DNA of 64,000 nucleotides, from the NCBI RefSeq assembly GCF_007747445.1, contig NZ_CP036425.1:1844175-1908174 (forward strand). Reading direction: 5' to 3'. The first letter of the stretch is position 1. Each line of letters opens with the position of its first letter. This DNA comes from Poriferisphaera corsica (GTDB lineage Bacteria; Planctomycetota; Phycisphaerae; Phycisphaerales; Phycisphaeraceae). Both the position numbers and the translations under genes were made by a program. Below the pieces are notes generated by a model, which saw nothing but the letters and a program-made list of their open reading frames with translations, was not told the DNA's origin and searched no databases. Shown here in pieces: positions 1-64,000 of this stretch.

Positions 1-389
1 TGAAATGCGATAAATTTGAAACCATTCAATGACAAGTCATCAAACCGTTCAAATATCTGCCACAAAAGATTTGGCAAATCATGATTACCCGCAACGACCA
101 TATAAGGCAGCTCCGAGTTATCAAGCACATCTTTGATGTATAGATAATCTGCAAGGCATGCTAGCGTTTCCTCTTCCCCAAGCATGCCATTCGCTTGAGC
201 CGAAATCCAATCATCTGGTACGTCTAGCAGATCACCCGTTACAACAATGATATCCGGTGAATGCTCTTTTGCTGACCTGACTGCTTTAGCAAAAAGACTC
301 GGCACTTCTCGGACCAAACGCTCCGAGTGCGTTGTCACACCCGGTATCGCTTGCCTTAAGTGCAAATCAGTAATCTGTGCGATTCTCAT
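1..389 (-). CDS. Metallophosphoesterase, partial (C-terminal part beyond the left edge)
   Basis: The protein starts at 389 and runs off the left end of the window, so only about 130 N-terminal residues are visible. It carries the metal-binding signature of calcineurin-like phosphoesterases in order: D-L-H at residues 8-10, G-D-L-L-D at 52-56 and G-N-H-D at 101-104. Members hydrolyse phosphomono- or diesters with a two-metal centre; the substrate cannot be told from this part. No signal peptide is seen, so it is probably cytoplasmic. The start is the only ATG ahead of the first metal motif. The porin gene upstream points the same way but is separated from it by a terminator. Confidence 0.85.
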   Translation of the reverse strand, partial: MRIAQITDLHLRQAIPGVTTHSERLVREVPSLFAKAVRSAKEHSPDIIVVTGDLLDVPDDWISAQANGMLGEEETLACLADYLYIKDVLDNSELPYMVVAGNHDLPNLLWQIFERFDDLSLNGFKFIAF

Positions 390-495
390 AACGATTGATT
401 TTACCTCAAACCGATCTGATAGACGACTCATTGTTCAGCATCGGTGAATTGCCCATGTCGCTTGATCACACATTGATCATCACACGCAATTATAA

Positions 496-523
496 ACAGC
501 AGGCAATGTTACTTGCCTGCTGT
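496..523 (-). terminator. Rho-independent-type hairpin after the porin gene
   Basis: An 11-bp perfect stem (ACAGCAGGCAA with its complement) around a 6-base loop lies 44 bases after the stop codon of the minus-strand porin gene. On the minus strand it runs into a short TTATAATT tract. Confidence 0.65.
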
Positions 524-566
524 CTGGAAACGGATCATGTTGACCGTTGTATCAATGTTAAATCAA

Positions 567-1508
567 TCAAAAACTCATACTCAATCCAGCCGACATAATC
601 ACACGTGTCTCATCATCACCCGTACCCGCTGCAACGCTGATATCACGTAATTGGTCCGATAGCATTAAGTAATCAACACCACAATATCCTTCCCACGATC
701 CATCCATCTGAATCACATCATCTAGTGGCATCGACGCATGAAAACCAACACTTGCGTAACCAAAAAAATCACCGTCACCATTACTCCCCGTTTGATAGTA
801 ATCGTTCAAGTTCAACCCAAATGTCACTGGAACCGACAACGTTATCGGCGTACTCTCAGATTCTATGATCAGTATTGAAGGCGATATGCCAATTTCCAGA
901 TATACCCCATCTGCATTTCCTATCCCATCAGCTGCCGAGCTCGTTTCGAAAGCAACAAGCCCATATGGTTGTAATCCTTCAAAGCCCGGTATCACAATCC
1001 CAGCTTCTTCCCACATCCCCGTATCATCGAATGCTAAGCTCACATCAAGTTCTTGATTAAACTCACCGCCACCCGCGGGATTCTCTAACCATATGTAAGT
1101 TGCATCGAACGACAATGTATCACTCAACGCAAAATTGATTCCCGCTGTTAAGTCCGCTTCATACCAAGCAGATTCGCCGCCACGATCTTGTGACGAAAAA
1201 CTTGACCATACCCCAAAGGTTGTGGAGACCTGTTCATTCACTTGATAAGTGACCGCTGCAGATGGCTGTACAATCAACCCATTCACATTCTGCTTCCCCT
1301 GTGAAATCCCTCTAAACCAATATTCAGTCGTAAAGTGTGTATTTGCCTCAAACGACCATTTCGAACTAGCTTCAGTTGTCGCTGTTAACTCTTCTATAAC
1401 ACCCGGCTCAGCAAATTCATTCTGCGCATAAGTCGGCAAGCAAATTCCTATCGAAGCAATCGGCAATGCACAGACAACAGCACGCAAGGGGTTAGCCTTG
1501 TAAAACAT
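567..1508 (-). CDS. TorF-like (Gcw_chp family) putative outer-membrane porin
   Basis: A 313-residue protein with an N-terminal signal peptide (hydrophobic stretch ending near residue 29 at TYAQ) followed by alternating beta-strand-like sequence and a C-terminal aromatic residue (ending SMSF), as in outer-membrane barrels. The early motif F-T-T-E-Y-W-F-R-G-I-S-Q is typical of the TorF/Gcw_chp family, whose function is poorly known. I chose the ATG at 1508 because it places the signal peptide at the N-terminus; the frame is open further upstream, but that adds a hydrophilic tail before the signal. It is likely monocistronic, with its own terminator downstream. Substrate unknown. Confidence 0.75.
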   Translation of the reverse strand: MFYKANPLRAVVCALPIASIGICLPTYAQNEFAEPGVIEELTATTEASSKWSFEANTHFTTEYWFRGISQGKQNVNGLIVQPSAAVTYQVNEQVSTTFGVWSSFSSQDRGGESAWYEADLTAGINFALSDTLSFDATYIWLENPAGGGEFNQELDVSLAFDDTGMWEEAGIVIPGFEGLQPYGLVAFETSSAADGIGNADGVYLEIGISPSILIIESESTPITLSVPVTFGLNLNDYYQTGSNGDGDFFGYASVGFHASMPLDDVIQMDGSWEGYCGVDYLMLSDQLRDISVAAGTGDDETRVIMSAGLSMSF

Positions 1509-1755
1509 AATATTCCTCTTTCTATAACTTTCTTGGGACCTACTGACTAAAAAACATACAAATACGCTTTCACCATTACCTCTAAGCAACCCGTGTGCCA
1601 AACATTGATTTGTTGTATTTCAGTATTGCTTTTGAGGGTTAATGATATGAAATTGCATTTTTATCGCTTTTACCGCCCACATTCATTGCCTGAATATCGC
1701 GCAGTCGTCCAACATCGCCTATAAGTTGCGCAATTATGCAACTAACAACCCGCGC

Positions 1756-1780
1756 AAAAAAAAAGCGACCTAAGCCGCTT
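1756..1780 (-). terminator. Terminator of the P-loop ATPase gene
   Basis: On the minus strand a short AAGCG...CGCTT stem is followed directly by a run of about ten T residues, 20 bases after the stop codon at 1801. Confidence 0.65.
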
Positions 1781-1800
1781 CGAATAATTCAGGTTCAATA

Positions 1801-3333
1801 TTAACCCGGCCCCAATCCCCTTGAAAAATCCTGCATCCGCTGAACATGATCCCGCCGCACTGTATCAAGTGTCAGTTTCGCGATCAAGTAATTTTGATCC
1901 TCATCAGAGACCTGCCTGCAATGTTCCTGAATCACATCATACAAAAACTTAAACGCGTCCCTTGGCTGGTGCATTTGTTCCAGCCCATCAATAATACCTT
2001 CGCGCGTCACGTCGTCAGTGAACAAATCTTTCAGCGATACGCTTTCACCATTCTCGCAACACATCCGTAGCCGCACATTGCACAGATCGTATAACGTCGA
2101 TCCCGACCACCGTAATCGGTCAATCATCGATTGCTTATCGAGTCTTGCCCGCTGGAAAAACTCCGGCGTCTCACGTCTGATCGAATAATGCAATTCCAAA
2201 GGCAGCAGCAATTTCACGCCGATCCCCTGTTGTTGCAAAAATTTGTTATCCAGCATCGGCCTCAAAATCGCCTGCATCCGCGACGGATCGCCCGACACTA
2301 ACGTCGGTTCATCCAAGCGATCCAGCAGCACAATCATCCCCGCATAATCCAATTGTTTTAGAACACCGATAAACCGCCGCGTTAGTTGATACCTAGCGTC
2401 CTGCGGTGATTCCTCATCCTTCGGTGGAACCGGGAACGGCTGACGCTGCATATCACCGCCTTTAAGCTGCATCAATATCTGCCTGAGCTCAGCTCCCGTT
2501 CGCGTCACTGCCGGCATCTCACGACGCACTCGCCACGATAAACGCAATCTGGCGAAGTAGCTCCAGCCCACCAACCCTGCCAGAAACAGCGCGCCCGCTA
2601 ATGCAAACCCAGTGGCAGGCAGCACCCACCACGCCGGTTCTTCCATCAACCGCTCTGCCGCATAAAACCCGCCCGAAGTGAGTAGCAGCAATGCACTAAT
2701 CACCAGATAAAACTGACTTGGGAAGAATCGTCTAACACGCAGCATTGTCGACAGGCGTTCCCACCGATCCGTCACCGATCCTGTCGTTGGCTGGTCATAC
2801 AATGCCGCCAACACCGCCAGATCCACACGCTGCTGCCTGGACAGGATTTTCCTTAAATGCCGTTTGTTTTTTTGCTTCTCGCTTGGCTCATCTGCTTCTT
2901 TTGCCCCATGTTGATCCAAGATCGCCGACACCAACTTCGTGACTGCCACCGACAATATCGAGTCTTGATGATCCTCAAGCCTGAATTGCTCCAGCACCGC
3001 CTTCGCATTCTGTTTGCGCGACCGCATCAGATTGTCCAGCATCGGGTTCAGATCATCATATGTCACCGTCAGAATCCGCTCATTCGGCTTCTCAGTGTTA
3101 TGCCGTTCAATATGCTTCTCTAATTGCAACCGAATCGCCGTCTTGCCGGACCCCTTTTCACCAAACACAATCGACGTAGATGGCTTGTCCAGCGGCCCCA
3201 AGATCTTCTGAAAGTCAGGATGCATCGGACTATGCCCCAATAGCCGATCAAACACCGGATCCAACCCAGCCTCTTCAGCCGCAAATGGGTTCTCGGTAAT
3301 CTTGTAATGGGCAAAAAAGCTATTGATATCCAT
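1801..3333 (-). CDS. Membrane-associated P-loop (ORC/Cdc6-STAND-like) ATPase
   Basis: A 510-residue protein. Residues 58-65 (GEKGSGKT) form a Walker A loop, and a hydrophobic strand ending L-L-D-R-L-D-E near residue 335-340 looks like Walker B. Between them, at roughly 210-265, lie two hydrophobic segments that could form a transmembrane hairpin inserted in the ATPase domain. The C-terminal part is helical and charged. The layout resembles uncharacterised AAA/STAND ATPases annotated as ORC-CDC6 family in Planctomycetes. No partner gene is adjacent: the upstream gene is divergent and the downstream one lies beyond a terminator. Its role is unknown; NTP-dependent regulation at the membrane is an inference. 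Confidence 0.6.
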   Translation of the reverse strand: MDINSFFAHYKITENPFAAEEAGLDPVFDRLLGHSPMHPDFQKILGPLDKPSTSIVFGEKGSGKTAIRLQLEKHIERHNTEKPNERILTVTYDDLNPMLDNLMRSRKQNAKAVLEQFRLEDHQDSILSVAVTKLVSAILDQHGAKEADEPSEKQKNKRHLRKILSRQQRVDLAVLAALYDQPTTGSVTDRWERLSTMLRVRRFFPSQFYLVISALLLLTSGGFYAAERLMEEPAWWVLPATGFALAGALFLAGLVGWSYFARLRLSWRVRREMPAVTRTGAELRQILMQLKGGDMQRQPFPVPPKDEESPQDARYQLTRRFIGVLKQLDYAGMIVLLDRLDEPTLVSGDPSRMQAILRPMLDNKFLQQQGIGVKLLLPLELHYSIRRETPEFFQRARLDKQSMIDRLRWSGSTLYDLCNVRLRMCCENGESVSLKDLFTDDVTREGIIDGLEQMHQPRDAFKFLYDVIQEHCRQVSDEDQNYLIAKLTLDTVRRDHVQRMQDFSRGLGPG

Positions 3334-3578
3334 CGAAGCCCGCCTTATTCCGTGGGTTCCAAAAATCCGCTCTCACCGACGCTCAAGCCAAATCACCAGA
3401 CGACCAAGTTTTCTATCCACCTGAAAACGTCTGCAGTGCCACCAGTTTTTCATCCACTATTGATGCGAACGGCCTGAGAACATTATAGACTATTACCTCT
3501 CTACGAGATATCCATCAAACACCCGGCCACCGCCCTTTGTATCCCCAGCAGCCGGCATTCACGGAAGAAACCCTACCA

Positions 3579-3953
3579 ATGGAAAATCCAGAACAATCCA
3601 ACCCCGCAACTCTCGAAGGCACCACACCCCCTCTCACCGACGACACCATGCGCCGCAAAGCCATCGATACCGCTTTTGACTACCGTGGCGACGTAACCCT
3701 CACCACATCTGGTGGAAACGCCTACAAAGGATATCTCTATAACCGTGATGATTCCGCCTCAGAGCCTTACGCAATGATGATGCTCAAAGCCGGTGGCGAA
3801 CAAAAAATCATCTACGCCGATATCACTGCACTCACCTTTTCAGGCAAAGACCCCGCCGCCGGTAAGACTTGGGAATCATGGCTCAAACGCTACGCAGAAA
3901 AGAAACTCAAGGGTGAAGCCGCGAATATCGAATCAGAAAACCTCGAAGATTAA
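3579..3953 (+). CDS. Conserved hypothetical protein, LSm-like core
   Basis: A 124-residue acidic protein. The N-terminal 40 residues are proline/threonine-rich and probably disordered. A compact middle part follows (G-D-V-T-L-T near residue 38, then G-Y-L-Y-N-R-D-D, then I-I-Y-A-D-I-T-A-L-T-F-S-G), a strand pattern like an Sm-type beta fold, and then a charged helix. I chose the ATG at 3579; a TTG at 3537 would add 14 residues. It ends about 60 bases before the trp leader peptide, so it is not obviously part of the trp unit. I do not recognise a specific function. Confidence 0.6.
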   Translation: MENPEQSNPATLEGTTPPLTDDTMRRKAIDTAFDYRGDVTLTTSGGNAYKGYLYNRDDSASEPYAMMMLKAGGEQKIIYADITALTFSGKDPAAGKTWESWLKRYAEKKLKGEAANIESENLED

Positions 3954-4014
3954 GCGCAATTCTGCTAACATAATCCAAAACAGCAGGACCTTTCATTAAT
4001 CTGAACTAAAGATC

Positions 4015-4071
4015 ATGAATCACAAACACGCCGCATATTGGCAAGTCTATTGGCGACGCTGGCAAAGCTGA
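4015..4071 (+). CDS. trpL: Candidate Trp-rich leader peptide upstream of trpE
   Basis: An 18-codon reading frame, MNHKHAAYWQVYWRRWQS, with Trp codons at positions 9, 13 and 16, lies about 110 bases ahead of trpE on the same strand. Three Trp codons in 18 next to an anthranilate synthase gene are very unlikely by chance and match the ribosome-mediated attenuation peptides of enteric trp operons. The stop codon sits inside a small hairpin (4066-4080), and a second hairpin (4093-4118) follows. No clear Shine-Dalgarno sequence is visible, which is common in this genome. Translation is inferred, not shown. Confidence 0.65.
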   Translation: MNHKHAAYWQVYWRRWQS

Positions 4072-4118
4072 TTCCCAGCTCACGCGTCTATCGTGTGCAT
4101 TTCTTTTCCATTGCACAC
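4066..4118 (+). promoter_or_regulatory. Candidate trp attenuator hairpins
   Basis: Two adjacent stem-loops follow the leader peptide. AGCTG (4066-4070) pairs with CAGCT (4076-4080) across the leader stop codon. GTGTGCA (4093-4099) pairs with TGCACAC (4112-4118) over a 12-base pyrimidine-rich loop. No U-tract follows the second stem, so if this is an attenuator it may act on translation or through a Rho-dependent step and not as a classic intrinsic terminator. Confidence 0.45.
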
Positions 4119-4179
4119 ACCAATTTACAGTTTGTTGAGACTACAACGATCATCACGATGAAAGGCTCGGTTGCCCATC

Positions 4180-5778
4180 ATGCCATACCAACTTCCCGAT
4201 TTCGAATCATTTGAAAAACTCGCGCTACAAGATCACCCCCCCAGTGATTCCCCACTCATCCCCGTCTGTAGACGCCTCTTCAGCGACACCCTCACACCAG
4301 TCCTCGCCTATCGCCGTCTCATCCGCAACGACCCACGCATGGCCCCCAGTTTCCTCTTCGAGTCTGTCGTCGATGGTGACCGTGTTGGCCGCTACAGCTA
4401 TGTCGGCGCGCACCCTATCATGCAGATCATCGCACGCGGACACAACGTCGAAGTCCTCGATCATTCCGGTGCAGGCCACACCAAATCCATCATCTCCGAA
4501 GACCCGCTCATGGAGATGAAACGCCTCATCGATAACTGGAAACTCCTCCTCCCCGATGAAACTCAAATCAAGCTCCCCGACTTCACCGGCGGCTGGGTCG
4601 GCTTCGCCGGTTACGACACGGTCCGCTATCTCGAACCCGAAAAACTCAACAATCCACCCACTGACGATCGCAACCTACCAGATCTGCACATGCAGCTCTA
4701 CAACGATCTTGTTGCCTTCGATCACGTCCAGAAAGTCATCCTACTCATCACCCACGTTCAGCCCGACGATTACGCTTCAATCCACAAAGCCTACGATGCA
4801 GCCGTCTCAAAACTAGACGAGATGACTCACGCCCTCGTTGGCCACTCCCACATCGAAGATTCAGAAACCTCCCTCCTGTCAGGTGGGCATATCAACCTCA
4901 CCTCCCCACCATGCAAGCTCCCCCCCAGCAACATGGGTGAAGGTGGCTACCAGCAAGCCGTTAACAAGGTCAAAGACTACATCAAAGCCGGTGATGCCTT
5001 CCAGATCGTCCCCAGTCAGCGCTTCGAGATCAATACAAAAGCCGACCCATTCGATATCTATCGTGCGCTTAGAGTTGTCAATCCCTCACCATACATGTTC
5101 TATCTCCAGATCGACGGCGGCATGCTCATCGGCTCATCTCCTGAAATCCTCTGCCGTGTTCAAAACAACCAGGTCACCAATCGCCCGCTCGCCGGCACAC
5201 GTAAGCGCGGTAAAACAAAAGAAGAAGACCTCGCTCTCGAGAAGGATCTTCTCTCCGACAACAAAGAGATCGCTGAGCATGTCATGCTCGTCGACCTTGG
5301 CCGCAACGATGTTGGCCGCATCGCACAGCAAGGCTCCGTCGAGATCCTCGAAACACTCCAGATCGAGCGCTACTCGCACGTCATGCACATCAGCTCCACC
5401 GTCGTCGGCGACCTCCAGCAAGGCCGTGACTGCTGGGACGCACTCCGTATGTCACTCCCCGTTGGCACCGTCAGCGGCGCTCCTAAAATCCGAGCGATGC
5501 AAATCATTGATGAGCTTGAACCCACACGCCGTGGCCCATACGCCGGTGCCGCAGGCTACGCCGACTTTGCCGGCAACATGGACATGGCCATCGCTCTTCG
5601 CACCATGGTTGCCATGCCTAATGACAAGGCCGAAAAGGGTGAATGGAGTATTCATCTCCAAGCCGGTGCTGGCATCGTCTACGATTCCGACCCTGATTCT
5701 GAGCATCAGGAAACCGTCAATAAAGCCGCCGCATTGGCCAAAGCTATTGATGTCGCGGAAGCTGCCTTTATTCGATAA
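4180..5778 (+). CDS. trpE: Anthranilate synthase component I
   Basis: A 532-residue chorismate-utilising enzyme. It makes anthranilate from chorismate with ammonia delivered by a TrpG subunit, the first step of tryptophan synthesis. The N-terminal regulatory domain has the feedback-site-like sequence near residue 55-70 (F-L-F-E-S-V...G-R-Y-S-Y-V-G). The C-terminal catalytic domain has I-G-S-S-P-E-I-L, R-P-L-A-G-T-R-K-R-G, D-L-G-R-N-D-V-G-R and P-V-G-T-V-S-G-A-P-K-I-R-A-M. The length is normal for the family. The start is the ATG at 4180; a TTG nine bases upstream is in frame. No trpG or other trp gene follows in the window. Control is probably by the Trp-rich leader directly upstream. Confidence 0.95.
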   Translation: MPYQLPDFESFEKLALQDHPPSDSPLIPVCRRLFSDTLTPVLAYRRLIRNDPRMAPSFLFESVVDGDRVGRYSYVGAHPIMQIIARGHNVEVLDHSGAGHTKSIISEDPLMEMKRLIDNWKLLLPDETQIKLPDFTGGWVGFAGYDTVRYLEPEKLNNPPTDDRNLPDLHMQLYNDLVAFDHVQKVILLITHVQPDDYASIHKAYDAAVSKLDEMTHALVGHSHIEDSETSLLSGGHINLTSPPCKLPPSNMGEGGYQQAVNKVKDYIKAGDAFQIVPSQRFEINTKADPFDIYRALRVVNPSPYMFYLQIDGGMLIGSSPEILCRVQNNQVTNRPLAGTRKRGKTKEEDLALEKDLLSDNKEIAEHVMLVDLGRNDVGRIAQQGSVEILETLQIERYSHVMHISSTVVGDLQQGRDCWDALRMSLPVGTVSGAPKIRAMQIIDELEPTRRGPYAGAAGYADFAGNMDMAIALRTMVAMPNDKAEKGEWSIHLQAGAGIVYDSDPDSEHQETVNKAAALAKAIDVAEAAFIR

Positions 5779-5908
5779 TATATTCTTAAGAACAGGTTAC
5801 TTTTTTCAGCCGAGGCATTGCGTCCGCATCGGTAACAAATCTACCGGGTAATCGTTGAAGAAATGTCCGGCTGACTAATCAGAAAGTAATCTCGCAAGAC
5901 GCTTTGGA

Positions 5909-5930
5909 ATTTACACACGCCTGTGTAAAT
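5909..5930. other. Perfect 9-bp hairpin between trpE and the FliN-like gene
   Basis: ATTTACACA and TGTGTAAAT flank a 4-base loop. No T-tract follows on either strand, so it could be a processing or protein-binding site and not an intrinsic terminator. The rest of the 273-base gap between the two genes shows nothing I can name. Confidence 0.4.
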
Positions 5931-6051
5931 CGTCGGGCTGGGTTTGAGTGTCTACGATCGAACGCGACCAATCTAAATCATGTCGCACTCATTTTTGTAT
6001 GCTCGTTCAATTATTTTCGAGCCAAACCCACCTCAGCGCTACAGGTGCACC

Positions 6052-6345
6052 ATGCAGACGGCCGATAAACATCCCAGTATGGCAACAGATGTCAAAACCA
6101 TCCTCAAGCTCAAAGTCCCTGTCATCGTTCAGATTGGCAAGCGGCGTATGACCATGGAAGAGATCCTTGATCTCGCCCCAGGCGCGATCCTTGAACTCGA
6201 CAAAGGCTCCGAGCAATGGCTCGAACTCATGGCCAACAACAAGCCCATCGGGAAGGGCAGTGCTGTCAAAGTCGGTGAAAACTTCGGTATCCGCATCGAA
6301 GAGATCGGCTCACCCCGTGAGCGCGCTGAAGCCATGGCCGGTTAG
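6052..6345 (+). CDS. fliN: FliN-like SpoA-domain protein (flagellar motor switch type)
   Basis: A 97-residue protein made almost entirely of one SpoA domain: V-I-V-Q-I-G-K-R-R-M-T, then I-L-D-L-A-P-G-A-I-L-E-L-D-K, then N-K-P-I-G-K-G and a final V-G-E-N-F-G-I-R-I. FliN forms the C-ring of the flagellar switch with FliM and FliG; related domains occur in type III secretion. No other flagellar gene is nearby, so it is an orphan here. I chose the ATG at 6052; an upstream in-frame start at 5980 would add 24 residues without domain character, and an internal ATG at 6079 is possible. A strong terminator follows. Confidence 0.75.
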   Translation: MQTADKHPSMATDVKTILKLKVPVIVQIGKRRMTMEEILDLAPGAILELDKGSEQWLELMANNKPIGKGSAVKVGENFGIRIEEIGSPRERAEAMAG

Positions 6346-6383
6346 ATCCTACCCGCACACCACAACCAAAACAAAGAACAAAA

Positions 6384-6410
6384 ACCTCGACACTACGTCG
6401 AGGTTTTTTT
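6384..6410 (+). terminator. Terminator after the FliN-like gene
   Basis: ACCTCGAC and GTCGAGGT form an 8-bp stem over a 5-base loop followed by seven T residues on the + strand. Confidence 0.85.
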
Positions 6411-6431
6411 TATGACAGAGTTAGTACGTGT

Positions 6432-6986
6432 TTAAACCTTTTTCACCTTGACCTGCATCCCATCAACAACCGTCACTTCAACCTCATCCCCTTTTTCAAT
6501 CATTCCGCTTTCTGCAATACATTCTTCTCTCTGTTTTTCAAATACGCACGTTCCCACAGGCCGCATCGGCGTCATCGCTTTCCCCTTCATTCCCACCTCA
6601 ACTCGCTCAACCGTTTCTTCGACAACTTCATGGGTATCATCTTCACTCGGATTCTCCGCATCAAGCGTCAACCATCTTGCGAAAAATGTGTGTGGCCAAA
6701 TCTTAATCCCAAACCCAATCAAAAACGGCAACGCAAACATCGCCAGCAATGTCGCGATCACACCCGCTGTCGTACTGAAGCCAAACAGCATGGCGATCCC
6801 CGCTATCAAACACCCGACCGACATCACCACAATCAGCCCCGCTGTTGGAATAAAAAGCTCGATCACAAACAGCACTAAAGCCACAAAAATCAGCACGATC
6901 CCCCAAATCAAAAGCGTACTTGATCCCCCCTGTGCTGGAGCCTGTTGAGATGCCACTTGCCCAATCGTATAAATCAGATTTTCCAT
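6432..6986 (-). CDS. NfeD-like membrane protein
   Basis: A 184-residue protein with three or four hydrophobic segments between about residues 24 and 105 (for example L-I-W-G-I-V-L-I-F-V-A-L-V-L-F-V-I-E-L-F-I-P), then a soluble C-terminal domain with G-x-A-x-T-x-x-x-P-x-G and a final run of beta strands (E-V-E-V-T-V-V-D-G-M-Q-V-K-V-K). This is the arrangement of NfeD-family proteins, whose OB-fold tail faces the cytoplasm and which often pair with SPFH proteins. An SPFH gene lies 3.3 kb away on the same strand but is not adjacent. The start at 6986 (MENLIY) avoids a 15-residue upstream extension that overlaps the neighbouring terminator. Confidence 0.7.
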   Translation of the reverse strand: MENLIYTIGQVASQQAPAQGGSSTLLIWGIVLIFVALVLFVIELFIPTAGLIVVMSVGCLIAGIAMLFGFSTTAGVIATLLAMFALPFLIGFGIKIWPHTFFARWLTLDAENPSEDDTHEVVEETVERVEVGMKGKAMTPMRPVGTCVFEKQREECIAESGMIEKGDEVEVTVVDGMQVKVKKV

Positions 6987-7001
6987 ACGATCATTATAAA
7001 A

Positions 7002-7028
7002 CAAACCCCCAGCCAAGCCGAGGGTTTG
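7002..7028 (-). terminator. Terminator of the sugar-isomerase-like gene
   Basis: CAAACCC and GGGTTTG form a 7-bp stem over a 13-base loop; on the minus strand TTTTA follows. It lies about 25 bases after the stop codon at 7053. Confidence 0.6.
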
Positions 7029-7052
7029 CATTCATTAAATTCAACTTCGTTA

Positions 7053-8087
7053 CTAACGATCAAACTGACCATCAAACGCAATCTTAGAAGGCTCAAAATC
7101 AATCGCCCTCACAAAATCGCACGCCTCCATCGCCCCATGCTCCCGATCCATCCGTGAATCTTCCCACTCAACACTCAAAGGCCCCCAATACCCCACATCA
7201 TTGAGCGCCACAATAATATCCTCAAACTCAATATCCCCATGCCCCAACGATCTGAAATCCCAATACCGTCTCGGATCAGCAAAATCTGTATGTCCGCCAA
7301 ACACACCCACGCTCCCATCCCCATGTCCCCACCAAACATCCTTCATGTGAGCATGATAAATCCTGTCTCCAAACTCACGCACAAACTTTACATAATCAAC
7401 ACCCTGATACCCAAGATGCGACGGATCATAATTAAATCCAAATCGCTTATGCCCATTCACCGCCTTGATCGCTCTAGCCGCAGTCACCAGATCAAACGCA
7501 ATCTCTGTCGGGTGAACCTCTAATGAAAAATTCACATTCTCTTTCTCAAACGCATTCAAGATCGGTCCGAATCGTTTCCCAAAATCCTTAAACCCTTTAT
7601 CCCAATATTTCTGATCCGTTGGCGGGAACGCATAAATACTGTGCCACACACTCGAACCCGTAAACCCATTCACAACCGCCGGAAATTCATCTTTTTTCTT
7701 CCGGCCCGGTTTGTGATTCATCAAACGGCGACACGCCTTCGCTGCCTTCGCCATATGCTTCGCCGCACGTTTTCTCACACCCTCAGGTTCACCATCACCC
7801 CAGATGTCCTCAGGCAAAATCGACTTGTGGCGTTCATCAATCAAATCGCAGATCGCCTGGCCGACCAAGTGATTTGAAATTGCATAACAGCTCAGCCCAT
7901 GATCCGACAACACTTCCCATCGACCCTTGCAATACTTATCCGACCTTGCCGCTTGATCAACGTCAAAATGATCGCCCCAGCATGCTAACTCCAAACCGTC
8001 ATACCCAAACCCAGCCGCTTTCTCACAGATCACCTCAAATGGTAGATCTGCCCATTGCCCTGTAAATAGCGTCACAGCTCTTGCCAT
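7053..8087 (-). CDS. Sugar phosphate isomerase/epimerase (xylose isomerase-like TIM barrel)
   Basis: A 344-residue protein of the AP endonuclease 2/xylose isomerase-like TIM-barrel fold. Recognisable pieces are [14 protein letters not shown] near residue 27, L-E-V-H-P-T-E near the middle, [16 protein letters not shown] and a late V-E-W-E-D. Glu, Asp and His in these motifs are the usual metal ligands. Many planctomycete relatives act on inositol, keto-sugars or glycoside breakdown products; the substrate here cannot be told. The ATG at 8087 (MARAV) is preferred over a TTG six bases upstream. It is a single-gene unit with a terminator. Confidence 0.85.
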
Positions 8088-8209
8088 AATCAACCATCTC
8101 CATCAAAAGATATCAATAAAACGAAAAAATAATCAGGTTTCCTTTTTACCCAACAACCTCTCTTCTTCCAACCCTTTACACCTGAATTTCTTTTGTTTCA
8201 CAAAGTTTC

Positions 8210-10141
8210 TCAAACATCCTCACTCAGCTCAATCATTTTTTCTCGCACAAGCTTTAGTGCGTCCTCTGTCTCCATCTCTTTCCCCACAACAAACGGCTCC
8301 CCAAACTTAACCACCGCACGGCATGGCAACAAGATATGCCAAATCATCCACTTCGAACGTGTCGTCTCACTAATCCATACCGGCACGACCGGCGCACCCG
8401 TCCGCCTTGCAACGAGCGCAACCCCCGCCTCAAACTCCTGCAATTCTCGATGATCCCGCTGCAGCCCACCTTCTGGAAACATCCCCAAAATGTCGCCACG
8501 ATTTACCGACTTAATCATCTTTCGCACCCGTCCGCCATCCGTTCCATCCAAGCTCACCTCAATCGGCCGCGTCATCAACCAAAGCGGCCACAGCAACCTC
8601 ACCTTAAACTGATCCCACATGACCCACCGCACAAATCTCGGACACACACACTGGATCAAGAACGGATCAATCGCCACCGTATGATTACTCGACAATATCG
8701 CCCCACCTTCGCGCGGCACGTGATGCCTTCCTTCCCATCTAAGCCGATACCACACCATCGTAAACAGCCTTAACACATGCAAACTCAAATTCGTAATCCC
8801 TGCCGGCATATCTCCACGCTTCATCAGCTTCAACCCAATCCACACCCCCATCACCACCAACAATCCCCCAAGTGGATACAAACTCCAAACAATCATCTCA
8901 TCCGCATTCGGCGTCTGCCAGATCACCAAATTCACTAACACATTCGTGGTCGTGTTCAACATTGCATTCATCCCCATCACCCGACCCCGCATATAGTTCG
9001 GCGATAATGACTGCAACATCGTAGCAATACTCACGATCGCCATGTTTCCAAACACACCCACCCCGAACGCAAACACCAACGCCACCCAATAATTCCTACA
9101 TGCGCCTAATAGTGCAATAGACAAACCCGTCATCACCAAACTCACCATCAGCGTTACATCCGACTCGCGCCGTGTCTGTATCCACGCCATGACCCCCGCA
9201 CCGCCAAGCATCCCAAACCCAACGCCCGCCGACAACACCGTAAATCTAAACAGACGTTCTTGGTCCGTCATCCCAATTTCAAGAAACCCATAATTCAATT
9301 TCGTCAGCGACAGCACCGCGTTATACACCACCATCGCACCCGCCCAGATCATCATATTCAGCAAGATCAACCGAACAATGCGCCCATGCCCCCTGATATA
9401 ACTCACCGCCTGCTTATAGCTCCGCGGCTTCCGCTTCGCATACTTAATATCAATCGCCGTCCCATGATCCTCCACCTCCAATGCCAACGCATGCTGCTTC
9501 ACCCGCAAAAATGCGAAGAACGAACCCGAGATCAGATAAAAACCAGCACCCACTAATAAACCAAACCGCACCGTACTCGCCTGATCAGGATCAATGATCT
9601 TACCACCCGCCACTTGACCGATCATCGATGCAATCACCGTAATTGATAGCACCAATGCGTTCGCCGCCTGCAACTGCCTCAGCGGTACAACCTGCGGCAC
9701 GATCGCGTTTCTTGTCGGATTAAACACCGCTGCAAACACACCCACCAAGAACAAAATCCCCAAAACCTGCCAATGATACGCCTCTGGTATCGCTCCCGTC
9801 CCCGTCACGTCATACACCAACCAGAAACCCAAAAACAGCAGCACACCCCGGAACTCATCGCACGCAAGCAACAACCACTTTCGAGGCAAGTGATCCGCTA
9901 GCCATCCGCCACCTACGCTCAATAACACGTATGGCAGAAAAAAGAAAAACTGAATTTGTGCCTGAATACTCACCTGTTGCGCATCCGCAACATACCCACC
10001 GAGCAGCACCAGCGCAGCCAGCATCATCATCCGGTCCCCAAAGCCGCTCGCCGCAACGCTCGTCCACATCAGCGTAAAGCTGCCATTTCGCCACAGTCGC
10101 CCGCCCTCACGCTTCTTAATATTTTCATCCTTCATCGACAT
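8210..10141 (-). CDS. MFS transporter fused to 1-acylglycerol-3-phosphate acyltransferase (LplT-PlsC type)
   Basis: A 643-residue fusion. The N-terminal part of about 420 residues has some twelve hydrophobic segments with MFS loops (for example G-G-W-L-A-D-H-L-P-R-K between segments 2 and 3). The C-terminal part of about 210 residues is a PlsC domain: N-H-T-V-A-I-D near residue 486 is the catalytic H-x4-D motif, and F-P-E-G-G near 555 is the substrate-binding motif. The combination resembles the LplT-Aas lysophospholipid remodelling pair, which imports lyso-lipid and re-acylates it. I place the start at 10141 (MSMKDEN) because upstream codons cross the terminator of the next gene; an ATG at 10135 is also possible. 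Inner membrane. Confidence 0.85.
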   Translation of the reverse strand: MSMKDENIKKREGGRLWRNGSFTLMWTSVAASGFGDRMMMLAALVLLGGYVADAQQVSIQAQIQFFFFLPYVLLSVGGGWLADHLPRKWLLLACDEFRGVLLFLGFWLVYDVTGTGAIPEAYHWQVLGILFLVGVFAAVFNPTRNAIVPQVVPLRQLQAANALVLSITVIASMIGQVAGGKIIDPDQASTVRFGLLVGAGFYLISGSFFAFLRVKQHALALEVEDHGTAIDIKYAKRKPRSYKQAVSYIRGHGRIVRLILLNMMIWAGAMVVYNAVLSLTKLNYGFLEIGMTDQERLFRFTVLSAGVGFGMLGGAGVMAWIQTRRESDVTLMVSLVMTGLSIALLGACRNYWVALVFAFGVGVFGNMAIVSIATMLQSLSPNYMRGRVMGMNAMLNTTTNVLVNLVIWQTPNADEMIVWSLYPLGGLLVVMGVWIGLKLMKRGDMPAGITNLSLHVLRLFTMVWYRLRWEGRHHVPREGGAILSSNHTVAIDPFLIQCVCPRFVRWVMWDQFKVRLLWPLWLMTRPIEVSLDGTDGGRVRKMIKSVNRGDILGMFPEGGLQRDHRELQEFEAGVALVARRTGAPVVPVWISETTRSKWMIWHILLPCRAVVKFGEPFVVGKEMETEDALKLVREKMIELSEDV

Positions 10142-10180
10142 GCCACAAAGTATACCGCCTCGACATTCACTTATCATTGA

Positions 10181-10208
10181 AAAAGGTCGGCGCCTGAGCA
10201 CCGACCTT
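10181..10208 (-). terminator. Terminator after the SPFH gene
   Basis: AAGGTCGG and CCGACCTT pair over a 10-base loop, and on the minus strand T residues follow the stem. It sits between the SPFH gene and the fusion transporter, both on the minus strand. Confidence 0.75.
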
Positions 10209-10217
10209 CATATTCCA

Positions 10218-10250
10218 TTCAAGCCCACGACCGACGGTCGTGGGGTATCT
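10218..10250. repeat. Dispersed palindromic repeat, copy 1
   Basis: TTCAAGCCC followed by a palindrome (CACGACC, GAC, GGTCGTGG). The same TTCAAGCCC-plus-palindrome design recurs at 16062-16091 and, inverted, at 48443-48476, always downstream of a gene. Confidence 0.5.
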
Positions 10251-10306
10251 TGCAATTTACTCAGATTGCCTGCGATTCACATGAAGTATCAATGCAGAAT
10301 CGCAAA

Positions 10307-11290
10307 CTACCGCCCACTTGCCGCCGCCGCACCCGCTGATCGCGTGGTATTCGCGCCAGTATCACCCATATGCATCAAAGGCAACGGCGTCGGGCTATCA
10401 CCGTTAATAAAGTACATTTTCGCCGCCGGATCTTTCGCCATCGCTTGCAGCGTCTTGAGCGCCTCTAACTGCACATACGCCGGATTGTTCGACGCCGCCT
10501 CATTAATGCGTTCAATTTCATACGCCTGTGCGTCCGCGATCAGCTTACGCTTCTTCGCTTCACTTTCAGCCGCCTTCTCTTCTGCCTCAGCTTGAGCAAC
10601 CTTTTGTTGCTGCTCCATGGTGTACCGTTCCAACTCAGCCTTCTGTTGCTCGACCGCTTGTTCGCGTTCCTTCTTACGCTCAATCGCCTGCGTAATAAAC
10701 TTCGGCAACTTGATATCTCGCAATAACACCGCTTGAACTTCGATTCCCTTCAGCCCCAAGTATTCCTTCAATTGCATCTGCAATGAATTCTGGATTTGTT
10801 GCTGTGTCTCTTCTAGGAAAAAGTCTTCCGCTCGTTTAATCGATTTCCCTTGCTCACGCAGCAAACTGCGAAGCTTCGGCACCAAATGCACATTCGTCAT
10901 CTGCACCGAATCACCGGTCTCTTTTAAAATCTTTGCCGCCATCTGTCCATTGATTCGGTACTGCACCGACACATCCAGAACCGTTGACAACTGATCTTGT
11001 GTTGGAACCGGCGCCGACTCGAGGTGTGACTTCTCACGCACATCATAAAGCGTCCACTTATACAGCGGGTTTACAAAAACATGTAGCCCTTCCTCATACG
11101 GCTCAGGCTGCACACTGCCAAACAAGGTCGCAACGCCAACATGACCCGCAGGTACCGTTTTCATGGCACACGACCCTGCCAGAAAAATAATCCCCAGCAC
11201 CAGCAGTATGAGTATCACAGTCACGGCCTTGCCCGCATTCACAGGTGGCTCACGATGATCAAATTTTATTGGTTTATCCATGCCGCCCAT
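10307..11290 (-). CDS. SPFH/prohibitin-domain membrane protein (HflC/HflK-like)
   Basis: A 327-residue protein with a short cytoplasmic start, one transmembrane segment (A-V-T-V-I-L-I-L-L-V-L-G-I-I-F-L-A, about residues 22-38), then an SPFH domain (V-P-A-G-H-V-G-V-A-T-L-F-G, then Y-R-I-N-G) and a long charged coiled coil (about residues 205-265) rich in E-K-A-E repeats. SPFH proteins form membrane-associated rings or scaffolds that modulate proteases such as FtsH. The tail is Ala/Gly-rich. HflK/HflC normally come as a pair; here only one gene is present. The start could also be the ATG at 11281. Confidence 0.85.
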   Translation of the reverse strand: MGGMDKPIKFDHREPPVNAGKAVTVILILLVLGIIFLAGSCAMKTVPAGHVGVATLFGSVQPEPYEEGLHVFVNPLYKWTLYDVREKSHLESAPVPTQDQLSTVLDVSVQYRINGQMAAKILKETGDSVQMTNVHLVPKLRSLLREQGKSIKRAEDFFLEETQQQIQNSLQMQLKEYLGLKGIEVQAVLLRDIKLPKFITQAIERKKEREQAVEQQKAELERYTMEQQQKVAQAEAEEKAAESEAKKRKLIADAQAYEIERINEAASNNPAYVQLEALKTLQAMAKDPAAKMYFINGDSPTPLPLMHMGDTGANTTRSAGAAAASGR

Positions 11291-11633
11291 TATACAGAAG
11301 TCCGCGTGATTATTGACATCGTATGTATACGTAGTTGGCAGCAAGCCAACTTAATTTGCATATTCTCCATATCAATCCACTGGGTAACGAGACTATTGAT
11401 CTCAAAGCGCACTAAAAATGGCTGTCACATCACTGCAACAGCCACGTTTATTTCCGCATTTCCGCGTTTTTTACAATGAATCGATGATTACTAGCCCAAA
11501 AGACGCATTTTAGACAAGTTTGCGTCGTTATTTTTGTATAAGTCGAGCCATCATCAGCAGAAGATTCACTCAATTCAGCATTTAATATGCAACGGTCTAT
11601 TGGTTAACGTGGCAAGTGTCTACGCAAACCGCT
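11291..11633. other. Intergenic region between folE2 and the SPFH gene
   Basis: A 343-base gap between two minus-strand genes. It holds the folE2 terminator (11414-11443) and a second hairpin at about 11499-11527 (GACGCA with TGCGTC over a 13-base loop). The remainder should contain the SPFH promoter, but I cannot assign one. Confidence 0.4.
11414..11443 (-). terminator. Terminator-like hairpin downstream of folE2
   Basis: GGCTGT pairs with ACAGCC over a 12-base loop; on the minus strand it is followed by ATTTTTAG. It lies about 190 bases after the folE2 stop. Confidence 0.5.
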
Positions 11634-12452
11634 CTAAGAATCTTTCCATCGCTCCACAACAGCATACGCATTGTGATTATGGATCGACTCGAAATTCTCG
11701 CTGCTGACGCTGTACCACGCAATCCGATCATCAGCCTCCATCGCACGCGCTAAATCACGCACAATATCCTCGACAAACTTCGGATTGTCATACGCCGCCT
11801 CAGTGACCCATTTCTCATCAGGACGCTTCAGCACCGCAAACACCTGCGTGCTCGCGCATTGCTCGACGATCTCGAACAGATCCTCGATCCACATCCGCTC
11901 GCCCTTCTTCAGCCGCACGCTCGCAATCATATGGCAACGCTGATTGTGCGCCCCATACGCCGAGATTTCCTTCGAGCAAGGACATAAACTCGTTGCAGGC
12001 ACCATCACCGTCATCACAAAATCGTCTTTATGATTGCTCGTACATTCCAACTTCACTTCAAGGTCAATTTTCCCAATCTGACCTGAAACCGGTGCTTTTT
12101 TATCGATGAAATACGGGAAACTCAATTCCAGATGTGCCGTCTCAGCGTTCAAACGCGTCTTGATCTCTTGGCATACATCCACAATCTCATCCGACCGCAA
12201 ACTGTCGTGATGCTTGTTCAACACCTCCAAAAAGCGACTCATATGCGTCCCTTTTTGGTAGTGTGGTAAACCCACGTACATGTTCACATTCGCAACCGTA
12301 CCCTGCGTACCACCCGTTGCCGGGCAATGCAGCGTAATCGGATACCGAATATCCTTAACCCCCACCTTGTTAATCGCAATCTGCCGGCTATCTTCGCTGC
12401 CCTGCACATCAGGCATCAACTCAGATACTTCCGCGCTTACATCGCTCGGCAT
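11634..12452 (-). CDS. folE2: GTP cyclohydrolase IB (FolE2)
   Basis: A 272-residue metal-dependent enzyme that converts GTP to dihydroneopterin triphosphate, the first step of folate and of queuosine/deazapurine synthesis. Family marks are V-G-V-K-D-I-R-Y-P-I near residue 30, F-L-E-V-L-N-K-H near 80, and the catalytic cysteine region L-C-P-C-S-K-E-I-S followed by Y-G-A-H-N-Q-R-C. The length is typical. Type IB enzymes tolerate several metals and are often found where type IA is absent or zinc is limiting. A gluQ gene for glutamyl-queuosine lies elsewhere in this window, so the product may feed queuosine as well as folate. No operon partner is seen. Confidence 0.93.
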   Translation of the reverse strand: MPSDVSAEVSELMPDVQGSEDSRQIAINKVGVKDIRYPITLHCPATGGTQGTVANVNMYVGLPHYQKGTHMSRFLEVLNKHHDSLRSDEIVDVCQEIKTRLNAETAHLELSFPYFIDKKAPVSGQIGKIDLEVKLECTSNHKDDFVMTVMVPATSLCPCSKEISAYGAHNQRCHMIASVRLKKGERMWIEDLFEIVEQCASTQVFAVLKRPDEKWVTEAAYDNPKFVEDIVRDLARAMEADDRIAWYSVSSENFESIHNHNAYAVVERWKDS

Positions 12453-12745
12453 GGTGCTTACCTTTTCTTTCCGTTATTCATCTCGCCAATCACCGCCTCA
12501 TTGCAGCAATCAGCACTTTAGAAGCAAGCTAGCCCAAACATCTGGCCAGCCTTTGGAACACTATATTTTACGTCCTTTTACATACAAATTAAAGTTGACC
12601 ACGGAATATTCCCCCCACCCATGACAGTTTCGCCATTAGTACCACCAGGCAACCTTTTAAACCCCGTTTTTAGCCTCAAAACCCCCATCTGACCGATTCT
12701 TACGATAGAGCAATTAATACGCCCCAAGATTCACAAGGCCACGCG

Positions 12746-13141
12746 ATGAAGAAACCAAAATCTCCACAACCCCAACACGCTTCATTACGCAGTGTCGTCA
12801 TCGATTCCGTCACACACATGACTCCCGATGAAGGTTGGCAACCCCCCGTCAACACCTACGAGACCCCGCACATGCTCTGCATCTGCTTCGAACTGCCCGG
12901 CCTCGACAAATCTCAAATTCACGTCACTGTCCAAGACAACCTCCTGCAAATCGCTGGCACGCGCCCCGCGCCAATCCCGCCATGCCACAGTTCCCCTAAC
13001 GCCACACGCATACACGCCATGGAAATCAACCACGGCACATTCTCTCGCAAAATACGCATCCCGAACAATGTCGACCTCGACAAAGTAGAATCCGAATACA
13101 CCCTCGGCCTACTTTGGGTAAAATTACCTCTAGTAGAGTAG
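12746..13141 (+). CDS. Small heat-shock protein, Hsp20/alpha-crystallin family
   Basis: A 131-residue protein with an alpha-crystallin domain: P-P-V-N-T-Y-E-T near residue 34, I-C-F-E-L-P-G-L-D-K-S-Q-I-H-V-T-V-Q-D-N-L-L-Q-I-A-G near 50-75, F-S-R-K-I-R-I-P in the middle and a final G-L-L-W-V-K-L-P. These are ATP-independent holdase chaperones in the cytoplasm. The classical C-terminal I-x-I motif is replaced by the end of the domain, so the tail is short. It is followed on the same strand by lon after 215 bases, a sensible pairing of proteostasis genes, although no shared heat-shock operator is recognisable between them. Confidence 0.88.
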   Translation: MKKPKSPQPQHASLRSVVIDSVTHMTPDEGWQPPVNTYETPHMLCICFELPGLDKSQIHVTVQDNLLQIAGTRPAPIPPCHSSPNATRIHAMEINHGTFSRKIRIPNNVDLDKVESEYTLGLLWVKLPLVE

Positions 13142-13356
13142 CCTACTGACTCATAAGTTGGTCTAATGCCTCGTTTCATGACCCGAAGCAGACCAAAACC
13201 AACGCATACAGCGTCCTACAACCTTTAAGGTCATGAACAGCATTGACTCAATCGATCTTTTAAATACAAAACATCTCCTATATGTCAGGGCAGGGATACA
13301 CAGGGCGGAGGACTCACAGGAGCTGGATGAACCAACAGACACACAGGGATTAATCT

Positions 13357-15891
13357 GTGCCGAAAAAGAAAACAACCAAAAAGCGTGGCTCACGCAAACG
13401 TCAATCTAAAAAAAACCCGCCACTCACCGGGATTAACATCGAAACGCCCGGCATGATCGTCGAACTCGAAGGTCATCACGACCTCGACGTCCAATCACAA
13501 ACCATCCCATCTGTCATGCCCGTTATGCCCGTTCGCGGCATGGTCATGTTCCCCGGCACCATCATGCCCATCTCCGTTGGCCGCCCCTCATCCCTCAAAC
13601 TCCTCGAAGAATCACTCGCTTCCTCCAAGGTCATCGCGCTCTTCACACAAAAAGATGAAGACATCGAAAACCCAACCATCGACGACCTCTACTCCGTAGG
13701 CACCGCCGTCATGGTTCTCAAGCTCATCCGCCAACCCGACGAATCCGTCCAGATCATCGTCCACGGCCTCGGCCGTGTCACCATGGACGAAGTCATCAAA
13801 ACAGATCCCTATATCGTCGCACGCATGAAGCCTTCCGAGGAAAAACTCTCCTCAACCTCAAAAACATTCTCCGCCGCAATCAACCAACTCAAAGATCAAG
13901 CCCGTGAACTCATCGAACTCTCACCCAACGCGCCCGAGCAAGCCGTCACCGTCCTCATGAACATTGAGGACCCCTCCAACCTTGCCGACTTCCTCGTAGC
14001 CAACCTCAACCTCGACCCCACTCAAAAGCAAGACCTCCTCGAAGAACTCGACATCGCCAAGCGTATCCGTCAGGTTCATCAACACGTCTCCATGCAGTTG
14101 GAAATCCAAAAGCTCCAGCACAAAATCCAGCAAGACGTTCAGTCATCCATCGGTGACACGCAACGCAAATTCTTCCTCCGTGAACAGATGAAAGCCATCC
14201 AACGCGAACTCGGCGAGGAAGGCGAGGGCGAAGACTTCCTCATCCGTCTCCGCGAGCAACTCGATGAAGCCGATCCGCCTGTAGCCGTCATGGAAGAAGC
14301 CCAGCGTGAGCTTTCACGTCTCGAACTCATCCCCCCAGCCTCACCCGAATACTCCGTCATCTCAAACTACCTTGAGCTTATCGCCGACCTGCCTTGGAAC
14401 AAACTTTCCGAGGACAACCTTGACCTCGAACGCGCCCAAACAATTCTCGACCGCGACCACTTCGGCCTCGACAAGGTCAAACGTCGTCTCATCGAGTACC
14501 TCGCCGTTCGCAAACTCAACCCAGAAAACCGCGGCCCCATCCTCTGCCTCGTCGGCCCTCCCGGCGTCGGCAAAACCTCACTCGGTCAATCCATCGCCGA
14601 TGCGCTCGGCCGAAAATTCGTTCGTATGTCCTTCGGTGGCATTCGTGATGAAGCTGAAATCCGCGGACATCGCCGTACATACGTCGGCGCCATGCCCGGC
14701 CGCATCATCCAGGAACTCCGTCGTGCAGGCACTAAAAACCCCGTCATGATGCTCGACGAGCTCGATAAGCTCGGCGCCGACTTCCGTGGCGACCCCGCAT
14801 CCGCACTCCTCGAAGTCCTTGATCCAAGGCAAAACAATAACTTCGTCGATCGCTATCTCGATGTCCCATTTGACCTCTCGCAGGTCATCTTCATCGCCAC
14901 CGCAAACTACATGGGCACCGTTCCCGGCCCACTTCAAGACCGCATGGAAGTCATCGAAATCCCCGGCTACACCGATCACGACAAGCTCGTCATCGCACGC
15001 AAATACCTCGTACCTCGACAACTCAAAGAGAACGGCCTAACCCGCTCACTCTGCGCGTGGCAAGCCTCAGGTATCCGCAAAACCATCGAAAACTACACTC
15101 GCGAAGCCGGCGTCCGTGAACTCGAACGACAAATCGGCTCCGTCTGTCGTGGACTCGCCGCAAAAATCGCACCACTCACACCCGCACGACGAAAAAGCAA
15201 AAAATACACCGTCGACGCCAAGCAAGTCCGATCTGTTCTCGGCATCGAAAAGTTCATGCGCGAAGACGATATCAAAATCACAACCCCCGGCGTCGCCCTC
15301 GGCCTCGCCTACACAACCGTCGGCGGCGAAGTCCTCTTCATCGAAGCCACCCAATATCCCGGCAAGGGCGACTTCAAACTCACCGGCCAGCTCGGTGACG
15401 TCATGAAAGAATCCGTCTCCGCCGCGCTCTCCGTCTTCAAGTCCAAAGCAGCCGACTTCGACTTCGATCTCGAACACCTCAACAACCACGACATCCACCT
15501 CCACGTCCCCGCCGGCGCCATCCCCAAAGACGGCCCGTCCGCTGGCATCGCCATGTTCACCGCAATCACCTCACTCCTCCTAAACCTCCCCATGAAGTCA
15601 GGCATCGCCATGACCGGCGAAATTACCCTCCGCGGTAAAGTCCTCCCCATCGGCGGCGTCAAAGAAAAAACACTCGCCGCCGCACGAGCCGGCATCAAGA
15701 CCGTCATCCTCCCCGAGGACAATCGCCGCGACCTCGAAGACATCGACCCGCAAGTCCAGAAGAAACTCACTTTCCACTTCGCCGCCGACGTCTCCGATGT
15801 CCTAACCATCGCCTTCGGCCAACCCCGCCTCAAAGCAGCCATCAAAAAACTCAAACCCCACCCCCGCAAGGCAACTTCAGAAAAGAAGTAG
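13357..15891 (+). CDS. lon: ATP-dependent Lon protease
   Basis: An 844-residue protease starting at GTG 13357. After a basic tail of about 45 residues come the LonA substrate-binding N-domain (P-V-R-G-M-V-M-F-P-G), a long coiled coil, the AAA module with Walker A near residue 400 (G-P-P-G-V-G-K-T) and Walker B (M-M-L-D-E-L-D-K), then the protease domain with catalytic Ser at about 728 (D-G-P-S-A-G-I) and Lys at about 769 (G-G-V-K-E-K). It degrades misfolded and regulatory proteins in the cytoplasm. The coding strand is strikingly C-rich, in line with this side of the window. The N-terminal lysine/arginine tail is longer than usual for Lon. A clear terminator follows. Confidence 0.97.
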   Translation: MPKKKTTKKRGSRKRQSKKNPPLTGINIETPGMIVELEGHHDLDVQSQTIPSVMPVMPVRGMVMFPGTIMPISVGRPSSLKLLEESLASSKVIALFTQKDEDIENPTIDDLYSVGTAVMVLKLIRQPDESVQIIVHGLGRVTMDEVIKTDPYIVARMKPSEEKLSSTSKTFSAAINQLKDQARELIELSPNAPEQAVTVLMNIEDPSNLADFLVANLNLDPTQKQDLLEELDIAKRIRQVHQHVSMQLEIQKLQHKIQQDVQSSIGDTQRKFFLREQMKAIQRELGEEGEGEDFLIRLREQLDEADPPVAVMEEAQRELSRLELIPPASPEYSVISNYLELIADLPWNKLSEDNLDLERAQTILDRDHFGLDKVKRRLIEYLAVRKLNPENRGPILCLVGPPGVGKTSLGQSIADALGRKFVRMSFGGIRDEAEIRGHRRTYVGAMPGRIIQELRRAGTKNPVMMLDELDKLGADFRGDPASALLEVLDPRQNNNFVDRYLDVPFDLSQVIFIATANYMGTVPGPLQDRMEVIEIPGYTDHDKLVIARKYLVPRQLKENGLTRSLCAWQASGIRKTIENYTREAGVRELERQIGSVCRGLAAKIAPLTPARRKSKKYTVDAKQVRSVLGIEKFMREDDIKITTPGVALGLAYTTVGGEVLFIEATQYPGKGDFKLTGQLGDVMKESVSAALSVFKSKAADFDFDLEHLNNHDIHLHVPAGAIPKDGPSAGIAMFTAITSLLLNLPMKSGIAMTGEITLRGKVLPIGGVKEKTLAAARAGIKTVILPEDNRRDLEDIDPQVQKKLTFHFAADVSDVLTIAFGQPRLKAAIKKLKPHPRKATSEKK

Positions 15892-15933
15892 CCCTCTAAT
15901 CAACCGCTGCATATAACAACAAGGCCCATCAAA

Positions 15934-15965
15934 CCCACATCCCAAACGATGTGGGCTTTTCTTTA
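15934..15965 (+). terminator. lon terminator
   Basis: CCCACATC pairs with GATGTGGG over a 6-base loop, followed by CTTTTCTTT, 40 bases after the lon stop codon. The rest of the 309-base gap up to the next gene contains only the dispersed palindrome at 16062. Confidence 0.8.
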
Positions 15966-16061
15966 GATGCCTCAATCTCTACAACTCCAATAGCTGTGAC
16001 CTTCCCGTGCAACAGGTCGCGGGTCTTTCCAAACCTCACAAACCCATCGGCTCTCATTCAC

Positions 16062-16091
16062 TTCAAGCCCGCCACCGCCGGTGGCGGGGTG
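16062..16091. repeat. Dispersed palindromic repeat, copy 2
   Basis: TTCAAGCCC followed by a palindrome (GCCACCG, CCG, GTGGCGGGG). Same design as the copies at 10218 and 48443; here no T-tract follows, so it is not simply the lon terminator. Confidence 0.5.
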
Positions 16092-16200
16092 TCAATACAA
16101 CCACCTCTCAATCACCTGCAATGACTCCATTGCCTCGCCAGCATCTGCTCACACGCCTTCCACGCTAGCACTCATACCAGCACTCCCCTAAAATACTCCC

Positions 16201-16809
16201 ATGAAGCTTTACACCAAGACAGGCGACGACGGCACCACAGGACTCCTCGGCAACCACCGCATCGGCAAGGACGCGCTCCGCGTCGAAGCTTACGGCACAT
16301 CCGACGAACTCAACGCATTCATCGGCCACGCTTTGATTCAATGCGCCGATTCACAAGACCCCCAAATCAAAGCCATCTTCACATACCTCTCCCAAGTCCA
16401 GTCCCGCCTCTTCGACCTAGGCTCCCAACTCGCATCCCCCCCCATTCAAGAGCAAGATAGCGAAGCCGAAACGAAATCCAAAATTAAAGCAGCTCAAGGC
16501 ATCCCCACTATCACCGATGAGATCATCACCGAGATGGAAGCCGAACTCGATCGCGTCTGCGCCGATCTTCCTCCCATGAAATACTTTATCTTGCCCGGCG
16601 GCTCCGAACTCGCCGCCCGCCTCCACATCGCCCGCACCGTCTGCCGTCGCACCGAACGTCTAACCGTCGCATTGAGCCGCATCGAACCTGTCGATGCAAA
16701 TCTAATTAAATACTTAAATCGCCTCTCCGACCTACTCTTCGCCTACGCCCGCAAAGCCAATCAACTGCAAAACATACCTGACACCCCATGGTTAGGACGG
16801 AATTCATAA
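16201..16809 (+). CDS. Cob(I)alamin adenosyltransferase, PduO type
   Basis: A 202-residue enzyme that transfers the adenosyl group of ATP to cob(I)alamin to make adenosylcobalamin. The N-terminus (Y-T-K-T-G-D-D-G-T-T-G-L-L-G) is the ATP-binding signature, Y-G-T-S-D-E-L-N-A-F near residue 31 is conserved, and the C-terminal half has F-I-L-P-G-G-S, R-T-V-C-R-R-T-E-R and Y-L-N-R-L-S-D-L-L-F. The length is normal. It has no cobalamin-synthesis neighbours and no recognisable cobalamin riboswitch upstream; it stands alone between lon and an AT-rich patch. Confidence 0.93.
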   Translation: MKLYTKTGDDGTTGLLGNHRIGKDALRVEAYGTSDELNAFIGHALIQCADSQDPQIKAIFTYLSQVQSRLFDLGSQLASPPIQEQDSEAETKSKIKAAQGIPTITDEIITEMEAELDRVCADLPPMKYFILPGGSELAARLHIARTVCRRTERLTVALSRIEPVDANLIKYLNRLSDLLFAYARKANQLQNIPDTPWLGRNS

Positions 16810-16886
16810 AATAATTGCACCGAAGAAATCTATGGAGTAAGTTTAAATAAACTGAATCTTGTAGCTTAACTTCTTCGGGGCAGATC

Positions 16887-17621
16887 ATGTCTTTAACTAA
16901 TTTTGTAAAGAAATCAGCTTTATTACATCCATTACTTGTATTGCGACGCAGACTAAAAACGAAGCTTAATATCATTAAGGGGTTGGATTTTTCAATCAAA
17001 AAAGATATTAAGATCCCATCTTTATGTCTCGGTTCAGGTTATGGTGGTTGGTGTATCATTCCTCGCGAAATTAACAAAGACTCAATCATTTATTCTGTAG
17101 GCATTGGTGAAGACGTTTCTTTTGATATCGCTTTGATTGAAAAGTTCAATGTCACGCTACATGCATTTGATCCTACCCCGAAATCAATCAAATGGATTGA
17201 ACAACTTGATTTGCCCCAATCATTCGTCATGCACCCCATTGGCCTATCAAATTACGATGGTGAAGCGTCATTTTGTCCACCTGATAATCCCGAACATGTC
17301 TCACACACCATGATTAAAAGATCAGGCAGTGACACAATTACCGTTAAAGTGGTCAAGCTCGCGACAATCATGAAAGATCTAAATCATGATCATATCGATC
17401 TGTTAAAAATGGACATTGAAGGAGCGGAATTTGATGTCATTGAAGATATGATCAAATCCAACATTCGACCAAAGCAGCTTCTTATTGAATTTCATCACCG
17501 TTTCCCAGAAATTGAAGTAGAAACTAGCCGAAATGCAATCGAATCGCTTCGAAAGATTGGTTATAAAGTTTACAGCGTTTCTCCGACCAATGAGGAAATT
17601 TGTTTTTATTACGATAAGTAA
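16887..17621 (+). CDS. FkbM-family SAM-dependent methyltransferase
   Basis: A 244-residue protein. The motif Y-S-V-G-I-G-E-D-V-S-F-D near residue 70 matches the FkbM SAM-binding loop, L-H-A-F-D-P-T-P follows, L-L-K-M-D-I-E-G-A-E-F near residue 173 is the family hallmark, and I-E-F-H-H-R-F closes the core. FkbM enzymes O-methylate sugars or polyketides. The gene is clearly more AT-rich than the housekeeping genes on its left and is followed by a probable glycosyltransferase remnant, suggesting a transferred surface-sugar patch. The acceptor is unknown. Confidence 0.88.
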   Translation: MSLTNFVKKSALLHPLLVLRRRLKTKLNIIKGLDFSIKKDIKIPSLCLGSGYGGWCIIPREINKDSIIYSVGIGEDVSFDIALIEKFNVTLHAFDPTPKSIKWIEQLDLPQSFVMHPIGLSNYDGEASFCPPDNPEHVSHTMIKRSGSDTITVKVVKLATIMKDLNHDHIDLLKMDIEGAEFDVIEDMIKSNIRPKQLLIEFHHRFPEIEVETSRNAIESLRKIGYKVYSVSPTNEEICFYYDK

Positions 17622-17777
17622 CCTATCCATATAATGTGATAAATTGTTGTGATCCTTGTGTCCTATATCGTACATATCTAGATAGTAAAGCATGAATGAC
17701 TCAGACCATGGGTTACGCAAGCAATTATGTCCGTGTCTCAATCTACAAATAGCCTGCATGAATATAACTAATAATTA

Positions 17778-17954
17778 GTTGAACAAGACTGGTATATTGC
17801 TGGAGCCAAGATTCAATATAGATGTTTACCGGGAATATTTTTAGACGAAAAGAATTTTTTTGATGGTCGCATGAACGCCGCATTTGGATATAGAAAAGGT
17901 CTAAGTCATAATCTTGCGCACAAAAACATACTTTTGCATTCAATGGTGTATTAA
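17778..17954 (+). pseudogene. Possible glycosyltransferase C-terminal remnant
   Basis: An open stretch of 58 codons without a start ends in TAA at 17952-17954. Its translation (VEQDWYIAGAKIQYRCLP, then G-I-F-L-D-E, then F-G-Y-R-K-G-L-S-H and N-L-A-H-K-N-I-L-L) resembles the tail of family 2 glycosyltransferases, where D-x-x-x-x-x-x-x-G-x-x-I-x-Y is followed by a hydrophobic strand and an R/K-N-I/L-L helix. No upstream part of the gene is found. This is a weak resemblance only. Confidence 0.3.
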
Positions 17955-18237
17955 TATAAGTGTGCGAATACTGCCTTTTTCTACCTAAAACTGATCGATT
18001 TACGATCGTTTTTCTCTATTCTTAACGTAAAAGGGTGAAAAGTTAATATTTCAAAAATTTCTAAGAATTGCTCTAACTTTCGGTTGAACAATCACTTCGA
18101 CAAGTGCTGAACAAAATGCGCGCACAGTAATTTATTCGCGGGCGCAATTGCGCGCACATATTATGCCCGGTCTTATACAGAATTCCCGCGCATGTTTGAC
18201 TCAACATGCGAACGAAAATTTCTACCAACCTAAAAAT
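17955..18237. other. AT-rich gap at the strand-composition switch
   Basis: The region lies between the FkbM patch and the convergent pseudouridine synthase gene. It contains repeated GCGCAC-type words (TGCGCGCAC at about 18117 and again at about 18152) and TGATCGATTTACGATCG. I see no gene, no run of DnaA boxes and no tRNA. The C-rich to G-rich change of the + strand happens across this gap. Confidence 0.4.
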
Positions 18238-19464
18238 TCAAAACTGAAAGTCGTCTGGTTCGGGCGTTGCTTTGGCAAGGTCGATATGAGTGCCTTTGGT
18301 GACGACTGGGAGATCGATTTTTTGTTGCCGCAGGTGGTGGATCAGGGTGCGCATCGGCTCGTGAACCTTGGCCGTAAACACCATGTCCTCTTTCTTAATC
18401 GGATGCCTAAGTCCAAGCATAGCAGCATGTAACGCCGGTGTGGCCATCAGCATGTCGTCCCGTTCTTTGGACGCATTCTCGATCGCAATCCCGTCCTGCT
18501 TGCTACGAGCGAAGGTCATACTCACTCGGCTGCCAGCCGCGATGGGGGGGTCTTTAAGTTCTTTCAGGCCAACAGGTTCCCCGCCGTAGATGATGTCGCC
18601 GACGAGTGGATGCCCGATGTACTGCATGTGGACGCGGATCTGGTGCGTTCGACCAGTTTTAAGCTCCATCTCCACCAGCGCGTAACCTTTGTACTGCTCG
18701 CGAACTCTGTAAATCGTTACTGATGGTTTACTTACAGAGTCATGCCGGATCGCCATCGCTTCGCGATAAGTCGGATGTTTGGCAATTGGCTCATCAATCA
18801 CCGCTCCTGCAGGATCAGGATTCCCATGCACGACTGCCAGATAAACCTTAAGGTTGGTGCGGTCTTCAAACTGTTTCGCGATCAGCCAATGCGGTTCTTC
18901 CTGTTTTCCAACCACAATCACGCCGGTGGTGTTTTTATCGAGCCTGTGAATCACGCCCGGCCGGGCGTCTTCCGCGCCGACTCTTGAAAGTTTGGAACTC
19001 CCTGCTGTACCGTCATTTAGCACCGTTGAGTTGTTCTGAAAATGGTAACTCAAGCCGTTAAGCAGCGTCCCATTGAGTCGGCCACGGGCGGGGTGAACGA
19101 TCAGATTCGCTTGCTTATTTACGACGATAAACCCGTCATCCTCATAGATGATATCCATGGGAATCGGCTCGGGATTCAAGTCCGATGCCGGCTTCGGCGG
19201 AACCATAACATCGACCACATCCCCAGCTTTTAATTTCGTGCTTGGCTTGGGGAGTTTGTTGTTCACTTTCACACCTTCAAGTGCGATGAGCTTTTGGATC
19301 TGATGGCGAGATAAACCTTTAAGTCGATTTTGCAGGTATTTATCAAGTCGCAGAGACGCGTCTTTAGAGAGCGTGTAGCGGACACGTTCGCCGCCTTCGA
19401 GTTCGTCAGGCAGTTCCTCGAACATATCGTCTTCAGGTATTTTATCGCGGTCTATCTTACGCAT
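18238..19464 (-). CDS. RluA-family 23S rRNA/tRNA pseudouridine synthase
   Basis: A 408-residue protein. It has an acidic lead, an S4 RNA-binding domain at about residues 33-85 (L-R-L-D-K-Y-L-Q-N-R-L-K-G-L-S-R-H-Q-I-Q-K-L-I) and a catalytic RluA domain with G-V-I-H-R-L-D-K-N-T-T-G-V-I-V-V-G, in which the Asp is the catalytic nucleophile. Later come K-T-G-R-T-H-Q-I-R-V-H and H-P-L-V-G-D. It converts uridine to pseudouridine in RNA; RluD, for helix 69 of 23S rRNA, is the commonest housekeeping member with S4, but the target cannot be fixed. The C-terminal 90 residues after the core are longer than in E. coli RluD. Confidence 0.93.
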   Translation of the reverse strand: MRKIDRDKIPEDDMFEELPDELEGGERVRYTLSKDASLRLDKYLQNRLKGLSRHQIQKLIALEGVKVNNKLPKPSTKLKAGDVVDVMVPPKPASDLNPEPIPMDIIYEDDGFIVVNKQANLIVHPARGRLNGTLLNGLSYHFQNNSTVLNDGTAGSSKLSRVGAEDARPGVIHRLDKNTTGVIVVGKQEEPHWLIAKQFEDRTNLKVYLAVVHGNPDPAGAVIDEPIAKHPTYREAMAIRHDSVSKPSVTIYRVREQYKGYALVEMELKTGRTHQIRVHMQYIGHPLVGDIIYGGEPVGLKELKDPPIAAGSRVSMTFARSKQDGIAIENASKERDDMLMATPALHAAMLGLRHPIKKEDMVFTAKVHEPMRTLIHHLRQQKIDLPVVTKGTHIDLAKATPEPDDFQF

Positions 19465-19830
19465 AGGTTTACTGCTTTAATGTCGCTTATGGTTGTTGCG
19501 AGACCTTAGTCTAATCGAATATTAGAAGGTAAGGGTGAGCTTGCGGGTTGCGCCGCTGCGGTTGGATTTACTGCGGTATACGGGTGGGTTTGCGGTGCTG
19601 TGATTGGTGGGCTGTACATAGGTGTCTATGTTGTGGTGAATCTGTGTGCTTGGTGTTGGTTGTAGGTGATTTTTCTGGGGGGAGGAGGGAGTGCGGATTG
19701 AGCGTGAGATACGTTGAGGAGGGGAGGGGTGAGATAAAAACTGCCCGGTTTAGGCCGGGCAGGGGGGATTCGGTTTGTGTTACTTGCAGGTGTGTTCGTG
19801 AGTTAGATCGGTTGCAAGTGATGTGTCATT
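19465..19830. other. G-rich intergenic region
   Basis: A 366-base gap upstream of the pseudouridine synthase and downstream of the TPR-like gene. The + strand is extremely G/T-rich. It holds a terminator (19735-19762) for the upstream minus-strand gene; otherwise I see no gene. Confidence 0.4.
19735..19762 (-). terminator. Terminator of the anchored TPR-like gene
   Basis: CTGCCCGG and CCGGGCAG form an 8-bp stem over a short loop; on the minus strand TTTTTA follows. Confidence 0.8.
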
Positions 19831-20577
19831 TTACTGGTTTTCAGTGGGAACTGCCGCCGGTTCTGTGGCTGGTGCTGCGGGTAAAGCGGGCGTGATTTCA
19901 GTTGCGGGGATTGAACCTGGTGCGGCTGCTTCGGGTGTGGTTGCTTCCGGGGTGAACTTAGGAAGTTCAGCTTCCGGGGCGAACTTGATTGGGGATTCGA
20001 TCTCTGGGAGCAGAGTAATACGGAGTTCCGCTTGCTTTTTAATCGCAGGCAGGCTGGCTGCCTCTGCAATCGTGATGGTTTCGTCGTAGTAACCTTTGGC
20101 GGCTGACCAGTTGGCTTGTGACTCAGCAATGGAGGCGAGGCCTAACTTGGCATTAGAGATCCAGATTGGCTCCTTGGTGAGCTTGATGACACTTTCGTAT
20201 GCGGCTGATGCATCTTTGAGTGATTGGTCGCGGTCTTCCTGTGTGATCTCACCGATAGGCGGGGTTGAGCCTTCAGCGAGGTAGAGGTCGCCGGAGCGGA
20301 GGAAAGCCATGATGCGGACGGTTGGGTTGCTGGTGTCATTGGCGAGGTTGTTGTAGCTGAGCGGCGCGGAGGTTCCAGCGAGTGATGCCCAAGCGTCTTC
20401 GTGCTGCGTAGCAGAGCGATTGGTGAAGAACTTATAGAGGAAGAGTGAGAGAAAGAGGACGGTCACGAAGATCATGACCTGGTTGCCATACTTTTCCCAG
20501 AATATTTGAATGCGATCGACTGCGTCTTGCAGGTCTTCATCGCGGAATTTTGGTTCGGTGCTTCTCTTGTCGTCCAT
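19831..20577 (-). CDS. Membrane-anchored TPR-like protein (YfgM/TPR_21 type)
   Basis: A 248-residue protein with a cytoplasmic start of about 33 residues, one transmembrane helix (V-M-I-F-V-T-V-L-F-L-S-L-F-L-Y-K-F-F, about residues 34-51), then a periplasmic region with helix-turn-helix repeats (A-Y-E-S-V-I-K, A-K-L-G-L-A-S-I-A-E-S-Q-A-N-W-S-A-A-K-G-Y-Y-D-E), and a Pro/Ala/Glu-rich tail of about 50 residues. YfgM in E. coli has the same layout and works with the Sec translocon and periplasmic chaperones. The tail makes this protein unusual. It is a single gene between terminator-bearing gaps. Confidence 0.65.
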   Translation of the reverse strand: MDDKRSTEPKFRDEDLQDAVDRIQIFWEKYGNQVMIFVTVLFLSLFLYKFFTNRSATQHEDAWASLAGTSAPLSYNNLANDTSNPTVRIMAFLRSGDLYLAEGSTPPIGEITQEDRDQSLKDASAAYESVIKLTKEPIWISNAKLGLASIAESQANWSAAKGYYDETITIAEAASLPAIKKQAELRITLLPEIESPIKFAPEAELPKFTPEATTPEAAAPGSIPATEITPALPAAPATEPAAVPTENQ

Positions 20578-20739
20578 GGGGGTTGCGTTCCAGATGTTAC
20601 GGATGAACGGGTAATGTTTAGATTGGCTATTTTAGCGTATTTTAGGCGAGTGTGTGTGGGTGAGGGGCAGCGGGTGTCATGAAAGTTTGGATCGTGGGGA
20701 TTGAGGTATGAAGTAGAGGCTGGACCGCGATGTAGGGGA

Positions 20740-21258
20740 TTATTGCGTGATTTGGACGGGTTGCGGGAGATACTGAGTGGGGGATTGAGACATCATGGAG
20801 CCTGCAGAGCGTGGCTGAATGTAGATGGTAATGGTCGCGATGCCGACACGTTTGGAGAGGGTGATGCGGAGGTCTTCGGGGCCTTTGGTCCAGTTGAGGA
20901 TGAGTGATCGGGTTGCGAGATCATCCATGCGGTTGACCATCTCCCAGTTCGCATCGGTGAGGTGGGTTTGGAAGTACTGAATGAGTTCCGCGACATTGGC
21001 TTTGCCTTGGTAGGTGTGGCTGACGGTGCGGTAGAGGCCGTCGGAGGTTGCGGTGCAGCGGGCTGGAATAGGCTTGAAGCCGATGGGAACCATGACATCG
21101 GGGATGGGTGAGGTCGGGTCGGCTACGAGGCCCGGGCCGGACTGATTGGACAGGGGTTGCCAGTCGTCGGAGTAGCCGACGAAGGCGGGTATGGGGGTGT
21201 TGTTGCATGCGGTGAGCAGTGGCAGGAGGAAGAGAGTTAAGATGGCGAGTTTCTTCAT
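20740..21258 (-). CDS. Hypothetical lipoprotein
   Basis: A 172-residue protein with a classical lipoprotein signal: MKKLAILTLFLLPLLTAC, with the lipidated Cys at about residue 18. The mature part has a probable alpha/beta domain (Y-R-T-V-S-H-T-Y-Q-G-K-A-N-V-A-E-L-I-Q-Y-F, then W-T-K-G-P-E-D-L-R-I-T-L-S-K, then A-T-I-T-I-Y-I-Q-P). I do not recognise a named family. I chose the ATG at 21258; one at 21270 would add four residues. It follows the Lpo cluster on the same strand but after a terminator, so it is probably a separate unit in the same envelope-protein neighbourhood. Confidence 0.7.
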   Translation of the reverse strand: MKKLAILTLFLLPLLTACNNTPIPAFVGYSDDWQPLSNQSGPGLVADPTSPIPDVMVPIGFKPIPARCTATSDGLYRTVSHTYQGKANVAELIQYFQTHLTDANWEMVNRMDDLATRSLILNWTKGPEDLRITLSKRVGIATITIYIQPRSAGSMMSQSPTQYLPQPVQITQ

Positions 21259-21477
21259 GTTGTTACCCATCCAGTTTGGCGGTGTGCAGGGGCCATATTT
21301 CCTATATTGACAAGAGTTTATCTGATGTGGGTGGGATCAGCAATTGATATTTGCCGTTCTTGAAGATGAGTTGATGGTGTTCATATCAAAGTGCTGCTTT
21401 TTGGGTTGTTTTGTCGTCAAAAAAAGGTTTTCGTTATTGACGGTAATGTGGTCACTGTAGTTGGAATTGGAGTGTAA

Positions 21478-21512
21478 AAAAAGCCGACGTTTTTGAAGCG
21501 TCGGCTTTTGCT
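21478..21512 (-). terminator. Terminator of the lpoB gene cluster
   Basis: AAGCCGACG pairs with CGTCGGCTT over a 9-base loop, and on the minus strand seven T residues follow. It lies about 20 bases after the lpoB stop codon and closes the run of envelope genes transcribed from 26467. Confidence 0.85.
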
Positions 21513-21532
21513 TTTATGTGAGATTATGCAGA

Positions 21533-22135
21533 TTACCAGCCGACTGCTGCCTTGCCGCCTTGCTTGGTGATCATTTTTTCATCTTCCCAGACGGCGAGGC
21601 CAGAGTTCACCTCGGTGAGAGACATCTGGAAGATGTAGGTGGTCTGGCGTGTGCGGCCAGCACGGACTTTGTTCTCAAGAAGCTTGAGGGTCATGGTGTA
21701 GTCTGGTTTTGGTGGGGCAGGGTTGTCGGAGAGGAATGCGTTGACTTGTTGCTGACGAGTTGCGATGGCGTCTTCTGTACCTGTGGTGCCACCTTTTGAG
21801 TTCATGGTGGTGAAGGTCTGAGCAACGCCGGCTTTGTTGAGCGTGACGCGAACTTTCTTGATGATGCGATCACGGTCGATGTGCTGCGAGGTGTTGTTGA
21901 CGTAGCTAGAGATGGCGATTTTAGAGGGCTTGCCGTTTTGACCAAGGACACCTGCTTGGAGGAGTGATTGGGACATTTCAGCGGCAGCGTCCATGGCGTC
22001 TTGGATGTCGAGGCCGGAGACGGTGGTGATCGTTTGGGTGCCAGTGGGGTCGATACGCTGAGCGGAGGGGCCGCTGCAGCCTGTGAGGGCGGCGGCGCCG
22101 ATGGTGAGGCTCAATGCGAGCGCGAGCTTGTTCAT
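21533..22135 (-). CDS. lpoB: Penicillin-binding protein activator LpoB
   Basis: A 200-residue outer-membrane lipoprotein (signal ending L-T-G-C, Cys at about residue 20). After a short linker it has the LpoB fold: D-A-A-A-E-M-S-Q-S-L-L, K-I-A-I-S-S-Y-V-N-N-T-S-Q-H-I-D, D-Y-T-M-T-L-K-L-L-E and a final T-Y-I-F-Q-M-S-L-T-E-V-N-S-G-L-A-V-W-E-D-E-K. In E. coli LpoB reaches through the periplasm to activate PBP1B, the bifunctional peptidoglycan synthase. It lacks the long disordered linker of the E. coli protein. It is preceded by the YcfL-like and COG3014-like genes, a combination also seen in gammaproteobacteria. This supports a peptidoglycan wall in this organism. Confidence 0.88.
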   Translation of the reverse strand: MNKLALALSLTIGAAALTGCSGPSAQRIDPTGTQTITTVSGLDIQDAMDAAAEMSQSLLQAGVLGQNGKPSKIAISSYVNNTSQHIDRDRIIKKVRVTLNKAGVAQTFTTMNSKGGTTGTEDAIATRQQQVNAFLSDNPAPPKPDYTMTLKLLENKVRAGRTRQTTYIFQMSLTEVNSGLAVWEDEKMITKQGGKAAVGW

Positions 22136-22220
22136 GTTTAATACCTTTCTGAATGGTCTAATGGCTTATTAGGGCAAGAGCGCTAATAAGCCTTGTTTTG
22201 CTGATGTTGGGTTGTGTGAC

Positions 22221-22640
22221 TTATTTTGCTTCGATGAGTTGCAGGCGGAAGTCAGAGGCTTTTGGAGTTGGCGCGACGGCTGTGAGGAAACCTGTCTCTT
22301 TGCCTGCGAGAGTTTTTTGTTTCCAGCTTGAGAGTAATGAGGAGATGGACATGCCATTGGCATCGAGCCAATCGACGCGGTAGTTGAAGTTTTTGCGAGA
22401 ATGCGTCGTGTTTTGGATTTCGACTGAGATGGTGAGCAGGTCACTGGCGTTGCGGCTTTCACGGATGTCGATGACGCGCGCTTTCTTTTTGAGGCCGTCG
22501 TCGGTGAGGATTTTGCGTGTTGGGACAGAGTTATAGCCGGGAGTGCCAGCATCCGAGGCAACGGTGTTGACGGAGGAGGTGCAGCCAGCGAAGAAGAGCA
22601 GGGCGGCAACGATCATCGGGATGAATTTAGTAGTTTTCAT
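22221..22640 (-). CDS. YcfL-like (DUF1425) lipoprotein
   Basis: A 139-residue lipoprotein (signal ending F-F-A-G-C, Cys at about residue 20). The mature domain has alternating strands (A-R-V-I-D-I-R-E-S-R, L-T-I-S-V-E-I-Q-N-T-T-H-S-R-K-N-F-N-Y-R-V-D-W-L-D-A-N-G-M), an immunoglobulin-like pattern. YcfL in enterobacteria sits directly upstream of lpoB, exactly as here, and its role is not established. It is about 85 bases from lpoB and 62 from the COG3014-like gene, consistent with one transcript. Confidence 0.78.
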   Translation of the reverse strand: MKTTKFIPMIVAALLFFAGCTSSVNTVASDAGTPGYNSVPTRKILTDDGLKKKARVIDIRESRNASDLLTISVEIQNTTHSRKNFNYRVDWLDANGMSISSLLSSWKQKTLAGKETGFLTAVAPTPKASDFRLQLIEAK

Positions 22641-22702
22641 AGTGATATAGACGCCTCTTGTGTCTGTTTGGTTTTAAGCATTTTGTGAATCCGTACTGAG
22701 GG

Positions 22703-24130
22703 TTATTTCCTGAGGACGAATTGCGTGACCTTGGGGGGATGGCCTAGTGTGATCGATTTTACATAAACCACGTTGATTAAGCCCGAGTCGAGTTTGACTT
22801 CTTTGAAGAAGCCTTCGCCCAGGCCGATCTTAATTGTTTTGTCAGCAGGGGTTGCAACGCGGGCATACTGGAATTCTTTGGGGAGTGTTGCCCATGTACG
22901 GAGGTCAGCCTCGGCTGTTGCCGCTTGATAAATGGCTGTGCCTAGCTGAACCATGAATTGTACATTGTCGTCTTTTTTAGTTGCATTCTTTGCAGCCCAT
23001 GCGGCGGCTGCTTTAGTCGCGGAATTGAGGACGGTTTTTGTGACGATGATAGGCAGTTCATTGGTGAACTCTTGGGCGATGATGCTGTCCATACTTGCGA
23101 TGGGTTGTGTGGCAATGCGGCCTGCAGGGGTGGAAATGCTGATGGTTGCGATGTAGTTGTTGTGCATCCGAAGCGTTGGGAATGCCATTGCGACGTAGTC
23201 GACTTCGTCGTTGACGAGGAAGAGGGGGAGATCGATACGGACATCATCACGTGAAGGCGCGAGGCCGGCCTCGTAGATGACGTAGGTGATGGGTTCACGT
23301 TCTGAACCGGCCTGGAGGCGAAGAATAGCGTCGAGGTCTTGGCCTAAGTATGCGTTAGAAGGAACCATATTGCGGACACGCTGGAGTGAAAGGCGAGCTT
23401 GGTCGAGGTCAGAACCATCGAGCGAAGCATGCATGTAGTATATGCCTTGCAGGAATTCGGTGAATGGGTTGACGTAGTCGGCGTAGGCTTGGTGTTTTTT
23501 AAGTTCGGCAAACTGAGCACCCATGCTTGCTTTGAGTTTGTCGCTGTTTAGTGTTTTATCTGCGTTAAAACCACCCGACTTTTTCTTACGTTCTTGCTGG
23601 GCTTTAGCTTCTGCTTGCTCTTGCATTTTTTCAAGACGCTTAGCGTTTCGCGAGACGGCTTCGCGTTGCGCGTTGAGAGCCCGCTTCATTTCGACGCGTG
23701 CTTTGTCGACGTGGCCGAGCTGCATGTAGTTGAGTGCGCGATAGGTGTAGAGCATGATGCGGTCGTAGTTGTAACCGCGATAAGGAAGCATGTTCAGATT
23801 TGTGAGCATGGCGGCAGATTCATCGCCGATTTTGAATTCAGGCTGCATGTCCCAGTATTCAAACTGCTGATTGGCGATTTCAAAGGCGGCATTGCTTTGC
23901 TCGTATTGCTCAAGAGCTCGGTAGATTGAGCCTTTTTCAAGTTGTGCAATGATGGCGTTGCGGCCTTCGATATTTTTTTCGCTGTAGAGATCAATTTTTA
24001 CTTGCGCAGTTGCAAGATCGCCCTGTTGATAGGCGGATTGAGCATCGCGCAACGCAAGGTTGCTGCAGCCGGAACAGAGGCTGAGTGTGAGCGCGAGGAG
24101 TACGCCCCAGAATGTGTAACAAATACGCAT
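22703..24130 (-). CDS. COG3014-like TPR lipoprotein
   Basis: A 475-residue lipoprotein (L-C-S-G-C, Cys at about residue 22). The first third is TPR-like (D-A-Q-S-A-Y-Q-Q-G-D-L-A-T-A-Q, then Y-T-Y-R-A-L-N-Y-M-Q-L-G-H-V-D-K-A-R-V-E-M-K-R-A), followed by a charged coiled coil with Q-E-R-K-K-K-S, and a beta-rich second half beginning near Y-V-I-Y-E-A-G-L-A-P-S-R. This matches COG3014 proteins, which accompany LpoB and YcfL in several phyla. It probably acts in the periplasm on cell-wall or envelope assembly; the mechanism is unknown. Confidence 0.78.
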   Translation of the reverse strand: MRICYTFWGVLLALTLSLCSGCSNLALRDAQSAYQQGDLATAQVKIDLYSEKNIEGRNAIIAQLEKGSIYRALEQYEQSNAAFEIANQQFEYWDMQPEFKIGDESAAMLTNLNMLPYRGYNYDRIMLYTYRALNYMQLGHVDKARVEMKRALNAQREAVSRNAKRLEKMQEQAEAKAQQERKKKSGGFNADKTLNSDKLKASMGAQFAELKKHQAYADYVNPFTEFLQGIYYMHASLDGSDLDQARLSLQRVRNMVPSNAYLGQDLDAILRLQAGSEREPITYVIYEAGLAPSRDDVRIDLPLFLVNDEVDYVAMAFPTLRMHNNYIATISISTPAGRIATQPIASMDSIIAQEFTNELPIIVTKTVLNSATKAAAAWAAKNATKKDDNVQFMVQLGTAIYQAATAEADLRTWATLPKEFQYARVATPADKTIKIGLGEGFFKEVKLDSGLINVVYVKSITLGHPPKVTQFVLRK

Positions 24131-24186
24131 GGTGTTGTTTCTATCCGTGAAAGAAGGTGTCCATTATACAGACATGACGTTAAGAA

Positions 24187-25113
24187 TTACTGATTGGATT
24201 CATCGGAACGTGCGACATGAAGTTTTTCGACGCCGTAGTTCTCGATGAGCATGCCTCTCGAGAATTTCGGTGTGACTTGTGTGACTTTTATCTTGCCGAC
24301 GGGGATTTCTTCTGCGCCAAGTTCTTCGCCGGTATCCGGATCGATCATGGATTCGCCGGTGGCGTAGATGGTCCAGACCTGGTCTTTGGTTATGCCGGTG
24401 CCGTCACCGCGATTGATGGTGACGAAGTTGCCGGTGAGACCGATGACTTTGGCGGGGAAAAGGACATCCATCACGCGGTTGGCAGACTTGTCAGACATCC
24501 GACGGGCAAGCTCAGTGATAAGTCGATCGGAGATGCGGCCGTCGCCAATTGCACCTGCCATCTTTTGTGCACCATCTTTGTTGGAAATCTGGAAGTTGGC
24601 TGATTCCAGAAGAACGCCAGTGGTGTTGTCGTAAAGTTTTGAGATGGCGGAGAGGCGGATCGTACGTTTAGTTGCAAGCACTTGGCCGCCTTCACCTCTG
24701 AGGTGCTCGCTGAGATCTTGGTAGTCATCGACGCTGACGATCAAAGAGTATTTACAGCCTGCAACTTTGAAAGCTTGTGCGGTGTTTACGTCGGATGGAT
24801 TTGAAATAACGGATTGCAAATCTTGCTCGTCTAGAATAGTTTTCAGATCGCTACGTGAAACGATCTGGAATTTACGTGTATTGTGCATACGATCGATGAG
24901 CTGTTGATCCATCGATTGGGTGATGCGCTCAAGCGTGAGGTATTGGTTTGATCCTGCTTCTTTCGTAGCTGTTTTGATCGCATCGTTGATTTGAACAGCT
25001 TGAATCCCGATGGAAGGTTTGCTTGGCTTCTTAGCGGCTTGTGCCGTCACCATGTTCGGAACAAGTATCGTGACTACGATTAGTATTATTGTGTTTAACA
25101 GATTAGTTTTCAT
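24187..25113 (-). CDS. CsgG/LpoB-like secreted protein
   Basis: A 308-residue protein with a cleavable signal peptide (ending M-V-T-A-Q-A at about residue 26) and a CsgG/LpoB-type alpha/beta domain: Q-L-I-D-R-M-H-N-T-R-K-F-Q-I-V-S-R-S-D-L, I-L-D-E-Q-D, A-G-C-K-Y-S-L-I-V-S-V-D-D-Y, then R-L-S-A-I-S-K-L-Y-D and T-G-V-L-L-E-S-A. A C-terminal strand-rich extension begins near V-T-I-N-R-G-D-G-T-G-I. It lacks a lipobox, so it is probably periplasmic. It lies between the PEGA protein and the COG3014-like gene with gaps of 56-61 bases. Confidence 0.72.
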   Translation of the reverse strand: MKTNLLNTIILIVVTILVPNMVTAQAAKKPSKPSIGIQAVQINDAIKTATKEAGSNQYLTLERITQSMDQQLIDRMHNTRKFQIVSRSDLKTILDEQDLQSVISNPSDVNTAQAFKVAGCKYSLIVSVDDYQDLSEHLRGEGGQVLATKRTIRLSAISKLYDNTTGVLLESANFQISNKDGAQKMAGAIGDGRISDRLITELARRMSDKSANRVMDVLFPAKVIGLTGNFVTINRGDGTGITKDQVWTIYATGESMIDPDTGEELGAEEIPVGKIKVTQVTPKFSRGMLIENYGVEKLHVARSDESNQ

Positions 25114-25174
25114 ATCTCGAGTTTCTTTTCTAACTCATGGATTGATAGTCAGGTCAGTTGATGGGGGAGTCAGA

Positions 25175-26467
25175 TCATTGCGGCCAAACTGAGCCAGTGG
25201 TGTTTTGACGTTCGATGTTGTTTTGCGTGATCGTTGGCGCTAGGTCGGTATCAATCTTGACATCACTCTTTTTATCGATGTTGATCTTCTTTTCAACCGT
25301 CGTGTCTGAGTGTTGATCGATGCGGTAGCCAGATTGATGAAGCATCTGAGCGAAGCCTTTGATTTTCTCCGCTTGTGCGTCAGAAAGTGATTGGTTGGCT
25401 TTAAGCTGAGCGAGAAAAGCAGACATCTCTTTCATCTTGACATTGGCTTGGTCCGTCATGACCAGCGGCACATTTAGTGTCATGCCAGGACGGATATTGA
25501 TGACGCGTTCCCATGTTTTAAAATTGGGATGATGTACTTTAATGGTGTGCAAGCCAGGCGAAGCTTGTAGTTTGCCCGGCGCTGTGCCGATGATGGCCCC
25601 GTCTAATTCGACGTCGACATCAATCGCTTGAAGGGGCAGTGTGTTTGTGCCGATCTGGTATTGCCCGTTCTTGTCAACGGTGATGTCAGGCACACGCAAG
25701 CCTTGGATGCTGGGCTTGACCACGATCGTTGGCAAATCGGTATTAAGCTTAACGTCCGCAACAGTGAGTGTCGCACCTTTGATTTTCATTTTGCTGGCGA
25801 GCGATTGAGAAGCTTCCGCGATCAATGTGTTTATGACATCGCTGTCGATGCTTTGCAGGCTATCTGATTGCTGTGTTTGTTTTGAAGCATCAACGTTGCC
25901 AGCGGTTAGAGATTTACCATCATTGCCGTCTAATATCTTGTAAGACACGCGAAGTTTATAGTTGGTTACAAAGCGATCAATACCAAGGTCAGCACGTTTG
26001 AGATGTTGATTATTTTGGCCATAGGTGCTGATCGAAGCAATGAAGAGATAGTCAGCATTGAGCATCTGGGAAAGACGGATCGCGCTGCTTTTATTTTTGA
26101 GATGCTGATCAAGTTCAGTTGGTTTGATCTCTTTCCCGTCTTCCGTGCCAGCAAAGCTCTGGAGAGCGAAAGCTGTATCCTCAGGGGATATGGTTTGGAA
26201 GCCCATGTCGGTGATGTCGCCTACGATCATGCTTTCGAATGCACCAAGCTTGTCTTCAAAATTCTTACCCGCCCGGTTTTTGACAAAGATTGCTACTGTT
26301 CGAGCCTGAGGCTGCTCTTCAATCACTTCTTCCTCAACCACACGTGTTGTTGTCACAGTGGTTACTTTTTCACGCACCTTGGTGATGGTCTGGGCATGAG
26401 ATAACGCTGGAATGCAGGTCATTACGAGCGCATAAATCCAGCACATAACAGGTATTTGTTTATTCAT
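25175..26467 (-). CDS. Secreted protein with CsgG/LpoB-like and PEGA domains
   Basis: A 430-residue protein with a signal peptide (ending L-S-H-A-Q at about residue 26). Residues about 55-240 have an LpoB/CsgG-like pattern (T-V-A-I-F-V-K-N-R-A-G, A-I-R-L-S-Q-M-L-N-A-D-Y-L-F-I-A-S-I). Residues about 285-345 form a PEGA domain (V-D-V-E-L-D-G-A-I-I-G-T-A-P-G-K-L, H-T-I-K-V-H-H-P-N-F-K-T-W). A helical region and a charged tail follow. PEGA domains are surface or periplasmic modules. It is the first gene of the run that ends with lpoB, so the promoter should lie in 26468-26600. Confidence 0.72.
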   Translation of the reverse strand: MNKQIPVMCWIYALVMTCIPALSHAQTITKVREKVTTVTTTRVVEEEVIEEQPQARTVAIFVKNRAGKNFEDKLGAFESMIVGDITDMGFQTISPEDTAFALQSFAGTEDGKEIKPTELDQHLKNKSSAIRLSQMLNADYLFIASISTYGQNNQHLKRADLGIDRFVTNYKLRVSYKILDGNDGKSLTAGNVDASKQTQQSDSLQSIDSDVINTLIAEASQSLASKMKIKGATLTVADVKLNTDLPTIVVKPSIQGLRVPDITVDKNGQYQIGTNTLPLQAIDVDVELDGAIIGTAPGKLQASPGLHTIKVHHPNFKTWERVINIRPGMTLNVPLVMTDQANVKMKEMSAFLAQLKANQSLSDAQAEKIKGFAQMLHQSGYRIDQHSDTTVEKKINIDKKSDVKIDTDLAPTITQNNIERQNTTGSVWPQ

Positions 26468-26608
26468 ATTTATCCCGAAATCGCTATGTATGGGAGTTGT
26501 TGAGACTTATATATCAAGTGCAGATTATATAACATCCGTTTGTTTCAGCAACAATAATCGAAATGGATGAGTCTCAATTGCGATTCTTAGAAGTGCCTTG
26601 ATGGGCAA

Positions 26609-26640
26609 GAAACAACCCCTTGCAAAACAAGGGGTTGAAA
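26609..26640 (-). terminator. tRNA-His terminator
   Basis: AACCCCTTG (26614-26622) pairs with CAAGGGGTT (26628-26636) over five bases; on the minus strand GTTTCTT follows. It directly follows the tRNA 3' end. Confidence 0.75.
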
Positions 26641-26641
26641 G

Positions 26642-26715
26642 GGTGACTGAGGGGATTCGAACCCCCGACCCCCGCGACCACAACGCGGTGCTCTAACCAA
26701 CTGAGCTACAGTCAC
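26642..26715 (-). tRNA. tRNA-His (GTG anticodon)
   Basis: On the minus strand the acceptor GTGACTG pairs with CAGTCAC, the D-arm has AGCTCAGTTGGTTAGAGC, the anticodon loop reads TTGTGGT with anticodon GTG, and the T-arm has GGGTTCGAATCCC. The discriminator is C, as expected for tRNA-His; the CCA end is not encoded. Confidence 0.95.
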
Positions 26716-27049
26716 CATACATATTGGTAGCCCGCCAAAGCGAGCTGTGGAGCAACAAGATTAGTGATCTATATTACTTATGTCAAATGGATTATGGCCC
26801 ATTTGCTGCTGTGTAAAACGTCCATAAGCACACCCACGCGTTTCTGGCTGGTGGGGGCAATATCGAGTATATCACTTTGGGTTTAGCCTGAAAAACAGGC
26901 ATTGCTGCAGCACAATTACATAGTCAACTCACATTTCGGAGAGTGACGATCACTTGGCAATTTTTCAGTTCTGCTGCGCGCTAATATTACCCTGATTGTC
27001 CCGTTTGACTGTAGCAAGGCGTAAGTCCTCGCTAGTTCAGGAGTTCTTG
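26716..27049. other. Intergenic region between tRNA-His and the transporter remnant
   Basis: A 334-base gap between divergent genes. It contains an AGGAG just before the transporter start at 27050. No further gene or clear promoter is seen. Confidence 0.35.
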
Positions 27050-28585
27050 ATGAGTGAGGTAAACCCGCCTGAGATTCCCCATATCGAAATACGCAAAACA
27101 TGGTTCGGCCACCCGCGAGGTCTCTCAGTTCTTTTCTTTGCTGAGATGTGGGAACGTTTCTCCTACTACGGCATGCGAGCCTTACTCGTCCTCTATCTCA
27201 CCCAGCACTTCTTATTTTCAGACATCCAAGCACAAGGTATCTACGCGGCTTATGCAAGCCTCGTTTACCTCACGCCCCTGATCGGGGGTTTTATCGCAGA
27301 CCGGTATCTAGGTTCTCGTAAAGCTGTCCTCATCGGTGCCATTTTTCTAACGCTTGGCCACTTCTTAATGGTCTTTGAAGGTGAGGGCTCATCGCAATTT
27401 CTCGACTACAACAACCAGCAATATGAGGTTCAATCAGAGGGCAGGGGAGAGACACGACGATTGTTTGCAATCGACCAAAATGACAATCGACTTCCTTTAA
27501 CATTCTCCGCAGAAGGAGCGCATATCGGTTCGCGAGCAGAAGCCGATTCAACTCTTCTCCCAGCAGGTCAATACACCTCGTTTACGCAAACGCAACCGAT
27601 GTACCAGACCTTTCTATTCTTTGCGCTCTCACTCATCATTGTTGGTGTTGGTTTTCTCAAAGCCAACATCTCAACAATCGTTGGTGATCTATATGACAAA
27701 GATGATGACCGTCGAGATTCAGGTTTTACAATCTTTTATATGGGCATCAATCTCGGCTCATTACTCTCGACGATTCTCTGTGGCTGGTTGGGCATTGTGT
27801 ATGGCTGGAAGTACGGATTCGGTCTTGCGGGATTCGGTATGCTCACAGGACTGATTACATTCATGATTGGAATGCCGCTTCTTGAAGGCCGCGGTGAGCC
27901 GCCTCGTCAACTTCGCCCAAGATGGGAAATGCTTACATGGATCGGCGGCACGATCTTTCTACTTCCCCTCTGGTGGTTAATTCAAAATGATCATGTTGTT
28001 GTGACCAGTCTCGCATATATCGCTCCCGGCATGTTCCTTTTCATGCTCGGTTATTCAATCCTCGCTCTCAAAGGAAAAACGCGCTCACGTATGATTGTTG
28101 CGATCGTGCTTATGATCTTTTCAGTTCTTTTTTGGGTACTATTTGAGCAGGCTGGATCATCGCTCTCGTTGTATGCCGCACGCAACTCAGAACTCACAAT
28201 CATTCCTGATTTACTCACGATCACATCCGCGCAAACACAATTCTTCAATCCCGCTCTCATCGTCTTGCTTGCCCCGTTTTTTGCTTGGATATGGCAAGCT
28301 ATGTCACACAGAGGCATTGAGCCATCCACACCCGTTAAGTTTTCATGGGCTCTTATTCAAGTTGGCCTCGGATTTCTTGTACTCGTTTTTGGCGCAAAAT
28401 TCTTTGCAACTGAAACTCAAACCGAAGATGGTATACGCATCTTGGTGCCACTGATTTGGTTGTTTTTCGCTTACTTACTTCACACGACAGGTGAGATCTG
28501 TCTTTCACCCGTTGGTCTATCAAGAGCAGAGGATAGAAGAGGGGAAATCTTTTGTAGATTGTCGATCAAAAGAAGAACACTATAA
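27050..28585 (+). pseudogene. POT/PTR2-family peptide transporter, C-terminally truncated
   Basis: An open frame of 511 codons encodes a proton-dependent oligopeptide transporter: F-F-A-E-M-W-E-R-F-S-Y-Y-G-M-R-A near residue 26 is the PTR2 signature with its E-x-x-E-R-F-like motif, followed by about eleven hydrophobic segments with a hydrophilic insert of about 65 residues between segments 3 and 4. The conserved G-E-I-C-L-S-P-V-G-L-S near the end is present, but the expected final helices are missing: the sequence turns into R-A-E-D-R-R-G-E and stops. A short hydrophobic stretch in another frame (28587-28625, V-M-V-I-A-S-I-L-A-I-I-A-Q then stop) could be the displaced end of the gene. Likely inactive. 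Confidence 0.75.
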
Positions 28586-28644
28586 ATGTAATGGTTATTG
28601 CATCCATACTTGCGATCATTGCACAATAGCAATACCGAGTTAAG

Positions 28645-28911
28645 TTACAAACACCCCGCGATTTTACCGATACGTGCAAGCCGACCTGAATCTACATCAG
28701 AGTGGTTTTTCAGTTCAGTGTATGCTTTTTCGAAATAGTGTTTGGCGGCATCATCGTGACGACTTAATGAACGTAACGCATGGCAAACTGCCCATTTTGC
28801 AATACGTGTTGCGATACCCAGTTCACCCGCCATTCGAAACTCATATCCACGTCCAAATTTCGTTGAGCCTCATCGAAATTGCCTTGCAAGCCTTGAACAC
28901 GTGCAACTTAT
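28645..28911 (-). pseudogene. TPR-protein remnant with frameshift
   Basis: Read on the minus strand, two frames join into a normal TPR pattern: V-A-R-V-Q-G-L-Q-G-N-F-D-E-A-Q-R-N-L in one frame, then after a frame change near 28840 Y-E-F-R-M-A-G-E-L-G-I-A-T-R-I-A-K-W-A-V and H-D-D-A-A-K-H-Y-F-E-K-A-Y-T-E-L. A stop codon precedes the first part. It is the 3' end of a decayed tetratricopeptide gene next to the element boundary. Confidence 0.5.
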
Positions 28912-28960
28912 GAAATGAAACTGAGTCTGATTTCTTTGTTAGCTCCCCCAAAGCCTACTT

Positions 28961-28989
28961 AATTATACATAACATATAATAAGTCACTG
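28961..28989. other. Left attachment site, hybrid dif-like sequence
   Basis: ATTATACATAA (28962-28972) corresponds to the XerD-type arm and CATATA (28973-28978) to the central region. The other arm here, ATAAGTCACTG, comes from the phage and does not look like a XerC site. The 18-bp core is identical to the right site. Confidence 0.65.
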
Positions 28990-29295
28990 ACAAATAAGGA
29001 TTTACATTAAAATCCTCACATCTTACCACAAATCTGTGAATTAAATTCCCCAACAACTAAAGACGCGATTCTCGGTGAAATTGGTTCACCGGCGCAAAAA
29101 AAATGCTTCGCAGGTGCACCAACACCTCGAAGCCCGGCCTGCAAAGTTCCGTTTATGCAAATGTGCAGACTCACACAGTTTACACGCGACAAGCTCGGCA
29201 AACAAGATCGTTTGTGCGGGCATTTTCCCGTGGGCTGGATTTGAGTCTCGGCCGTTCCGGAACTTTGCGGGTCACTGCTTCAATGGAGACCCCAC
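28990..29295. other. Non-coding hairpin-rich left end of the provirus
   Basis: CGGTGAA/TTCACCG makes a hairpin at about 29071-29090. The 14-base word at 29138-29151 (CCTGCAAAGTTCCG) recurs inverted at 29258-29271 with one mismatch, enclosing 106 bases. Two overlapping frames of 85 codons cross it without convincing protein character. Together this looks like a structured RNA or a replication/packaging signal. Confidence 0.45.
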
Positions 29296-29541
29296 ATGTC
29301 GACCCCTCTCAAGAGGCACGATCTGCATTTAGATCGTGCAATCACGTACCGATACAGTGAAGTTTTGCAATATCAAGGAACAATCCGCGGATTCATGGTT
29401 TGGCATGAATCCTGCGAATGTGCGGTGAATATCAGGCTCACCAGTCGCGTCGAGCGCGGCAAGACACACCCACTAGATCGACCTCGCACCGAAATAGTGA
29501 GCAGCGACTTCCTGGAAGATGGTTGGGAAAGGGGTGAGTGA
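29296..29541 (+). CDS. Small provirus protein, unknown
   Basis: An 81-residue charged protein, first of three overlapping small genes. It has no membrane segment and no recognised motif. Its 5' end contains a perfect 9-bp hairpin (29316-29339, GCACGATCT with its complement) that could control translation. Its TGA overlaps the ATG of the next gene, indicating translational coupling. Confidence 0.5.
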   Translation: MSTPLKRHDLHLDRAITYRYSEVLQYQGTIRGFMVWHESCECAVNIRLTSRVERGKTHPLDRPRTEIVSSDFLEDGWERGE

Positions 29542-29792
29542 TGGCATATCTAATTGTCAAAAAAGGCTTTAGTAATAAACCATTCGTGGTTGCTGCTGGG
29601 GATAGTGACCAAATTGTCCTAAGTTACTGCAAATTGTGTGAGATCCATAAGAATCACGCTTTCTTGTATTGCAATGGCGAGCATCATCTAAGTAGAGGTT
29701 GTAAAGGTGACTATTCGTATGGCACGCCCGCATATCGGATAGAAAGCAAAGAAGTAGAGGCGGCCATCGTTGCATATAAAGGGGGTGAGTGA
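29541..29792 (+). CDS. Small provirus protein with four paired cysteines/histidines, MAYLI-type N-terminus
   Basis: An 83-residue protein starting M-A-Y-L-I-V-K-K. The middle has C-K-L-C-E-I-H and C-N-G-E-H-H-L-S-R-G-C, spacing that could bind zinc. The start overlaps the preceding stop (TGATG) and its ribosome-binding region GGGGTGAGTG is duplicated before the next gene. Function unknown. Confidence 0.6.
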   Translation: MAYLIVKKGFSNKPFVVAAGDSDQIVLSYCKLCEIHKNHAFLYCNGEHHLSRGCKGDYSYGTPAYRIESKEVEAAIVAYKGGE

Positions 29793-30064
29793 TGGCATAT
29801 CTCATCGCAAAAAAAAGCGAAATATCACACGCTTATGTTGTTGCTGAAGCTGATTTAAAAACAATCCGCGATATTGGTGCGGCAGTTGTTTCAAGCAACG
29901 AAGACGCGCTGATTATTTTCGCTGAAACTCCAGATGGCCCGGTGGATTATCCCCACCCGAATCTCCGTCCTGATTGGTTCAAGCGAGGTCATCACTCATT
30001 GTATTTTGTTGAATCAATGGGAGCGATTAAGCGTTACCGCAAATATCAGAAAGCTAAATTTTAA
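29792..30064 (+). CDS. Small provirus protein, MAYLI-type N-terminus
   Basis: A 90-residue protein starting M-A-Y-L-I-A-K-K, like its upstream neighbour, and then V-V-A-E-A-D-L-K-T-I with a basic C-terminus (K-R-Y-R-K-Y-Q-K-A-K-F). It shares the first eight residues and a 21-base stretch around the start codon with the preceding gene but lacks its cysteines. A strong terminator follows, closing the first provirus operon. Function unknown. Confidence 0.6.
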   Translation: MAYLIAKKSEISHAYVVAEADLKTIRDIGAAVVSSNEDALIIFAETPDGPVDYPHPNLRPDWFKRGHHSLYFVESMGAIKRYRKYQKAKF

Positions 30065-30076
30065 TCCATTGAAGCC

Positions 30077-30115
30077 AGATCGCACCGCAAAGCCCTCGCG
30101 GTGCGGTCTGTTTTT
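30077..30115 (+). terminator. Terminator of the left provirus operon
   Basis: AGATCGCACCGC pairs with GCGGTGCGGTCT over a 9-base loop (12-bp stem, one wobble) followed by GTTTTT. Confidence 0.9.
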
Positions 30116-30141
30116 ACGTACTCGTTAGCGGAGCTAATCAA

Positions 30142-30456
30142 GTGTTAGAACAGCATCCTGAATATGTCGATGGCCGTCCCTTAGAGCAAGGTTTTCATTT
30201 TATCGAAATGCCTAAAGGCGCTTTTCCTGGTGATATTGCATACGCCCCCCATGAGACATGCAACATCACCAGTCAAACCGTTTGGCGGCGTTCGATCATC
30301 GAAAAGATCGACGATGCGGAGCTTTACACGGTGCGTTTTCGTGACGGTTCAACAGCTCGGCGATGGCGTGATGAGCTGCGAATGATTTTGTGGCGTGAAG
30401 AAAAGCTGCAACCGTCAAAACGCGGAGCCAATACAAAATCTCTAATCAAGGGATAG
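30142..30456 (+). CDS. Provirus hypothetical protein
   Basis: A 104-residue protein starting at GTG 30142. The centre has a strand pattern (A-E-L-Y-T-V-R-F-R-D-G-S-T-A-R-R-W) like a small beta barrel or SH3-type fold, with a basic tail. It is 11 bases upstream of the candidate replication gene, so probably co-transcribed. A role in replication or DNA binding is only inferred from position and charge. Confidence 0.55.
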   Translation: MLEQHPEYVDGRPLEQGFHFIEMPKGAFPGDIAYAPHETCNITSQTVWRRSIIEKIDDAELYTVRFRDGSTARRWRDELRMILWREEKLQPSKRGANTKSLIKG

Positions 30457-30467
30457 GCAAGGAAGCC

Positions 30468-31124
30468 ATGAAGCGACGAGGTAGACATTATGGATCGGCG
30501 AATGAGCGGCAGATGATGCGCAAGGTGGCAGCGTACGCGCTACCACATCGTCGCAAGGTGTCGGAAATCGTCTCAATCATCATCGACGAGATCCTCCCAG
30601 CTTCGGAATATCGCAAGGTTTGCCCGTTTTTCACCCATCAACACATTTCCCGCGTAAGAGGCCGACAGCACCGCAACACATCACGCGAGATCATCGGTGA
30701 GCTGAAGGAGTTGGGCTTGCTCATCATCCACGGCTACCGTCATACATGCACTGAAAACTGCACGAAATTTGATATCAATTGGCGGCGTGTGCGTGAGCTG
30801 TTCGGTAAATTCGGTCTCGGCCTCAAGCTCAAGAAAATTACCGACGTGCGCCCAGGATCTGCGAAGGCCTGGCGTGAACAATTTGCGGATTTTAAGAAGC
30901 GCGAGGATGAAGCAAAAGAACGTCAACGCCAGGAACGCATCGAAGCAGCAGAGCGTGAGCGTGTGGCACGCATCCAGAAAGAGCGAGAGAACGCCATGAG
31001 CAACGCCGAACGTGTCGCAGCAGCCAGAGCCGCCAACCCATTCGCAAAGGCTGAGCAGCCATGTAAAGCCAAAACACCAGACGAAATCAGAGCCGAGCTT
31101 GAAGCAATTAAGGCTCAAAATTAA
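30468..31124 (+). CDS. Winged-helix DNA-binding protein, candidate replication initiator of the provirus
   Basis: A 218-residue basic protein. Residues about 50-110 look like a winged helix (H-Q-H-I-S-R-V-R-G-R-Q-H-R-N-T-S-R-E-I-I, G-E-L-K-E-L-G-L-L-I-I-H-G-Y), followed by a long Arg/Glu coiled coil (about 140-185) and a tail with N-P-F-A-K-A-E. There is no HUH or tyrosine motif of rolling-circle initiators. Its place next to the hairpin-rich non-coding region fits an origin-binding or helicase-loading role of the DnaD/phage replication type. Inference only. Confidence 0.5.
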   Translation: MKRRGRHYGSANERQMMRKVAAYALPHRRKVSEIVSIIIDEILPASEYRKVCPFFTHQHISRVRGRQHRNTSREIIGELKELGLLIIHGYRHTCTENCTKFDINWRRVRELFGKFGLGLKLKKITDVRPGSAKAWREQFADFKKREDEAKERQRQERIEAAERERVARIQKERENAMSNAERVAAARAANPFAKAEQPCKAKTPDEIRAELEAIKAQN

Positions 31125-31195
31125 CCCCGTGCGCGATCGGTGCGCGCATGCACGCCAGTTTTAGGTAAAAGTTAGGTATCAAATCACAATTACCT

Positions 31196-31236
31196 ACGGT
31201 CGTTTAACTAATCAACGGTTAGACGGCCGTTTTTTG
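31196..31236 (+). terminator. Terminator after the candidate replication gene
   Basis: ACGGTCGTTTAAC pairs with GTTAGACGGCCGT (13 bp with two wobbles) over a 9-base loop, followed by six T residues. Confidence 0.88.
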
Positions 31237-31239
31237 TGC

Positions 31240-31575
31240 GCCCCTAGGCCTATGGTGTGGACGGTAGACGTACCCAATGCGCTACTGCGTAGCGTTATAG
31301 GCGTAACAACACGCACCGCTTCGCGGTTTGCGTGTGTTGGATGAATGAGGAACGGGAGGGACAACGCTTCGCGTGCCTCCCTTTGTCTCCGGCAGCGGGG
31401 CTGATACGTTTTTTCTAAGCCTGATCGGTTTTTAAGAGTCGGTTCATAGGATGAGGTTGTCTAGCGAGCGGTTCACGGCCTGCTGATCGCGTCACAGGCG
31501 TTCTAACGTCACAGGTGGGGAATGTAATCAATTAAAAATAAAACCCCGCAAAATGGATTTACGGGGATTTAAATT
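31240..31575. other. Hairpin cluster, candidate replication origin or structured RNA of the provirus
   Basis: Within a 493-base gap between convergent genes are, in order, CGCTAC/GTAGCG, a two-part stem ACACGCA-CCGC/GCGG-TGCGTGT, GGGAGG/CCTCCC with an inner ACGC/GCGT, and near the end an AAACCCCG/CGGGGATTT hairpin at about 31541-31574 that could terminate the minus-strand gene. No coding frame fits. Such clusters are usual at phage origins or packaging signals. Confidence 0.5.
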
Positions 31576-31617
31576 AAATTCTGATTTTATATTTTCCAAC
31601 CCATTACAAATACGCAT

Positions 31618-31944
31618 TCAATTAGCAGGCGTGATTTTCGCCAAAACACCATCATATGAGGGCGTTTCCTGCTCGGCGGGTGGTTCATAATTCGCCATGA
31701 TTATATTTTGTGGTTTATTTTCTTCTTCAAATTCAGGTTCTTGATTTTTAATTGCTGCATCGGTGATCTTGCCCAAAAAATAATACGGATTAGCCAGGCG
31801 AATTAATTTAAATAAATAAATAAATATTACGCCCAGAACAATTACCGCAATAAAAAACGCTCCAAACAAGGCGGGTTTGAGCATATGCAGTATGGCAACC
31901 GGAATAAAAATTAAATTAAATATTAAATTAATTATTTTTTGCAT
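31618..31944 (-). CDS. Provirus membrane protein on the minus strand
   Basis: A 108-residue protein with two adjacent hydrophobic segments (I-F-N-L-I-F-I-P-V-A-I-L and F-G-A-F-F-I-A-V-I-V-L-G-V-I-F-I-Y-L-F, residues about 8-50) and an acidic soluble tail. It is the only provirus gene on the minus strand; divergent from the next gene with only 49 bases between the starts. I chose the ATG at 31944: longer upstream frames run antisense through the neighbour. The location suggests an early or regulatory membrane function, for example immunity or superinfection exclusion, but this is speculation. Confidence 0.55.
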   Translation of the reverse strand: MQKIINLIFNLIFIPVAILHMLKPALFGAFFIAVIVLGVIFIYLFKLIRLANPYYFLGKITDAAIKNQEPEFEEENKPQNIIMANYEPPAEQETPSYDGVLAKITPAN

Positions 31945-31993
31945 TTTGATTTTTCCCTGTGCTAGTTTGGATTCAACACATGGAGCGTAGCAC

Positions 31994-32983
31994 ATGGAAA
32001 ATGACAAAAACAAACATAAATCAGAATTAAATTCGAAATTAAATACGGAAATTAATTCAGATAATAAATCGAAGCCAATGACGCTGGGTGAGCTGACCAA
32101 GCGGCAAGATGTGAATTGGGATGAATTGCCTGTCGAAGCTGATGCGGGCATGTCTGACGCTGTGGATTCGACGATCAACAAGATCCAAACCACCATCAAG
32201 CAGAAGAATATCAAATTAAATAATTCGGAAATTAATTCCCCCGAAAATTCAGAAATTAAATCAGAAAAAAAAGGGATTTTTGGGCGAATATTTGGCAGAG
32301 ATGACGTTGCCGGCAACGATGAAAGTGCGGGCGGCACAACGGATGCCGGCAACGTTCCTGCTTTACCACATGAACCGTGGCACGATCATTGTGCGTCATG
32401 TTATAAGCGAGATCAAGATGGAAAAATCAAACTCAACGAAAACGGGAAGCCCATTAAAGTCGGACGGGGCAGACCCAAAAAAGCAAAACCAGGTGAAGAA
32501 CGAGCAGGAGACTGCCTTTCCGTGGGTCGGGTTAATTGTCGTCCTCTCGTTGTTCCTGGCCGGGGCGACGATGGGAGCAATGGCGGTCATGATATCGCCC
32601 AGGGCATGCCAGCGGGCACAGAGTTGCCGCCAGGGGCCGGGGATGTAATTACCGATTTATTCAGCAATATCGCATTTACCGTCTTCGGGCCTGATGCTGC
32701 GATGAACACCGCTGAGCGTGCGAGCATCACAAGTGCAGCTCGCGGGATGTGTGGCGGGCGGCATGTGCCGTGGTTAATCGCATTGTTTATTTTTGCGGGG
32801 GCATGGATCGGGCGTGTAATTCTCGAAAATTATAAAAAAAAGCAAGAATTAAAGGGTAAAAATGATTTACCACATGACACACAGGCTAATCGTGGGCGGG
32901 TCGGGGAGCGGCAAGAGCCATCAAGCGAAAAAACTGACGAAGCAACTGGCGGCTCGTGGTTATCCAACGCTGGTTTTATGTAG
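31994..32983 (+). CDS. Provirus protein with C-terminal membrane segment
   Basis: A 329-residue open frame. The first 100 residues are polar with recurring S-E-L/I-N-S words. The middle has H-D-H-C-A-S-C-Y-K-R-D and a basic G-R-G-R-P-K-K-A-K (AT-hook-like). One transmembrane segment (W-L-I-A-L-F-I-F-A-G-A-W-I-G-R-V-I-L) sits at about residues 258-275. Residues about 175-215 look like out-of-frame sequence, exactly where another frame encodes a good membrane helix. The last 40 residues overlap the ATPase gene. It may be one gene containing a nested gene, or two proteins linked by frameshifting. Confidence 0.5.
   Translation: MENDKNKHKSELNSKLNTEINSDNKSKPMTLGELTKRQDVNWDELPVEADAGMSDAVDSTINKIQTTIKQKNIKLNNSEINSPENSEIKSEKKGIFGRIFGRDDVAGNDESAGGTTDAGNVPALPHEPWHDHCASCYKRDQDGKIKLNENGKPIKVGRGRPKKAKPGEERAGDCLSVGRVNCRPLVVPGRGDDGSNGGHDIAQGMPAGTELPPGAGDVITDLFSNIAFTVFGPDAAMNTAERASITSAARGMCGGRHVPWLIALFIFAGAWIGRVILENYKKKQELKGKNDLPHDTQANRGRVGERQEPSSEKTDEATGGSWLSNAGFM
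32418..32648 (+). CDS. Nested small membrane protein in a second frame
   Basis: A 76-residue frame inside the preceding gene. A polar Lys/Asn-rich start is followed by W-V-G-L-I-V-V-L-S-L-F-L-A-G-A-T-M-G-A-M, a convincing transmembrane helix, and a short Cys-containing tail. At 32477-32482 a run of six A residues followed by G (AAAAAAG) is a possible slippery site joining the frames. No strong ribosome-binding site is seen. Confidence 0.35.
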   Translation: MEKSNSTKTGSPLKSDGADPKKQNQVKNEQETAFPWVGLIVVLSLFLAGATMGAMAVMISPRACQRAQSCRQGPGM

Positions 32984-33389
32984 AGGTGGCGAGGAGCATG
33001 ATTGGGCACATGCGCAATACGTGACAAGTTCGTTCGATGAATTTGAAAAGGTATTTTGGGCGAATCATGGATTAGCGGTTGTTGTCGATGAAGCGATGAA
33101 TATTTTTGACGGTGAAACGGCTTTGCGTGCAAAGCGAATGCTCACAGAAGGTCGACATCAAGCCCACGTTGTTCACCTGGTCGCACAGCGAGCAGTTGAC
33201 CAGCTCAACGCAACAGCACGCCAACAAGCCGACACAGCGTTTATATTCCGCATTGCAGAGGCAGACGCAAAATCATTAGCCGGTCAGTTTGGCATACCCG
33301 CACTTGCGCAAGCCCATTTACTGCCACAGTATCACTACTTCGCAGTCGGGCCGTGTGGTTACTGCAAGCTGGGAGAGACGACACCATGA
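32862..33389 (+). CDS. Genome-packaging ATPase, A32/HerA-FtsK superfamily
   Basis: A 175-residue P-loop ATPase. Walker A is G-G-S-G-S-G-K-S near residues 12-19; Walker B is L-A-V-V-V-D-E-A near 70; then comes a polar Gln motif (H-L-V-A-Q-R-A-V-D-Q-L) and A-R-Q-Q-A-D-T-A-F-I-F-R, a typical sensor/arginine-finger region of HerA/FtsK and A32-like enzymes. These ATPases drive DNA into the internal-membrane capsids of PRD1- and PM2-like phages. It has no membrane anchor, unlike Zot of filamentous phages. It starts at 32862 (or ATG 32874) inside the end of the previous frame, and its stop overlaps the next start (ATGA). Confidence 0.78.
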   Translation: MIYHMTHRLIVGGSGSGKSHQAKKLTKQLAARGYPTLVLCRGGEEHDWAHAQYVTSSFDEFEKVFWANHGLAVVVDEAMNIFDGETALRAKRMLTEGRHQAHVVHLVAQRAVDQLNATARQQADTAFIFRIAEADAKSLAGQFGIPALAQAHLLPQYHYFAVGPCGYCKLGETTP

Positions 33390-33790
33390 CGAAAAATCCT
33401 AGTTATATCGAACAAATAGTACAGAAATCGATGGATGATTTGAACGGCACAAACTTAAACGTATTTCAGCGATATGAAAAAACACGCAGTAGTATTGAAA
33501 ACTGCAAACAAACGCTAACGCATCTTGAAAAATGTGAGCAAGAATTAGAATCTGAAACGGTTTGGACGTTATGCAATTGTCGCAATAAACCGATCGAAAC
33601 CACCATTAAAACATCGCTGTATCAAATACAGCATTTATTTGCGACGAAAAATGAAGCTATTTCAGCTTGTATTGAAAAAGCAAAAAGCGCAAGGCGAATG
33701 GGTATCAGATCAAAAATAGCTGAAGCTAAAGAAACCAAAGAATATTGCGACCAACAAATTCGGGATCTCGAAGAAATGAGAAGCACATAA
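33386..33790 (+). CDS. Provirus coiled-coil protein
   Basis: A 134-residue protein, almost entirely helical (S-I-E-N-C-K-Q-T-L-T-H-L-E-K-C-E-Q-E-L-E and later A-K-E-T-K-E-Y-C-D-Q-Q-I-R-D-L-E-E), with a C-N-C-R-N-K centre. The start overlaps the ATPase stop (ATGA). A terminator follows, closing the ATPase operon. No function recognised; an assembly factor is possible by position. Confidence 0.6.
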   Translation: MTKNPSYIEQIVQKSMDDLNGTNLNVFQRYEKTRSSIENCKQTLTHLEKCEQELESETVWTLCNCRNKPIETTIKTSLYQIQHLFATKNEAISACIEKAKSARRMGIRSKIAEAKETKEYCDQQIRDLEEMRST

Positions 33791-33825
33791 AATCAATCTT
33801 AATGCTAACGGGAAGTAGTATAGGT

Positions 33826-33858
33826 TTCATAAAACCCCTTAAAAACAGGGGTTTTTTA
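33826..33858 (+). terminator. Terminator between ATPase and capsid operons
   Basis: AAAACCCC pairs with GGGGTTTT over a 9-base A-rich loop with further T residues; it may work in both directions. Confidence 0.8.
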
Positions 33859-33979
33859 TTTAATTAAAATATTTATTACATAAATTTGATTATTGCATTT
33901 CTCGCGTGAGATACTGGAAGCTCAATCGAAACGTGTTGCCCGCACATGAACCAACCTATTTTTATAGGGATATTTTCTT

Positions 33980-34126
33980 ATGGCGACTAAAGCAACACCA
34001 AGCAAATCACAGGTTAAGACCGTGGTGTGGACGACTGTAATCGCGTTCGCAACTCTCGGTCTTCTCAAGTACGGCCTTAAATTCCTCCCTGCAAACGTGC
34101 AGGCGTATGTGAATGGAGGTGCTTAA
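33980..34126 (+). CDS. Small provirus membrane protein upstream of the capsid gene
   Basis: A 48-residue protein: a basic polar start (M-A-T-K-A-T-P-S-K-S), one transmembrane segment (V-V-W-T-T-V-I-A-F-A-T-L-G-L-L-K-Y-G-L) and a short tail ending N-G-G-A. The TAA shares its last base with the ATG of the capsid gene (TAATG), so the two are translationally coupled. In membrane-containing phages such small proteins sit in the virion membrane. It is shorter than usual annotation cut-offs. Confidence 0.65.
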   Translation: MATKATPSKSQVKTVVWTTVIAFATLGLLKYGLKFLPANVQAYVNGGA

Positions 34127-35109
34127 TGGCTGATGCAGCAAAAACAAACGCACTCGCTCAAACGCGACGAGGCCAAAAGCTCAAGCCCCTCAAGTACGAG
34201 GAAAACAGCTATAACACACTCAAAATCCCACGCCAATACCCACTGGAACGTCTTCAGTGCCGTTTCTCATGCTCTTATACAGCATCAGGCGGCCCGACTG
34301 TTCGTAAGTTCGGTTTATCGAACATCGTTGACCGTGTTGACATCAAGCGCAACGGCAACGACACCATTGCATCGATTCCCGGCCATATGCTGCGCTTGAT
34401 TTCGCAGATGCAGACCAACGTTAAACCTAACGAGAAAAAGCCAGGCACATCGAATGCCGCACACACTGCTTTTTTCGCGTTCCGCTTGCCGTTTAACATC
34501 CTCAGCTACCTCTCACTACTCGACCCAACCAAAGACCATGACCTGGACTTGACGGTTCATTTCAATGATCCCTCAGCAGTCTTTGAAGGTGGCAGTATCA
34601 CCAATTTCGTTGGGCAGATGGATGCGGAAACCGTGGCGATTGCTGGCGGCATTCCGGGCATGGCCGGTGGTGCTGGCAAGAAGTATGCGGTGCGTTATTT
34701 GGTCGGGCGTAACGTCCCCATCGAAATGACGCAGACCGATATGCAAATCCCGCTCTCAAAAGCACGGATTTATAACCGCATCATCTTGAAAGCGATGGAC
34801 AAATTTGGCAACCCATCTGAAGACATCTTCAAGGGCTTGCGTGTTGTCATGGGTCAAACCACGTTCCGCCTCACCGCTGATTTTACGTTGCGTGATGAAC
34901 TCATCGAACGCTACAACCTTGATCCTGATGAATGCGAAGGTTTGTACGTCTACGACTTCACTACCGCACCTGAGCGGATCCACGAAGCATTGTCGAACAA
35001 TGACGCAACGATGATCTTCAATATGGAGTGGGACGTTGAGCGGCATAACGAAGGCGACAAAATCGTCATGCTCGAAGATTTGCTGATGGAAAAACAGCGA
35101 GTCGCCTAA
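34126..35109 (+). CDS. Candidate major capsid protein, double jelly-roll type
   Basis: A 327-residue protein with no signal peptide or membrane segment. It is beta-rich and shows two similar halves: V-D-I-K-R-N-G-N-D-T-I-A-S-I-P-G-H-M-L-R-L in the first and G-L-R-V-V-M-G-Q-T-T-F-R-L-T...L-R-D-E-L-I-E-R-Y in the second, each a strand, a turn and an amphipathic helix, followed by strands (L-D-L-T-V-H-F; T-M-I-F-N-M-E-W). That internal repetition, the size and the place just after the packaging ATPase and among small membrane proteins match PM2/FLiP-type capsid proteins. A SD-like GGAGGT lies before the start. No database match can be claimed. Confidence 0.6.
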   Translation: MADAAKTNALAQTRRGQKLKPLKYEENSYNTLKIPRQYPLERLQCRFSCSYTASGGPTVRKFGLSNIVDRVDIKRNGNDTIASIPGHMLRLISQMQTNVKPNEKKPGTSNAAHTAFFAFRLPFNILSYLSLLDPTKDHDLDLTVHFNDPSAVFEGGSITNFVGQMDAETVAIAGGIPGMAGGAGKKYAVRYLVGRNVPIEMTQTDMQIPLSKARIYNRIILKAMDKFGNPSEDIFKGLRVVMGQTTFRLTADFTLRDELIERYNLDPDECEGLYVYDFTTAPERIHEALSNNDATMIFNMEWDVERHNEGDKIVMLEDLLMEKQRVA

Positions 35110-35140
35110 CCCCCACCACCCCACCTTAAGGAGGTGCATC

Positions 35141-35461
35141 ATGGCGGAAGCCACAACCCCAGCTGAAACAGCTGGCGGTGCAAAGGATTGGCTGGGATCT
35201 TTAGGCAGCTCGTTTGGCAGCATGATTGGCGGGGCGTTCACTCCTGAAACGGGGCAGAACATCGCCAACACGCTGCTTAGTCAGCTCAACAAAAACCAGT
35301 CATACGATGCGCAAAATCGTGCCAACGACATCCCGCAGATTGCGGGGCAAGGCGGCTATGTTCGTCCCACCATCGCCAGCAGCGTCAACCCTATGTATCT
35401 CTACATCGGTGGTGGTGCGCTACTTTTGGTGGTGTTGATTCTTGGCTTTGCAAGGAGATAG
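35141..35461 (+). CDS. Provirus membrane protein, C-terminal anchor
   Basis: A 106-residue protein with a clear Shine-Dalgarno sequence (AAGGAGG) before ATG 35141. The N-terminal part is Gly/Ala/Ser-rich (L-G-S-S-F-G-S-M-I-G-G-A-F), the middle polar (Q-L-N-K-N-Q-S-Y-D-A-Q-N-R-A-N-D), and the end is a transmembrane helix (L-Y-I-G-G-G-A-L-L-L-V-V-L-I-L-G-F) with A-R-R. Likely a virion membrane protein. Confidence 0.65.
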   Translation: MAEATTPAETAGGAKDWLGSLGSSFGSMIGGAFTPETGQNIANTLLSQLNKNQSYDAQNRANDIPQIAGQGGYVRPTIASSVNPMYLYIGGGALLLVVLILGFARR

Positions 35462-35463
35462 TC

Positions 35464-35814
35464 GTGGCATGGACGGAAGACCAATTGATGGACTACATGG
35501 GCTGGCAAACTAAGCCGGTTGATGAATGGGGTGATATGGAATGGGCTGCGTTTTATGAGCAGCAACCCAACGCCGGGTCACCCGCTGAGTACTTCGCCTG
35601 GCACGGCGCAATCACCGAGGGAACCGTCGGCCCCGATACCACCAACTGGGGCGAGGTATTCGTTGAGGAATACGGCGATGAATCTGAAAAGATGTATGGC
35701 GTGCGAAACCCGCTCAAATCCTACTGGGATAACGCGAATAGGCTGGTGCGATTGGGAACGATCGCACTGGCCGCCATCGCCATCATCAAAGTTGTAAACC
35801 TAATCAGGAGATAG
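35464..35814 (+). CDS. Provirus membrane protein, C-terminal anchor
   Basis: A 116-residue acidic protein starting at GTG 35464, two bases after the previous stop. A Trp-rich globular part (W-T-E-D-Q-L-M-D-Y-M-G-W, W-G-D-M-E-W-A-A-F-Y) is followed by a transmembrane helix (L-G-T-I-A-L-A-A-I-A-I-I-K-V-V) and a basic end (N-L-I-R-R). Same tail-anchored design as its neighbours. Function unknown. Confidence 0.65.
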   Translation: MAWTEDQLMDYMGWQTKPVDEWGDMEWAAFYEQQPNAGSPAEYFAWHGAITEGTVGPDTTNWGEVFVEEYGDESEKMYGVRNPLKSYWDNANRLVRLGTIALAAIAIIKVVNLIRR

Positions 35815-35816
35815 TC

Positions 35817-36053
35817 ATGGCAGCAGGTACACCACCGCCCATGAATTTTAATACGGCACAGACTGACGCTGGGCACATGTCAATGGGCAACAGCACAAGC
35901 GGTGCAGTAAATTTTGGAGGTGACAAATGGAGTGGACGGATGATGTGGATCGTTGTCGCCTTAGTTGGAACCATGTTGCTTTTACCGAAGCTCATGGGCA
36001 ACTCCTCCGGCTCATCCCGCAGGCGACGAGCTGGCAGATCGCGGAAGCGATGA
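35817..36053 (+). CDS. Provirus membrane protein overlapping the next gene
   Basis: A 78-residue protein behind AGGAG at the right distance. A polar Met/Asn-rich start is followed by a transmembrane helix (M-W-I-V-V-A-L-V-G-T-M-L-L-L) and a Ser/Arg-rich basic tail (S-R-R-R-R-A-G-R-S-R-K-R). The 3' half is read in a second frame by the next gene. Confidence 0.6.
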   Translation: MAAGTPPPMNFNTAQTDAGHMSMGNSTSGAVNFGGDKWSGRMMWIVVALVGTMLLLPKLMGNSSGSSRRRRAGRSRKR

Positions 36054-36337
36054 ACGGGCGGGCCGGTCAGTGTATCGAGGCCATCGAGAACGGCGAGTTA
36101 GTCGGCGTGCTGATCCTCGATGTAATCAACACAGATCGGGGTCGCATGATGGAAGTGTGGGCGGCGGCATTTAAGCCAGGCCGGTCACGCATCAATGAAA
36201 TCAAAAGCTTTGTTGAGGTCGCAGCGAAACAAGCGGGATGTTGCGGAGTCCGATTTGAAACAGGACGCGCCACCGCCTTCGCTCGCCTCGTCAAAGATTA
36301 TTCAGCGGTTAGTACGACCTATGAGAAGCTGATATGA
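35927..36337 (+). CDS. Provirus GNAT-fold-like protein
   Basis: A 136-residue protein with a very strong Shine-Dalgarno GGAGGTG seven bases before ATG 35927, which decides the start even though the gene then overlaps its neighbour by 127 bases. From residue 50 the pattern (I-E-N-G-E-L-V-G-V-L-I-L-D-V-I, W-A-A-A-F-K-P-G-R-S-R, F-V-E-V-A-A-K-Q-A-G-C-C-G-V-R-F-E-T) resembles the GNAT acetyltransferase fold found in some phages, but the acetyl-CoA loop is not canonical. The stop overlaps the next start (ATGA). Confidence 0.55.
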   Translation: MEWTDDVDRCRLSWNHVAFTEAHGQLLRLIPQATSWQIAEAMNGRAGQCIEAIENGELVGVLILDVINTDRGRMMEVWAAAFKPGRSRINEIKSFVEVAAKQAGCCGVRFETGRATAFARLVKDYSAVSTTYEKLI

Positions 36338-36699
36338 ATAAATCAAGCAAAAAGCAATCCCAAGCATCGGCCACACTCGGCACAGAGCAAAGCATGACGC
36401 AGCTCGGTGACGGTATCGCCATCGAAGGCGGTAGCGTCCACGGCAATCAAGAGATTACCGTCAATCGCCACGGCGTTACGGCTGAGGAAGTCGGCGACCT
36501 CATGACACAGATGGGCGAGATGGCAGATTCGGCGATGGGCTACCAGGCGAAAAGCCAGCAGGCATTGCAGAACATCGCACAAACCAGTGTCGCAGCTCAA
36601 ACATCAACCGAGCGTATGGTCGAGCGATTGACCGGCCCGCTTGTCCTGGTCGTGCTGGGGATTGCTGCATTGAGTTTCTTCAGGAGAAAACGCAAATGA
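36334..36699 (+). CDS. Provirus tail-anchored protein
   Basis: A 121-residue protein: a polar start, a helical Gln/Ala/Met-rich middle (D-L-M-T-Q-M-G-E-M-A-D-S-A-M-G-Y-Q-A-K-S) and a C-terminal transmembrane helix (P-L-V-L-V-V-L-G-I-A-A-L-S-F-F) ending R-R-K-R-K. The stop overlaps the next start (ATGA). Probable virion membrane protein. Confidence 0.65.
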   Translation: MNKSSKKQSQASATLGTEQSMTQLGDGIAIEGGSVHGNQEITVNRHGVTAEEVGDLMTQMGEMADSAMGYQAKSQQALQNIAQTSVAAQTSTERMVERLTGPLVLVVLGIAALSFFRRKRK

Positions 36700-37544
36700 G
36701 ACTCCCAGAACCTAGTTTCAAAATGATCAAGCTCGATCAAGAGCGTCATTCCGTTGAAGATCAATCATTCACCGGCCACAGCTTGCGTGTGGTGGATGCC
36801 AGCTCGCCCAATGCGACACTCCACATTGAAATCAACAACCCCGAAGGCCGCACGCCCTATATGCTGCGTAATCAGGTGAAGCTCACCGGCGTATCAATGA
36901 GCTGCGCGTATCTCTCCAATGCCGCACAACCTGGTGAATGGGTACGTGTCATGGTTTGGGGTCACTCCGGCGAGCAAGTGCCGTTTGATTATGAAACCCC
37001 GACCACTGACCAGGTGAGCATCGCCAATGGCCCATCAAACCCATTGCCTATTCAGCAGTTAGAGCATTTAACCGTCAAGCAAGTTGAAACGCTCAATGCT
37101 CGCGTGTGGCAGGCGAATGATGCCCAGGCGTTTACGGTGCGTGATGAGCTGCTGACGCTCTACCAGCCAGACAACGCATGGGAGTTAGTGACGAATCCGG
37201 GCAAGCGAATCGGTGGGGCAGGGCCGGGTTTAGTTCGTGAGCTTCCCAGACCCGTTGGCGGTGGCGAGTATGAGTATGTTATTCGAGAAATCCAGTCATT
37301 CACTGAGGGGGGCAAAGGAACCGGCACGGTTTGGGTTCAGTCATTCGATGGCAATGATTGGGCAACCGAGGAAGTGATGGATTTTGGGCTTTATACAGGA
37401 ATCGACGTTAAGACGTTTGTTGGTACAAGATTTGTCACTTCGAATCAGAAGCAAAAATTCCAAGTGCTGCACCGTTTAGATCAAAACAGTAGTACATACA
37501 TTGTTTCAAATCTGATTGCGTTCAGGAGGAAGATTGATGTTTAG
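36696..37544 (+). CDS. Candidate spike or minor capsid protein
   Basis: A 282-residue protein without signal or membrane segment, dominated by short beta strands (H-S-L-R-V-V-D-A-S-S-P-N-A-T-L-H-I-E-I, L-T-G-V-S-M-S-C-A-Y-L, W-V-R-V-M-V-W-G), a jelly-roll-like pattern in the first 120 residues, then a second beta-rich part ending S-T-Y-I-V-S-N-L-I-A-F-R-R. By size and position after the capsid gene it could be the vertex or spike protein that binds the host. No family recognised. Confidence 0.5.
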   Translation: MRLPEPSFKMIKLDQERHSVEDQSFTGHSLRVVDASSPNATLHIEINNPEGRTPYMLRNQVKLTGVSMSCAYLSNAAQPGEWVRVMVWGHSGEQVPFDYETPTTDQVSIANGPSNPLPIQQLEHLTVKQVETLNARVWQANDAQAFTVRDELLTLYQPDNAWELVTNPGKRIGGAGPGLVRELPRPVGGGEYEYVIREIQSFTEGGKGTGTVWVQSFDGNDWATEEVMDFGLYTGIDVKTFVGTRFVTSNQKQKFQVLHRLDQNSSTYIVSNLIAFRRKIDV

Positions 37545-37782
37545 CGACGAATTTAAAGCATTGTTTGAGAACTTGAGTGAAAAAGAACTATTGATGTTTA
37601 TTGGGTTGTTGTTGTATGAATCCACCCAAAAGATATCGGAAAGAGTGCCTGTTGGTGAACCAAAGTTAATCGTTAGCGAGATTGAGCGTGTACGCTCGAA
37701 GCTGGGTGAAGTATTAACGGTGGATGATTTTGTGGATGATTCTGATACTGAAATTGTAGATGTTCTAGAAAGCGAAGGTTAA
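37537..37782 (+). CDS. Provirus small acidic helical protein
   Basis: An 81-residue protein. The strong Shine-Dalgarno AGGAGGAAG fixes the start at ATG 37537, overlapping the previous gene by 8 bases. It is helical (E-L-L-M-F-I-G-L-L-L-Y-E-S) with a very acidic tail (V-D-D-F-V-D-D-S-D-T-E-I). Function unknown. Confidence 0.6.
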   Translation: MFSDEFKALFENLSEKELLMFIGLLLYESTQKISERVPVGEPKLIVSEIERVRSKLGEVLTVDDFVDDSDTEIVDVLESEG

Positions 37783-37785
37783 AAG

Positions 37786-38244
37786 ATGAGCAGAGTAATT
37801 GATTGGATTTTGATTGTTGGCGTAGTGGTCTGTATTGGCTGGGTCATTATTGATTACCAGGGCAAACTAGCACCGCAAACCGATACCGCCCAAGTCGAGC
37901 AGGGGGATGATGTTGATCCGCGATTTGAGCAGATGGGCAAGCAGCTCGAAACGATTGGCGGCATGGTCAACAACATTGAGCAGGCCGTGAATGGAGAACA
38001 GCCAGCAGGCTATCGAAACGACACGGAGCGAATTGTCGGTGAGGTGGGGAACGCGCTTAATGGTGCAACCGGCGGCTTGTCCGGCCTGGCTACTACGCTC
38101 TTGATTGGATGTGGTCGATTGGTATTCAAGAATAAGCAGAAAAAGAAGGCTATTCAAGAGATAGACACCGCACCAAACTCACCGCCCGCCATCGAGCAGG
38201 TCGCCAGTGCAACGGCGAAAAAAGTGGTGGCAGCTCTCACGTAA
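37786..38244 (+). CDS. Provirus membrane protein with two hydrophobic segments
   Basis: A 152-residue protein starting 3 bases after the previous stop. An N-terminal transmembrane helix (W-I-L-I-V-G-V-V-V-C-I-G-W-V-I-I-D-Y), a polar Gln/Glu-rich middle with helix character, a Gly/Ala/Leu-rich second hydrophobic stretch (G-G-L-S-G-L-A-T-T-L-L-I-G-C-G), a basic K-N-K-Q-K-K-K and a tail. It ends the capsid operon. Confidence 0.6.
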   Translation: MSRVIDWILIVGVVVCIGWVIIDYQGKLAPQTDTAQVEQGDDVDPRFEQMGKQLETIGGMVNNIEQAVNGEQPAGYRNDTERIVGEVGNALNGATGGLSGLATTLLIGCGRLVFKNKQKKKAIQEIDTAPNSPPAIEQVASATAKKVVAALT

Positions 38245-38252
38245 ATTTGTCC

Positions 38253-38345
38253 CCACCAGGTAAACGCCTGGTGGCGGCTTTGGGGCTTCGGCCTTTGCTT
38301 CGGCGGCTGGAGGGTATTTAGTTTGCCTTCGGCCCCTTTTTATTA
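38253..38345 (+). terminator. Hairpins closing the capsid operon
   Basis: CCACCAGG (38253-38260) and CCTGGTGG (38267-38274) form a perfect 8-bp stem over TAAACG. A weaker GGGGC...GCCCC pairing follows and ends in TTTTT at about 38341. The second part looks like the actual terminator. Confidence 0.6.
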
Positions 38346-38352
38346 ACACAGG

Positions 38353-38535
38353 ATGTTAATCAAAATGGATTTTCTAAAAGCATTTCTAGGCACAAATAAG
38401 ATCGCAGCTGAGGCCGAGGGTTACAAACAACAAGCCATCATCGGCGGCTACATGGTTGGCGGTTGGGCATTGTTCCTGGCGTTTATGATGGTGCTGATTT
38501 ACCGTGAGCTGAGGCGAAAGGGGGGTAAGCGATGA
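38353..38535 (+). CDS. Small provirus membrane protein
   Basis: A 60-residue protein with one transmembrane segment (M-V-G-G-W-A-L-F-L-A-F-M-M-V-L-I-Y) and a basic end (R-R-K-G-G-K-R). An ATG at 38365 is an alternative start. The stop overlaps the next start. Together with the next gene it could form a lysis (holin-like) pair, but there is no specific evidence. Confidence 0.5.
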   Translation: MLIKMDFLKAFLGTNKIAAEAEGYKQQAIIGGYMVGGWALFLAFMMVLIYRELRRKGGKR

Positions 38536-38915
38536 AGCAAGTAAAACGCAATTGGCCGCAGCTGGTTGCGATCATCATATTCGCAGTCGGTTGGGGGAGA
38601 ATCGAAGCAAGATTGAACAACCAACAACGCGACCTCGATCGCATTTACACCGCTATCATGCCTCGACTTGCAAAGGCTAACCCATTCGCGACAATAGCGA
38701 CTTATGAATTTGAAGGCAGCCAAGCAGTTACAGGAAGCCCAGGTGAAATACGGGAGTCTCATCCCCGCAACGACAGCGGCGAGGATTCTAGGGTGCGATG
38801 TGAAGACTATTCAACGATTAGCTTTGCATGTGAAGTACCAGGACAACGACGAAGTCCCGCCGATTCGAGGTGTGAAGTTGGATGGGGAATCGAGGTTGTT
38901 AGTGTCGGCGAATGA
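38532..38915 (+). CDS. Provirus membrane protein overlapping the HTH gene
   Basis: A 127-residue frame coupled to the preceding stop (ATGA). It has a short N-terminal membrane helix (Q-L-V-A-I-I-I-F-A-V-G-W) and a helical stretch to about residue 55. The remaining 70 residues overlap the HTH gene in another frame and look like by-product sequence. The real protein may therefore be defined by its first half. Confidence 0.4.
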   Translation: MKQVKRNWPQLVAIIIFAVGWGRIEARLNNQQRDLDRIYTAIMPRLAKANPFATIATYEFEGSQAVTGSPGEIRESHPRNDSGEDSRVRCEDYSTISFACEVPGQRRSPADSRCEVGWGIEVVSVGE

Positions 38916-39078
38916 TGTGCTTGCAAACGTCCAATATGCTGAATCTTGTGTAACAGATCGTGCAGAGCTAACGGCGCAAGGTTTTATTAAAGGCTTGCAT
39001 AACTGGCGGCATCGCCGTATGTTACGAGTGCAAAGGGAATCAGATTTGCGTAAGAAAATCGGGACGAATTATACATAA
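38704..39078 (+). CDS. Helix-turn-helix protein at the right att site (excisionase/regulator type)
   Basis: A 124-residue protein with a MerR/AlpA-like HTH at about residues 20-45 (A-T-T-A-A-R-I-L-G-C-D-V-K-T-I-Q-R-L) followed by a wing (V-K-L-D-G-E-S-R-L-L-V-S-A-N-D-V-L) and a basic helical tail. Its stop codon TAA (39076-39078) lies inside the att core, so its 3' end is identical in integrated and circular forms. The location beside att suggests a recombination directionality factor or a repressor. Confidence 0.6.
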   Translation: MNLKAAKQLQEAQVKYGSLIPATTAARILGCDVKTIQRLALHVKYQDNDEVPPIRGVKLDGESRLLVSANDVLANVQYAESCVTDRAELTAQGFIKGLHNWRHRRMLRVQRESDLRKKIGTNYT

Positions 39079-39095
39079 CATATATTATCGGACTT
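39067..39095. other. Right attachment site with a complete dif-like sequence
   Basis: ATTATACATAA (39068-39078), CATATA (39079-39084) and TTATCGGACTT (39085-39095) follow the 11-6-11 layout of dif. From memory of E. coli dif read on the opposite strand, the first arm agrees at 9 of 11 positions and the second begins with the same TTAT. The first 18 bases repeat the left site exactly. Confidence 0.65.
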
Positions 39096-39203
39096 AGTAT
39101 GTATTTCCCGTTTTACTGCCTCTCAGAGCTGATTTGTCATGCTAAATCATCAACGAGTTGATGGAGTGCTAAACTAAAACGATGCGATGAAATACGTCTT
39201 TAA

Positions 39204-39917
39204 TTATTGAATCTGAGTAGTGCGGCCAGTAATGGTGACGCGACCATCTGCAATCATTTGAATGGCTTCCGGGAACGCTTCGCACTCTTGTTCAAACACA
39301 CGAGCCTGCACATCATCCGGCGTATCGCCGGTTAACACCGGACACGTCTTTTGCAAAACAATCGGTCCAGTGTCGTAAGTCTGATCTGCAAAGTGGACCG
39401 TGCACCCAGAAATCTTTACGCCATGATCAACGACAGCCGAATGGACATGCATGCCGTGCATCCCCTTCCCTCCAAACGATGGCAATAAAGCTGGGTGGAT
39501 GTTGATGACCTGATTTGCGTAGTCATCTGGTATATCTAGCAATGACAAGAAGCCAGCCAAGCAAACCAGATCAGATCCTGTCTCACGGACAAAGTTGAAA
39601 ATAACGTCCGAGAACTGCGATGTGGTCTCGAAATCCTTTCGCAAGACTTTTTGCACTTCAAACGTGCCGTATCGGCTTGTCATTTCTTTTTTGCCGAGTG
39701 CTTCTCCCCTGCCCGCGAGCTTCGCTGATATTTTCTCGTAAGCCTTGCTATTTGAGCAGATTACAGTTGCGATTTGCGCTTTGAGTTTGCCTTCATCGAT
39801 CTTGTCGAGCAGGTTTGTGAGCGTGGTGCCGCCGCCGCTGATGAGTACTGCCAGGCGGATAGGATTGTTTTTAACAGCTGGGACGATTGGACTTACTGAT
39901 GATTGAGCGTCTGGCAT
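39204..39917 (-). CDS. purN: Phosphoribosylglycinamide formyltransferase
   Basis: A 237-residue enzyme of purine synthesis that formylates glycinamide ribonucleotide using 10-formyl-tetrahydrofolate. It has L-I-S-G-G-G-T-T-L-T-N-L near residue 24 (phosphate loop), V-C-L-A-G-F-L in the middle, the catalytic N-I-H-P-A-L-L-P-S-F-G-G-K-G-M-H-G and later D-T-G-P-I-V-L-Q. It is slightly longer than E. coli PurN because of an N-terminal extension and an insertion of about 15 residues around G-E-A-L-G-K-K-E. It is divergent from gluQ and is the first host gene to the right of the provirus. Confidence 0.93.
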   Translation of the reverse strand: MPDAQSSVSPIVPAVKNNPIRLAVLISGGGTTLTNLLDKIDEGKLKAQIATVICSNSKAYEKISAKLAGRGEALGKKEMTSRYGTFEVQKVLRKDFETTSQFSDVIFNFVRETGSDLVCLAGFLSLLDIPDDYANQVINIHPALLPSFGGKGMHGMHVHSAVVDHGVKISGCTVHFADQTYDTGPIVLQKTCPVLTGDTPDDVQARVFEQECEAFPEAIQMIADGRVTITGRTTQIQ

Positions 39918-40077
39918 CTGTCTACTCTTTATAAAGTTGGTTGCTTGCGAGTGTTGCGGCGTTTGGCGTGCGTGCGGGATCGTGTTGTTGTGAGGGATGA
40001 GGGGATTGAGGGGGGATGCGGGGGGGATTGATTGTATGTGTTTATCTTCAGGCGTCTTACGATTAACATAGCGTGCG

Positions 40078-41175
40078 ATGAGTACAGATCAAATTCCCAC
40101 AACAAGACTAGCACCTTCACCGACGGGCGCATTACACCTGGGCAACGCGCGGACGTTTCTAATTAACTGGGCGATGGCACGGCAGGGAGCGCGTTTTAAT
40201 GAGAAGACGGGCAAATGGCAGGGGGGCGAAAAAGTGGTATTTCGGGTGGAAGATCTTGATGGGCCACGAGTTAAAACGGGCGCGGATGCGGGAGCGATTG
40301 ATGATCTCAGGTGGTTGGGATTGGATTGGGATGAAGGGCCCTACTACCAACGAGATGATCTGAGTCGCTATCAGGCGGCACTGAACAGTTTGTATGACAA
40401 GGGTTTAATTTATCCTTGCCGGTGTACGCGGAAAGATATCAGATTGGCTTTATCAGCGCCGAATCAGGGTGATTTGGCGGGTCATGAAACACGATACCCA
40501 GGGACTTGCCGGGACTCCGATATGGATGCAAAGCCTGTGTTGTCAGAAAGTTCGGAGGATTGGACGTGGCGATTGCGGGTGCCTGATGAAGCGATTGTGT
40601 TCGAAGATTCAGTGCATGGTCAGATCAGTGTCAATGTGCAGCGTGATGTGGGCGATTTTATTGTGGCGACGAAAATGGGTTTGCCATCGTATCAATTGGC
40701 AGTGACGTTAGATGATGCACATCAAGGGGTTACACACGTTGTAAGGGGGGATGACCTGCTGGGGTCAACGGCGAGGCAGCTCTTGTTGTACCGGTTTTTA
40801 GAGCTTGAGCCCCCTACTCGCTGGACGCATTTACCGCTGGTTGTGGGCGAGGATGGGCGGCGGCTGGCCAAACGGCATGGGGACACGCGTGTCAGCTATT
40901 ATCGTGATATGGGCGTGCCTAGTGCATATATTATCGGACTTCTGGGGTCATGGTCGGGTATGCTTGCTGGGGACGATGAGGCGGGTGGCGATGGCCAAGG
41001 GGATTTGAGTAGCCGGGATGATGAGCGGAACTTGGGGCGTACAGCGCATATGGCGATGGATGCGAGGACGTTCAGTGAGCGGTTTGATTTGCGGCGAATG
41101 GGCGGCGAAGAAGTGGTATTTACGAGTGCGGATCATCGCTGGTTAATGTCCGGTATCTCTGATGATAAAACGTGA
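40078..41175 (+). CDS. gluQ: Glutamyl-Q tRNA(Asp) synthetase
   Basis: A 365-residue truncated paralogue of glutamyl-tRNA synthetase. The Rossmann part has R-L-A-P-S-P-T-G-A-L-H-L-G-N (HIGH-type motif), E-D-L-D-G-P-R, Y-P-C-R-C-T-R-K-D (zinc-knuckle cysteines) and R-L-A-K-R-H-G-D in place of KMSKS. It lacks the C-terminal anticodon-binding domain, as GluQ does: the enzyme glutamylates queuosine at position 34 of tRNA-Asp. Compared with the E. coli enzyme of about 300 residues, it has an insert near residue 50 and a tail of about 60 residues without clear domain. Confidence 0.88.
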   Translation: MSTDQIPTTRLAPSPTGALHLGNARTFLINWAMARQGARFNEKTGKWQGGEKVVFRVEDLDGPRVKTGADAGAIDDLRWLGLDWDEGPYYQRDDLSRYQAALNSLYDKGLIYPCRCTRKDIRLALSAPNQGDLAGHETRYPGTCRDSDMDAKPVLSESSEDWTWRLRVPDEAIVFEDSVHGQISVNVQRDVGDFIVATKMGLPSYQLAVTLDDAHQGVTHVVRGDDLLGSTARQLLLYRFLELEPPTRWTHLPLVVGEDGRRLAKRHGDTRVSYYRDMGVPSAYIIGLLGSWSGMLAGDDEAGGDGQGDLSSRDDERNLGRTAHMAMDARTFSERFDLRRMGGEEVVFTSADHRWLMSGISDDKT

Positions 41176-41711
41176 TTGCCCTATCGAATTTGTGTTTTTG
41201 TGCGCACGTTTTGTTTTATTAATGCTGTGATTATGACGTGAATATCGCGCATAAAAGCGATGTTTTAATATCTAACTTGCGATTAGGTGGTGAGTTAGCG
41301 TCTGTGATGTTCGATTTTTCTTAAAAATGCCATTTTGATTAGTTTTGGTCAAAGAATCTCATCATTTGCAGAGTAATGATCAAAGAACAATGAGAAAAAC
41401 GGCAACTTTTGTATGATTGTAAAAAGTGTGCGCACAAAAGAGGCCTGTTTGTGATGGGTTATCGTTCAAATCGTGCGTCACCCCCCTTCCCTATTATCCC
41501 CCCAGGCTTTCGCGATTGCTTCTGCCCCTGTCTATAAATTCTTGCTACAAGGGTGATGTTGGCATGTCTCCAATAATCAGAAAACCGTGATCGATCACTT
41601 TGGTGGGTTCTAGCCTTACATATAAAAAGGTTGAAGCTTTGTGTTGCTTCAACCTTTGCGTTTTAGATTTTATCATTGCTTATCAGCCAATGAATCTTAT
41701 GCGTGTTCGCC
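41176..41711. other. Intergenic region with GCGCAC palindromes and a terminator
   Basis: A 536-base gap between convergent genes. GTGCGCAC occurs at about 41203 and the perfect palindrome TGTGCGCACA at about 41418. The only other clear element is the terminator at 41624-41658. I see no gene. Confidence 0.45.
41624..41658 (-). terminator. Terminator of the repetitive surface-protein gene
   Basis: AAAGGTTGAAGC pairs with GCTTCAACCTTT (12 bp) over an 8-base loop; on the minus strand TTTTTA follows. Confidence 0.9.
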
Positions 41712-44700
41712 TTATGATGCGGAGCGTCTTCTGACAAAGAGTAGGCCGCCCATACCCAGTAACGCGAGGGATGAGGGTTCGGGGACATTCTTGAATGTGA
41801 AGTATGCTTGAGTGTTAGCGGCGGCGTTGAATGTTTGGGAATTCAATGAGCTTGTGCTAGTTCCATAATGAGAAGCGAGTAACAACTCATCGAAGTATCC
41901 GACAGTACCGTCACCGTCGATATCGCCGGTTGCCCAGCTAAATAGGCCGGTCTGGCCGTATGAGGCTGCCAAGATTGTTGCATCAAGATCATTAACAACA
42001 CCGTTAAGGTCGATGTCGCCGACAAGTGCTGTTTGGGCAGTCACGCTATCCGTTGCGTATAGAACTGCTAGTCTGGTGTGGTAATCAAGGCGGTTGCCAG
42101 TGATGTTATCGAACTTGCCGGTGATGGCGGCTGCATCAATGAGTGTATATTGATCACCTATCTGGCTGATAGACGTGTTGTCAATATTAGCGATTTTTAA
42201 TGTGCCTGCGAGGGCTGCGTTTTGAGTGACGTTGAGTGCGATATCCTCGGTTGGGGTTGTGAGTGTGAAAGCGAGACCGCCGTCGTTTTGGATCGTCAGG
42301 TTTTCAGTCTGGAAGTTTTGATTGACTGAGAGGAGGCCGTGATTGATGTTTGTGTTAACGAAACGGTTTGTACCGGCAGCATCCTGTTTGTCGAGGTTGA
42401 GTTTCCAAGTGTGGTCTTTGGTGTTTGCGTCGCCTTGTTCTACGTTGAGTGTTTCGATGTTGTAGAGGTTGTAGTTGTATGAGCCGGAACCACGCAGGGT
42501 GAGTGTGTCTTGATCGCCCTCACTGGTGTTACCATTAAGATTGATATCGCCGACGATGTTTGCACCGGTCGCAAGCGCAACAAAGTCGTCACTAGAACCT
42601 GAGGCTACGATTGCGGCGGTCGCAGAGCTTGTATTTGTAGCGACTGCGGAGACAGTGCCTGAGATGTTGTTGAGGTTGAGCGTATTGCCGTATATACCGT
42701 ATACCGCAGTTGCACCTTCAACTTTGACTGATCCGCTGAGGTCATTGAGGGAGATAGTGCCATTTTTGGCGTACATGCCGTAGGCGTAGCTGTTAGGTGT
42801 GGAGACATTGATTTCGCTGTTTTCAGTTAGCGAATTCATTGTGATGTTTTGAGCGGCGCTGATGCCAACTGCTTTTGAGTTGCTGCTATTCACAATGATA
42901 TCACCCGCGTAATCCTGATTGATTGTGATGCTACCGTTGCCGGATATTATGCCACAACTATCATCGATTGCAGAGATTTCAATACGACTGTTTTCCGTCA
43001 CAGCATTTGCAGTGATACCATTGTGCGCGTTGAGGCCGTGAACTTTACCACCTTGAGATTCAACGATGATATCACCGGCAATATCGCCTGCAATGGAGAG
43101 TTGATTGCCAGCAATTATACCGTATATATAAGTACCATTGCCTTTTACTGTGGTGTTGCTTGAATCTGCGATTTCATTGAGTGTTATATTATTTTTAGCG
43201 TAAATTCCGCGTGCGTTTTGATGGCCAGATTCTACATTGATGTTACCAGCCACACTGCCGATGCTAATGTCACCGTAGCCTGCGAACAAGCCATTAACAT
43301 CCCATCCTGTTGCCGCGACTGAGATCGAGCTTTTATTGGTTAGATTACCGATGGTAATGTTTTGATAAGCAGAAAGGCCGCATGCCCTGGAAAGATTATT
43401 CACTTGATTTTTGTCGGCATTAATGGTGATATCACCCGCAAAATCATTGGTGATACTGATACTACCAAAGGCTGCTTCGATGCCTCTAACACTACTGTAT
43501 CCACTGACATTAATATGGCTCGTTTCGGCTACGGCATTAGCGGTAAAGTTATGGTTTGCGTAGATACCACTGTTCGCATTTCCTGTTGAACTTACATCAA
43601 TATCTCCGGCGAGATTGCCTGCAATGACGATGTCGTTAGCGCTTGCTCTGATCCCGCTGTTATAACCACCATCGGCATTGACTCGGATATAACCCGTATC
43701 GGCCATGCTGCCGAGCGTTATGCCTTTGGCATCAAGGCCGTATGCGTTGGAGAATGTGTTGCGGTTTCCGGCTGTTACGAGAATTTTCCCTGCGAGACTG
43801 CCAGCAATATTGATATCGCTGCTGTAGGAGTGCAGTCCGCTTGCGTAGTTGCCATCACCAGAAATAGAGATGGTGCTATCCGCGGTTATTGAGCCGCCAA
43901 TATTAATACCGCCGTTGCCAGCCAGACCCATTGCTCCAGATTTGAGGTGTGTGTTTACTTGATTTGGGTCAGTGATTTTGTCAGCTTTGATGTTGATGTC
44001 ACCAGCGAAATCATTGGTGATATACAATGTACCGACTTGCGAGTTCAGGCCACGAATGTTGTAGCTGCCGGAGACGTTCACATTGCTGGTGTTGCTGACA
44101 TTGTTGATGGTCATATCATTGCGAGCGTAAAATCCGTATGCGTTATAGCCACTAGAAATTGTGTTAACTTGCCCTGCAAAGCTGCCGTTTACGTTGATGT
44201 CGCTACCCCATGAGAACACACTGGCAGTCTGATCGCTATCGCTGATGACGCTGATTATGCCTGATTGGGCGATGCTGTCGAAGTTAATGTCGCCTCTATA
44301 TGCATACAAGCCGTAAGTGCCGAGACTGGCTGCTGAATCATCATATCCAGACTGAACCTGTAGGGTGCCAGCGAAATCACTGAAGTTGATATGACCTGTG
44401 CCTGAGTGGTTGAAGCCCCGTGTGTTTAGGCCGGTGCTTGTTACTTGTAGTAAAGCGGTATTCGAAAAATTGACATCAAGGGTGGTGGCTGAGCCTGTTG
44501 AGAATCCTTGGAAGGTGGCTTTATCTGTGTTGATCGAAACTTTGCCATCGTAGTTGATTGTTGCAGGATGATACGTGTAGAGCCAGTATCCGTTGTTGGT
44601 GCCTGTGAAATCGACCTGATGAGGAGAGGCGGGATTCGTGCCTGTGATATTCTGGCCTACATTGATGATGTTATCACCAGTGGTTTGGACTTTGTAGGGT

Positions 44701-44837
44701 TCTTCGCCAATACCGATTTGATAATCGTGTGTATTTGTTGAAGTTTCGCTGAAGCCGGCATGGGAAGTGCTGACTAAGGACATCGCGCAAAACGCGGCTA
44801 GCAAAGTAGCGGTTTGATACTTGGGTACTTTTATCAT
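41712..44837 (-). CDS. Large repetitive secreted protein with dockerin-like domain and PEP-CTERM anchor
   Basis: A 1041-residue protein with a signal peptide (ending S-T-S-H-A at about residue 28). Residues about 60-760 consist of degenerate beta-helix-type repeats with recurring words such as G-L-x-A-x-x-x-I-x-I, S-x-I-x-V-S-G and I-T-N-D-F-A-G-D-I. Near residue 925-985 two dockerin-like calcium loops occur (G-D-I-D-L-N-G-V-V-N-D-L-D and G-D-I-D-G-D-G-T-V-G-Y-F-D). It ends with V-P-E-P-S-S-L-A-L-L-G, a hydrophobic stretch and F-V-R-R-R, a PEP-CTERM sorting tail. Probably exported and processed by an exosortase system; no exosortase gene is in the window. Confidence 0.88.
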   Translation of the reverse strand: MIKVPKYQTATLLAAFCAMSLVSTSHAGFSETSTNTHDYQIGIGEEPYKVQTTGDNIINVGQNITGTNPASPHQVDFTGTNNGYWLYTYHPATINYDGKVSINTDKATFQGFSTGSATTLDVNFSNTALLQVTSTGLNTRGFNHSGTGHINFSDFAGTLQVQSGYDDSAASLGTYGLYAYRGDINFDSIAQSGIISVISDSDQTASVFSWGSDINVNGSFAGQVNTISSGYNAYGFYARNDMTINNVSNTSNVNVSGSYNIRGLNSQVGTLYITNDFAGDINIKADKITDPNQVNTHLKSGAMGLAGNGGINIGGSITADSTISISGDGNYASGLHSYSSDINIAGSLAGKILVTAGNRNTFSNAYGLDAKGITLGSMADTGYIRVNADGGYNSGIRASANDIVIAGNLAGDIDVSSTGNANSGIYANHNFTANAVAETSHINVSGYSSVRGIEAAFGSISITNDFAGDITINADKNQVNNLSRACGLSAYQNITIGNLTNKSSISVAATGWDVNGLFAGYGDISIGSVAGNINVESGHQNARGIYAKNNITLNEIADSSNTTVKGNGTYIYGIIAGNQLSIAGDIAGDIIVESQGGKVHGLNAHNGITANAVTENSRIEISAIDDSCGIISGNGSITINQDYAGDIIVNSSNSKAVGISAAQNITMNSLTENSEINVSTPNSYAYGMYAKNGTISLNDLSGSVKVEGATAVYGIYGNTLNLNNISGTVSAVATNTSSATAAIVASGSSDDFVALATGANIVGDINLNGNTSEGDQDTLTLRGSGSYNYNLYNIETLNVEQGDANTKDHTWKLNLDKQDAAGTNRFVNTNINHGLLSVNQNFQTENLTIQNDGGLAFTLTTPTEDIALNVTQNAALAGTLKIANIDNTSISQIGDQYTLIDAAAITGKFDNITGNRLDYHTRLAVLYATDSVTAQTALVGDIDLNGVVNDLDATILAASYGQTGLFSWATGDIDGDGTVGYFDELLLASHYGTSTSSLNSQTFNAAANTQAYFTFKNVPEPSSLALLGMGGLLFVRRRSAS

Positions 44838-45192
44838 TGGGGTGATTCTCTCTTAATAGAAATTGCCTGCACGGATAACCAATCTGACTAAATGCAGTGT
44901 TTAGCAGATACATTTACTTGCTCAATGAAATGAATGTGATGATTAGGATATTACTTGTGACTATTAAGACAATAAAGTATTAAAATATACTTTTCAATGG
45001 TTAATACTTATTAACAAATAGGTAGGTATTGCTAGGTGTATGTAGATTGTAGATATAGATGAAATGTTGTTAATGATTTGATGATCTTTGTCTATGTCTA
45101 ATCTATTCGTGTGATGGATTTTGAATTGATGTTACGTGTTCGGGCCGATGATTGGTTGTAGATGCGCTTTTATGGGATCGGTTTAATACGCT
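44838..45192. other. AT-rich upstream region of the surface-protein gene
   Basis: A 355-base gap between divergent genes. It is strongly AT-rich and must hold both promoters; apart from the palindrome at its right edge, I cannot assign any site. Confidence 0.35.
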
Positions 45193-45219
45193 TAGGTTAG
45201 CTTGCGGCAAGCTAACCTA
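45193..45219. promoter_or_regulatory. Perfect 27-base palindrome upstream of the zinc-ribbon gene
   Basis: The arms TAGGTTAGCTTGC and GCAAGCTAACCTA flank a single G. It lies 12 bases before the start at 45232, so it would either bind a dimeric regulator or form a hairpin occluding the start in the mRNA. Confidence 0.55.
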
Positions 45220-45231
45220 GTGGGAAGGTAT

Positions 45232-45870
45232 ATGACGGACAGGGTGCTTGCGATTACGTCTGATTATTTAGTTAAGAAAACACTTCTTGGGAAGAAGGTT
45301 GTGGAGTATGTGTGCGGGCATTGTGGGGCGGAGCTGGTTTCATCTTTAGATGAGGCGGGGATGCTGGATCGTTGTCCGATATGTCGTGGGGCGTTTCATG
45401 TGCCGGGTGATGCGGTGAAGGCTGGTGAGGAGCTTAGGAAACAGCAGAAAATTGATTGCGAAAAAGAGGCGGCCAATAAGCGACTGAGTCAGGCAAGGAA
45501 GCAAGCGTTTAGGCAAAGAGAGCAGCGAAAGATTCAGGTGGCGGCTGTATTAGCACAGCATCAAGAATTTGAAAAGTTAAGCCAATATGTACCAAGCTAC
45601 TGGGCGATGAAAGCTGTGGGTACGTTATGTATTGTTCTGGGTTATTGCACACTGGCTTTATATGTCGTATTTCTTGTGTGTGTTGTCATGTTTAGCATGC
45701 TTGGTGCTATTCAGGAATATTACGCGATTAGTGTGGTTGAAGTTGCCATGATATTAGGAGGTAGCACAGCTATAGTTATCACGCAATTCATCATTGCGAT
45801 TGCGCTTGGTAATGCGTTGCATTGTTTAAGAGATATGGCGCAGAATAGCTATCGGCTGTTAAAGAAATAG
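45232..45870 (+). CDS. Zinc-ribbon protein with two membrane segments
   Basis: A 212-residue protein. C-G-H-C-G near residue 28 and C-P-I-C-R-G near 49 form a zinc ribbon. A charged coiled coil (K-Q-Q-K-I-D-C-E-K-E-A-A-N-K-R) follows, then two long hydrophobic segments in the second half (L-C-I-V-L-G-Y-C-T-L-A-L-Y-V-V-F-L-V; I-L-G-G-S-T-A-I-V-I-T-Q-F-I-I-A-I-A-L). I chose ATG 45232 because the frame upstream begins inside the palindrome. Function not recognised; similar zinc-ribbon membrane proteins are common in Planctomycetes. Confidence 0.65.
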   Translation: MTDRVLAITSDYLVKKTLLGKKVVEYVCGHCGAELVSSLDEAGMLDRCPICRGAFHVPGDAVKAGEELRKQQKIDCEKEAANKRLSQARKQAFRQREQRKIQVAAVLAQHQEFEKLSQYVPSYWAMKAVGTLCIVLGYCTLALYVVFLVCVVMFSMLGAIQEYYAISVVEVAMILGGSTAIVITQFIIAIALGNALHCLRDMAQNSYRLLKK

Positions 45871-45882
45871 CAGCATTGGTAA

Positions 45883-46896
45883 CTAGATCAGTTCGTGGAG
45901 GAATTTGAGAGTTTGGGTGATTTTGGTGGTGTTGTTTTTTTGTAAAAAGGTGCGGAGAAGCATGAGGCTGCGGAGATAGAAGGCGGCTTGGAGGATGTGG
46001 TTAGAAATGGGTTTTGTATCGCTTTGCTTTGCATGCGCGTGGTAGCCGGCAAGGAGCTGTTTAGTTTCGGCATGAGAATGGGGAGGATGGCTAATTGAAT
46101 CGATATGGATGCGAATGATGGCGAGTGCGAGGCACATAGCGGGGTGCGTGATACGAGAATTGGGATCGAAGATGATGAGTTGATCGTTGGGTGTGATGAA
46201 GATATTGCTGGGTTTGATATCACAATGGCAGTTTGAAGGAGGGCGATCTTTAAGATCGTTTTCCAAAGTGCGGATTGCTTGCTGGGCGAGTTTGGTGCTG
46301 ATGGACGGGATGATATTTTGATTGATGAGGTTGGGGAGGTGATGTGTGAGTAGAGCGTCGTTGATTTCATCGGTGAAGGTGGGGTGTTGGCCGATGTGTG
46401 GGTTTTGAGGTAAGGGGCGTCCAAAGTTAGAGGCTGTGGCCTGATGCATTCGAGCAAGCGTTTGCCCGAGTTTATGGGGGACATTGCGGGCGATACGTTC
46501 AGGTTGATCGATTGCGTCTAGTAATGGATATGGTAGATACTCTAACAGTAAGATAGGTAGTGGTGTGATGTGATTTGCTGGGAGGACGTCGAAGACGATG
46601 GGGGTTTGGATGTTTTGGTTTTGCCAAGCGGTAAGGAAGGCGGCTTCGGATGGGATAACGTTAGGGTGCGGGGCTATTTTGGCGATGAAAGTGTGGTGAT
46701 GGGTTGAGGTGATATGAGCGACGATGGATTCTTGTGCGTCATGATGGGTGAGGTAGGTGATGGATTTTATAGTGTGGTTGTGTTGCTTGAGAGAGTGGGA
46801 GAGCCAATGGTGTGCATTTTTGCGTAGGTTGATTTGTGAGGAGTTCATCCATGATTGGATGGTTTTTGCGGGCGGAATGTTTGTGAGTGTGGGCAT
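45883..46896 (-). CDS. Aminoglycoside phosphotransferase (APH)-family kinase
   Basis: A 337-residue protein of the APH/choline-kinase fold. The Brenner motif C-H-C-D-I-K-P-S-N-I-F carries the catalytic Asp and Asn, and L-I-I-F-D-P-N is the metal-binding motif (usually D-x-D/E). The N-lobe has S-E-A-A-F-L-T-A-W near residue 82. The layout (L-P-I-L-L-L-E-Y-L-P, L-G-Q-T-L-A-R-M-H) resembles fructosamine-3-kinase relatives that repair glycated proteins, but the substrate is not determined. Single gene, convergent with the zinc-ribbon gene. Confidence 0.75.
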   Translation of the reverse strand: MPTLTNIPPAKTIQSWMNSSQINLRKNAHHWLSHSLKQHNHTIKSITYLTHHDAQESIVAHITSTHHHTFIAKIAPHPNVIPSEAAFLTAWQNQNIQTPIVFDVLPANHITPLPILLLEYLPYPLLDAIDQPERIARNVPHKLGQTLARMHQATASNFGRPLPQNPHIGQHPTFTDEINDALLTHHLPNLINQNIIPSISTKLAQQAIRTLENDLKDRPPSNCHCDIKPSNIFITPNDQLIIFDPNSRITHPAMCLALAIIRIHIDSISHPPHSHAETKQLLAGYHAHAKQSDTKPISNHILQAAFYLRSLMLLRTFLQKNNTTKITQTLKFLHELI

Positions 46897-46965
46897 GAAG
46901 TCTGTTTTAGTGTGTGATGTGTTAGGAGTAAAGGATAAGTCTGGAGAGTAATGATATCGTTCGCT

Positions 46966-48222
46966 CTAATCGGTGGAGGATGTTTGTGGTTCTGGTGTCG
47001 TCGATGTGTGGTGTGGGGATTGTTGGGTTGATGATTTGGTGAGGATGAGTGTTACGAGGAAGATGAGGCCGAGGGATGCGGAGAGGATGAGGGAGTTGGT
47101 GTAACCGTTGCCGGGTAGGAGGCTCCATGAGATGAGGAGGATGGCGAAAGAGAGGCGGCCGAGGAGAGATTGTATTGAGTAATAGGTTGCGCGGAGTGAA
47201 GGCTCGATGAGTGGTGTGGTTTCTCTGCGGACAATGGGCTGTGTGATGGCGCCGGGGAGCGAGCGGCCGAGGAGGAGAATAAGGATGATGAAGTAGCCTT
47301 GTACGATGAGGAGTGAGATGGTGAGGATCTGAAGCAGGGTTGCGAGAATGATGACGCGACGTGAGCCGAGTTTGCTTGCGAGATTGATGGATTGGTGAGT
47401 GAGGTATGCGGCGAGGAGTGTTGAGAGGGTGGTGTGTATGGCTGTGTATAGGGGGATCGTGTCGGGGGTACTGACGAGGTAGTTTTTGAAGTAGACCTGA
47501 TAGAACTCGTAAGGGACGTGGTTGAGTACGGTGATGCCAACGGTGAAGATGAAGAGGAAGCGGAGATTGGGGATGGCAAGTGGTGCAAAAGATCTGCGGA
47601 GTTGCTTGAGGAAAGGTGGTGGGGCTTGACGTTTGTGGCAGCCGATTTCGGGGTCGACGAGGAGGAAGGCAATGATGAGGAAGTTGAGGAATGCGAAGAG
47701 GAAGGAGACGGCGTAGGCGAGTCGGTATTCGCCGACCCATGCGAGGAGTCCGCCGATGATCGCGGCGGATGCGGAGATGATGAGGCCGTTGGAAGCGAGT
47801 GAGGCCTCGCGCTGGCCGTAGGATTTTTCGAGGTTAAGTGAGGCGAGTAGCGCGTAGTGGAGTGTTGTGTCGGTGCCAGAGAAGAAGGCGAAGCCTGCTG
47901 CGAGAAAGATCTGGCCGACGGCGAGTAAGAGGAATGAAGGGGCGAGCGTGAAGGAAGCGTAGGCCAGGGAAAGTGAGATGCTGCCGATGAGGAGGGTTCT
48001 TTTGCGTCCGAGTTTGTCGGAGAAGTAGCCGGAGGGGACTTCGAGTAGGAAGACGGAGGTGTAGTAGATGGCTTCGAGGAGGAAGACTTGTTTGAGGGTG
48101 ACGATTGATGAGAAGAAAAGGATGAAGAGTGAGGCCCAGAAATAGGCGCGAGTTATGAGCGCGATTGCGGTGTAGGCTTTCAGGGCGCGGAGTAGAGCAT
48201 GTTGGTTATGGTTGCAGCTCAT
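46966..48222 (-). CDS. MFS transporter
   Basis: A 418-residue membrane protein with about twelve hydrophobic segments. The loop after segment 2 reads G-Y-F-S-D-K-L-G-R-K-R, the MFS signature, and a shorter version S-K-L-G-S-R-R appears in the second half. The C-terminal 25 residues are Ser/Thr/Pro-rich and cytosolic. No substrate is indicated by the sequence; it follows the APH-family kinase on the same strand after 70 bases, and the two could share a transcript. Confidence 0.85.
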   Translation of the reverse strand: MSCNHNQHALLRALKAYTAIALITRAYFWASLFILFFSSIVTLKQVFLLEAIYYTSVFLLEVPSGYFSDKLGRKRTLLIGSISLSLAYASFTLAPSFLLLAVGQIFLAAGFAFFSGTDTTLHYALLASLNLEKSYGQREASLASNGLIISASAAIIGGLLAWVGEYRLAYAVSFLFAFLNFLIIAFLLVDPEIGCHKRQAPPPFLKQLRRSFAPLAIPNLRFLFIFTVGITVLNHVPYEFYQVYFKNYLVSTPDTIPLYTAIHTTLSTLLAAYLTHQSINLASKLGSRRVIILATLLQILTISLLIVQGYFIILILLLGRSLPGAITQPIVRRETTPLIEPSLRATYYSIQSLLGRLSFAILLISWSLLPGNGYTNSLILSASLGLIFLVTLILTKSSTQQSPHHTSTTPEPQTSSTD

Positions 48223-48442
48223 TGATTACAGATTCTGAGGTTGCAGGTGGTGATGTCAGGAACAACGCTATTTTAACAAGATCTATTAGCGAGGGTAATT
48301 CGTTTGGATGGTCATGCGTATGTGGGACTGATGGCAGTTATACGTCATGGATGTGATACTAGTTCTAATCAGATGATAGTTTAATGATCTGTATCGCATA
48401 AGGATTAGTTGTCGTCATTGCAGTTGGTTGAAGGGTGTTTGT

Positions 48443-48476
48443 AAAAAAGCCCACGACCGGTGGCCATGGGCTTGAA
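48443..48476 (-). terminator. Terminator of the serine hydrolase gene; dispersed palindrome copy 3
   Basis: On the minus strand TTCAAGCCCATG, a 9-base loop and CGTGGGC are followed by six T residues. It has the TTCAAGCCC-plus-palindrome design of the copies at 10218 and 16062, and here it clearly works as a terminator. Confidence 0.7.
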
Positions 48477-48506
48477 GATATTGAAATTATGATTGAGATG
48501 GTGGCG

Positions 48507-49727
48507 TTAGAAAAATTTCTTGTATTGAGGGAGTGATTTGAGGACGGCTTGCGTGACGGCTCGGCGTTGTGGGTTGACTGATTTCATTTTTTCGCCTTTG
48601 GCGGTGAGGCAGCGATTGGTGAGGAAGATGATGTAGGTGTCGGTGTATGTATCGAGCCAGAGGAATGTGCCGGTGTAGCCGGTGTGTCCGATGACGTAGC
48701 GGCCGGGCTTGTTGTTGAGCGGGGTGACGTAGGATTTGGCTTCCCATACGTCGAAGCCGAGGCCTCGGTCTTCGTTGACGTTGCGTGGTGTTTGTGGTTT
48801 GGATGCGTCTTTGACGATGTTGGCGTTGATGATTTGTTTGCCGTTGTAGTTGCCGTTGGCGAGGATCATTTGGCAGTATTTGGTGAGGTCGGGTGCGGTG
48901 GAGAAGAGGCCTGCGTTGCCGGGACAGTTGTTGGCTGAGCCGTGGTATGAGGCGAGGGGGTCGTGGACGATGCGGCGAACAAGTGTGCCATCGGGTTTAC
49001 GGTGAGATGGGGTTGTGCGTTTGACCTGAGCATCTGAGAGGACGTAGCGTGTGTCGTTCATCCGGAGTGGGTTGAAGACACGGTCGATGAGGAGGTCTTC
49101 GTTGCGGATGCCGGTGGCGTTTTCATTGAGGCGTGCGAGGGTTTGAAAGTTGAGGCAGGAGTATTCGTATTTGGTACCTGTTTTAGAATTGAGTGGTAGT
49201 GATGCGTAGTGGGCGATGAGTGCATCTGCTTTGGACTGACCTTCAGTGCGTTTTTTTTCTGCGAGTGATGCGGCGGTATAGGCTTTGATGCCAGAGACGT
49301 GAGTGAGGAGATCTTTGACGGTGATCTGGGTTTTGTCAGGTTTGTCGTACTCGGGGACGAGTTGATAGATAGGGGTCGAGAGTTTGAATTTTTTGTCTTG
49401 AAGGTTGAGGAGTGTGGCGGTGGTTGTGCCAACGACTTTGGAGCAGGACGCCATGTCGAAGATGGTGTCGAGTTGTACTTTTGGTGCGTTGGGCTGGTAG
49501 GTTTGTTTGCCGTAGGCTTGCGCATGGATGATGCGACCTTTCTGGCCGACGATGAGTGTGGCGCCTGGGTAGTTTTGTTTCGTGATGCCGTCGATGACGA
49601 TCTTATCGAGTTGAGGGGACAGATCGGCGGCGGTGACGGGTTTCATAGTTTGAGCCTCGGATGATGCGGCGAGTGATGCGGTGATGATGAAAAGCGGCAA
49701 GAGTTTAGTGGCGAACGATCTAATCAT
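48507..49727 (-). CDS. Secreted serine hydrolase, class C beta-lactamase/PBP4-like
   Basis: A 406-residue protein with a signal peptide (ending S-S-E-A-Q at about residue 26). The active-site serine is S94 in S-C-S-K (S-x-x-K), the second motif Y-S-C-L-N fits Y-x-N, and G-H-T-G-Y-T-G near residue 345 replaces the K-T-G motif. Such proteins are peptidases, esterases or beta-lactamases acting in the periplasm. The H-T-G form is usual for esterase/peptidase members. It has its own terminator. Confidence 0.88.
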   Translation of the reverse strand: MIRSFATKLLPLFIITASLAASSEAQTMKPVTAADLSPQLDKIVIDGITKQNYPGATLIVGQKGRIIHAQAYGKQTYQPNAPKVQLDTIFDMASCSKVVGTTTATLLNLQDKKFKLSTPIYQLVPEYDKPDKTQITVKDLLTHVSGIKAYTAASLAEKKRTEGQSKADALIAHYASLPLNSKTGTKYEYSCLNFQTLARLNENATGIRNEDLLIDRVFNPLRMNDTRYVLSDAQVKRTTPSHRKPDGTLVRRIVHDPLASYHGSANNCPGNAGLFSTAPDLTKYCQMILANGNYNGKQIINANIVKDASKPQTPRNVNEDRGLGFDVWEAKSYVTPLNNKPGRYVIGHTGYTGTFLWLDTYTDTYIIFLTNRCLTAKGEKMKSVNPQRRAVTQAVLKSLPQYKKFF

Positions 49728-49828
49728 TTAATAGTCTCCAAAGATAATTTTGGTTGGCCACACACATCCCGTTGGTTCAGATCCCTGTTCTTATCCCCTG
49801 CCCTGTTCCCAATCTGGCTTTTGGTCAA

Positions 49829-49862
49829 TAAAAAGCCGCACTCATTGTAACGTGAGGCGGCT
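49829..49862 (-). terminator. Terminator of the hisA operon
   Basis: On the minus strand AGCCGC-CTCA, an 8-base loop and TGAG-T-GCGGCT are followed by TTTTATT, about 25 bases after the stop codon at 49886. Confidence 0.9.
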
Positions 49863-49885
49863 GGGTATACATGGAGAAAATTGGG

Positions 49886-50188
49886 TTAGATTCCCATTTT
49901 TTCAGTGTTCTGGATGATGCCTGCGGCCCTTAGGAGGGTTGTTTTGGTGATGTCGCGGAGGAGTTCAGGCGGCCAATCGAGATCCTGATTTTTTTGGAAT
50001 TTTTCAGGAACGACGGCGAGGGTGATGTGTTTGACCTCTTGCTCGATTCTTGTGCGACGTTTTTCAGCGGTGGCTTCGTCGTCATCAAGGATGGGGTCGT
50101 TGACATCGTAGGCGAGCATGAGGGTTGAGATTTGCCACTCGAAGTAGCCTTGGAGGAGATCTTCGGGTTGTTGGTGTTGTTGTTCCAT
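49886..50188 (-). CDS. Hypothetical protein translationally coupled to hisA
   Basis: A 100-residue acidic helical protein (D-L-L-Q-G-Y-F-E-W-Q-I-S-T-L-M-L-A-Y near the start; D-D-D-E-A-T-A-E-K-R-R-T-R-I-E-Q-E in the middle). Its ATG overlaps the hisA stop by one base (TAATG), so it is made together with HisA. I do not recognise a family. Confidence 0.6.
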   Translation of the reverse strand: MEQQHQQPEDLLQGYFEWQISTLMLAYDVNDPILDDDEATAEKRRTRIEQEVKHITLAVVPEKFQKNQDLDWPPELLRDITKTTLLRAAGIIQNTEKMGI

Positions 50189-50931
50189 TATCCGTTTCCT
50201 TCGAAGGCTTCGATGGCCTGATTGATGGTGAATTGGTTTTCGTAGAGGGCGCGGCCAATGATGGCGCCTTGGACATTGAGCGTGCGAAGGTCGCGTAGGT
50301 GCTGGAGTGTGCCGACGCCGCCGGATGCGACGATGGGGACGTTGGTGGCTTCAGCGATTTTACGGGTTTCTTCGACGTTCGGGCCTTTGAGTGTACCGTC
50401 GGTCGCGATGTCGGTGTAGACGATGGCGGCGAGTGGCCAATCGGAGACTTTTTGTGCGATCTCGAGTGCGGTGGTGTCGGTTGTTTCTTCCCAGCCCGAG
50501 ACGGCGATTTTCCCTTCACGGGCATCGAGTCCGAGGACGATGCGTCCGCGGTAGGTTGGGTTGGCCATGAGTGATTCGAACCAGTCCCATTTTCGTAGTG
50601 CGGCTGTACCGACGATGACGCGTGTGACGCCTGCTTTGAGGAGGACGTCGATGGAGCCTTCTGCGCGGACGCCGCCGCCGACTTCGACTTTGAGGTTGGT
50701 GTTTTCGCAGATACGTTGTATTTGTTTGACGTGTGACATGGAGCCGGAGCGTGCGCCGTCGAGATCGACGACGTGGAGCCAAGTTGCGCCTGCATCTTCG
50801 AAGATTTTGGCTTGTGTTAGTGGGTCGTCGCCGTAGGTTGTTTGCTTGTCGTAGTCGCCTTGGAGGAGGCGGACGACTTTGCCGCCACGGAGGTCGATGG
50901 CAGGGAAGAGGTATTTGTGTTGATCGGTCAT
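50188..50931 (-). CDS. hisA: Phosphoribosylformimino-5-aminoimidazole carboxamide ribotide isomerase
   Basis: A 247-residue TIM-barrel isomerase, the fourth step of histidine synthesis (ProFAR to PRFAR). It has F-P-A-I-D-L-R-G-G-K-V-V-R-L at the start with the catalytic Asp, L-H-V-V-D-L-D-G-A, E-V-G-G-G-V-R, T-A-A-L-R-K, Y-T-D-I-A-T-D-G-T with the second catalytic Asp, A-S-G-G-V-G-T and I-G-R-A-L-Y-E. The length is typical. No other his gene is nearby. Confidence 0.95.
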   Translation of the reverse strand: MTDQHKYLFPAIDLRGGKVVRLLQGDYDKQTTYGDDPLTQAKIFEDAGATWLHVVDLDGARSGSMSHVKQIQRICENTNLKVEVGGGVRAEGSIDVLLKAGVTRVIVGTAALRKWDWFESLMANPTYRGRIVLGLDAREGKIAVSGWEETTDTTALEIAQKVSDWPLAAIVYTDIATDGTLKGPNVEETRKIAEATNVPIVASGGVGTLQHLRDLRTLNVQGAIIGRALYENQFTINQAIEAFEGNG

Positions 50932-51012
50932 GATTGAAGGATCTTTCTTGAGTCTTCTTATTTGGATCTAACTTAAAGTTAGACGTTTGACTTTATTAAT
51001 ATTGGGAAAGGT

Positions 51013-51540
51013 TTAGATGTTGCCGTTCCATGTGATGACGCGGGGGTCGGTCGTTTTCTGTTCGTAGTGGAGTTGAGCGAGTTTGACGTAGTGAGGCGGG
51101 TTGCGCTGCATGAAACCTTTTTCGGCTTCGTTGGCTGGGCGGATGACTTTGCCGGGGATGCCCATGATGAGCATGCCATCTGGAACTTCTGTGCCGGGGG
51201 GAACAACGGTGCCTGCTGCGACGACGCAGTTCTTACCGATTTTGGTTCGTCCAAGGAGGATAGCGCCCATGCCGATGAGTGAGCCATCGCCGATGTATTC
51301 GCCATGACAGACGGCATTGTGGCCGATGGTGACGTTATCGCCGATGACGTTGGGGAAGCCGCCGTCGCAGTGGACGGTTGCATTGTCTTGGACGTTGGAA
51401 TTTTTACCGATGGTGATTTTGGCAACATCGCCTCGGATGGAGGCGCCGTACCAGATGTTGGCACCTTCTTCGAGATGGACTTCGCCGAGCACGGTGGCAG
51501 TGTCAGCGATGTATACGCCGTTGATTTGTTTGAAACTCAT
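51013..51540 (-). CDS. Gamma-class carbonic anhydrase-like hexapeptide protein
   Basis: A 175-residue left-handed beta-helix protein with hexapeptide repeats. The three metal-ligand histidines are visible (V-H-C-D-G, I-G-H-N and V-C-H-G, between residues about 58 and 85). Members of this YrdA/PaaY-like family bind zinc or iron and some hydrate CO2; many have no proven activity. Cytoplasmic, no signal. It starts 80 bases upstream of hisA on the same strand and could be its operon partner. Confidence 0.88.
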   Translation of the reverse strand: MSFKQINGVYIADTATVLGEVHLEEGANIWYGASIRGDVAKITIGKNSNVQDNATVHCDGGFPNVIGDNVTIGHNAVCHGEYIGDGSLIGMGAILLGRTKIGKNCVVAAGTVVPPGTEVPDGMLIMGIPGKVIRPANEAEKGFMQRNPPHYVKLAQLHYEQKTTDPRVITWNGNI

Positions 51541-51631
51541 AAAAGAGATTTTAGCGAGTGGTTCGTGAGGTGCGAATTGGTGGAGAAAAGGGATAAAAAG
51601 GTTGTTTGCGGGGGGTGAATGTCAGGTTAGA

Positions 51632-52081
51632 ATGAGTTTGGAGATATACGTGAGAACGCGAGAGTTCAAATGGCTGATGGTTGGGCTGTTTGTGTTATGG
51701 TTCGCAGTCGTTGTGCCGGGCCACCAACGCGGTGCTATTGCATTGCCGGGTGAGAGAGCGGCGAGGGGCGATGAATTTGGTGCAGGGGGTGGGATTTTTG
51801 GGGATGGCTTGTTTAGCGGGTCTGGATGTCCATTGTGTGTGGTTGATGAAAATGGAAAGACTGAAGGGGAGGAAGAGCCGTATAAAGCACCAACGGAGCG
51901 TTGTGCGATTTGCTATATCACGGGTGTGTTGGATGTGCCGTTGGTCATAGATTTGACGCCACCACCGTTGTGGGAGGTTGATTATCTACCGCTAGAAGAT
52001 CGAGAATCTGTTATTTACATATCTGCTGTTTTTTCACCGATCAGTGGGCGTGCCCCACCTCTAGCCACGAGTGAAATATGA
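51632..52081 (+). CDS. Small exported protein, DUF2946-like
   Basis: A 149-residue protein with an N-terminal hydrophobic segment (W-L-M-V-G-L-F-V-L-W-F-A-V-V-V) and two cysteine pairs (C-P-L-C-V-V-D and C-A-I-C-Y). The end R-A-P-P-L-A resembles the R-G/A-P-P tail of DUF2946-type proteins, which often accompany metal-related outer-membrane systems. Start at ATG 51632. Next on the same strand are a prepilin-like protein and a PEP-CTERM protein. Confidence 0.5.
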   Translation: MSLEIYVRTREFKWLMVGLFVLWFAVVVPGHQRGAIALPGERAARGDEFGAGGGIFGDGLFSGSGCPLCVVDENGKTEGEEEPYKAPTERCAICYITGVLDVPLVIDLTPPPLWEVDYLPLEDRESVIYISAVFSPISGRAPPLATSEI

Positions 52082-52227
52082 TTTGCTGATTTCATGGGCT
52101 GTATGTCCGTGAGGTTGCTATCCACTTTTAATGAATCGATATGTTTGCGATAGTCGAGTGTATTCATGCGCTTGATGTCTTGTAGAACATGGTTGTCCTC
52201 CACACATGTGTGATAAAGGATACGCTT

Positions 52228-52896
52228 ATGGTGCGTCAGCAGCACGCGTTTACATTAATTGAATTGCTCGTTGTTATTGCGATAATCGCAATACTGATTG
52301 GATTGCTACTGCCAGCGTTGGCTACAGCGAGAGATCAGGGATTGGCTGTTCAATGTCTTAGCCGAATGCGTCAGTTAGGAATCAATACGACTTTGTATGC
52401 GATCGATAACGATGGGCAGTTGCCGATGAGTACACATTCGAGCGGGTTTAATTACATGCTCCGATGGGAGTATGCGTTGGTGCCGTATTACACAGGATCA
52501 AGGTTTGATCCATCTAATCTGGAGCCAATAAAGTTGTTAAGTCGCACGGTGTATCGTTGCCCAAAAGATGACCGAGAAGAATGGCAGCACTGGAGTTATG
52601 GTGCGAGTGTTTATTTCGATGATTTTGGGGATGGACGCGCGTATGGGACGCTTGTTTCGATACCGAATACGAGTGGGACGATTCATTATGGCGAATTGAA
52701 AAGTGGCAGTAGCGCGGATCATATTATGTCGGCGTTTTGGAAATCATTTGGAGCCGAGCCTGAAGTTGATATGGAGCGGCATGGAAAGCATCAACAGTAT
52801 GTGTTTATTGATGGGCATGCTGAGGTGATGCGGTTTAAGGAGACTTATGATTTGCCAAATGGGGTTGATCGTTGGGATCCGAAAGTGGCAAGATAG
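52228..52896 (+). CDS. Prepilin-type N-terminal cleavage protein (type II pseudopilin-like)
   Basis: A 222-residue protein beginning [20 protein letters not shown], a textbook prepilin signal with conserved Phe/Glu, and [12 protein letters not shown]. The C-terminal half contains the H-x-D-G-H-like end ([10 protein letters not shown]) that is typical of the large planctomycete family of such proteins. They are cleaved by prepilin peptidase and sit in the inner membrane. Individual roles are mostly unknown. Confidence 0.88.
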
Positions 52897-52934
52897 CTTG
52901 CTAAATAATGGAAATATAACGAAGGAAAAGAGAT

Positions 52935-53606
52935 ATGAAATTTGTTGTTAAAAATATTGTAATGATTGCGGTGATGTTAATGGGAGTTGGGCAAGTGTGG
53001 GGGATGGGTATGGCGATGTCTGGGCCGAAGTTTGGTGGTGGTGGTGCGGCACCGATGAAGCATTTGGATATTGAATTGGTTAATAATGCGATTCAAGTGC
53101 ATATTGATGAGACGGTACCAATGCCGATTTTGGCTGTTTCGCCGGATACGTATGCGGCGGAAAAAAAGTACTCGATTTTGAATGGTAAAGCATTCAATGG
53201 GCAGTATGGTTGGAATCCGAGAGGTTTTTTCAGCGGTTTGAATACGGCAACTCAGAGTATTTGGGTCGAAATGATTTCAATGAGTGATGGTCTGAATGTA
53301 TATGAAGGTGGGATGGGCATGACGGTGGATATGCACACGTTCGATCCGATATTGGGTACTCAAGGCAGTGCGAATGGCGCGATATGGGAATGGAACGGTA
53401 CGATGGTGCACAACTGGTATGCAGCGGATGCTCCGGGTGAGTATTCGGCAACGTATAAGGTTTATGTTGGTGATAAGGCTGGGAATGAATTGAGCAGCTT
53501 TGTTTCGGATACGTTGACGATTCAGTTTGTGCCAGAGCCGGCCAGTGTGGCGGTTGTTGGATTGATGGGGATTAGTTTGCTTGGATTACGTCGTAAAAAA
53601 GCATAA
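52935..53606 (+). CDS. PEP-CTERM protein
   Basis: A 223-residue secreted protein with a signal peptide (M-I-A-V-M-L-M-G-V-G-Q-V-W-G), a beta-rich centre and the sorting tail V-P-E-P-A-S-V-A-V-V-G, hydrophobic stretch, L-R-R-K-K-A. The middle (Y-S-A-T-Y-K-V-Y-V-G-D-K-A-G-N-E) resembles a fibronectin/Ig-type strand. It starts 38 bases after the prepilin-like gene, so the two are probably co-transcribed. A G-U-rich terminator-like stem with TTTTTT follows at about 53631-53657. Confidence 0.85.
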   Translation: MKFVVKNIVMIAVMLMGVGQVWGMGMAMSGPKFGGGGAAPMKHLDIELVNNAIQVHIDETVPMPILAVSPDTYAAEKKYSILNGKAFNGQYGWNPRGFFSGLNTATQSIWVEMISMSDGLNVYEGGMGMTVDMHTFDPILGTQGSANGAIWEWNGTMVHNWYAADAPGEYSATYKVYVGDKAGNELSSFVSDTLTIQFVPEPASVAVVGLMGISLLGLRRKKA

Positions 53607-53675
53607 CCGTCATTGATTAGATGAATGGAAAGGCCTCGTCTGTGATGGGGTCTTTTTTATTTGCTGAATCGGTGG

Positions 53676-54044
53676 TTAATTTGAATCGGTGCGGTTGATG
53701 CTATCGGATTGGGAGAAGCCTTTGGGGTATCGGTTGCGGAGTTTTTTGAGGTTGGTGTTGGCGACACGATCAAGATCAAGGTTCAGGAGTGCGGCGGCGC
53801 GGGCGAGGTAGAAGAGGATGTCGCCGAGCTCTTTGTTGAGATGATCGGTATCGAGGGGATGGCCGTGAAAAATGTGTTTTTTGATGGCGTCCGCGAATTC
53901 GCCAGCTTCGCCGGTGAGGCCGAGTGCGCAGTTGATTAGGCCATCTTTGTTATGCGGTGTGGAGAGTGCTTCGTTGGCGGTTGTTGCGGTTGCGGATTGG
54001 TAGTCGTTTAATGAACTGACTTGGTTTTTAAGATTATCATTCAT
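53676..54044 (-). CDS. MazG-like nucleotide pyrophosphohydrolase
   Basis: A 122-residue all-alpha protein with G-L-T-G-E-A-G-E-F-A-D-A near residue 43 and K-E-L-G-D-I-L-F-Y-L-A-R-A near 70, the E-x-x-E/E-x-x-D metal-binding pattern of the MazG/dUTPase-like fold. These enzymes hydrolyse non-canonical or excess nucleoside triphosphates. Single-domain, shorter than E. coli MazG. Cytoplasmic; no partner gene. Confidence 0.82.
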   Translation of the reverse strand: MNDNLKNQVSSLNDYQSATATTANEALSTPHNKDGLINCALGLTGEAGEFADAIKKHIFHGHPLDTDHLNKELGDILFYLARAAALLNLDLDRVANTNLKKLRNRYPKGFSQSDSINRTDSN

Positions 54045-54168
54045 GATTTGAGTGGACCATCAAAGAGTGGCGGTACAATAAAAGATGACGATCGTATTTT
54101 AGCATGATTAAGGGTTATGGCAGTGTTGGAATGATGATTGGATAACAATGGCAATCTGGGATTGAATA

Positions 54169-54654
54169 ATGTTAATTCGTGAAGCTCGTGAAAGTGATTT
54201 TAATGATATTTGGCCGATATTTGAAGATATTGTCGGTGCAGGTGATACGTATGCGTATGAACGAAATACGGGTGAGGATGAAGCTTTTGAGATTTGGATG
54301 GTAAAGCCTCGGGTTACGTATGTTGTAGAAGATAATGGGGTGATTTTAGGGACTTATTACATTGTGACGAATCAGTCAGGGCCGGGGAAGCATGTTTGTA
54401 ATTGTGGCTATATGGTGGCGCGTTCTTCGCGGGGCCAAGGCTTAGCAACAAAAATGTGTGAGCATTCACAGGTGATGGCGAAAGAATTGGGGTATTGCGC
54501 GATGCAGTTTAATTTTGTGGCGGAGAGCAATGAGGGGGCGGTGAGGTTATGGGAGCGGATGGGTTTTGAGATTGTGGGAAGATTGCCGCGAGCATTCAAT
54601 CATCCGAAGAAAGGTTTGATCGATGCATTTGTGATGTATAAGCGGCTGAAATGA
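54169..54654 (+). CDS. GNAT-family N-acetyltransferase
   Basis: A 161-residue acetyltransferase. The start I-R-E-A-R-E-S-D-F is typical; Y-M-V-A-R-S-S-R-G-Q-G-L-A-T-K near residue 85 is the acetyl-CoA binding loop, followed by N-F-V-A-E-S-N-E-G-A-V-R-L-W-E-R-M-G-F-E. The substrate is not known; close relatives include phosphinothricin- and amino-acid-acetylating enzymes. Convergent with nadB, with which it is almost contiguous. Confidence 0.88.
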   Translation: MLIREARESDFNDIWPIFEDIVGAGDTYAYERNTGEDEAFEIWMVKPRVTYVVEDNGVILGTYYIVTNQSGPGKHVCNCGYMVARSSRGQGLATKMCEHSQVMAKELGYCAMQFNFVAESNEGAVRLWERMGFEIVGRLPRAFNHPKKGLIDAFVMYKRLK

Positions 54655-54659
54655 ATTTA

Positions 54660-56318
54660 TTAGTTAATGGGTTTGAAGGTTGGCGTTTCTGAGCCGATGT
54701 GCCAAATATCGTGGACTTTGAATTGGTCACTGGTTTGGTTGCAGTCGGTGCGCTGGTGTGTGCCGCGAGATTCGGCTCGCCAGCGAGCGGCTTGTGTGAT
54801 GAGTGAGCCTAGGGTGAGCATGTTTTGAGTTTCCCAGCCGTGACGGTCGTCGAAGATTTTGTCGAGCGTATATTGCGCCCAGAAATTGATGGATGTTTGG
54901 ACTTCGTCGAGCATTTGACCGCTGCGTTCGATGCTGACGTTGCGCCACATGATGCTGCGGAGTGAGGAGCGGACATCGTCGAGGTCGAGGTTGGAACGCT
55001 CGGAGATGCGGATGTCAGAGATGATTTTAACAGGAGGTTTGATGGTGTTTTTGTGGGCCATTTCGAGGGCGGTTTGTCCGGCGGTTGCGCCCATGACGAG
55101 GCCTTCGAGGAGCGAATTGCTAGCTAGACGGTTTGCGCCGTGGAGACCTGTGGCGGCGACTTCGCCGCAAGCGTAGAGGCCGGTGATGTTGGTGCGACCG
55201 TTGAGGTCGGTTTTGATGCCGCCAACCATGTAGTGGGCGGATGGGTGAACGGGTATGAGGTCGGTGAGTGGGTTAATATCAAAGGCTTGTAATTGCTTGG
55301 AGATACCGGGGAAACGTTTGAGGAAATTCTTTCCGAGATGTCTAACGTCGAGATAGACATTGGTGTGTTGCGTTTTAGAGATCTGCTTGATGATCGATTT
55401 GGCGACAACGTCACGAGGTGCGAGTTCTCCGCGTGAATCGTAATCTTGCATGAAACGGTGGCCATCTTTATCGAGAAGGTACGCTCCTTCACCGCGTACT
55501 GCTTCGGAGATGAGTGAGCGTGCAGCGCCTGCGATGTACAGGGTTGTGGGATGGAACTGTACGAAGGCCATGTCTTGTAGTTGCGCACCTGCTCGGAAAG
55601 CGGCGGCGATGCCGTCACCTGTGACGGTGGAGGGGTTAGTCGATTCACGGTAGAGGTGGCCGCAGCCGCCGGAGGCGACGATGGTGGATGATGCCCAGAT
55701 GACTTGGAGGCCGTATTTGGGGTGGTGGGTGATAGCGCCGAGGCAGGTGTGGTTGTCTTTATCGGTGATGTAATCCAGGACGAAGCAGTCGTCGAATAAA
55801 CGGATGGCGTCGTGTTCGAGGATCTGATCGTAGAGTGTGAGGGCGAAAGCTTTACCTGTGCCGTCACCATCGGCATGGAGGATGCGGCGATGTGTGTGGC
55901 CGCCTTCACGTGCGAGTGATGGTGTGTTTGATTCGGATGATTGGTCGAAGCGCATACCCCAGTCGATGAGTTCTTGAATGCGCTTGGGGGCTTGTTTGAC
56001 GATTGTTTCTACGGCGTACTTATCGCAGAGCCCTGCCCCGGCGATCATCGTGTCTTCGGTGTGGCTTTCGAAGGAGTCGGCTTCGTCCATGACCGCGGCG
56101 ACACCGCCTTGAGCCCAGTAAGTGGAAGAGTCCTGGAGGATGCCTTTGGTGGCGATGATGACGTCGGTGGATTCGGATGCACCTTCATCGGCGGCTGCAA
56201 GCGCAGCACGCATGCCGGCAACGCCTGCACCGATGACGAGAACGTCGGTGAAGATCTGTGGGAGGAGTACAGCTCGGAAAGGGATGAGGTAACGGCGCTG
56301 GTGGAAGATGCTGTCCAT
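54660..56318 (-). CDS. nadB: L-aspartate oxidase
   Basis: A 552-residue FAD enzyme, the first step of NAD synthesis (aspartate to iminoaspartate). It has the FAD-binding loop D-V-L-V-I-G-A-G-V-A-G-M-R-A-A-L near residue 25, Y-W-A-Q-G-G-V-A-A near 67, the active-site E-A-V-R-G-E-G-A-Y-L and D-S-R-G-E-L-A-P-R-D-V-V, and a C-terminal helical domain. G-E-V-A-A-T-G-L-H-G-A-N-R-L-A-S-N-S-L-L-E is conserved. No nadA or nadC is adjacent. Confidence 0.93.
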   Translation of the reverse strand: MDSIFHQRRYLIPFRAVLLPQIFTDVLVIGAGVAGMRAALAAADEGASESTDVIIATKGILQDSSTYWAQGGVAAVMDEADSFESHTEDTMIAGAGLCDKYAVETIVKQAPKRIQELIDWGMRFDQSSESNTPSLAREGGHTHRRILHADGDGTGKAFALTLYDQILEHDAIRLFDDCFVLDYITDKDNHTCLGAITHHPKYGLQVIWASSTIVASGGCGHLYRESTNPSTVTGDGIAAAFRAGAQLQDMAFVQFHPTTLYIAGAARSLISEAVRGEGAYLLDKDGHRFMQDYDSRGELAPRDVVAKSIIKQISKTQHTNVYLDVRHLGKNFLKRFPGISKQLQAFDINPLTDLIPVHPSAHYMVGGIKTDLNGRTNITGLYACGEVAATGLHGANRLASNSLLEGLVMGATAGQTALEMAHKNTIKPPVKIISDIRISERSNLDLDDVRSSLRSIMWRNVSIERSGQMLDEVQTSINFWAQYTLDKIFDDRHGWETQNMLTLGSLITQAARWRAESRGTHQRTDCNQTSDQFKVHDIWHIGSETPTFKPIN

Positions 56319-56359
56319 GAGAAAGATTGCTTGTCTATGCGATGATTAGGTTGTGAGGG

Positions 56360-56830
56360 TTATTGTTCGGTGGAAGGGGGTTGAATGACACCACGGGCGA
56401 TGAAGGAGGAGGAAGGTTGCGGGAAGCGGTATTGATCGAGGATTTCGCGGAGTTCGCCGGGAGTGCGGTAATAGACTTCACCAAAGACGGCGTAGCGTTT
56501 GCCATCAATAGGGATGGAGTCTGTGAGAGGGAATGCAGCAGAGAATGAGACGGTTTGGCTACCGCCTGCGGGGAGTGTTGCATCGCCGAGTTCAGAGGAT
56601 TCAAAGACGCCTGCACCTTCGAGATACACACGGTAATTGGTACGTGTGAGTGGGAGTGGGACAGCGTTTGGGTTTTCGAGGTCGACGGTGATGGCCATTC
56701 GGATGCCTTGCGGAGAGCGGTCGGTGACTTCGACGGAGCGTACGTTTGAGAAGGGACGCTGAATTGAGCAGCCAAGGGTGAGTAGGGTTGCTATGAGAAG
56801 CGTGAGAAGATGTAAAGGTTGGCGTGTCAT
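56360..56830 (-). CDS. LEA type 2 / WHy-domain lipoprotein
   Basis: A 156-residue lipoprotein (signal with L-T-L-G-C, Cys at about residue 21). The mature part is one beta-sandwich with I-R-M-A-I-T-V-D-L-E-N-P-N-A-V-P-L-P-L-T and N-Y-R-V-Y-L-E-G, the hallmark of LEA-2/water-stress domain proteins. They are thought to stabilise the envelope. It starts 512 bases upstream of the nadB start on the same strand and may share transcription. Confidence 0.8.
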   Translation of the reverse strand: MTRQPLHLLTLLIATLLTLGCSIQRPFSNVRSVEVTDRSPQGIRMAITVDLENPNAVPLPLTRTNYRVYLEGAGVFESSELGDATLPAGGSQTVSFSAAFPLTDSIPIDGKRYAVFGEVYYRTPGELREILDQYRFPQPSSSFIARGVIQPPSTEQ

Positions 56831-56912
56831 TGCCTCTCCTGTGTGTCGTCTGATCGATGGTAAGCGCGCCGGTGACGCGATGATGGGGTGTATTATCGCA
56901 GAATGTGCGAGA

Positions 56913-58922
56913 TTAACAATTCATGCCTGAGGGAGAAGTGGTTGAAAGTTTTTCTTCTGCGGTTGGCTCGAGGATGCCTTTTGCTTGGGGCCAAAGGAGA
57001 ACGGCTTCGAAAATCATCCAAATTTCGAGGAGGATGGTGGCGATGCCGATGGCGATGAGGAGGAAATTGGGGTCGTCAGCTTCGATCCATGCGGGGAAAT
57101 CTTCGGAGCCGATGAAGAGCTGATAGACCATAGCCCATGCGGGCATGATGAGCATGAAGATCATGGGGAGGAGAACGAACCAAACGGGTTTGTTGCGACG
57201 CCAGAGGTAGAAGGTGATGACGAGGAAGGCGAGGCCGCCGAGGAGCTGGTTGGTTGCGCCGAACATGGGCCAGAGCAAGAGGCCGCCTTTGCCGGCGTTG
57301 GTGGTGAGGAATGACCAGATACCTGTGATGCCATCGTCTTGAATGTGGGTGATGAGTGATTTTTCAACGGCACCAGCAGGGAGTGCGGCAATGATGGTTG
57401 CAACGATGATGGCAAAGATGGTCGCGGCGTGTTTATTCGTGAACCATGTTGCTGGATTGGCGGTTATTCGGATGGCATCAAGGCCAAAGAGAGGTTGTTC
57501 TGTTTTGTCGCTGCTTACAGCGTCAGCAGCAGGTTGGCGGACGAATGTGGCGGCAAGTTCTTGGACGACGTATCGCTGAAGACGGCAAGCGGTGTCGAGG
57601 GTTGTGCCTGCGAAGGATGCGACGAGGACGCCCATGAGTGCATTGGCAATGGTTTTGGAGAAGCCCATCGCGACGAGAAAGTTGCCGGAACCATCGACGA
57701 AGGCGCCGACTTTTGCGCCGAGGCCGTTGGATGCGTTCCAAGATGAGTAACGGGCTTCCCATGCGGCTTCGCCGAAGAGCATGGTGTCGCCGGATTTGAC
57801 GCCGAGGCCGAGGCCGGCAACGCATGCGATGATGACAAGTGTGGCGAGGAAACCTTCGAGAAGCATGCCGCCGTAACCGACGAATTGTGCGTCGGGGACT
57901 TCGTTTTTGAGTTGTTTGCTGGTTGTGCCGGAAGAGACGAGGCAGTGGAAGCCCGAGATGGCGCCGCAGGCGATGGTGATGAAGAGGAATGGGAAAATGA
58001 GTGGAGCGCCAGCGGGTGAGAAATTGAAAGCAGGCCCGATGATTTCGAGGGTTGGTGGGGCGCCGGATTCCATGACCTGGACACCGTTGATGGTCGGGGC
58101 GCCGCCGAAGAGCGAAGCGATCGTGAGGCCAACGACGATGAGGCCGAGGGCTGTGATGAGTTGAAGGGAGTTGATGTAGTCACGTGGTTGGAGGAGGAGC
58201 CAAACGGGGAGTACGGAGGCGACGTAGGAGTAAAGGAGGAGGACGATGACCCAGCCGATGATGGGCCACGATGCGAGTGAAGTGTTGAAGGTATGGAGGA
58301 AGCCGACGTCGCCGTAGATGACGGTGAGGTACATGATGGCGAGGGCGATGAGTGAGGGGATGAGGAGATTTTTGCCTTGTTTATGGAGGTATGAGCCGAT
58401 GATGACGGCGATGGGGATTTGGATAAGGCAAGGGAAGATGGCTGAGGGGTACATTTTGAAGACGGCAGCGATGACGAGGCCGAAGATAGCGAGAACGATG
58501 GTGAGTGCGAGGAAGAGGACAAAGAGGAAGAGGAGGCGGACACGTTTATTGAGGACGCGTCCTGCGATGTCACCGACGGTTTGACCGTTGTTGCGTAGGG
58601 AGACGATGAGGGAGCCAAAGTCGTGGACGGCGCCGATGAAGATAGAGCCAAGAATGACCCAGAGGAGCGCGGGAATCCAGCCCCACATGACAGCAATGGC
58701 AGGGCCAACGATTGGACCGGTGCCAGCGATAGAAGTGAAGTGGTGGCCGAAGACGACGCCGCGGTCTGTGGGAACGTAGTCGAGGTCATCACGGAGCCTG
58801 TAAGACGGGCAGACGTAGTTTGCTGATAGATTGAAGATTTTTTTACCAAGCCATCGGCCATAGGTGTGGTAAGCGATGATAAAAGCTAGGCCGGCACCGA
58901 TTGCGATCAGCAGCGTGCTCAT
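56913..58922 (-). CDS. cstA: Carbon starvation protein A (peptide/pyruvate transporter family)
   Basis: A 669-residue inner-membrane protein with about 16-18 hydrophobic segments. The N-terminal CstA domain has H-H-F-T-S-I-A-G-T-G-P-I-V-G-P-A and H-D-F-G-S-L, and the C-terminal half includes F-A-G-T-T-L-D-T-A-C-R-L-Q-R-Y and the D-U-F-4161-like end. The family imports peptides or pyruvate in starvation. I chose ATG 58922 (M-S-T-L-L); an upstream in-frame start at 58970 would add 16 residues before the first membrane segment. No two-component regulator (BtsSR-like) is nearby. Confidence 0.92.
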   Translation of the reverse strand: MSTLLIAIGAGLAFIIAYHTYGRWLGKKIFNLSANYVCPSYRLRDDLDYVPTDRGVVFGHHFTSIAGTGPIVGPAIAVMWGWIPALLWVILGSIFIGAVHDFGSLIVSLRNNGQTVGDIAGRVLNKRVRLLFLFVLFLALTIVLAIFGLVIAAVFKMYPSAIFPCLIQIPIAVIIGSYLHKQGKNLLIPSLIALAIMYLTVIYGDVGFLHTFNTSLASWPIIGWVIVLLLYSYVASVLPVWLLLQPRDYINSLQLITALGLIVVGLTIASLFGGAPTINGVQVMESGAPPTLEIIGPAFNFSPAGAPLIFPFLFITIACGAISGFHCLVSSGTTSKQLKNEVPDAQFVGYGGMLLEGFLATLVIIACVAGLGLGVKSGDTMLFGEAAWEARYSSWNASNGLGAKVGAFVDGSGNFLVAMGFSKTIANALMGVLVASFAGTTLDTACRLQRYVVQELAATFVRQPAADAVSSDKTEQPLFGLDAIRITANPATWFTNKHAATIFAIIVATIIAALPAGAVEKSLITHIQDDGITGIWSFLTTNAGKGGLLLWPMFGATNQLLGGLAFLVITFYLWRRNKPVWFVLLPMIFMLIMPAWAMVYQLFIGSEDFPAWIEADDPNFLLIAIGIATILLEIWMIFEAVLLWPQAKGILEPTAEEKLSTTSPSGMNC

Positions 58923-59084
58923 GAATTGTTCCTGTGTTTGTATCTTTGAAAAATAAAGCAGGCAATTCAAAGAAAGACGAACGTTACATGATAGCCAAGT
59001 TATTGGCTTTGATTATTGTAACTAGTTGATCAAGCGCGTGATACAGTCAAGCGTATTTGATATGACGGGGGTGAGGTATGAGAG

Positions 59085-59777
59085 TTAAGAGTCTTGTGAG
59101 GGAGCTTTGCCGAGCTTGACGCGTGCATCTTGGAAGAGTTCTTCGACTTTTTCCTGGATGAATTTTGTGGCTTGCTTGCCCTTCATGCTACAGATTTCTT
59201 CGTTGCTGATGGGCTGTCCGAAGTTGACGCCGATATGCTTGCCTTTACTGGGTTTTTTTTGTCCACGTGGCCATACGTCGAAAGCGCCTTCGATGGCGGC
59301 AGGGATGACGTTTGCTTTGGTGCGTTTGACGAGGAGCATGAAGCCGGGCTCGAATGGAGCGATTTTGCCGTCCTCACAGCGTGCGCCTTCGGGGAAGAGG
59401 ATGAGGGCTTCGTTGTGTTTGAGGACTTCGAGGCAGTCGCGCATGGCTTTGATATCGCCGTCACCTTGTTCGACGGGGATAGCGGAGAGGAGTTTGATGA
59501 GCAGGCCAAAGAACTTGTTTTCGAAGAGTCCTGAACGGGCGAGTGACCAGAATGGGCGTTTGCGCGAGCCAATGCCGAGAAGGATGGGGTCGAGGTAGCT
59601 CTGGTGGTTGCAAACGACGATCGTTGCGCCTTCAAGCGGGATGTTTTTCCAGTTCCAGACTGTTACTTTGTTTTGAGATCTAACCCACCAGCCAGACAGT
59701 GTGCTGCCGATGTACCACATGGGCTTACGCCACCATTGAAATTTCACACGTGATTCGATGTTCTTTTCGTTGCTCAT
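59085..59777 (-). CDS. plsC: 1-acyl-sn-glycerol-3-phosphate acyltransferase
   Basis: A 230-residue enzyme that makes phosphatidic acid from lysophosphatidic acid. Motifs are V-V-C-N-H-Q-S-Y-L-D-P near residue 55 (catalytic H-x4-D), the F-P-E-G-A-R motif near 123 and V-I-P-A-A-I-E-G near 155. It directly follows cmk on the same strand (43-base gap), an arrangement also seen in other bacteria. It is a stand-alone paralogue of the PlsC domain fused to MFS at 8.2 kb. Confidence 0.9.
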   Translation of the reverse strand: MSNEKNIESRVKFQWWRKPMWYIGSTLSGWWVRSQNKVTVWNWKNIPLEGATIVVCNHQSYLDPILLGIGSRKRPFWSLARSGLFENKFFGLLIKLLSAIPVEQGDGDIKAMRDCLEVLKHNEALILFPEGARCEDGKIAPFEPGFMLLVKRTKANVIPAAIEGAFDVWPRGQKKPSKGKHIGVNFGQPISNEEICSMKGKQATKFIQEKVEELFQDARVKLGKAPSQDS

Positions 59778-59820
59778 GAGTTGCGTTCTTTGCTTGGTGT
59801 TTGTGGTGTTGATTTACGGC

Positions 59821-60519
59821 TTATTGATCGGGTGATGGAGGTATGTTCATTTTCTCGCGAACAAGATTTTCAAGGTGGCTGATGACTTGTTCACGGTTCA
59901 TGCCAGAGGTATCGACGCGGATGGCATCGTCGGGACAGATGAGTGGGCCTTCTTTGCGGGTGGAGTCGCGGCGGTCACGCTCGATGATGTCGCGACGTAT
60001 CTGTTCGAGGTCAGCGCGTTTGCCTGCTTCTTGAAGCTGCAAAACACGTCGTTTCGCTCGGATGGTGGGGGTTGCGTCAAGGAAAAATTTGACATTGGCT
60101 TGCGGGAAGACGACGGAACCTTGGTCGCGGCCTTCGGTGACGAGTTTGGGGTGTTCTTTACCGATGCGGCGTTGAGTTTCGACGAGGACTTGGCGTACGG
60201 CTGCGAGGCAAGCGACCTCGCTGGTGGAACCGGTAACGTCGCGGTCGCGGATGCGGTCGGTGACGTCGAGTTTGCCGACATAGAGGCGTGGTGGATCTTC
60301 GTTCCAGTCGAAACGCATGGGTGTGTTGCGAGCGAGTTCGATGACAGCGTGAGATTCTGTGGCGGGGTTGATACCACGGTGGAGGGCTTTTGCTGTGAGG
60401 CCACGATACATGGCGCCGGTGTCGAGGAATTCGAGACCGAGTCGCTTGGCGAGGAAGCGAGCGACAGAAGATTTGCCTGAGCCAGCGGGCCCATCCAATG
60501 TGACGATCAGTTGATCCAT
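59821..60519 (-). CDS. cmk: Cytidylate kinase
   Basis: A 232-residue kinase that converts CMP/dCMP to the diphosphate. Walker A is D-G-P-A-G-S-G-K-S-S near residue 8, followed by D-T-G-A-M-Y-R-G-L, D-V-T-D-R-I-R (CMP-binding), T-E-G-R-D-Q-G-S-V-V-F and D-R-R-D-S-T-R. The start is ATG 60519 (M-D-Q-L-I); longer frames upstream are unlikely. Operon with plsC. Confidence 0.95.
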   Translation of the reverse strand: MDQLIVTLDGPAGSGKSSVARFLAKRLGLEFLDTGAMYRGLTAKALHRGINPATESHAVIELARNTPMRFDWNEDPPRLYVGKLDVTDRIRDRDVTGSTSEVACLAAVRQVLVETQRRIGKEHPKLVTEGRDQGSVVFPQANVKFFLDATPTIRAKRRVLQLQEAGKRADLEQIRRDIIERDRRDSTRKEGPLICPDDAIRVDTSGMNREQVISHLENLVREKMNIPPSPDQ

Positions 60520-60589
60520 AATGGTCAGTTTAACCGAGTTTTTAGTCTTATGGCGGTATCCACATCGTTGTGGATCAGGGTTATATCGA

Positions 60590-61837
60590 TCATTTATAAG
60601 TGTGTTTGGTGATATTGCTGCGTAATTTAGCTGACTTTGATTGTGACATTTTATCGTACCAGTACTGGACGCGGTCGGGCTTGAGCAGGAGGTAGTACAT
60701 TTGCCCGGTTGCGGCTTGGTGGCCGGCAATGGCTTCGGCTTGGGAGCCTACGCCGAGGTAGATGTCGGCGCGGCCGGCAGCACGTATTGCGCCGCCAGTA
60801 TCTTGATCGACCATGAGTTGGGTGAACGGTTGTTTATTGCCTTGATTGTCGGGAAGTGTGGTGGTGATGAGCATGGGGCAACCACGCGGGAAGATGGATT
60901 TGTCGGTGGCAAGTGAGCGGTATGGTGTGACATTGACGCCGAGAGAGCCGGCGGGCCATTGATCGGGCTTGTACCATTTGAAGAAAACGAATCGGTCGTT
61001 ACGAGAGATGTATTGGTTAAGGAGGTTGGGGTTTTGATTGAAGTAAGCGCGGATTGAGGAGAGGTTGATTTCGTGTTCGGACATGACGCCTTTTTCGGCT
61101 AGGAGTTTGCCGATGCTGGTGTAGTCGTGCCCATTGTTGCCCGCATAGCCGACGTATCGTGTGGAGCCATCAGTCATTTGGAGCTTTGCGGAGCCGTTGA
61201 CTTCAATGATATATGCGTCGAGGCGTGATGGTAGGTAGACGAGTTCGAGCCCGATGAGCTTGCCGGATTGTTCGAGCTGGTTACGTGTGTAGTAGCCGCC
61301 GATGACATCGCCAGTATTGGGGTTTGATCGAAGATCGGAAGGTCGTTTGAAGAGGGGGTATTGGTATGGGCCTTGACGTGTGGCAGAGGCTTTGAAGACT
61401 GGGGAGTAATAGGCGGTAAAGAGGACTTCACCGAGATTGTTCCAGCCAACGGATTGCCATAGGTCGAATTCGTCGAGTAAATCAGAGTATTTACGGACTT
61501 GGAGGAGCGCGTAGACAGAGGTGTAGGCGTGAGCGTGGCTGATTTGGGCAGTAGGGAAATATTGTTTTGTGGATTGCAGGTCAAACCAGTTGAGGCTTTT
61601 TTGTAGTGATTCGCGGTATGCAGGATCGGCGAGTTGCGAAAAAGCCTGGGCGAGTGCTGGAATATTGCTGGGGTTTTGGATGCGGACGAGGCTGGAAGAG
61701 CCGTCCGCGAGTGGTCGAGCATAGTCGGGAGCGGCGGGTGGCAGAGGTTGTGCTTGCTGGCAGGCAGCGAGAAAGAGAGATGAGAGGATGAGGCAATAGA
61801 AGCGACAGGTCAGCGTCCGTGCATGAATCCGCATCAT
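60590..61837 (-). CDS. mltA: Membrane-bound lytic murein transglycosylase A
   Basis: A 415-residue lipoprotein (F-L-A-A-C, Cys at about residue 26). The MltA fold is shown by F-T-A-Y-Y-S-P-V near residue 140, then Y-V-G-Y-A-G-N-N-G-H-D-Y near 225, and the 3D domain V-D-Q-D-T-G-G-A-I-R-A-A-G-R-A-D-I-Y-L-G near 355 with the catalytic Asp. It cleaves the glycan strands of peptidoglycan at the outer membrane. Together with LpoB it implies an active peptidoglycan cycle. A long polar insert (about residues 60-110) is characteristic of some non-enteric MltA. Confidence 0.9.
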   Translation of the reverse strand: MMRIHARTLTCRFYCLILSSLFLAACQQAQPLPPAAPDYARPLADGSSSLVRIQNPSNIPALAQAFSQLADPAYRESLQKSLNWFDLQSTKQYFPTAQISHAHAYTSVYALLQVRKYSDLLDEFDLWQSVGWNNLGEVLFTAYYSPVFKASATRQGPYQYPLFKRPSDLRSNPNTGDVIGGYYTRNQLEQSGKLIGLELVYLPSRLDAYIIEVNGSAKLQMTDGSTRYVGYAGNNGHDYTSIGKLLAEKGVMSEHEINLSSIRAYFNQNPNLLNQYISRNDRFVFFKWYKPDQWPAGSLGVNVTPYRSLATDKSIFPRGCPMLITTTLPDNQGNKQPFTQLMVDQDTGGAIRAAGRADIYLGVGSQAEAIAGHQAATGQMYYLLLKPDRVQYWYDKMSQSKSAKLRSNITKHTYK

Positions 61838-61981
61838 AATATTTCCTTTTGAAGTAATGCTGTGTCACAGGTATGACATGAAAGATATTATCATCTTTGC
61901 GAGTAATGTGTATGCTGAAGTTGGGTGGATGTGGAGATGGGCAGAATGGTTGAGATATGTTATGGAACATAAAGGAATGTA

Positions 61982-62638
61982 ATGGATATATTTATCTCGT
62001 ATTTATTTAGTCCAGAAACACGGTTTTTGTATTTTTCATGGGTGGTGATCGTGGTGATTAGTATTGTTTTGCACGAATTGGCGCATGGGTTAGCGGCAAT
62101 TAAGTGTGGGGATGATACGCCTGTACGGTTGGGACGCATGACGGCGAATCCGTTGGTGCATATGGGGCCATTTTCATTGTTTGCGTTGTTTGTGATGGGG
62201 ATTGCGTGGGGGGCGATGCCGATCGATCCTTCGAAGTTGAGAGGGAAGTATGCAGAAGCGTATGTGGCCATGGTAGGGCCATTGACAAACGTGTCGATTG
62301 CGATGGCATCGCTAGTTGTTGGTGGGTTATTAGTGAGGTTTAACTTGCTTCTACCCGATCCGCATCAGACACAACGGTTATTGCAGTTTTTGTTAACGGC
62401 GGGGTATGCGAATCTGTTTTTGGCAGCCTTTAATCTATTCCCAATACCGCCACTGGACGGGGCGCATGTGTTGGCAAATTATAGCCGCGGGTATGCGACT
62501 CTTGTGAGCGACCCGTCGAAACAGGGAATATGGATTATTGGTTTTATATTTGCGGTGGCGGTGTCTTGGGAAATGACACCTTACTTTTATGATGTGGCAG
62601 CCAGTGTGTTTAATTTTGTTGCGGTTAGTGGGATGTGA
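61982..62638 (+). CDS. Site-2 protease family (M50) membrane metalloprotease
   Basis: A 218-residue membrane protein. The zinc site H-E-L-A-H lies in the first transmembrane region (V-L-H-E-L-A-H-G-L-A-A-I, near residue 30), and the N/P-x-D-G motif is I-P-P-L-D-G-A-H near residue 155. At least four hydrophobic segments. It lacks a PDZ domain, so it is of the small SpoIVFB/YwhC-like type and probably not the RseP of the cell. Substrate unknown. Convergent with the PilZ gene. Confidence 0.88.
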   Translation: MDIFISYLFSPETRFLYFSWVVIVVISIVLHELAHGLAAIKCGDDTPVRLGRMTANPLVHMGPFSLFALFVMGIAWGAMPIDPSKLRGKYAEAYVAMVGPLTNVSIAMASLVVGGLLVRFNLLLPDPHQTQRLLQFLLTAGYANLFLAAFNLFPIPPLDGAHVLANYSRGYATLVSDPSKQGIWIIGFIFAVAVSWEMTPYFYDVAASVFNFVAVSGM

Positions 62639-62643
62639 TCAAG

Positions 62644-63285
62644 TCAGGCTGTTTGCTCGATTAGCATCTGGTGATATACCGCACGCAATTGATCATCAAT
62701 CAGAAGCTTGTAGGCTTCGTGGATTTTTTTTAACTTGGATTCTGTATCTGGGTTCGAAGTCTGCGATGCGTAGATTTGAATAAGTTTGTCATATGCGCGC
62801 TGGATTTGTGCAGTATTTGCATTTTTGGACAGATCAAGGATGCGGTAGTAATTGGGGAATTCAAATGATGCATGAATTGGTTTGGGACTGATATAAGGTG
62901 TGGTGCTGGATTGTGGGGTGAAACCAAACCTAGCGAGATGGTCGAGGTTTTGCTTTTGCTGGGTGGTGTGGTTCATGAACATGAGGCCGACTTCGTGTTT
63001 GAAGAGGCCGCGACGTTTGATCCAACGAGCTTGCGATTCGAGTCGCAGTTCCGTGGCTTGATGTGATAGCGTGAGTATACCGGTTTGTTGCTCGATTATG
63101 GGGCAAAGTTTGCCTTTGGACTCGACGCGCATGCCATCGGTTGAGATGTCGATAATCTGACCAAGCTCACAATGCAACGACTTGATTGAGTAGCGAGTCG
63201 AAGAACGACGGTAAGGGGATTGATTATCGGGCTGGTTGTGCTCGTCTTCAATAATATACAGATTGTGTTCGGGTTTCTTTTGCAT
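62644..63285 (-). CDS. PilZ domain fused to a degenerate J-domain
   Basis: A 213-residue protein. Residues about 27-110 form a PilZ-like domain (R-R-S-S-T-R-Y-S-I, then D-I-S-T-D-G-M-R-V-E-S, then A-R-W-I-K-R-R-G-L-F-K-H-E-V-G-L-M-F), the fold that binds cyclic di-GMP. Residues about 145-210 are J-domain-like (Y-Y-R-I-L-D-L-S-K-N-A-N-T-A-Q-I-Q-R-A-Y-D-K-L) but the H-P-D motif needed to stimulate DnaK is absent: Y-A-S-Q stands in its place. A link from second messenger to a partner protein is an inference. Confidence 0.72.
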   Translation of the reverse strand: MQKKPEHNLYIIEDEHNQPDNQSPYRRSSTRYSIKSLHCELGQIIDISTDGMRVESKGKLCPIIEQQTGILTLSHQATELRLESQARWIKRRGLFKHEVGLMFMNHTTQQKQNLDHLARFGFTPQSSTTPYISPKPIHASFEFPNYYRILDLSKNANTAQIQRAYDKLIQIYASQTSNPDTESKLKKIHEAYKLLIDDQLRAVYHQMLIEQTA

Positions 63286-63550
63286 TGCTATTTAGATCAA
63301 TCGGCAAAAGTCTTTGGTTATCGGCGTAGAAGTAGTCTGTGAAATGCGAGATATCTCGAACGTTGTCGATACAAACCGCATATTTTGTCATCACCCCTAG
63401 TTGATCAGCCTGATATGACTATTTGATTTAATGAAGTTTAGACAAAATGCAGTTCTACCATTGTATGTTTCGATGAATGGTAGTATTGCTACTGATGCAA
63501 ATGGTTGTGGTGCTGCGTTTGCAGTTCTAAATAAATTAGGTGGTTTCCGA

Positions 63551-64000
63551 TATGAATGAAGAGAATGAACAAGATCAGTGGTCACTTGATGTTTTCAAGA
63601 AGGCTGGAGTGGATGAGGTGCTTTCTCATTTGAACACAAGTTCATATGGATTGACGATATCGGAAGGTGAGCAGAGGTTAGGTGTGTTTGGAGAGAATGC
63701 AGTAAAGGAGAAAAAAACATCGCTGCTTCGGCAAGTGATGTCATATTTTTGGGGGCCAATACCGTGGATGATCGAGATTGCGGCTATTCTATCGGCTTGT
63801 GTACAGCATTGGCCAGATTTTATTATTATCGTGATTTTGTTGATTTTTAATGCTGCGGTGGGGTTTTGGCAAGAATATCAGGCAGCGAATGCGGTGGAGG
63901 CGTTGAAATCGCAATTGGCCGTCAAAGCACGTGTTAGACGGGGTGGTCAATGGGGTGAGATTAATGCGGAGAAATTAGTGCCTGGGGATGTGATCAGGAT
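63551..64000 (+). CDS. P-type cation-transporting ATPase, partial (N-terminal part)
   Basis: Only the first 150 residues are inside the window. It has the N-terminal cation-ATPase domain (S-S-Y-G-L-T-I-S-E-G-E-Q-R-L near residue 33, then F-G-E-N-A-V), two membrane segments (W-M-I-E-I-A-A-I-L-S-A and I-I-I-V-I-L-L-I-F-N-A-A-V-G-F-W-Q-E-Y-Q-A) and L-V-P-G-D-V-I at the actuator domain. The M1/M2 spacing and F-W-Q-E-Y-Q fit the plasma-membrane H+-ATPase (type IIIA) group more than Ca2+ pumps. The phosphorylated Asp lies outside. Confidence 0.85.

Follow-up and report, generated by a model that had tools for sequence, protein, structure and literature searches.

The 64,000 nucleotides of Poriferisphaera corsica DNA analysed here (the window, part of a genome that forms one contig of 4,291,168 bases) contain trpE, directly preceded by a short frame rich in tryptophan codons and by several stretches with the potential to pair as RNA (Table 1). 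The assignment of trpE, which starts with the ATG at 4180 and is followed by a fliN-like gene, rests on a TIGR00564 score of 565.2 bits against a cut-off of 517.7, with PF04715 and PF00425 also matching; trpA, trpC, trpD and trpS are all located far from it. On the upstream side lies a short gene (3579-3953) without a Pfam or NCBIfam match, which precedes trpE in many relatives and whose C-terminus carries a AGKTWESWLKRYAEKKLKGE-like motif. This gene stops at 3953, which rules out that the tryptophan-rich frame is its tail. Among the relatives, a frame change apparently interrupts trpE in G050 (G050:C1, around 4181650-4183249), and the trpE of G016 (G016:C120:20445-22001) is listed with one internal TAG.

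Table 1. Features of the trpE upstream region of P. corsica, in window positions.
Feature	Position	Strand	Basis
5' segment GGACCUUUCAUU, possible strand masking the start of trpE	3986..3997	+	comparison and helix test
Trp-rich leader frame MNHKHAAYWQVYWRRWQS	4015..4071	+	ORF reading and conservation in relatives
Conserved core AYWQVYWRRWQ, codons 7-17	4033..4065	+	32/33 bases shared with ZRK32
Hairpin, Trp13-Trp16 segment with RNA past the stop codon	4055..4088	+	folding
Weak hairpin resembling an intrinsic terminator (4081-4097), then a U-rich tail (4100-4107)	4081..4107	+	-7.0 kcal/mol
Competing hairpin GUGUGCA/UGCACAC (4093-4099/4112-4118), no U-tract behind it	4093..4118	+	folding
Purine-rich conserved block GAUGAAAGG	4157..4165	+	ends 14 nt before the trpE ATG; AATGAAAGG in ZRK32
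trpE, anthranilate synthase component I	4180..5778	+	TIGR00564, PF04715, PF00425

The frame comprises 18 codons, from the ATG at 4015 to a TGA at 4069-4071, and its TGG codons at 4039, 4051 and 4060 bear out the tryptophan positions 9, 13 and 16 reported in a first-pass annotation of this DNA. Conservation in related genomes, on which that annotation had made its reading depend, was found in the congener ZRK32 and in five further species. ZRK32 (L002/L031, CP066225.1) carries MKYMTTAYWQVYWRRWQS at the equivalent site before trpE; codons 7-17 of the two leaders match at 32 of 33 bases, codons 1-6 at 10 of 18. For comparison, the best 33-nt alignment of one spacer with the other reaches 18/33. 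From codon 7 to the stop, every difference is silent (GTC/GTT, Ser AGC/TCC, stop TGA/TAA). The related frames before trpE in five more members of the family are MNRTQCGRWLWRGWRWR in G058, MQLNRRSIRRWWRGWQA in G047, MHTRTRQVGDCWRGWRRDARAL in G048 (two tryptophans), MRNPTPPTRWACWRWPIG in G019 and MDVRWWRDQVMWR in G007. The motif they share, mostly W-R-[R/G]-W, is less fully kept in G019 and G007; outside it the peptides differ widely between species. These five, P. corsica and ZRK32 are the seven leader species referred to below; a two-tryptophan frame in G013 (L018, MFRRGFDCQFSWGSWRYFRPFALPSPSGFP) is a doubtful eighth leader, and another in G009 (L023, MNPARRSMIWWP) was left out. On this comparative evidence, the leader frame upstream of trpE is genuine, conserved and rich in tryptophan codons.

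The silent sites of trpE are nearly saturated between P. corsica and ZRK32, as only 100 of 395 degenerate codons at conserved residues (25%) are identical. In the leader core the corresponding figure is 7 of 8 (P ~6e-4), or 7 of 9 with Ser18 (P 0.002), in a test that was devised after the near-identity had been noticed. The core is thus probably constrained as RNA as well as peptide. Conservation is also seen on either side of the frame. The 5' segment lies 29 nt before the leader start and includes a GGACCTT that is identical, at the same offset, in an ungapped comparison with ZRK32; a conserved block, [G/A]ATGAAAGG, begins 22-23 nt before the trpE ATG, and in P. corsica the block at 4157-4165 is complementary to 3989-3997.

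The wider distribution was assessed on 85 trpE loci of the family and order, from which 6 lacking a trpE start were dropped; the remaining 79 represent 54 distinct upstream regions, 52 of them extending 120 nt or more upstream. In 6 of these 52 regions the last 170 nt contain an ATG frame, 8-30 codons long, with at least three tryptophans, against 0.115 expected from dinucleotide shuffles (P ~6e-10, with the three-tryptophan criterion fixed after the frames had already been seen), and frames with at least two tryptophans occur in 9/52 against 1.1 expected. A chance frame is rejected by the former excess together with the conservation in ZRK32. The majority of the relatives examined nevertheless have no such leader. 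No leader frame precedes trpE in G050, a congener of G019, G047 and G048; across G050 and 19 order relatives no frame with at least three tryptophans precedes trpE, and L139 alone has one with two. Among planctomycetes outside the order, 106 genomes gave a match, and the 30 loci retained from these contain no ATG frame with at least three tryptophans and one TTG frame (1/30). In a 43-row TrpE tree, the seven leader species require three changes, fewer than in any of 500 label shuffles, which implies either an old leader with frequent losses or a small number of gains. Separately, Trp-rich frames before trpE in an Ignavibacteriales MAG (L063, MNTRYYTYCNANESRSYWAWFWYTYMQIGVLRMET) and a Mucispirillum MAG (L109, MKKFSLYLKPLFVSYFFSQSWRVLWWRFNA) are candidate trp leaders in two more phyla.

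Searches for known tryptophan regulators were negative. TrpR (PF01371), TRAP (PF02081) and the T-box (RF00230) were each found in 0 of 9 genomes, with positive controls, and control by any of them was rejected. Attenuation as the sensing principle is the best inference, and the lack of matches to these systems in the nine genomes speaks in its favour. The Rfam trp leader, RF00513, gave no match in positions 3500-4600 of the window or in the seven leader loci and none over the cut-off in 51 family genomes under stricter filters, and a known Rfam element at the leader was accordingly rejected; the sole sub-threshold match is at G062:C7:6885-6997 (L155; 29.2 bits against a cut-off of 41). Leaders of other genes were sought at 28 trpC, trpA, trpD and trpS loci of the seven leader genomes, in both orientations and over the 460 nt before the domain match (at least L158 and L166 having a shortened flank). 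Four loci have an ATG frame with at least two tryptophans, and a single one, trpD of P. corsica, has at least three. This frame, MACQWYWWVWLKAENGLPLTRMSD (L205, G000:C1, about 252629-252703), has four tryptophan codons within six positions, begins beside the stop of an upstream frame and ends 141 nt before trpD; it is restricted to P. corsica among the seven leader genomes and is not found in ZRK32.

The RNA between the leader and trpE appears to be structured. Folding of 4050-4200 is more stable than in 199 of 200 shuffles (z -2.99) and that of the longer stretch 3980-4200 than in 195 of 200; across the seven species, however, overall folding z does not differ between leader and leaderless regions (P 0.48). 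Hairpins between the short frame and trpE, also described by the first-pass annotation, were found at 4055-4088, where GACGC (4055-4059) pairs with GCGUC (4084-4088) around an inner AGCUG/CAGCU, and at 4093-4118. Together with a third, at 4081-4097, they are mutually competing. The annotation had stated that no U-tract is present, which holds behind 4093-4118 and is otherwise partly wrong, since the overlapping middle hairpin that it missed is followed by AUUUCUUUUC, a U-rich tail.

A pairing of a different kind may join the RNA upstream of the leader frame to the trpE start region. In P. corsica this predicted helix, CCUUUCAUU/GAUGAAAGG, reaches p 0.005 (0.007 when repeated with fresh shuffles), and the pairing of 3989-3996 also appears in the centroid fold. 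Equivalent helices are predicted for ZRK32 (13 pairs, several of them G-U; p 0.017, repeat 0.003), G058 (CCGGAUGAA/UUCAUUCGG; p 0.047, repeat 0.08) and G048 (GGCGGAUCAGC/GCUGAUCCGCC, 11 perfect pairs; p 0.002, repeat 0.003), and none was found in G047, G019 and G007 (p 0.56-0.88). The combined P of 3e-4 for the seven species is too good, because two of the helices, those of P. corsica and G048, had already been spotted by eye when the test was devised. As controls, p falls below 0.05 in 8 of 45 leaderless regions at a comparable distance (4 at p<0.02), in several by way of inverted repeats, in 3 of 45 further upstream, and in 1 of the 7 leader species when the segment is slid 100 nt upstream. 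Removing the leader contribution opens the trpE start more than is seen with shuffled leaders (combined P 0.014); the opening is also greater than in leaderless regions (P 0.023), 4 of 45 of which are at p<0.05. The null-free opening energy of the trpE start is altered by the leader in some species and unaltered in others, and a leader x trpE-start duplex does not stand out from shuffles in any of the seven (p 0.13-0.96). A helix between the Trp-codon core and the trpE start, examined with three window sizes, falls below 0.05 only for G048 and in two of the three sizes, and a second test of it gave a combined value of 0.18. About ten structural tests were run in all; of these, the 5'-leader helix test alone would hold up under a simple correction. 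In leaderless relatives, the stretch from the upstream gene to trpE often contains long inverted repeats (L006, with 17 perfect pairs, L014, L015, L029 and L048; by eye also L033, L051, L052 and L120).

Based on these comparisons, we lean towards the explanation that P. corsica trpE is preceded by a tryptophan-sensing cis leader that works by ribosome stalling and is read out most probably at the initiation of trpE translation. The first part, a cis-acting tryptophan sensor, is likely; a translational read-out at the trpE start, taken by itself, is a tentative proposal, suggested by helix and masking tests that are weak and partly post hoc. In this scheme, the 18-codon frame would be translated, and a shortage of charged tRNA-Trp would stall ribosomes at its tryptophan codons, which would presumably raise trpE expression. 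With the RNA free, the leader's 5' portion would pair with the trpE start region, leaving the leader frame in the loop, and ribosomes held on the leader would keep that start region open; in Poriferisphaera, the weak hairpin and U-rich tail past the leader stop may add premature termination. Against such masking stands the position of the masking strand, which is upstream of the leader start and out of reach of a ribosome stalled at the tryptophan codons. As to the read-out, we favour translation in the first place and transcription termination in Poriferisphaera in the second.

Classical transcription attenuation, in which stalling favours an antiterminator and completion of the leader an intrinsic terminator, is the strongest competitor, and we consider it unlikely. 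The three overlapping hairpins resemble a 1:2, 2:3 and 3:4 set, and P. corsica uses intrinsic terminators, which are detected at 16 of 54 ORF ends against 11 of 147 stretches inside ORFs in the window. In both Poriferisphaera species the RNA from leader to trpE holds a hairpin followed by a U-rich tail (1 against 0.2 expected per 271-nt stretch), that of ZRK32, TTGTATCACGTTGTGGTGATGCAG-TTTTTGTC, having -10.9 kcal/mol and a UUUUU and lying +17 to +40 past the leader stop; over 1.1 kb of the window, however, terminator-like sites are not in excess (1 against 1.4 in shuffles). The five other leader species (G058, G047, G048, G019, G007), whose leader stop is 41-61 nt from trpE (41-108 nt for all seven), show no terminator-like site; judged in the same way, such a site is present in 7 of 45 leaderless trpE regions, so that its presence is not tied to the leader. 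The predicted behaviour of the hairpins also argues against a switch. With equilibrium folding and a ribosome placed at Trp9, Trp13, Trp16 or the stop codon, the ZRK32 hairpin is expected to form with a probability of 1.0 at any of these positions (0.97 without a ribosome). The P. corsica hairpin is likewise predicted to persist at the tryptophan codons (0.66-1.0) and would be lost only at the stop codon, where its probability, 1.0 with an assumed footprint of 9 nt, drops to 0.12 or 0 with one of 12 or 15 nt, a response of the wrong sign. An antiterminator switched by ribosome position was thus found in neither species by this folding. The model hairpins lack the right response and five species lack a terminator-like site; the status of a classical trp attenuator is therefore not supported, which is also in line with the absence of RF00513 matches. 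Of the attenuation in a planctomycete that the first-pass annotation had proposed, the leader with its Trp codons is consequently well supported by conservation, and the classical antiterminator/terminator switch is not. Its hint at a different read-out may be right for that reason, although the ground given for it, the lacking U-tract, was partly wrong.

Rho-dependent control, with a C-rich and G-poor spacer serving as a Rho-loading site whose accessibility depends on translation of the leader, would suit the composition of the five short-spacer species (C 0.33-0.51, G 0.15-0.26). We regard it as improbable: C exceeds G in leaderless relatives too (by 0.08 on average, sd 0.15), the ZRK32 spacer has G above C, and a stalled ribosome would probably cover too little of the spacer to account for protection. 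Less probable still is a frame that senses no tryptophan and simply supplies trpE with reinitiating ribosomes. An excess of leader genes some 10-11 bp before genes is described for several groups including Planctomycetes in the accessible part of PMC4833913, but the distance here is 41-108 nt, and the tryptophan codons themselves recur across species. Least credible of all is action in trans of the Trp/Arg-rich peptide or of a short leader RNA, such as has been reported for the Sinorhizobium trp leader peptide (PMC7298713). The recurrence of W-R-[R/G]-W while codons 1-6 vary, and the conservation of the core RNA beyond its codons, would fit this idea; the peptides differ widely beyond the motif, however, and no target is known.

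The cis-acting, stalling-based leader with a preferred translational read-out may be extended into a more speculative scheme, which we consider doubtful as a whole: a terminator-free tryptophan attenuator of the PVC superphylum, defined by a W-R-x-W leader with a 33-nt core kept as RNA and peptide, which would control trpE translation through a helix enclosing the whole leader frame. The possible second leader of P. corsica, at trpD, would hint at a small regulon that replaces TrpR, TRAP and the T-box. More modestly, the P. corsica leader is an extension of a known principle rather than a new one. A conserved tryptophan leader from the Planctomycetota broadens the range of leader-peptide control; its carrier is probably a cultured type strain. 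The mostly terminator-free layout of this leader makes the read-out of such leaders a testable question.

By 2010, leader-peptide control of amino-acid genes had been described in Proteobacteria and Actinobacteria, with one Firmicutes case added, according to the available passages of Naville and Gautheret (PMC2965389), in whose main text the string 'planctomycet' is absent. Planctomycetes are among the groups whose leader genes Korolev et al. 2016 (PMC4833913) counted, with no trp case for them in the accessible portion of the text, and the word tryptophan is absent from the main text of the ZRK32 paper (PMC10945688). We recognised no description of a trp leader in Planctomycetota in the titles, abstract beginnings and some passages of the open-access matches listed.

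The likeness to E. coli trpL (RF00513) is evident in a short, Trp-codon-rich frame directly before trpE, with hairpins after the frame. The differences are that no RF00513 match exceeds the cut-off in 51 genomes, that no switch in the right direction was found, that five of the seven species have no terminator-like site, and that trpE of P. corsica is far from trpA, trpC and trpD. Chlamydia trachomatis belongs to the same superphylum as P. corsica. In its YtgR/WWW attenuation, as described in the accessible part of PMC7755916, Trp codons likewise couple translation to trp gene expression; the agent is a trans-acting repressor with a WWW motif in that case and would be a short cis leader here. 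Actinobacteria provide amino-acid-specific leaders outside Proteobacteria: in the passages available of PMC1262725 (2005), the trp attenuators of Corynebacterium and Streptomyces have GC-rich terminators with poly-U tracts, which are present here at best weakly and in one genus, and cys leaders have no obvious terminators, which is a likeness to the present layout. Translation attenuation of the cysteine genes of Mycobacterium smegmatis, as cited in the available part of PMC13236596, offers a further parallel. Tryptophan would replace cysteine in P. corsica, and its putative masking helix is weakly supported; what the two would share is an upstream frame whose cognate codons, by stalling ribosomes, are proposed to expose the downstream gene's start.
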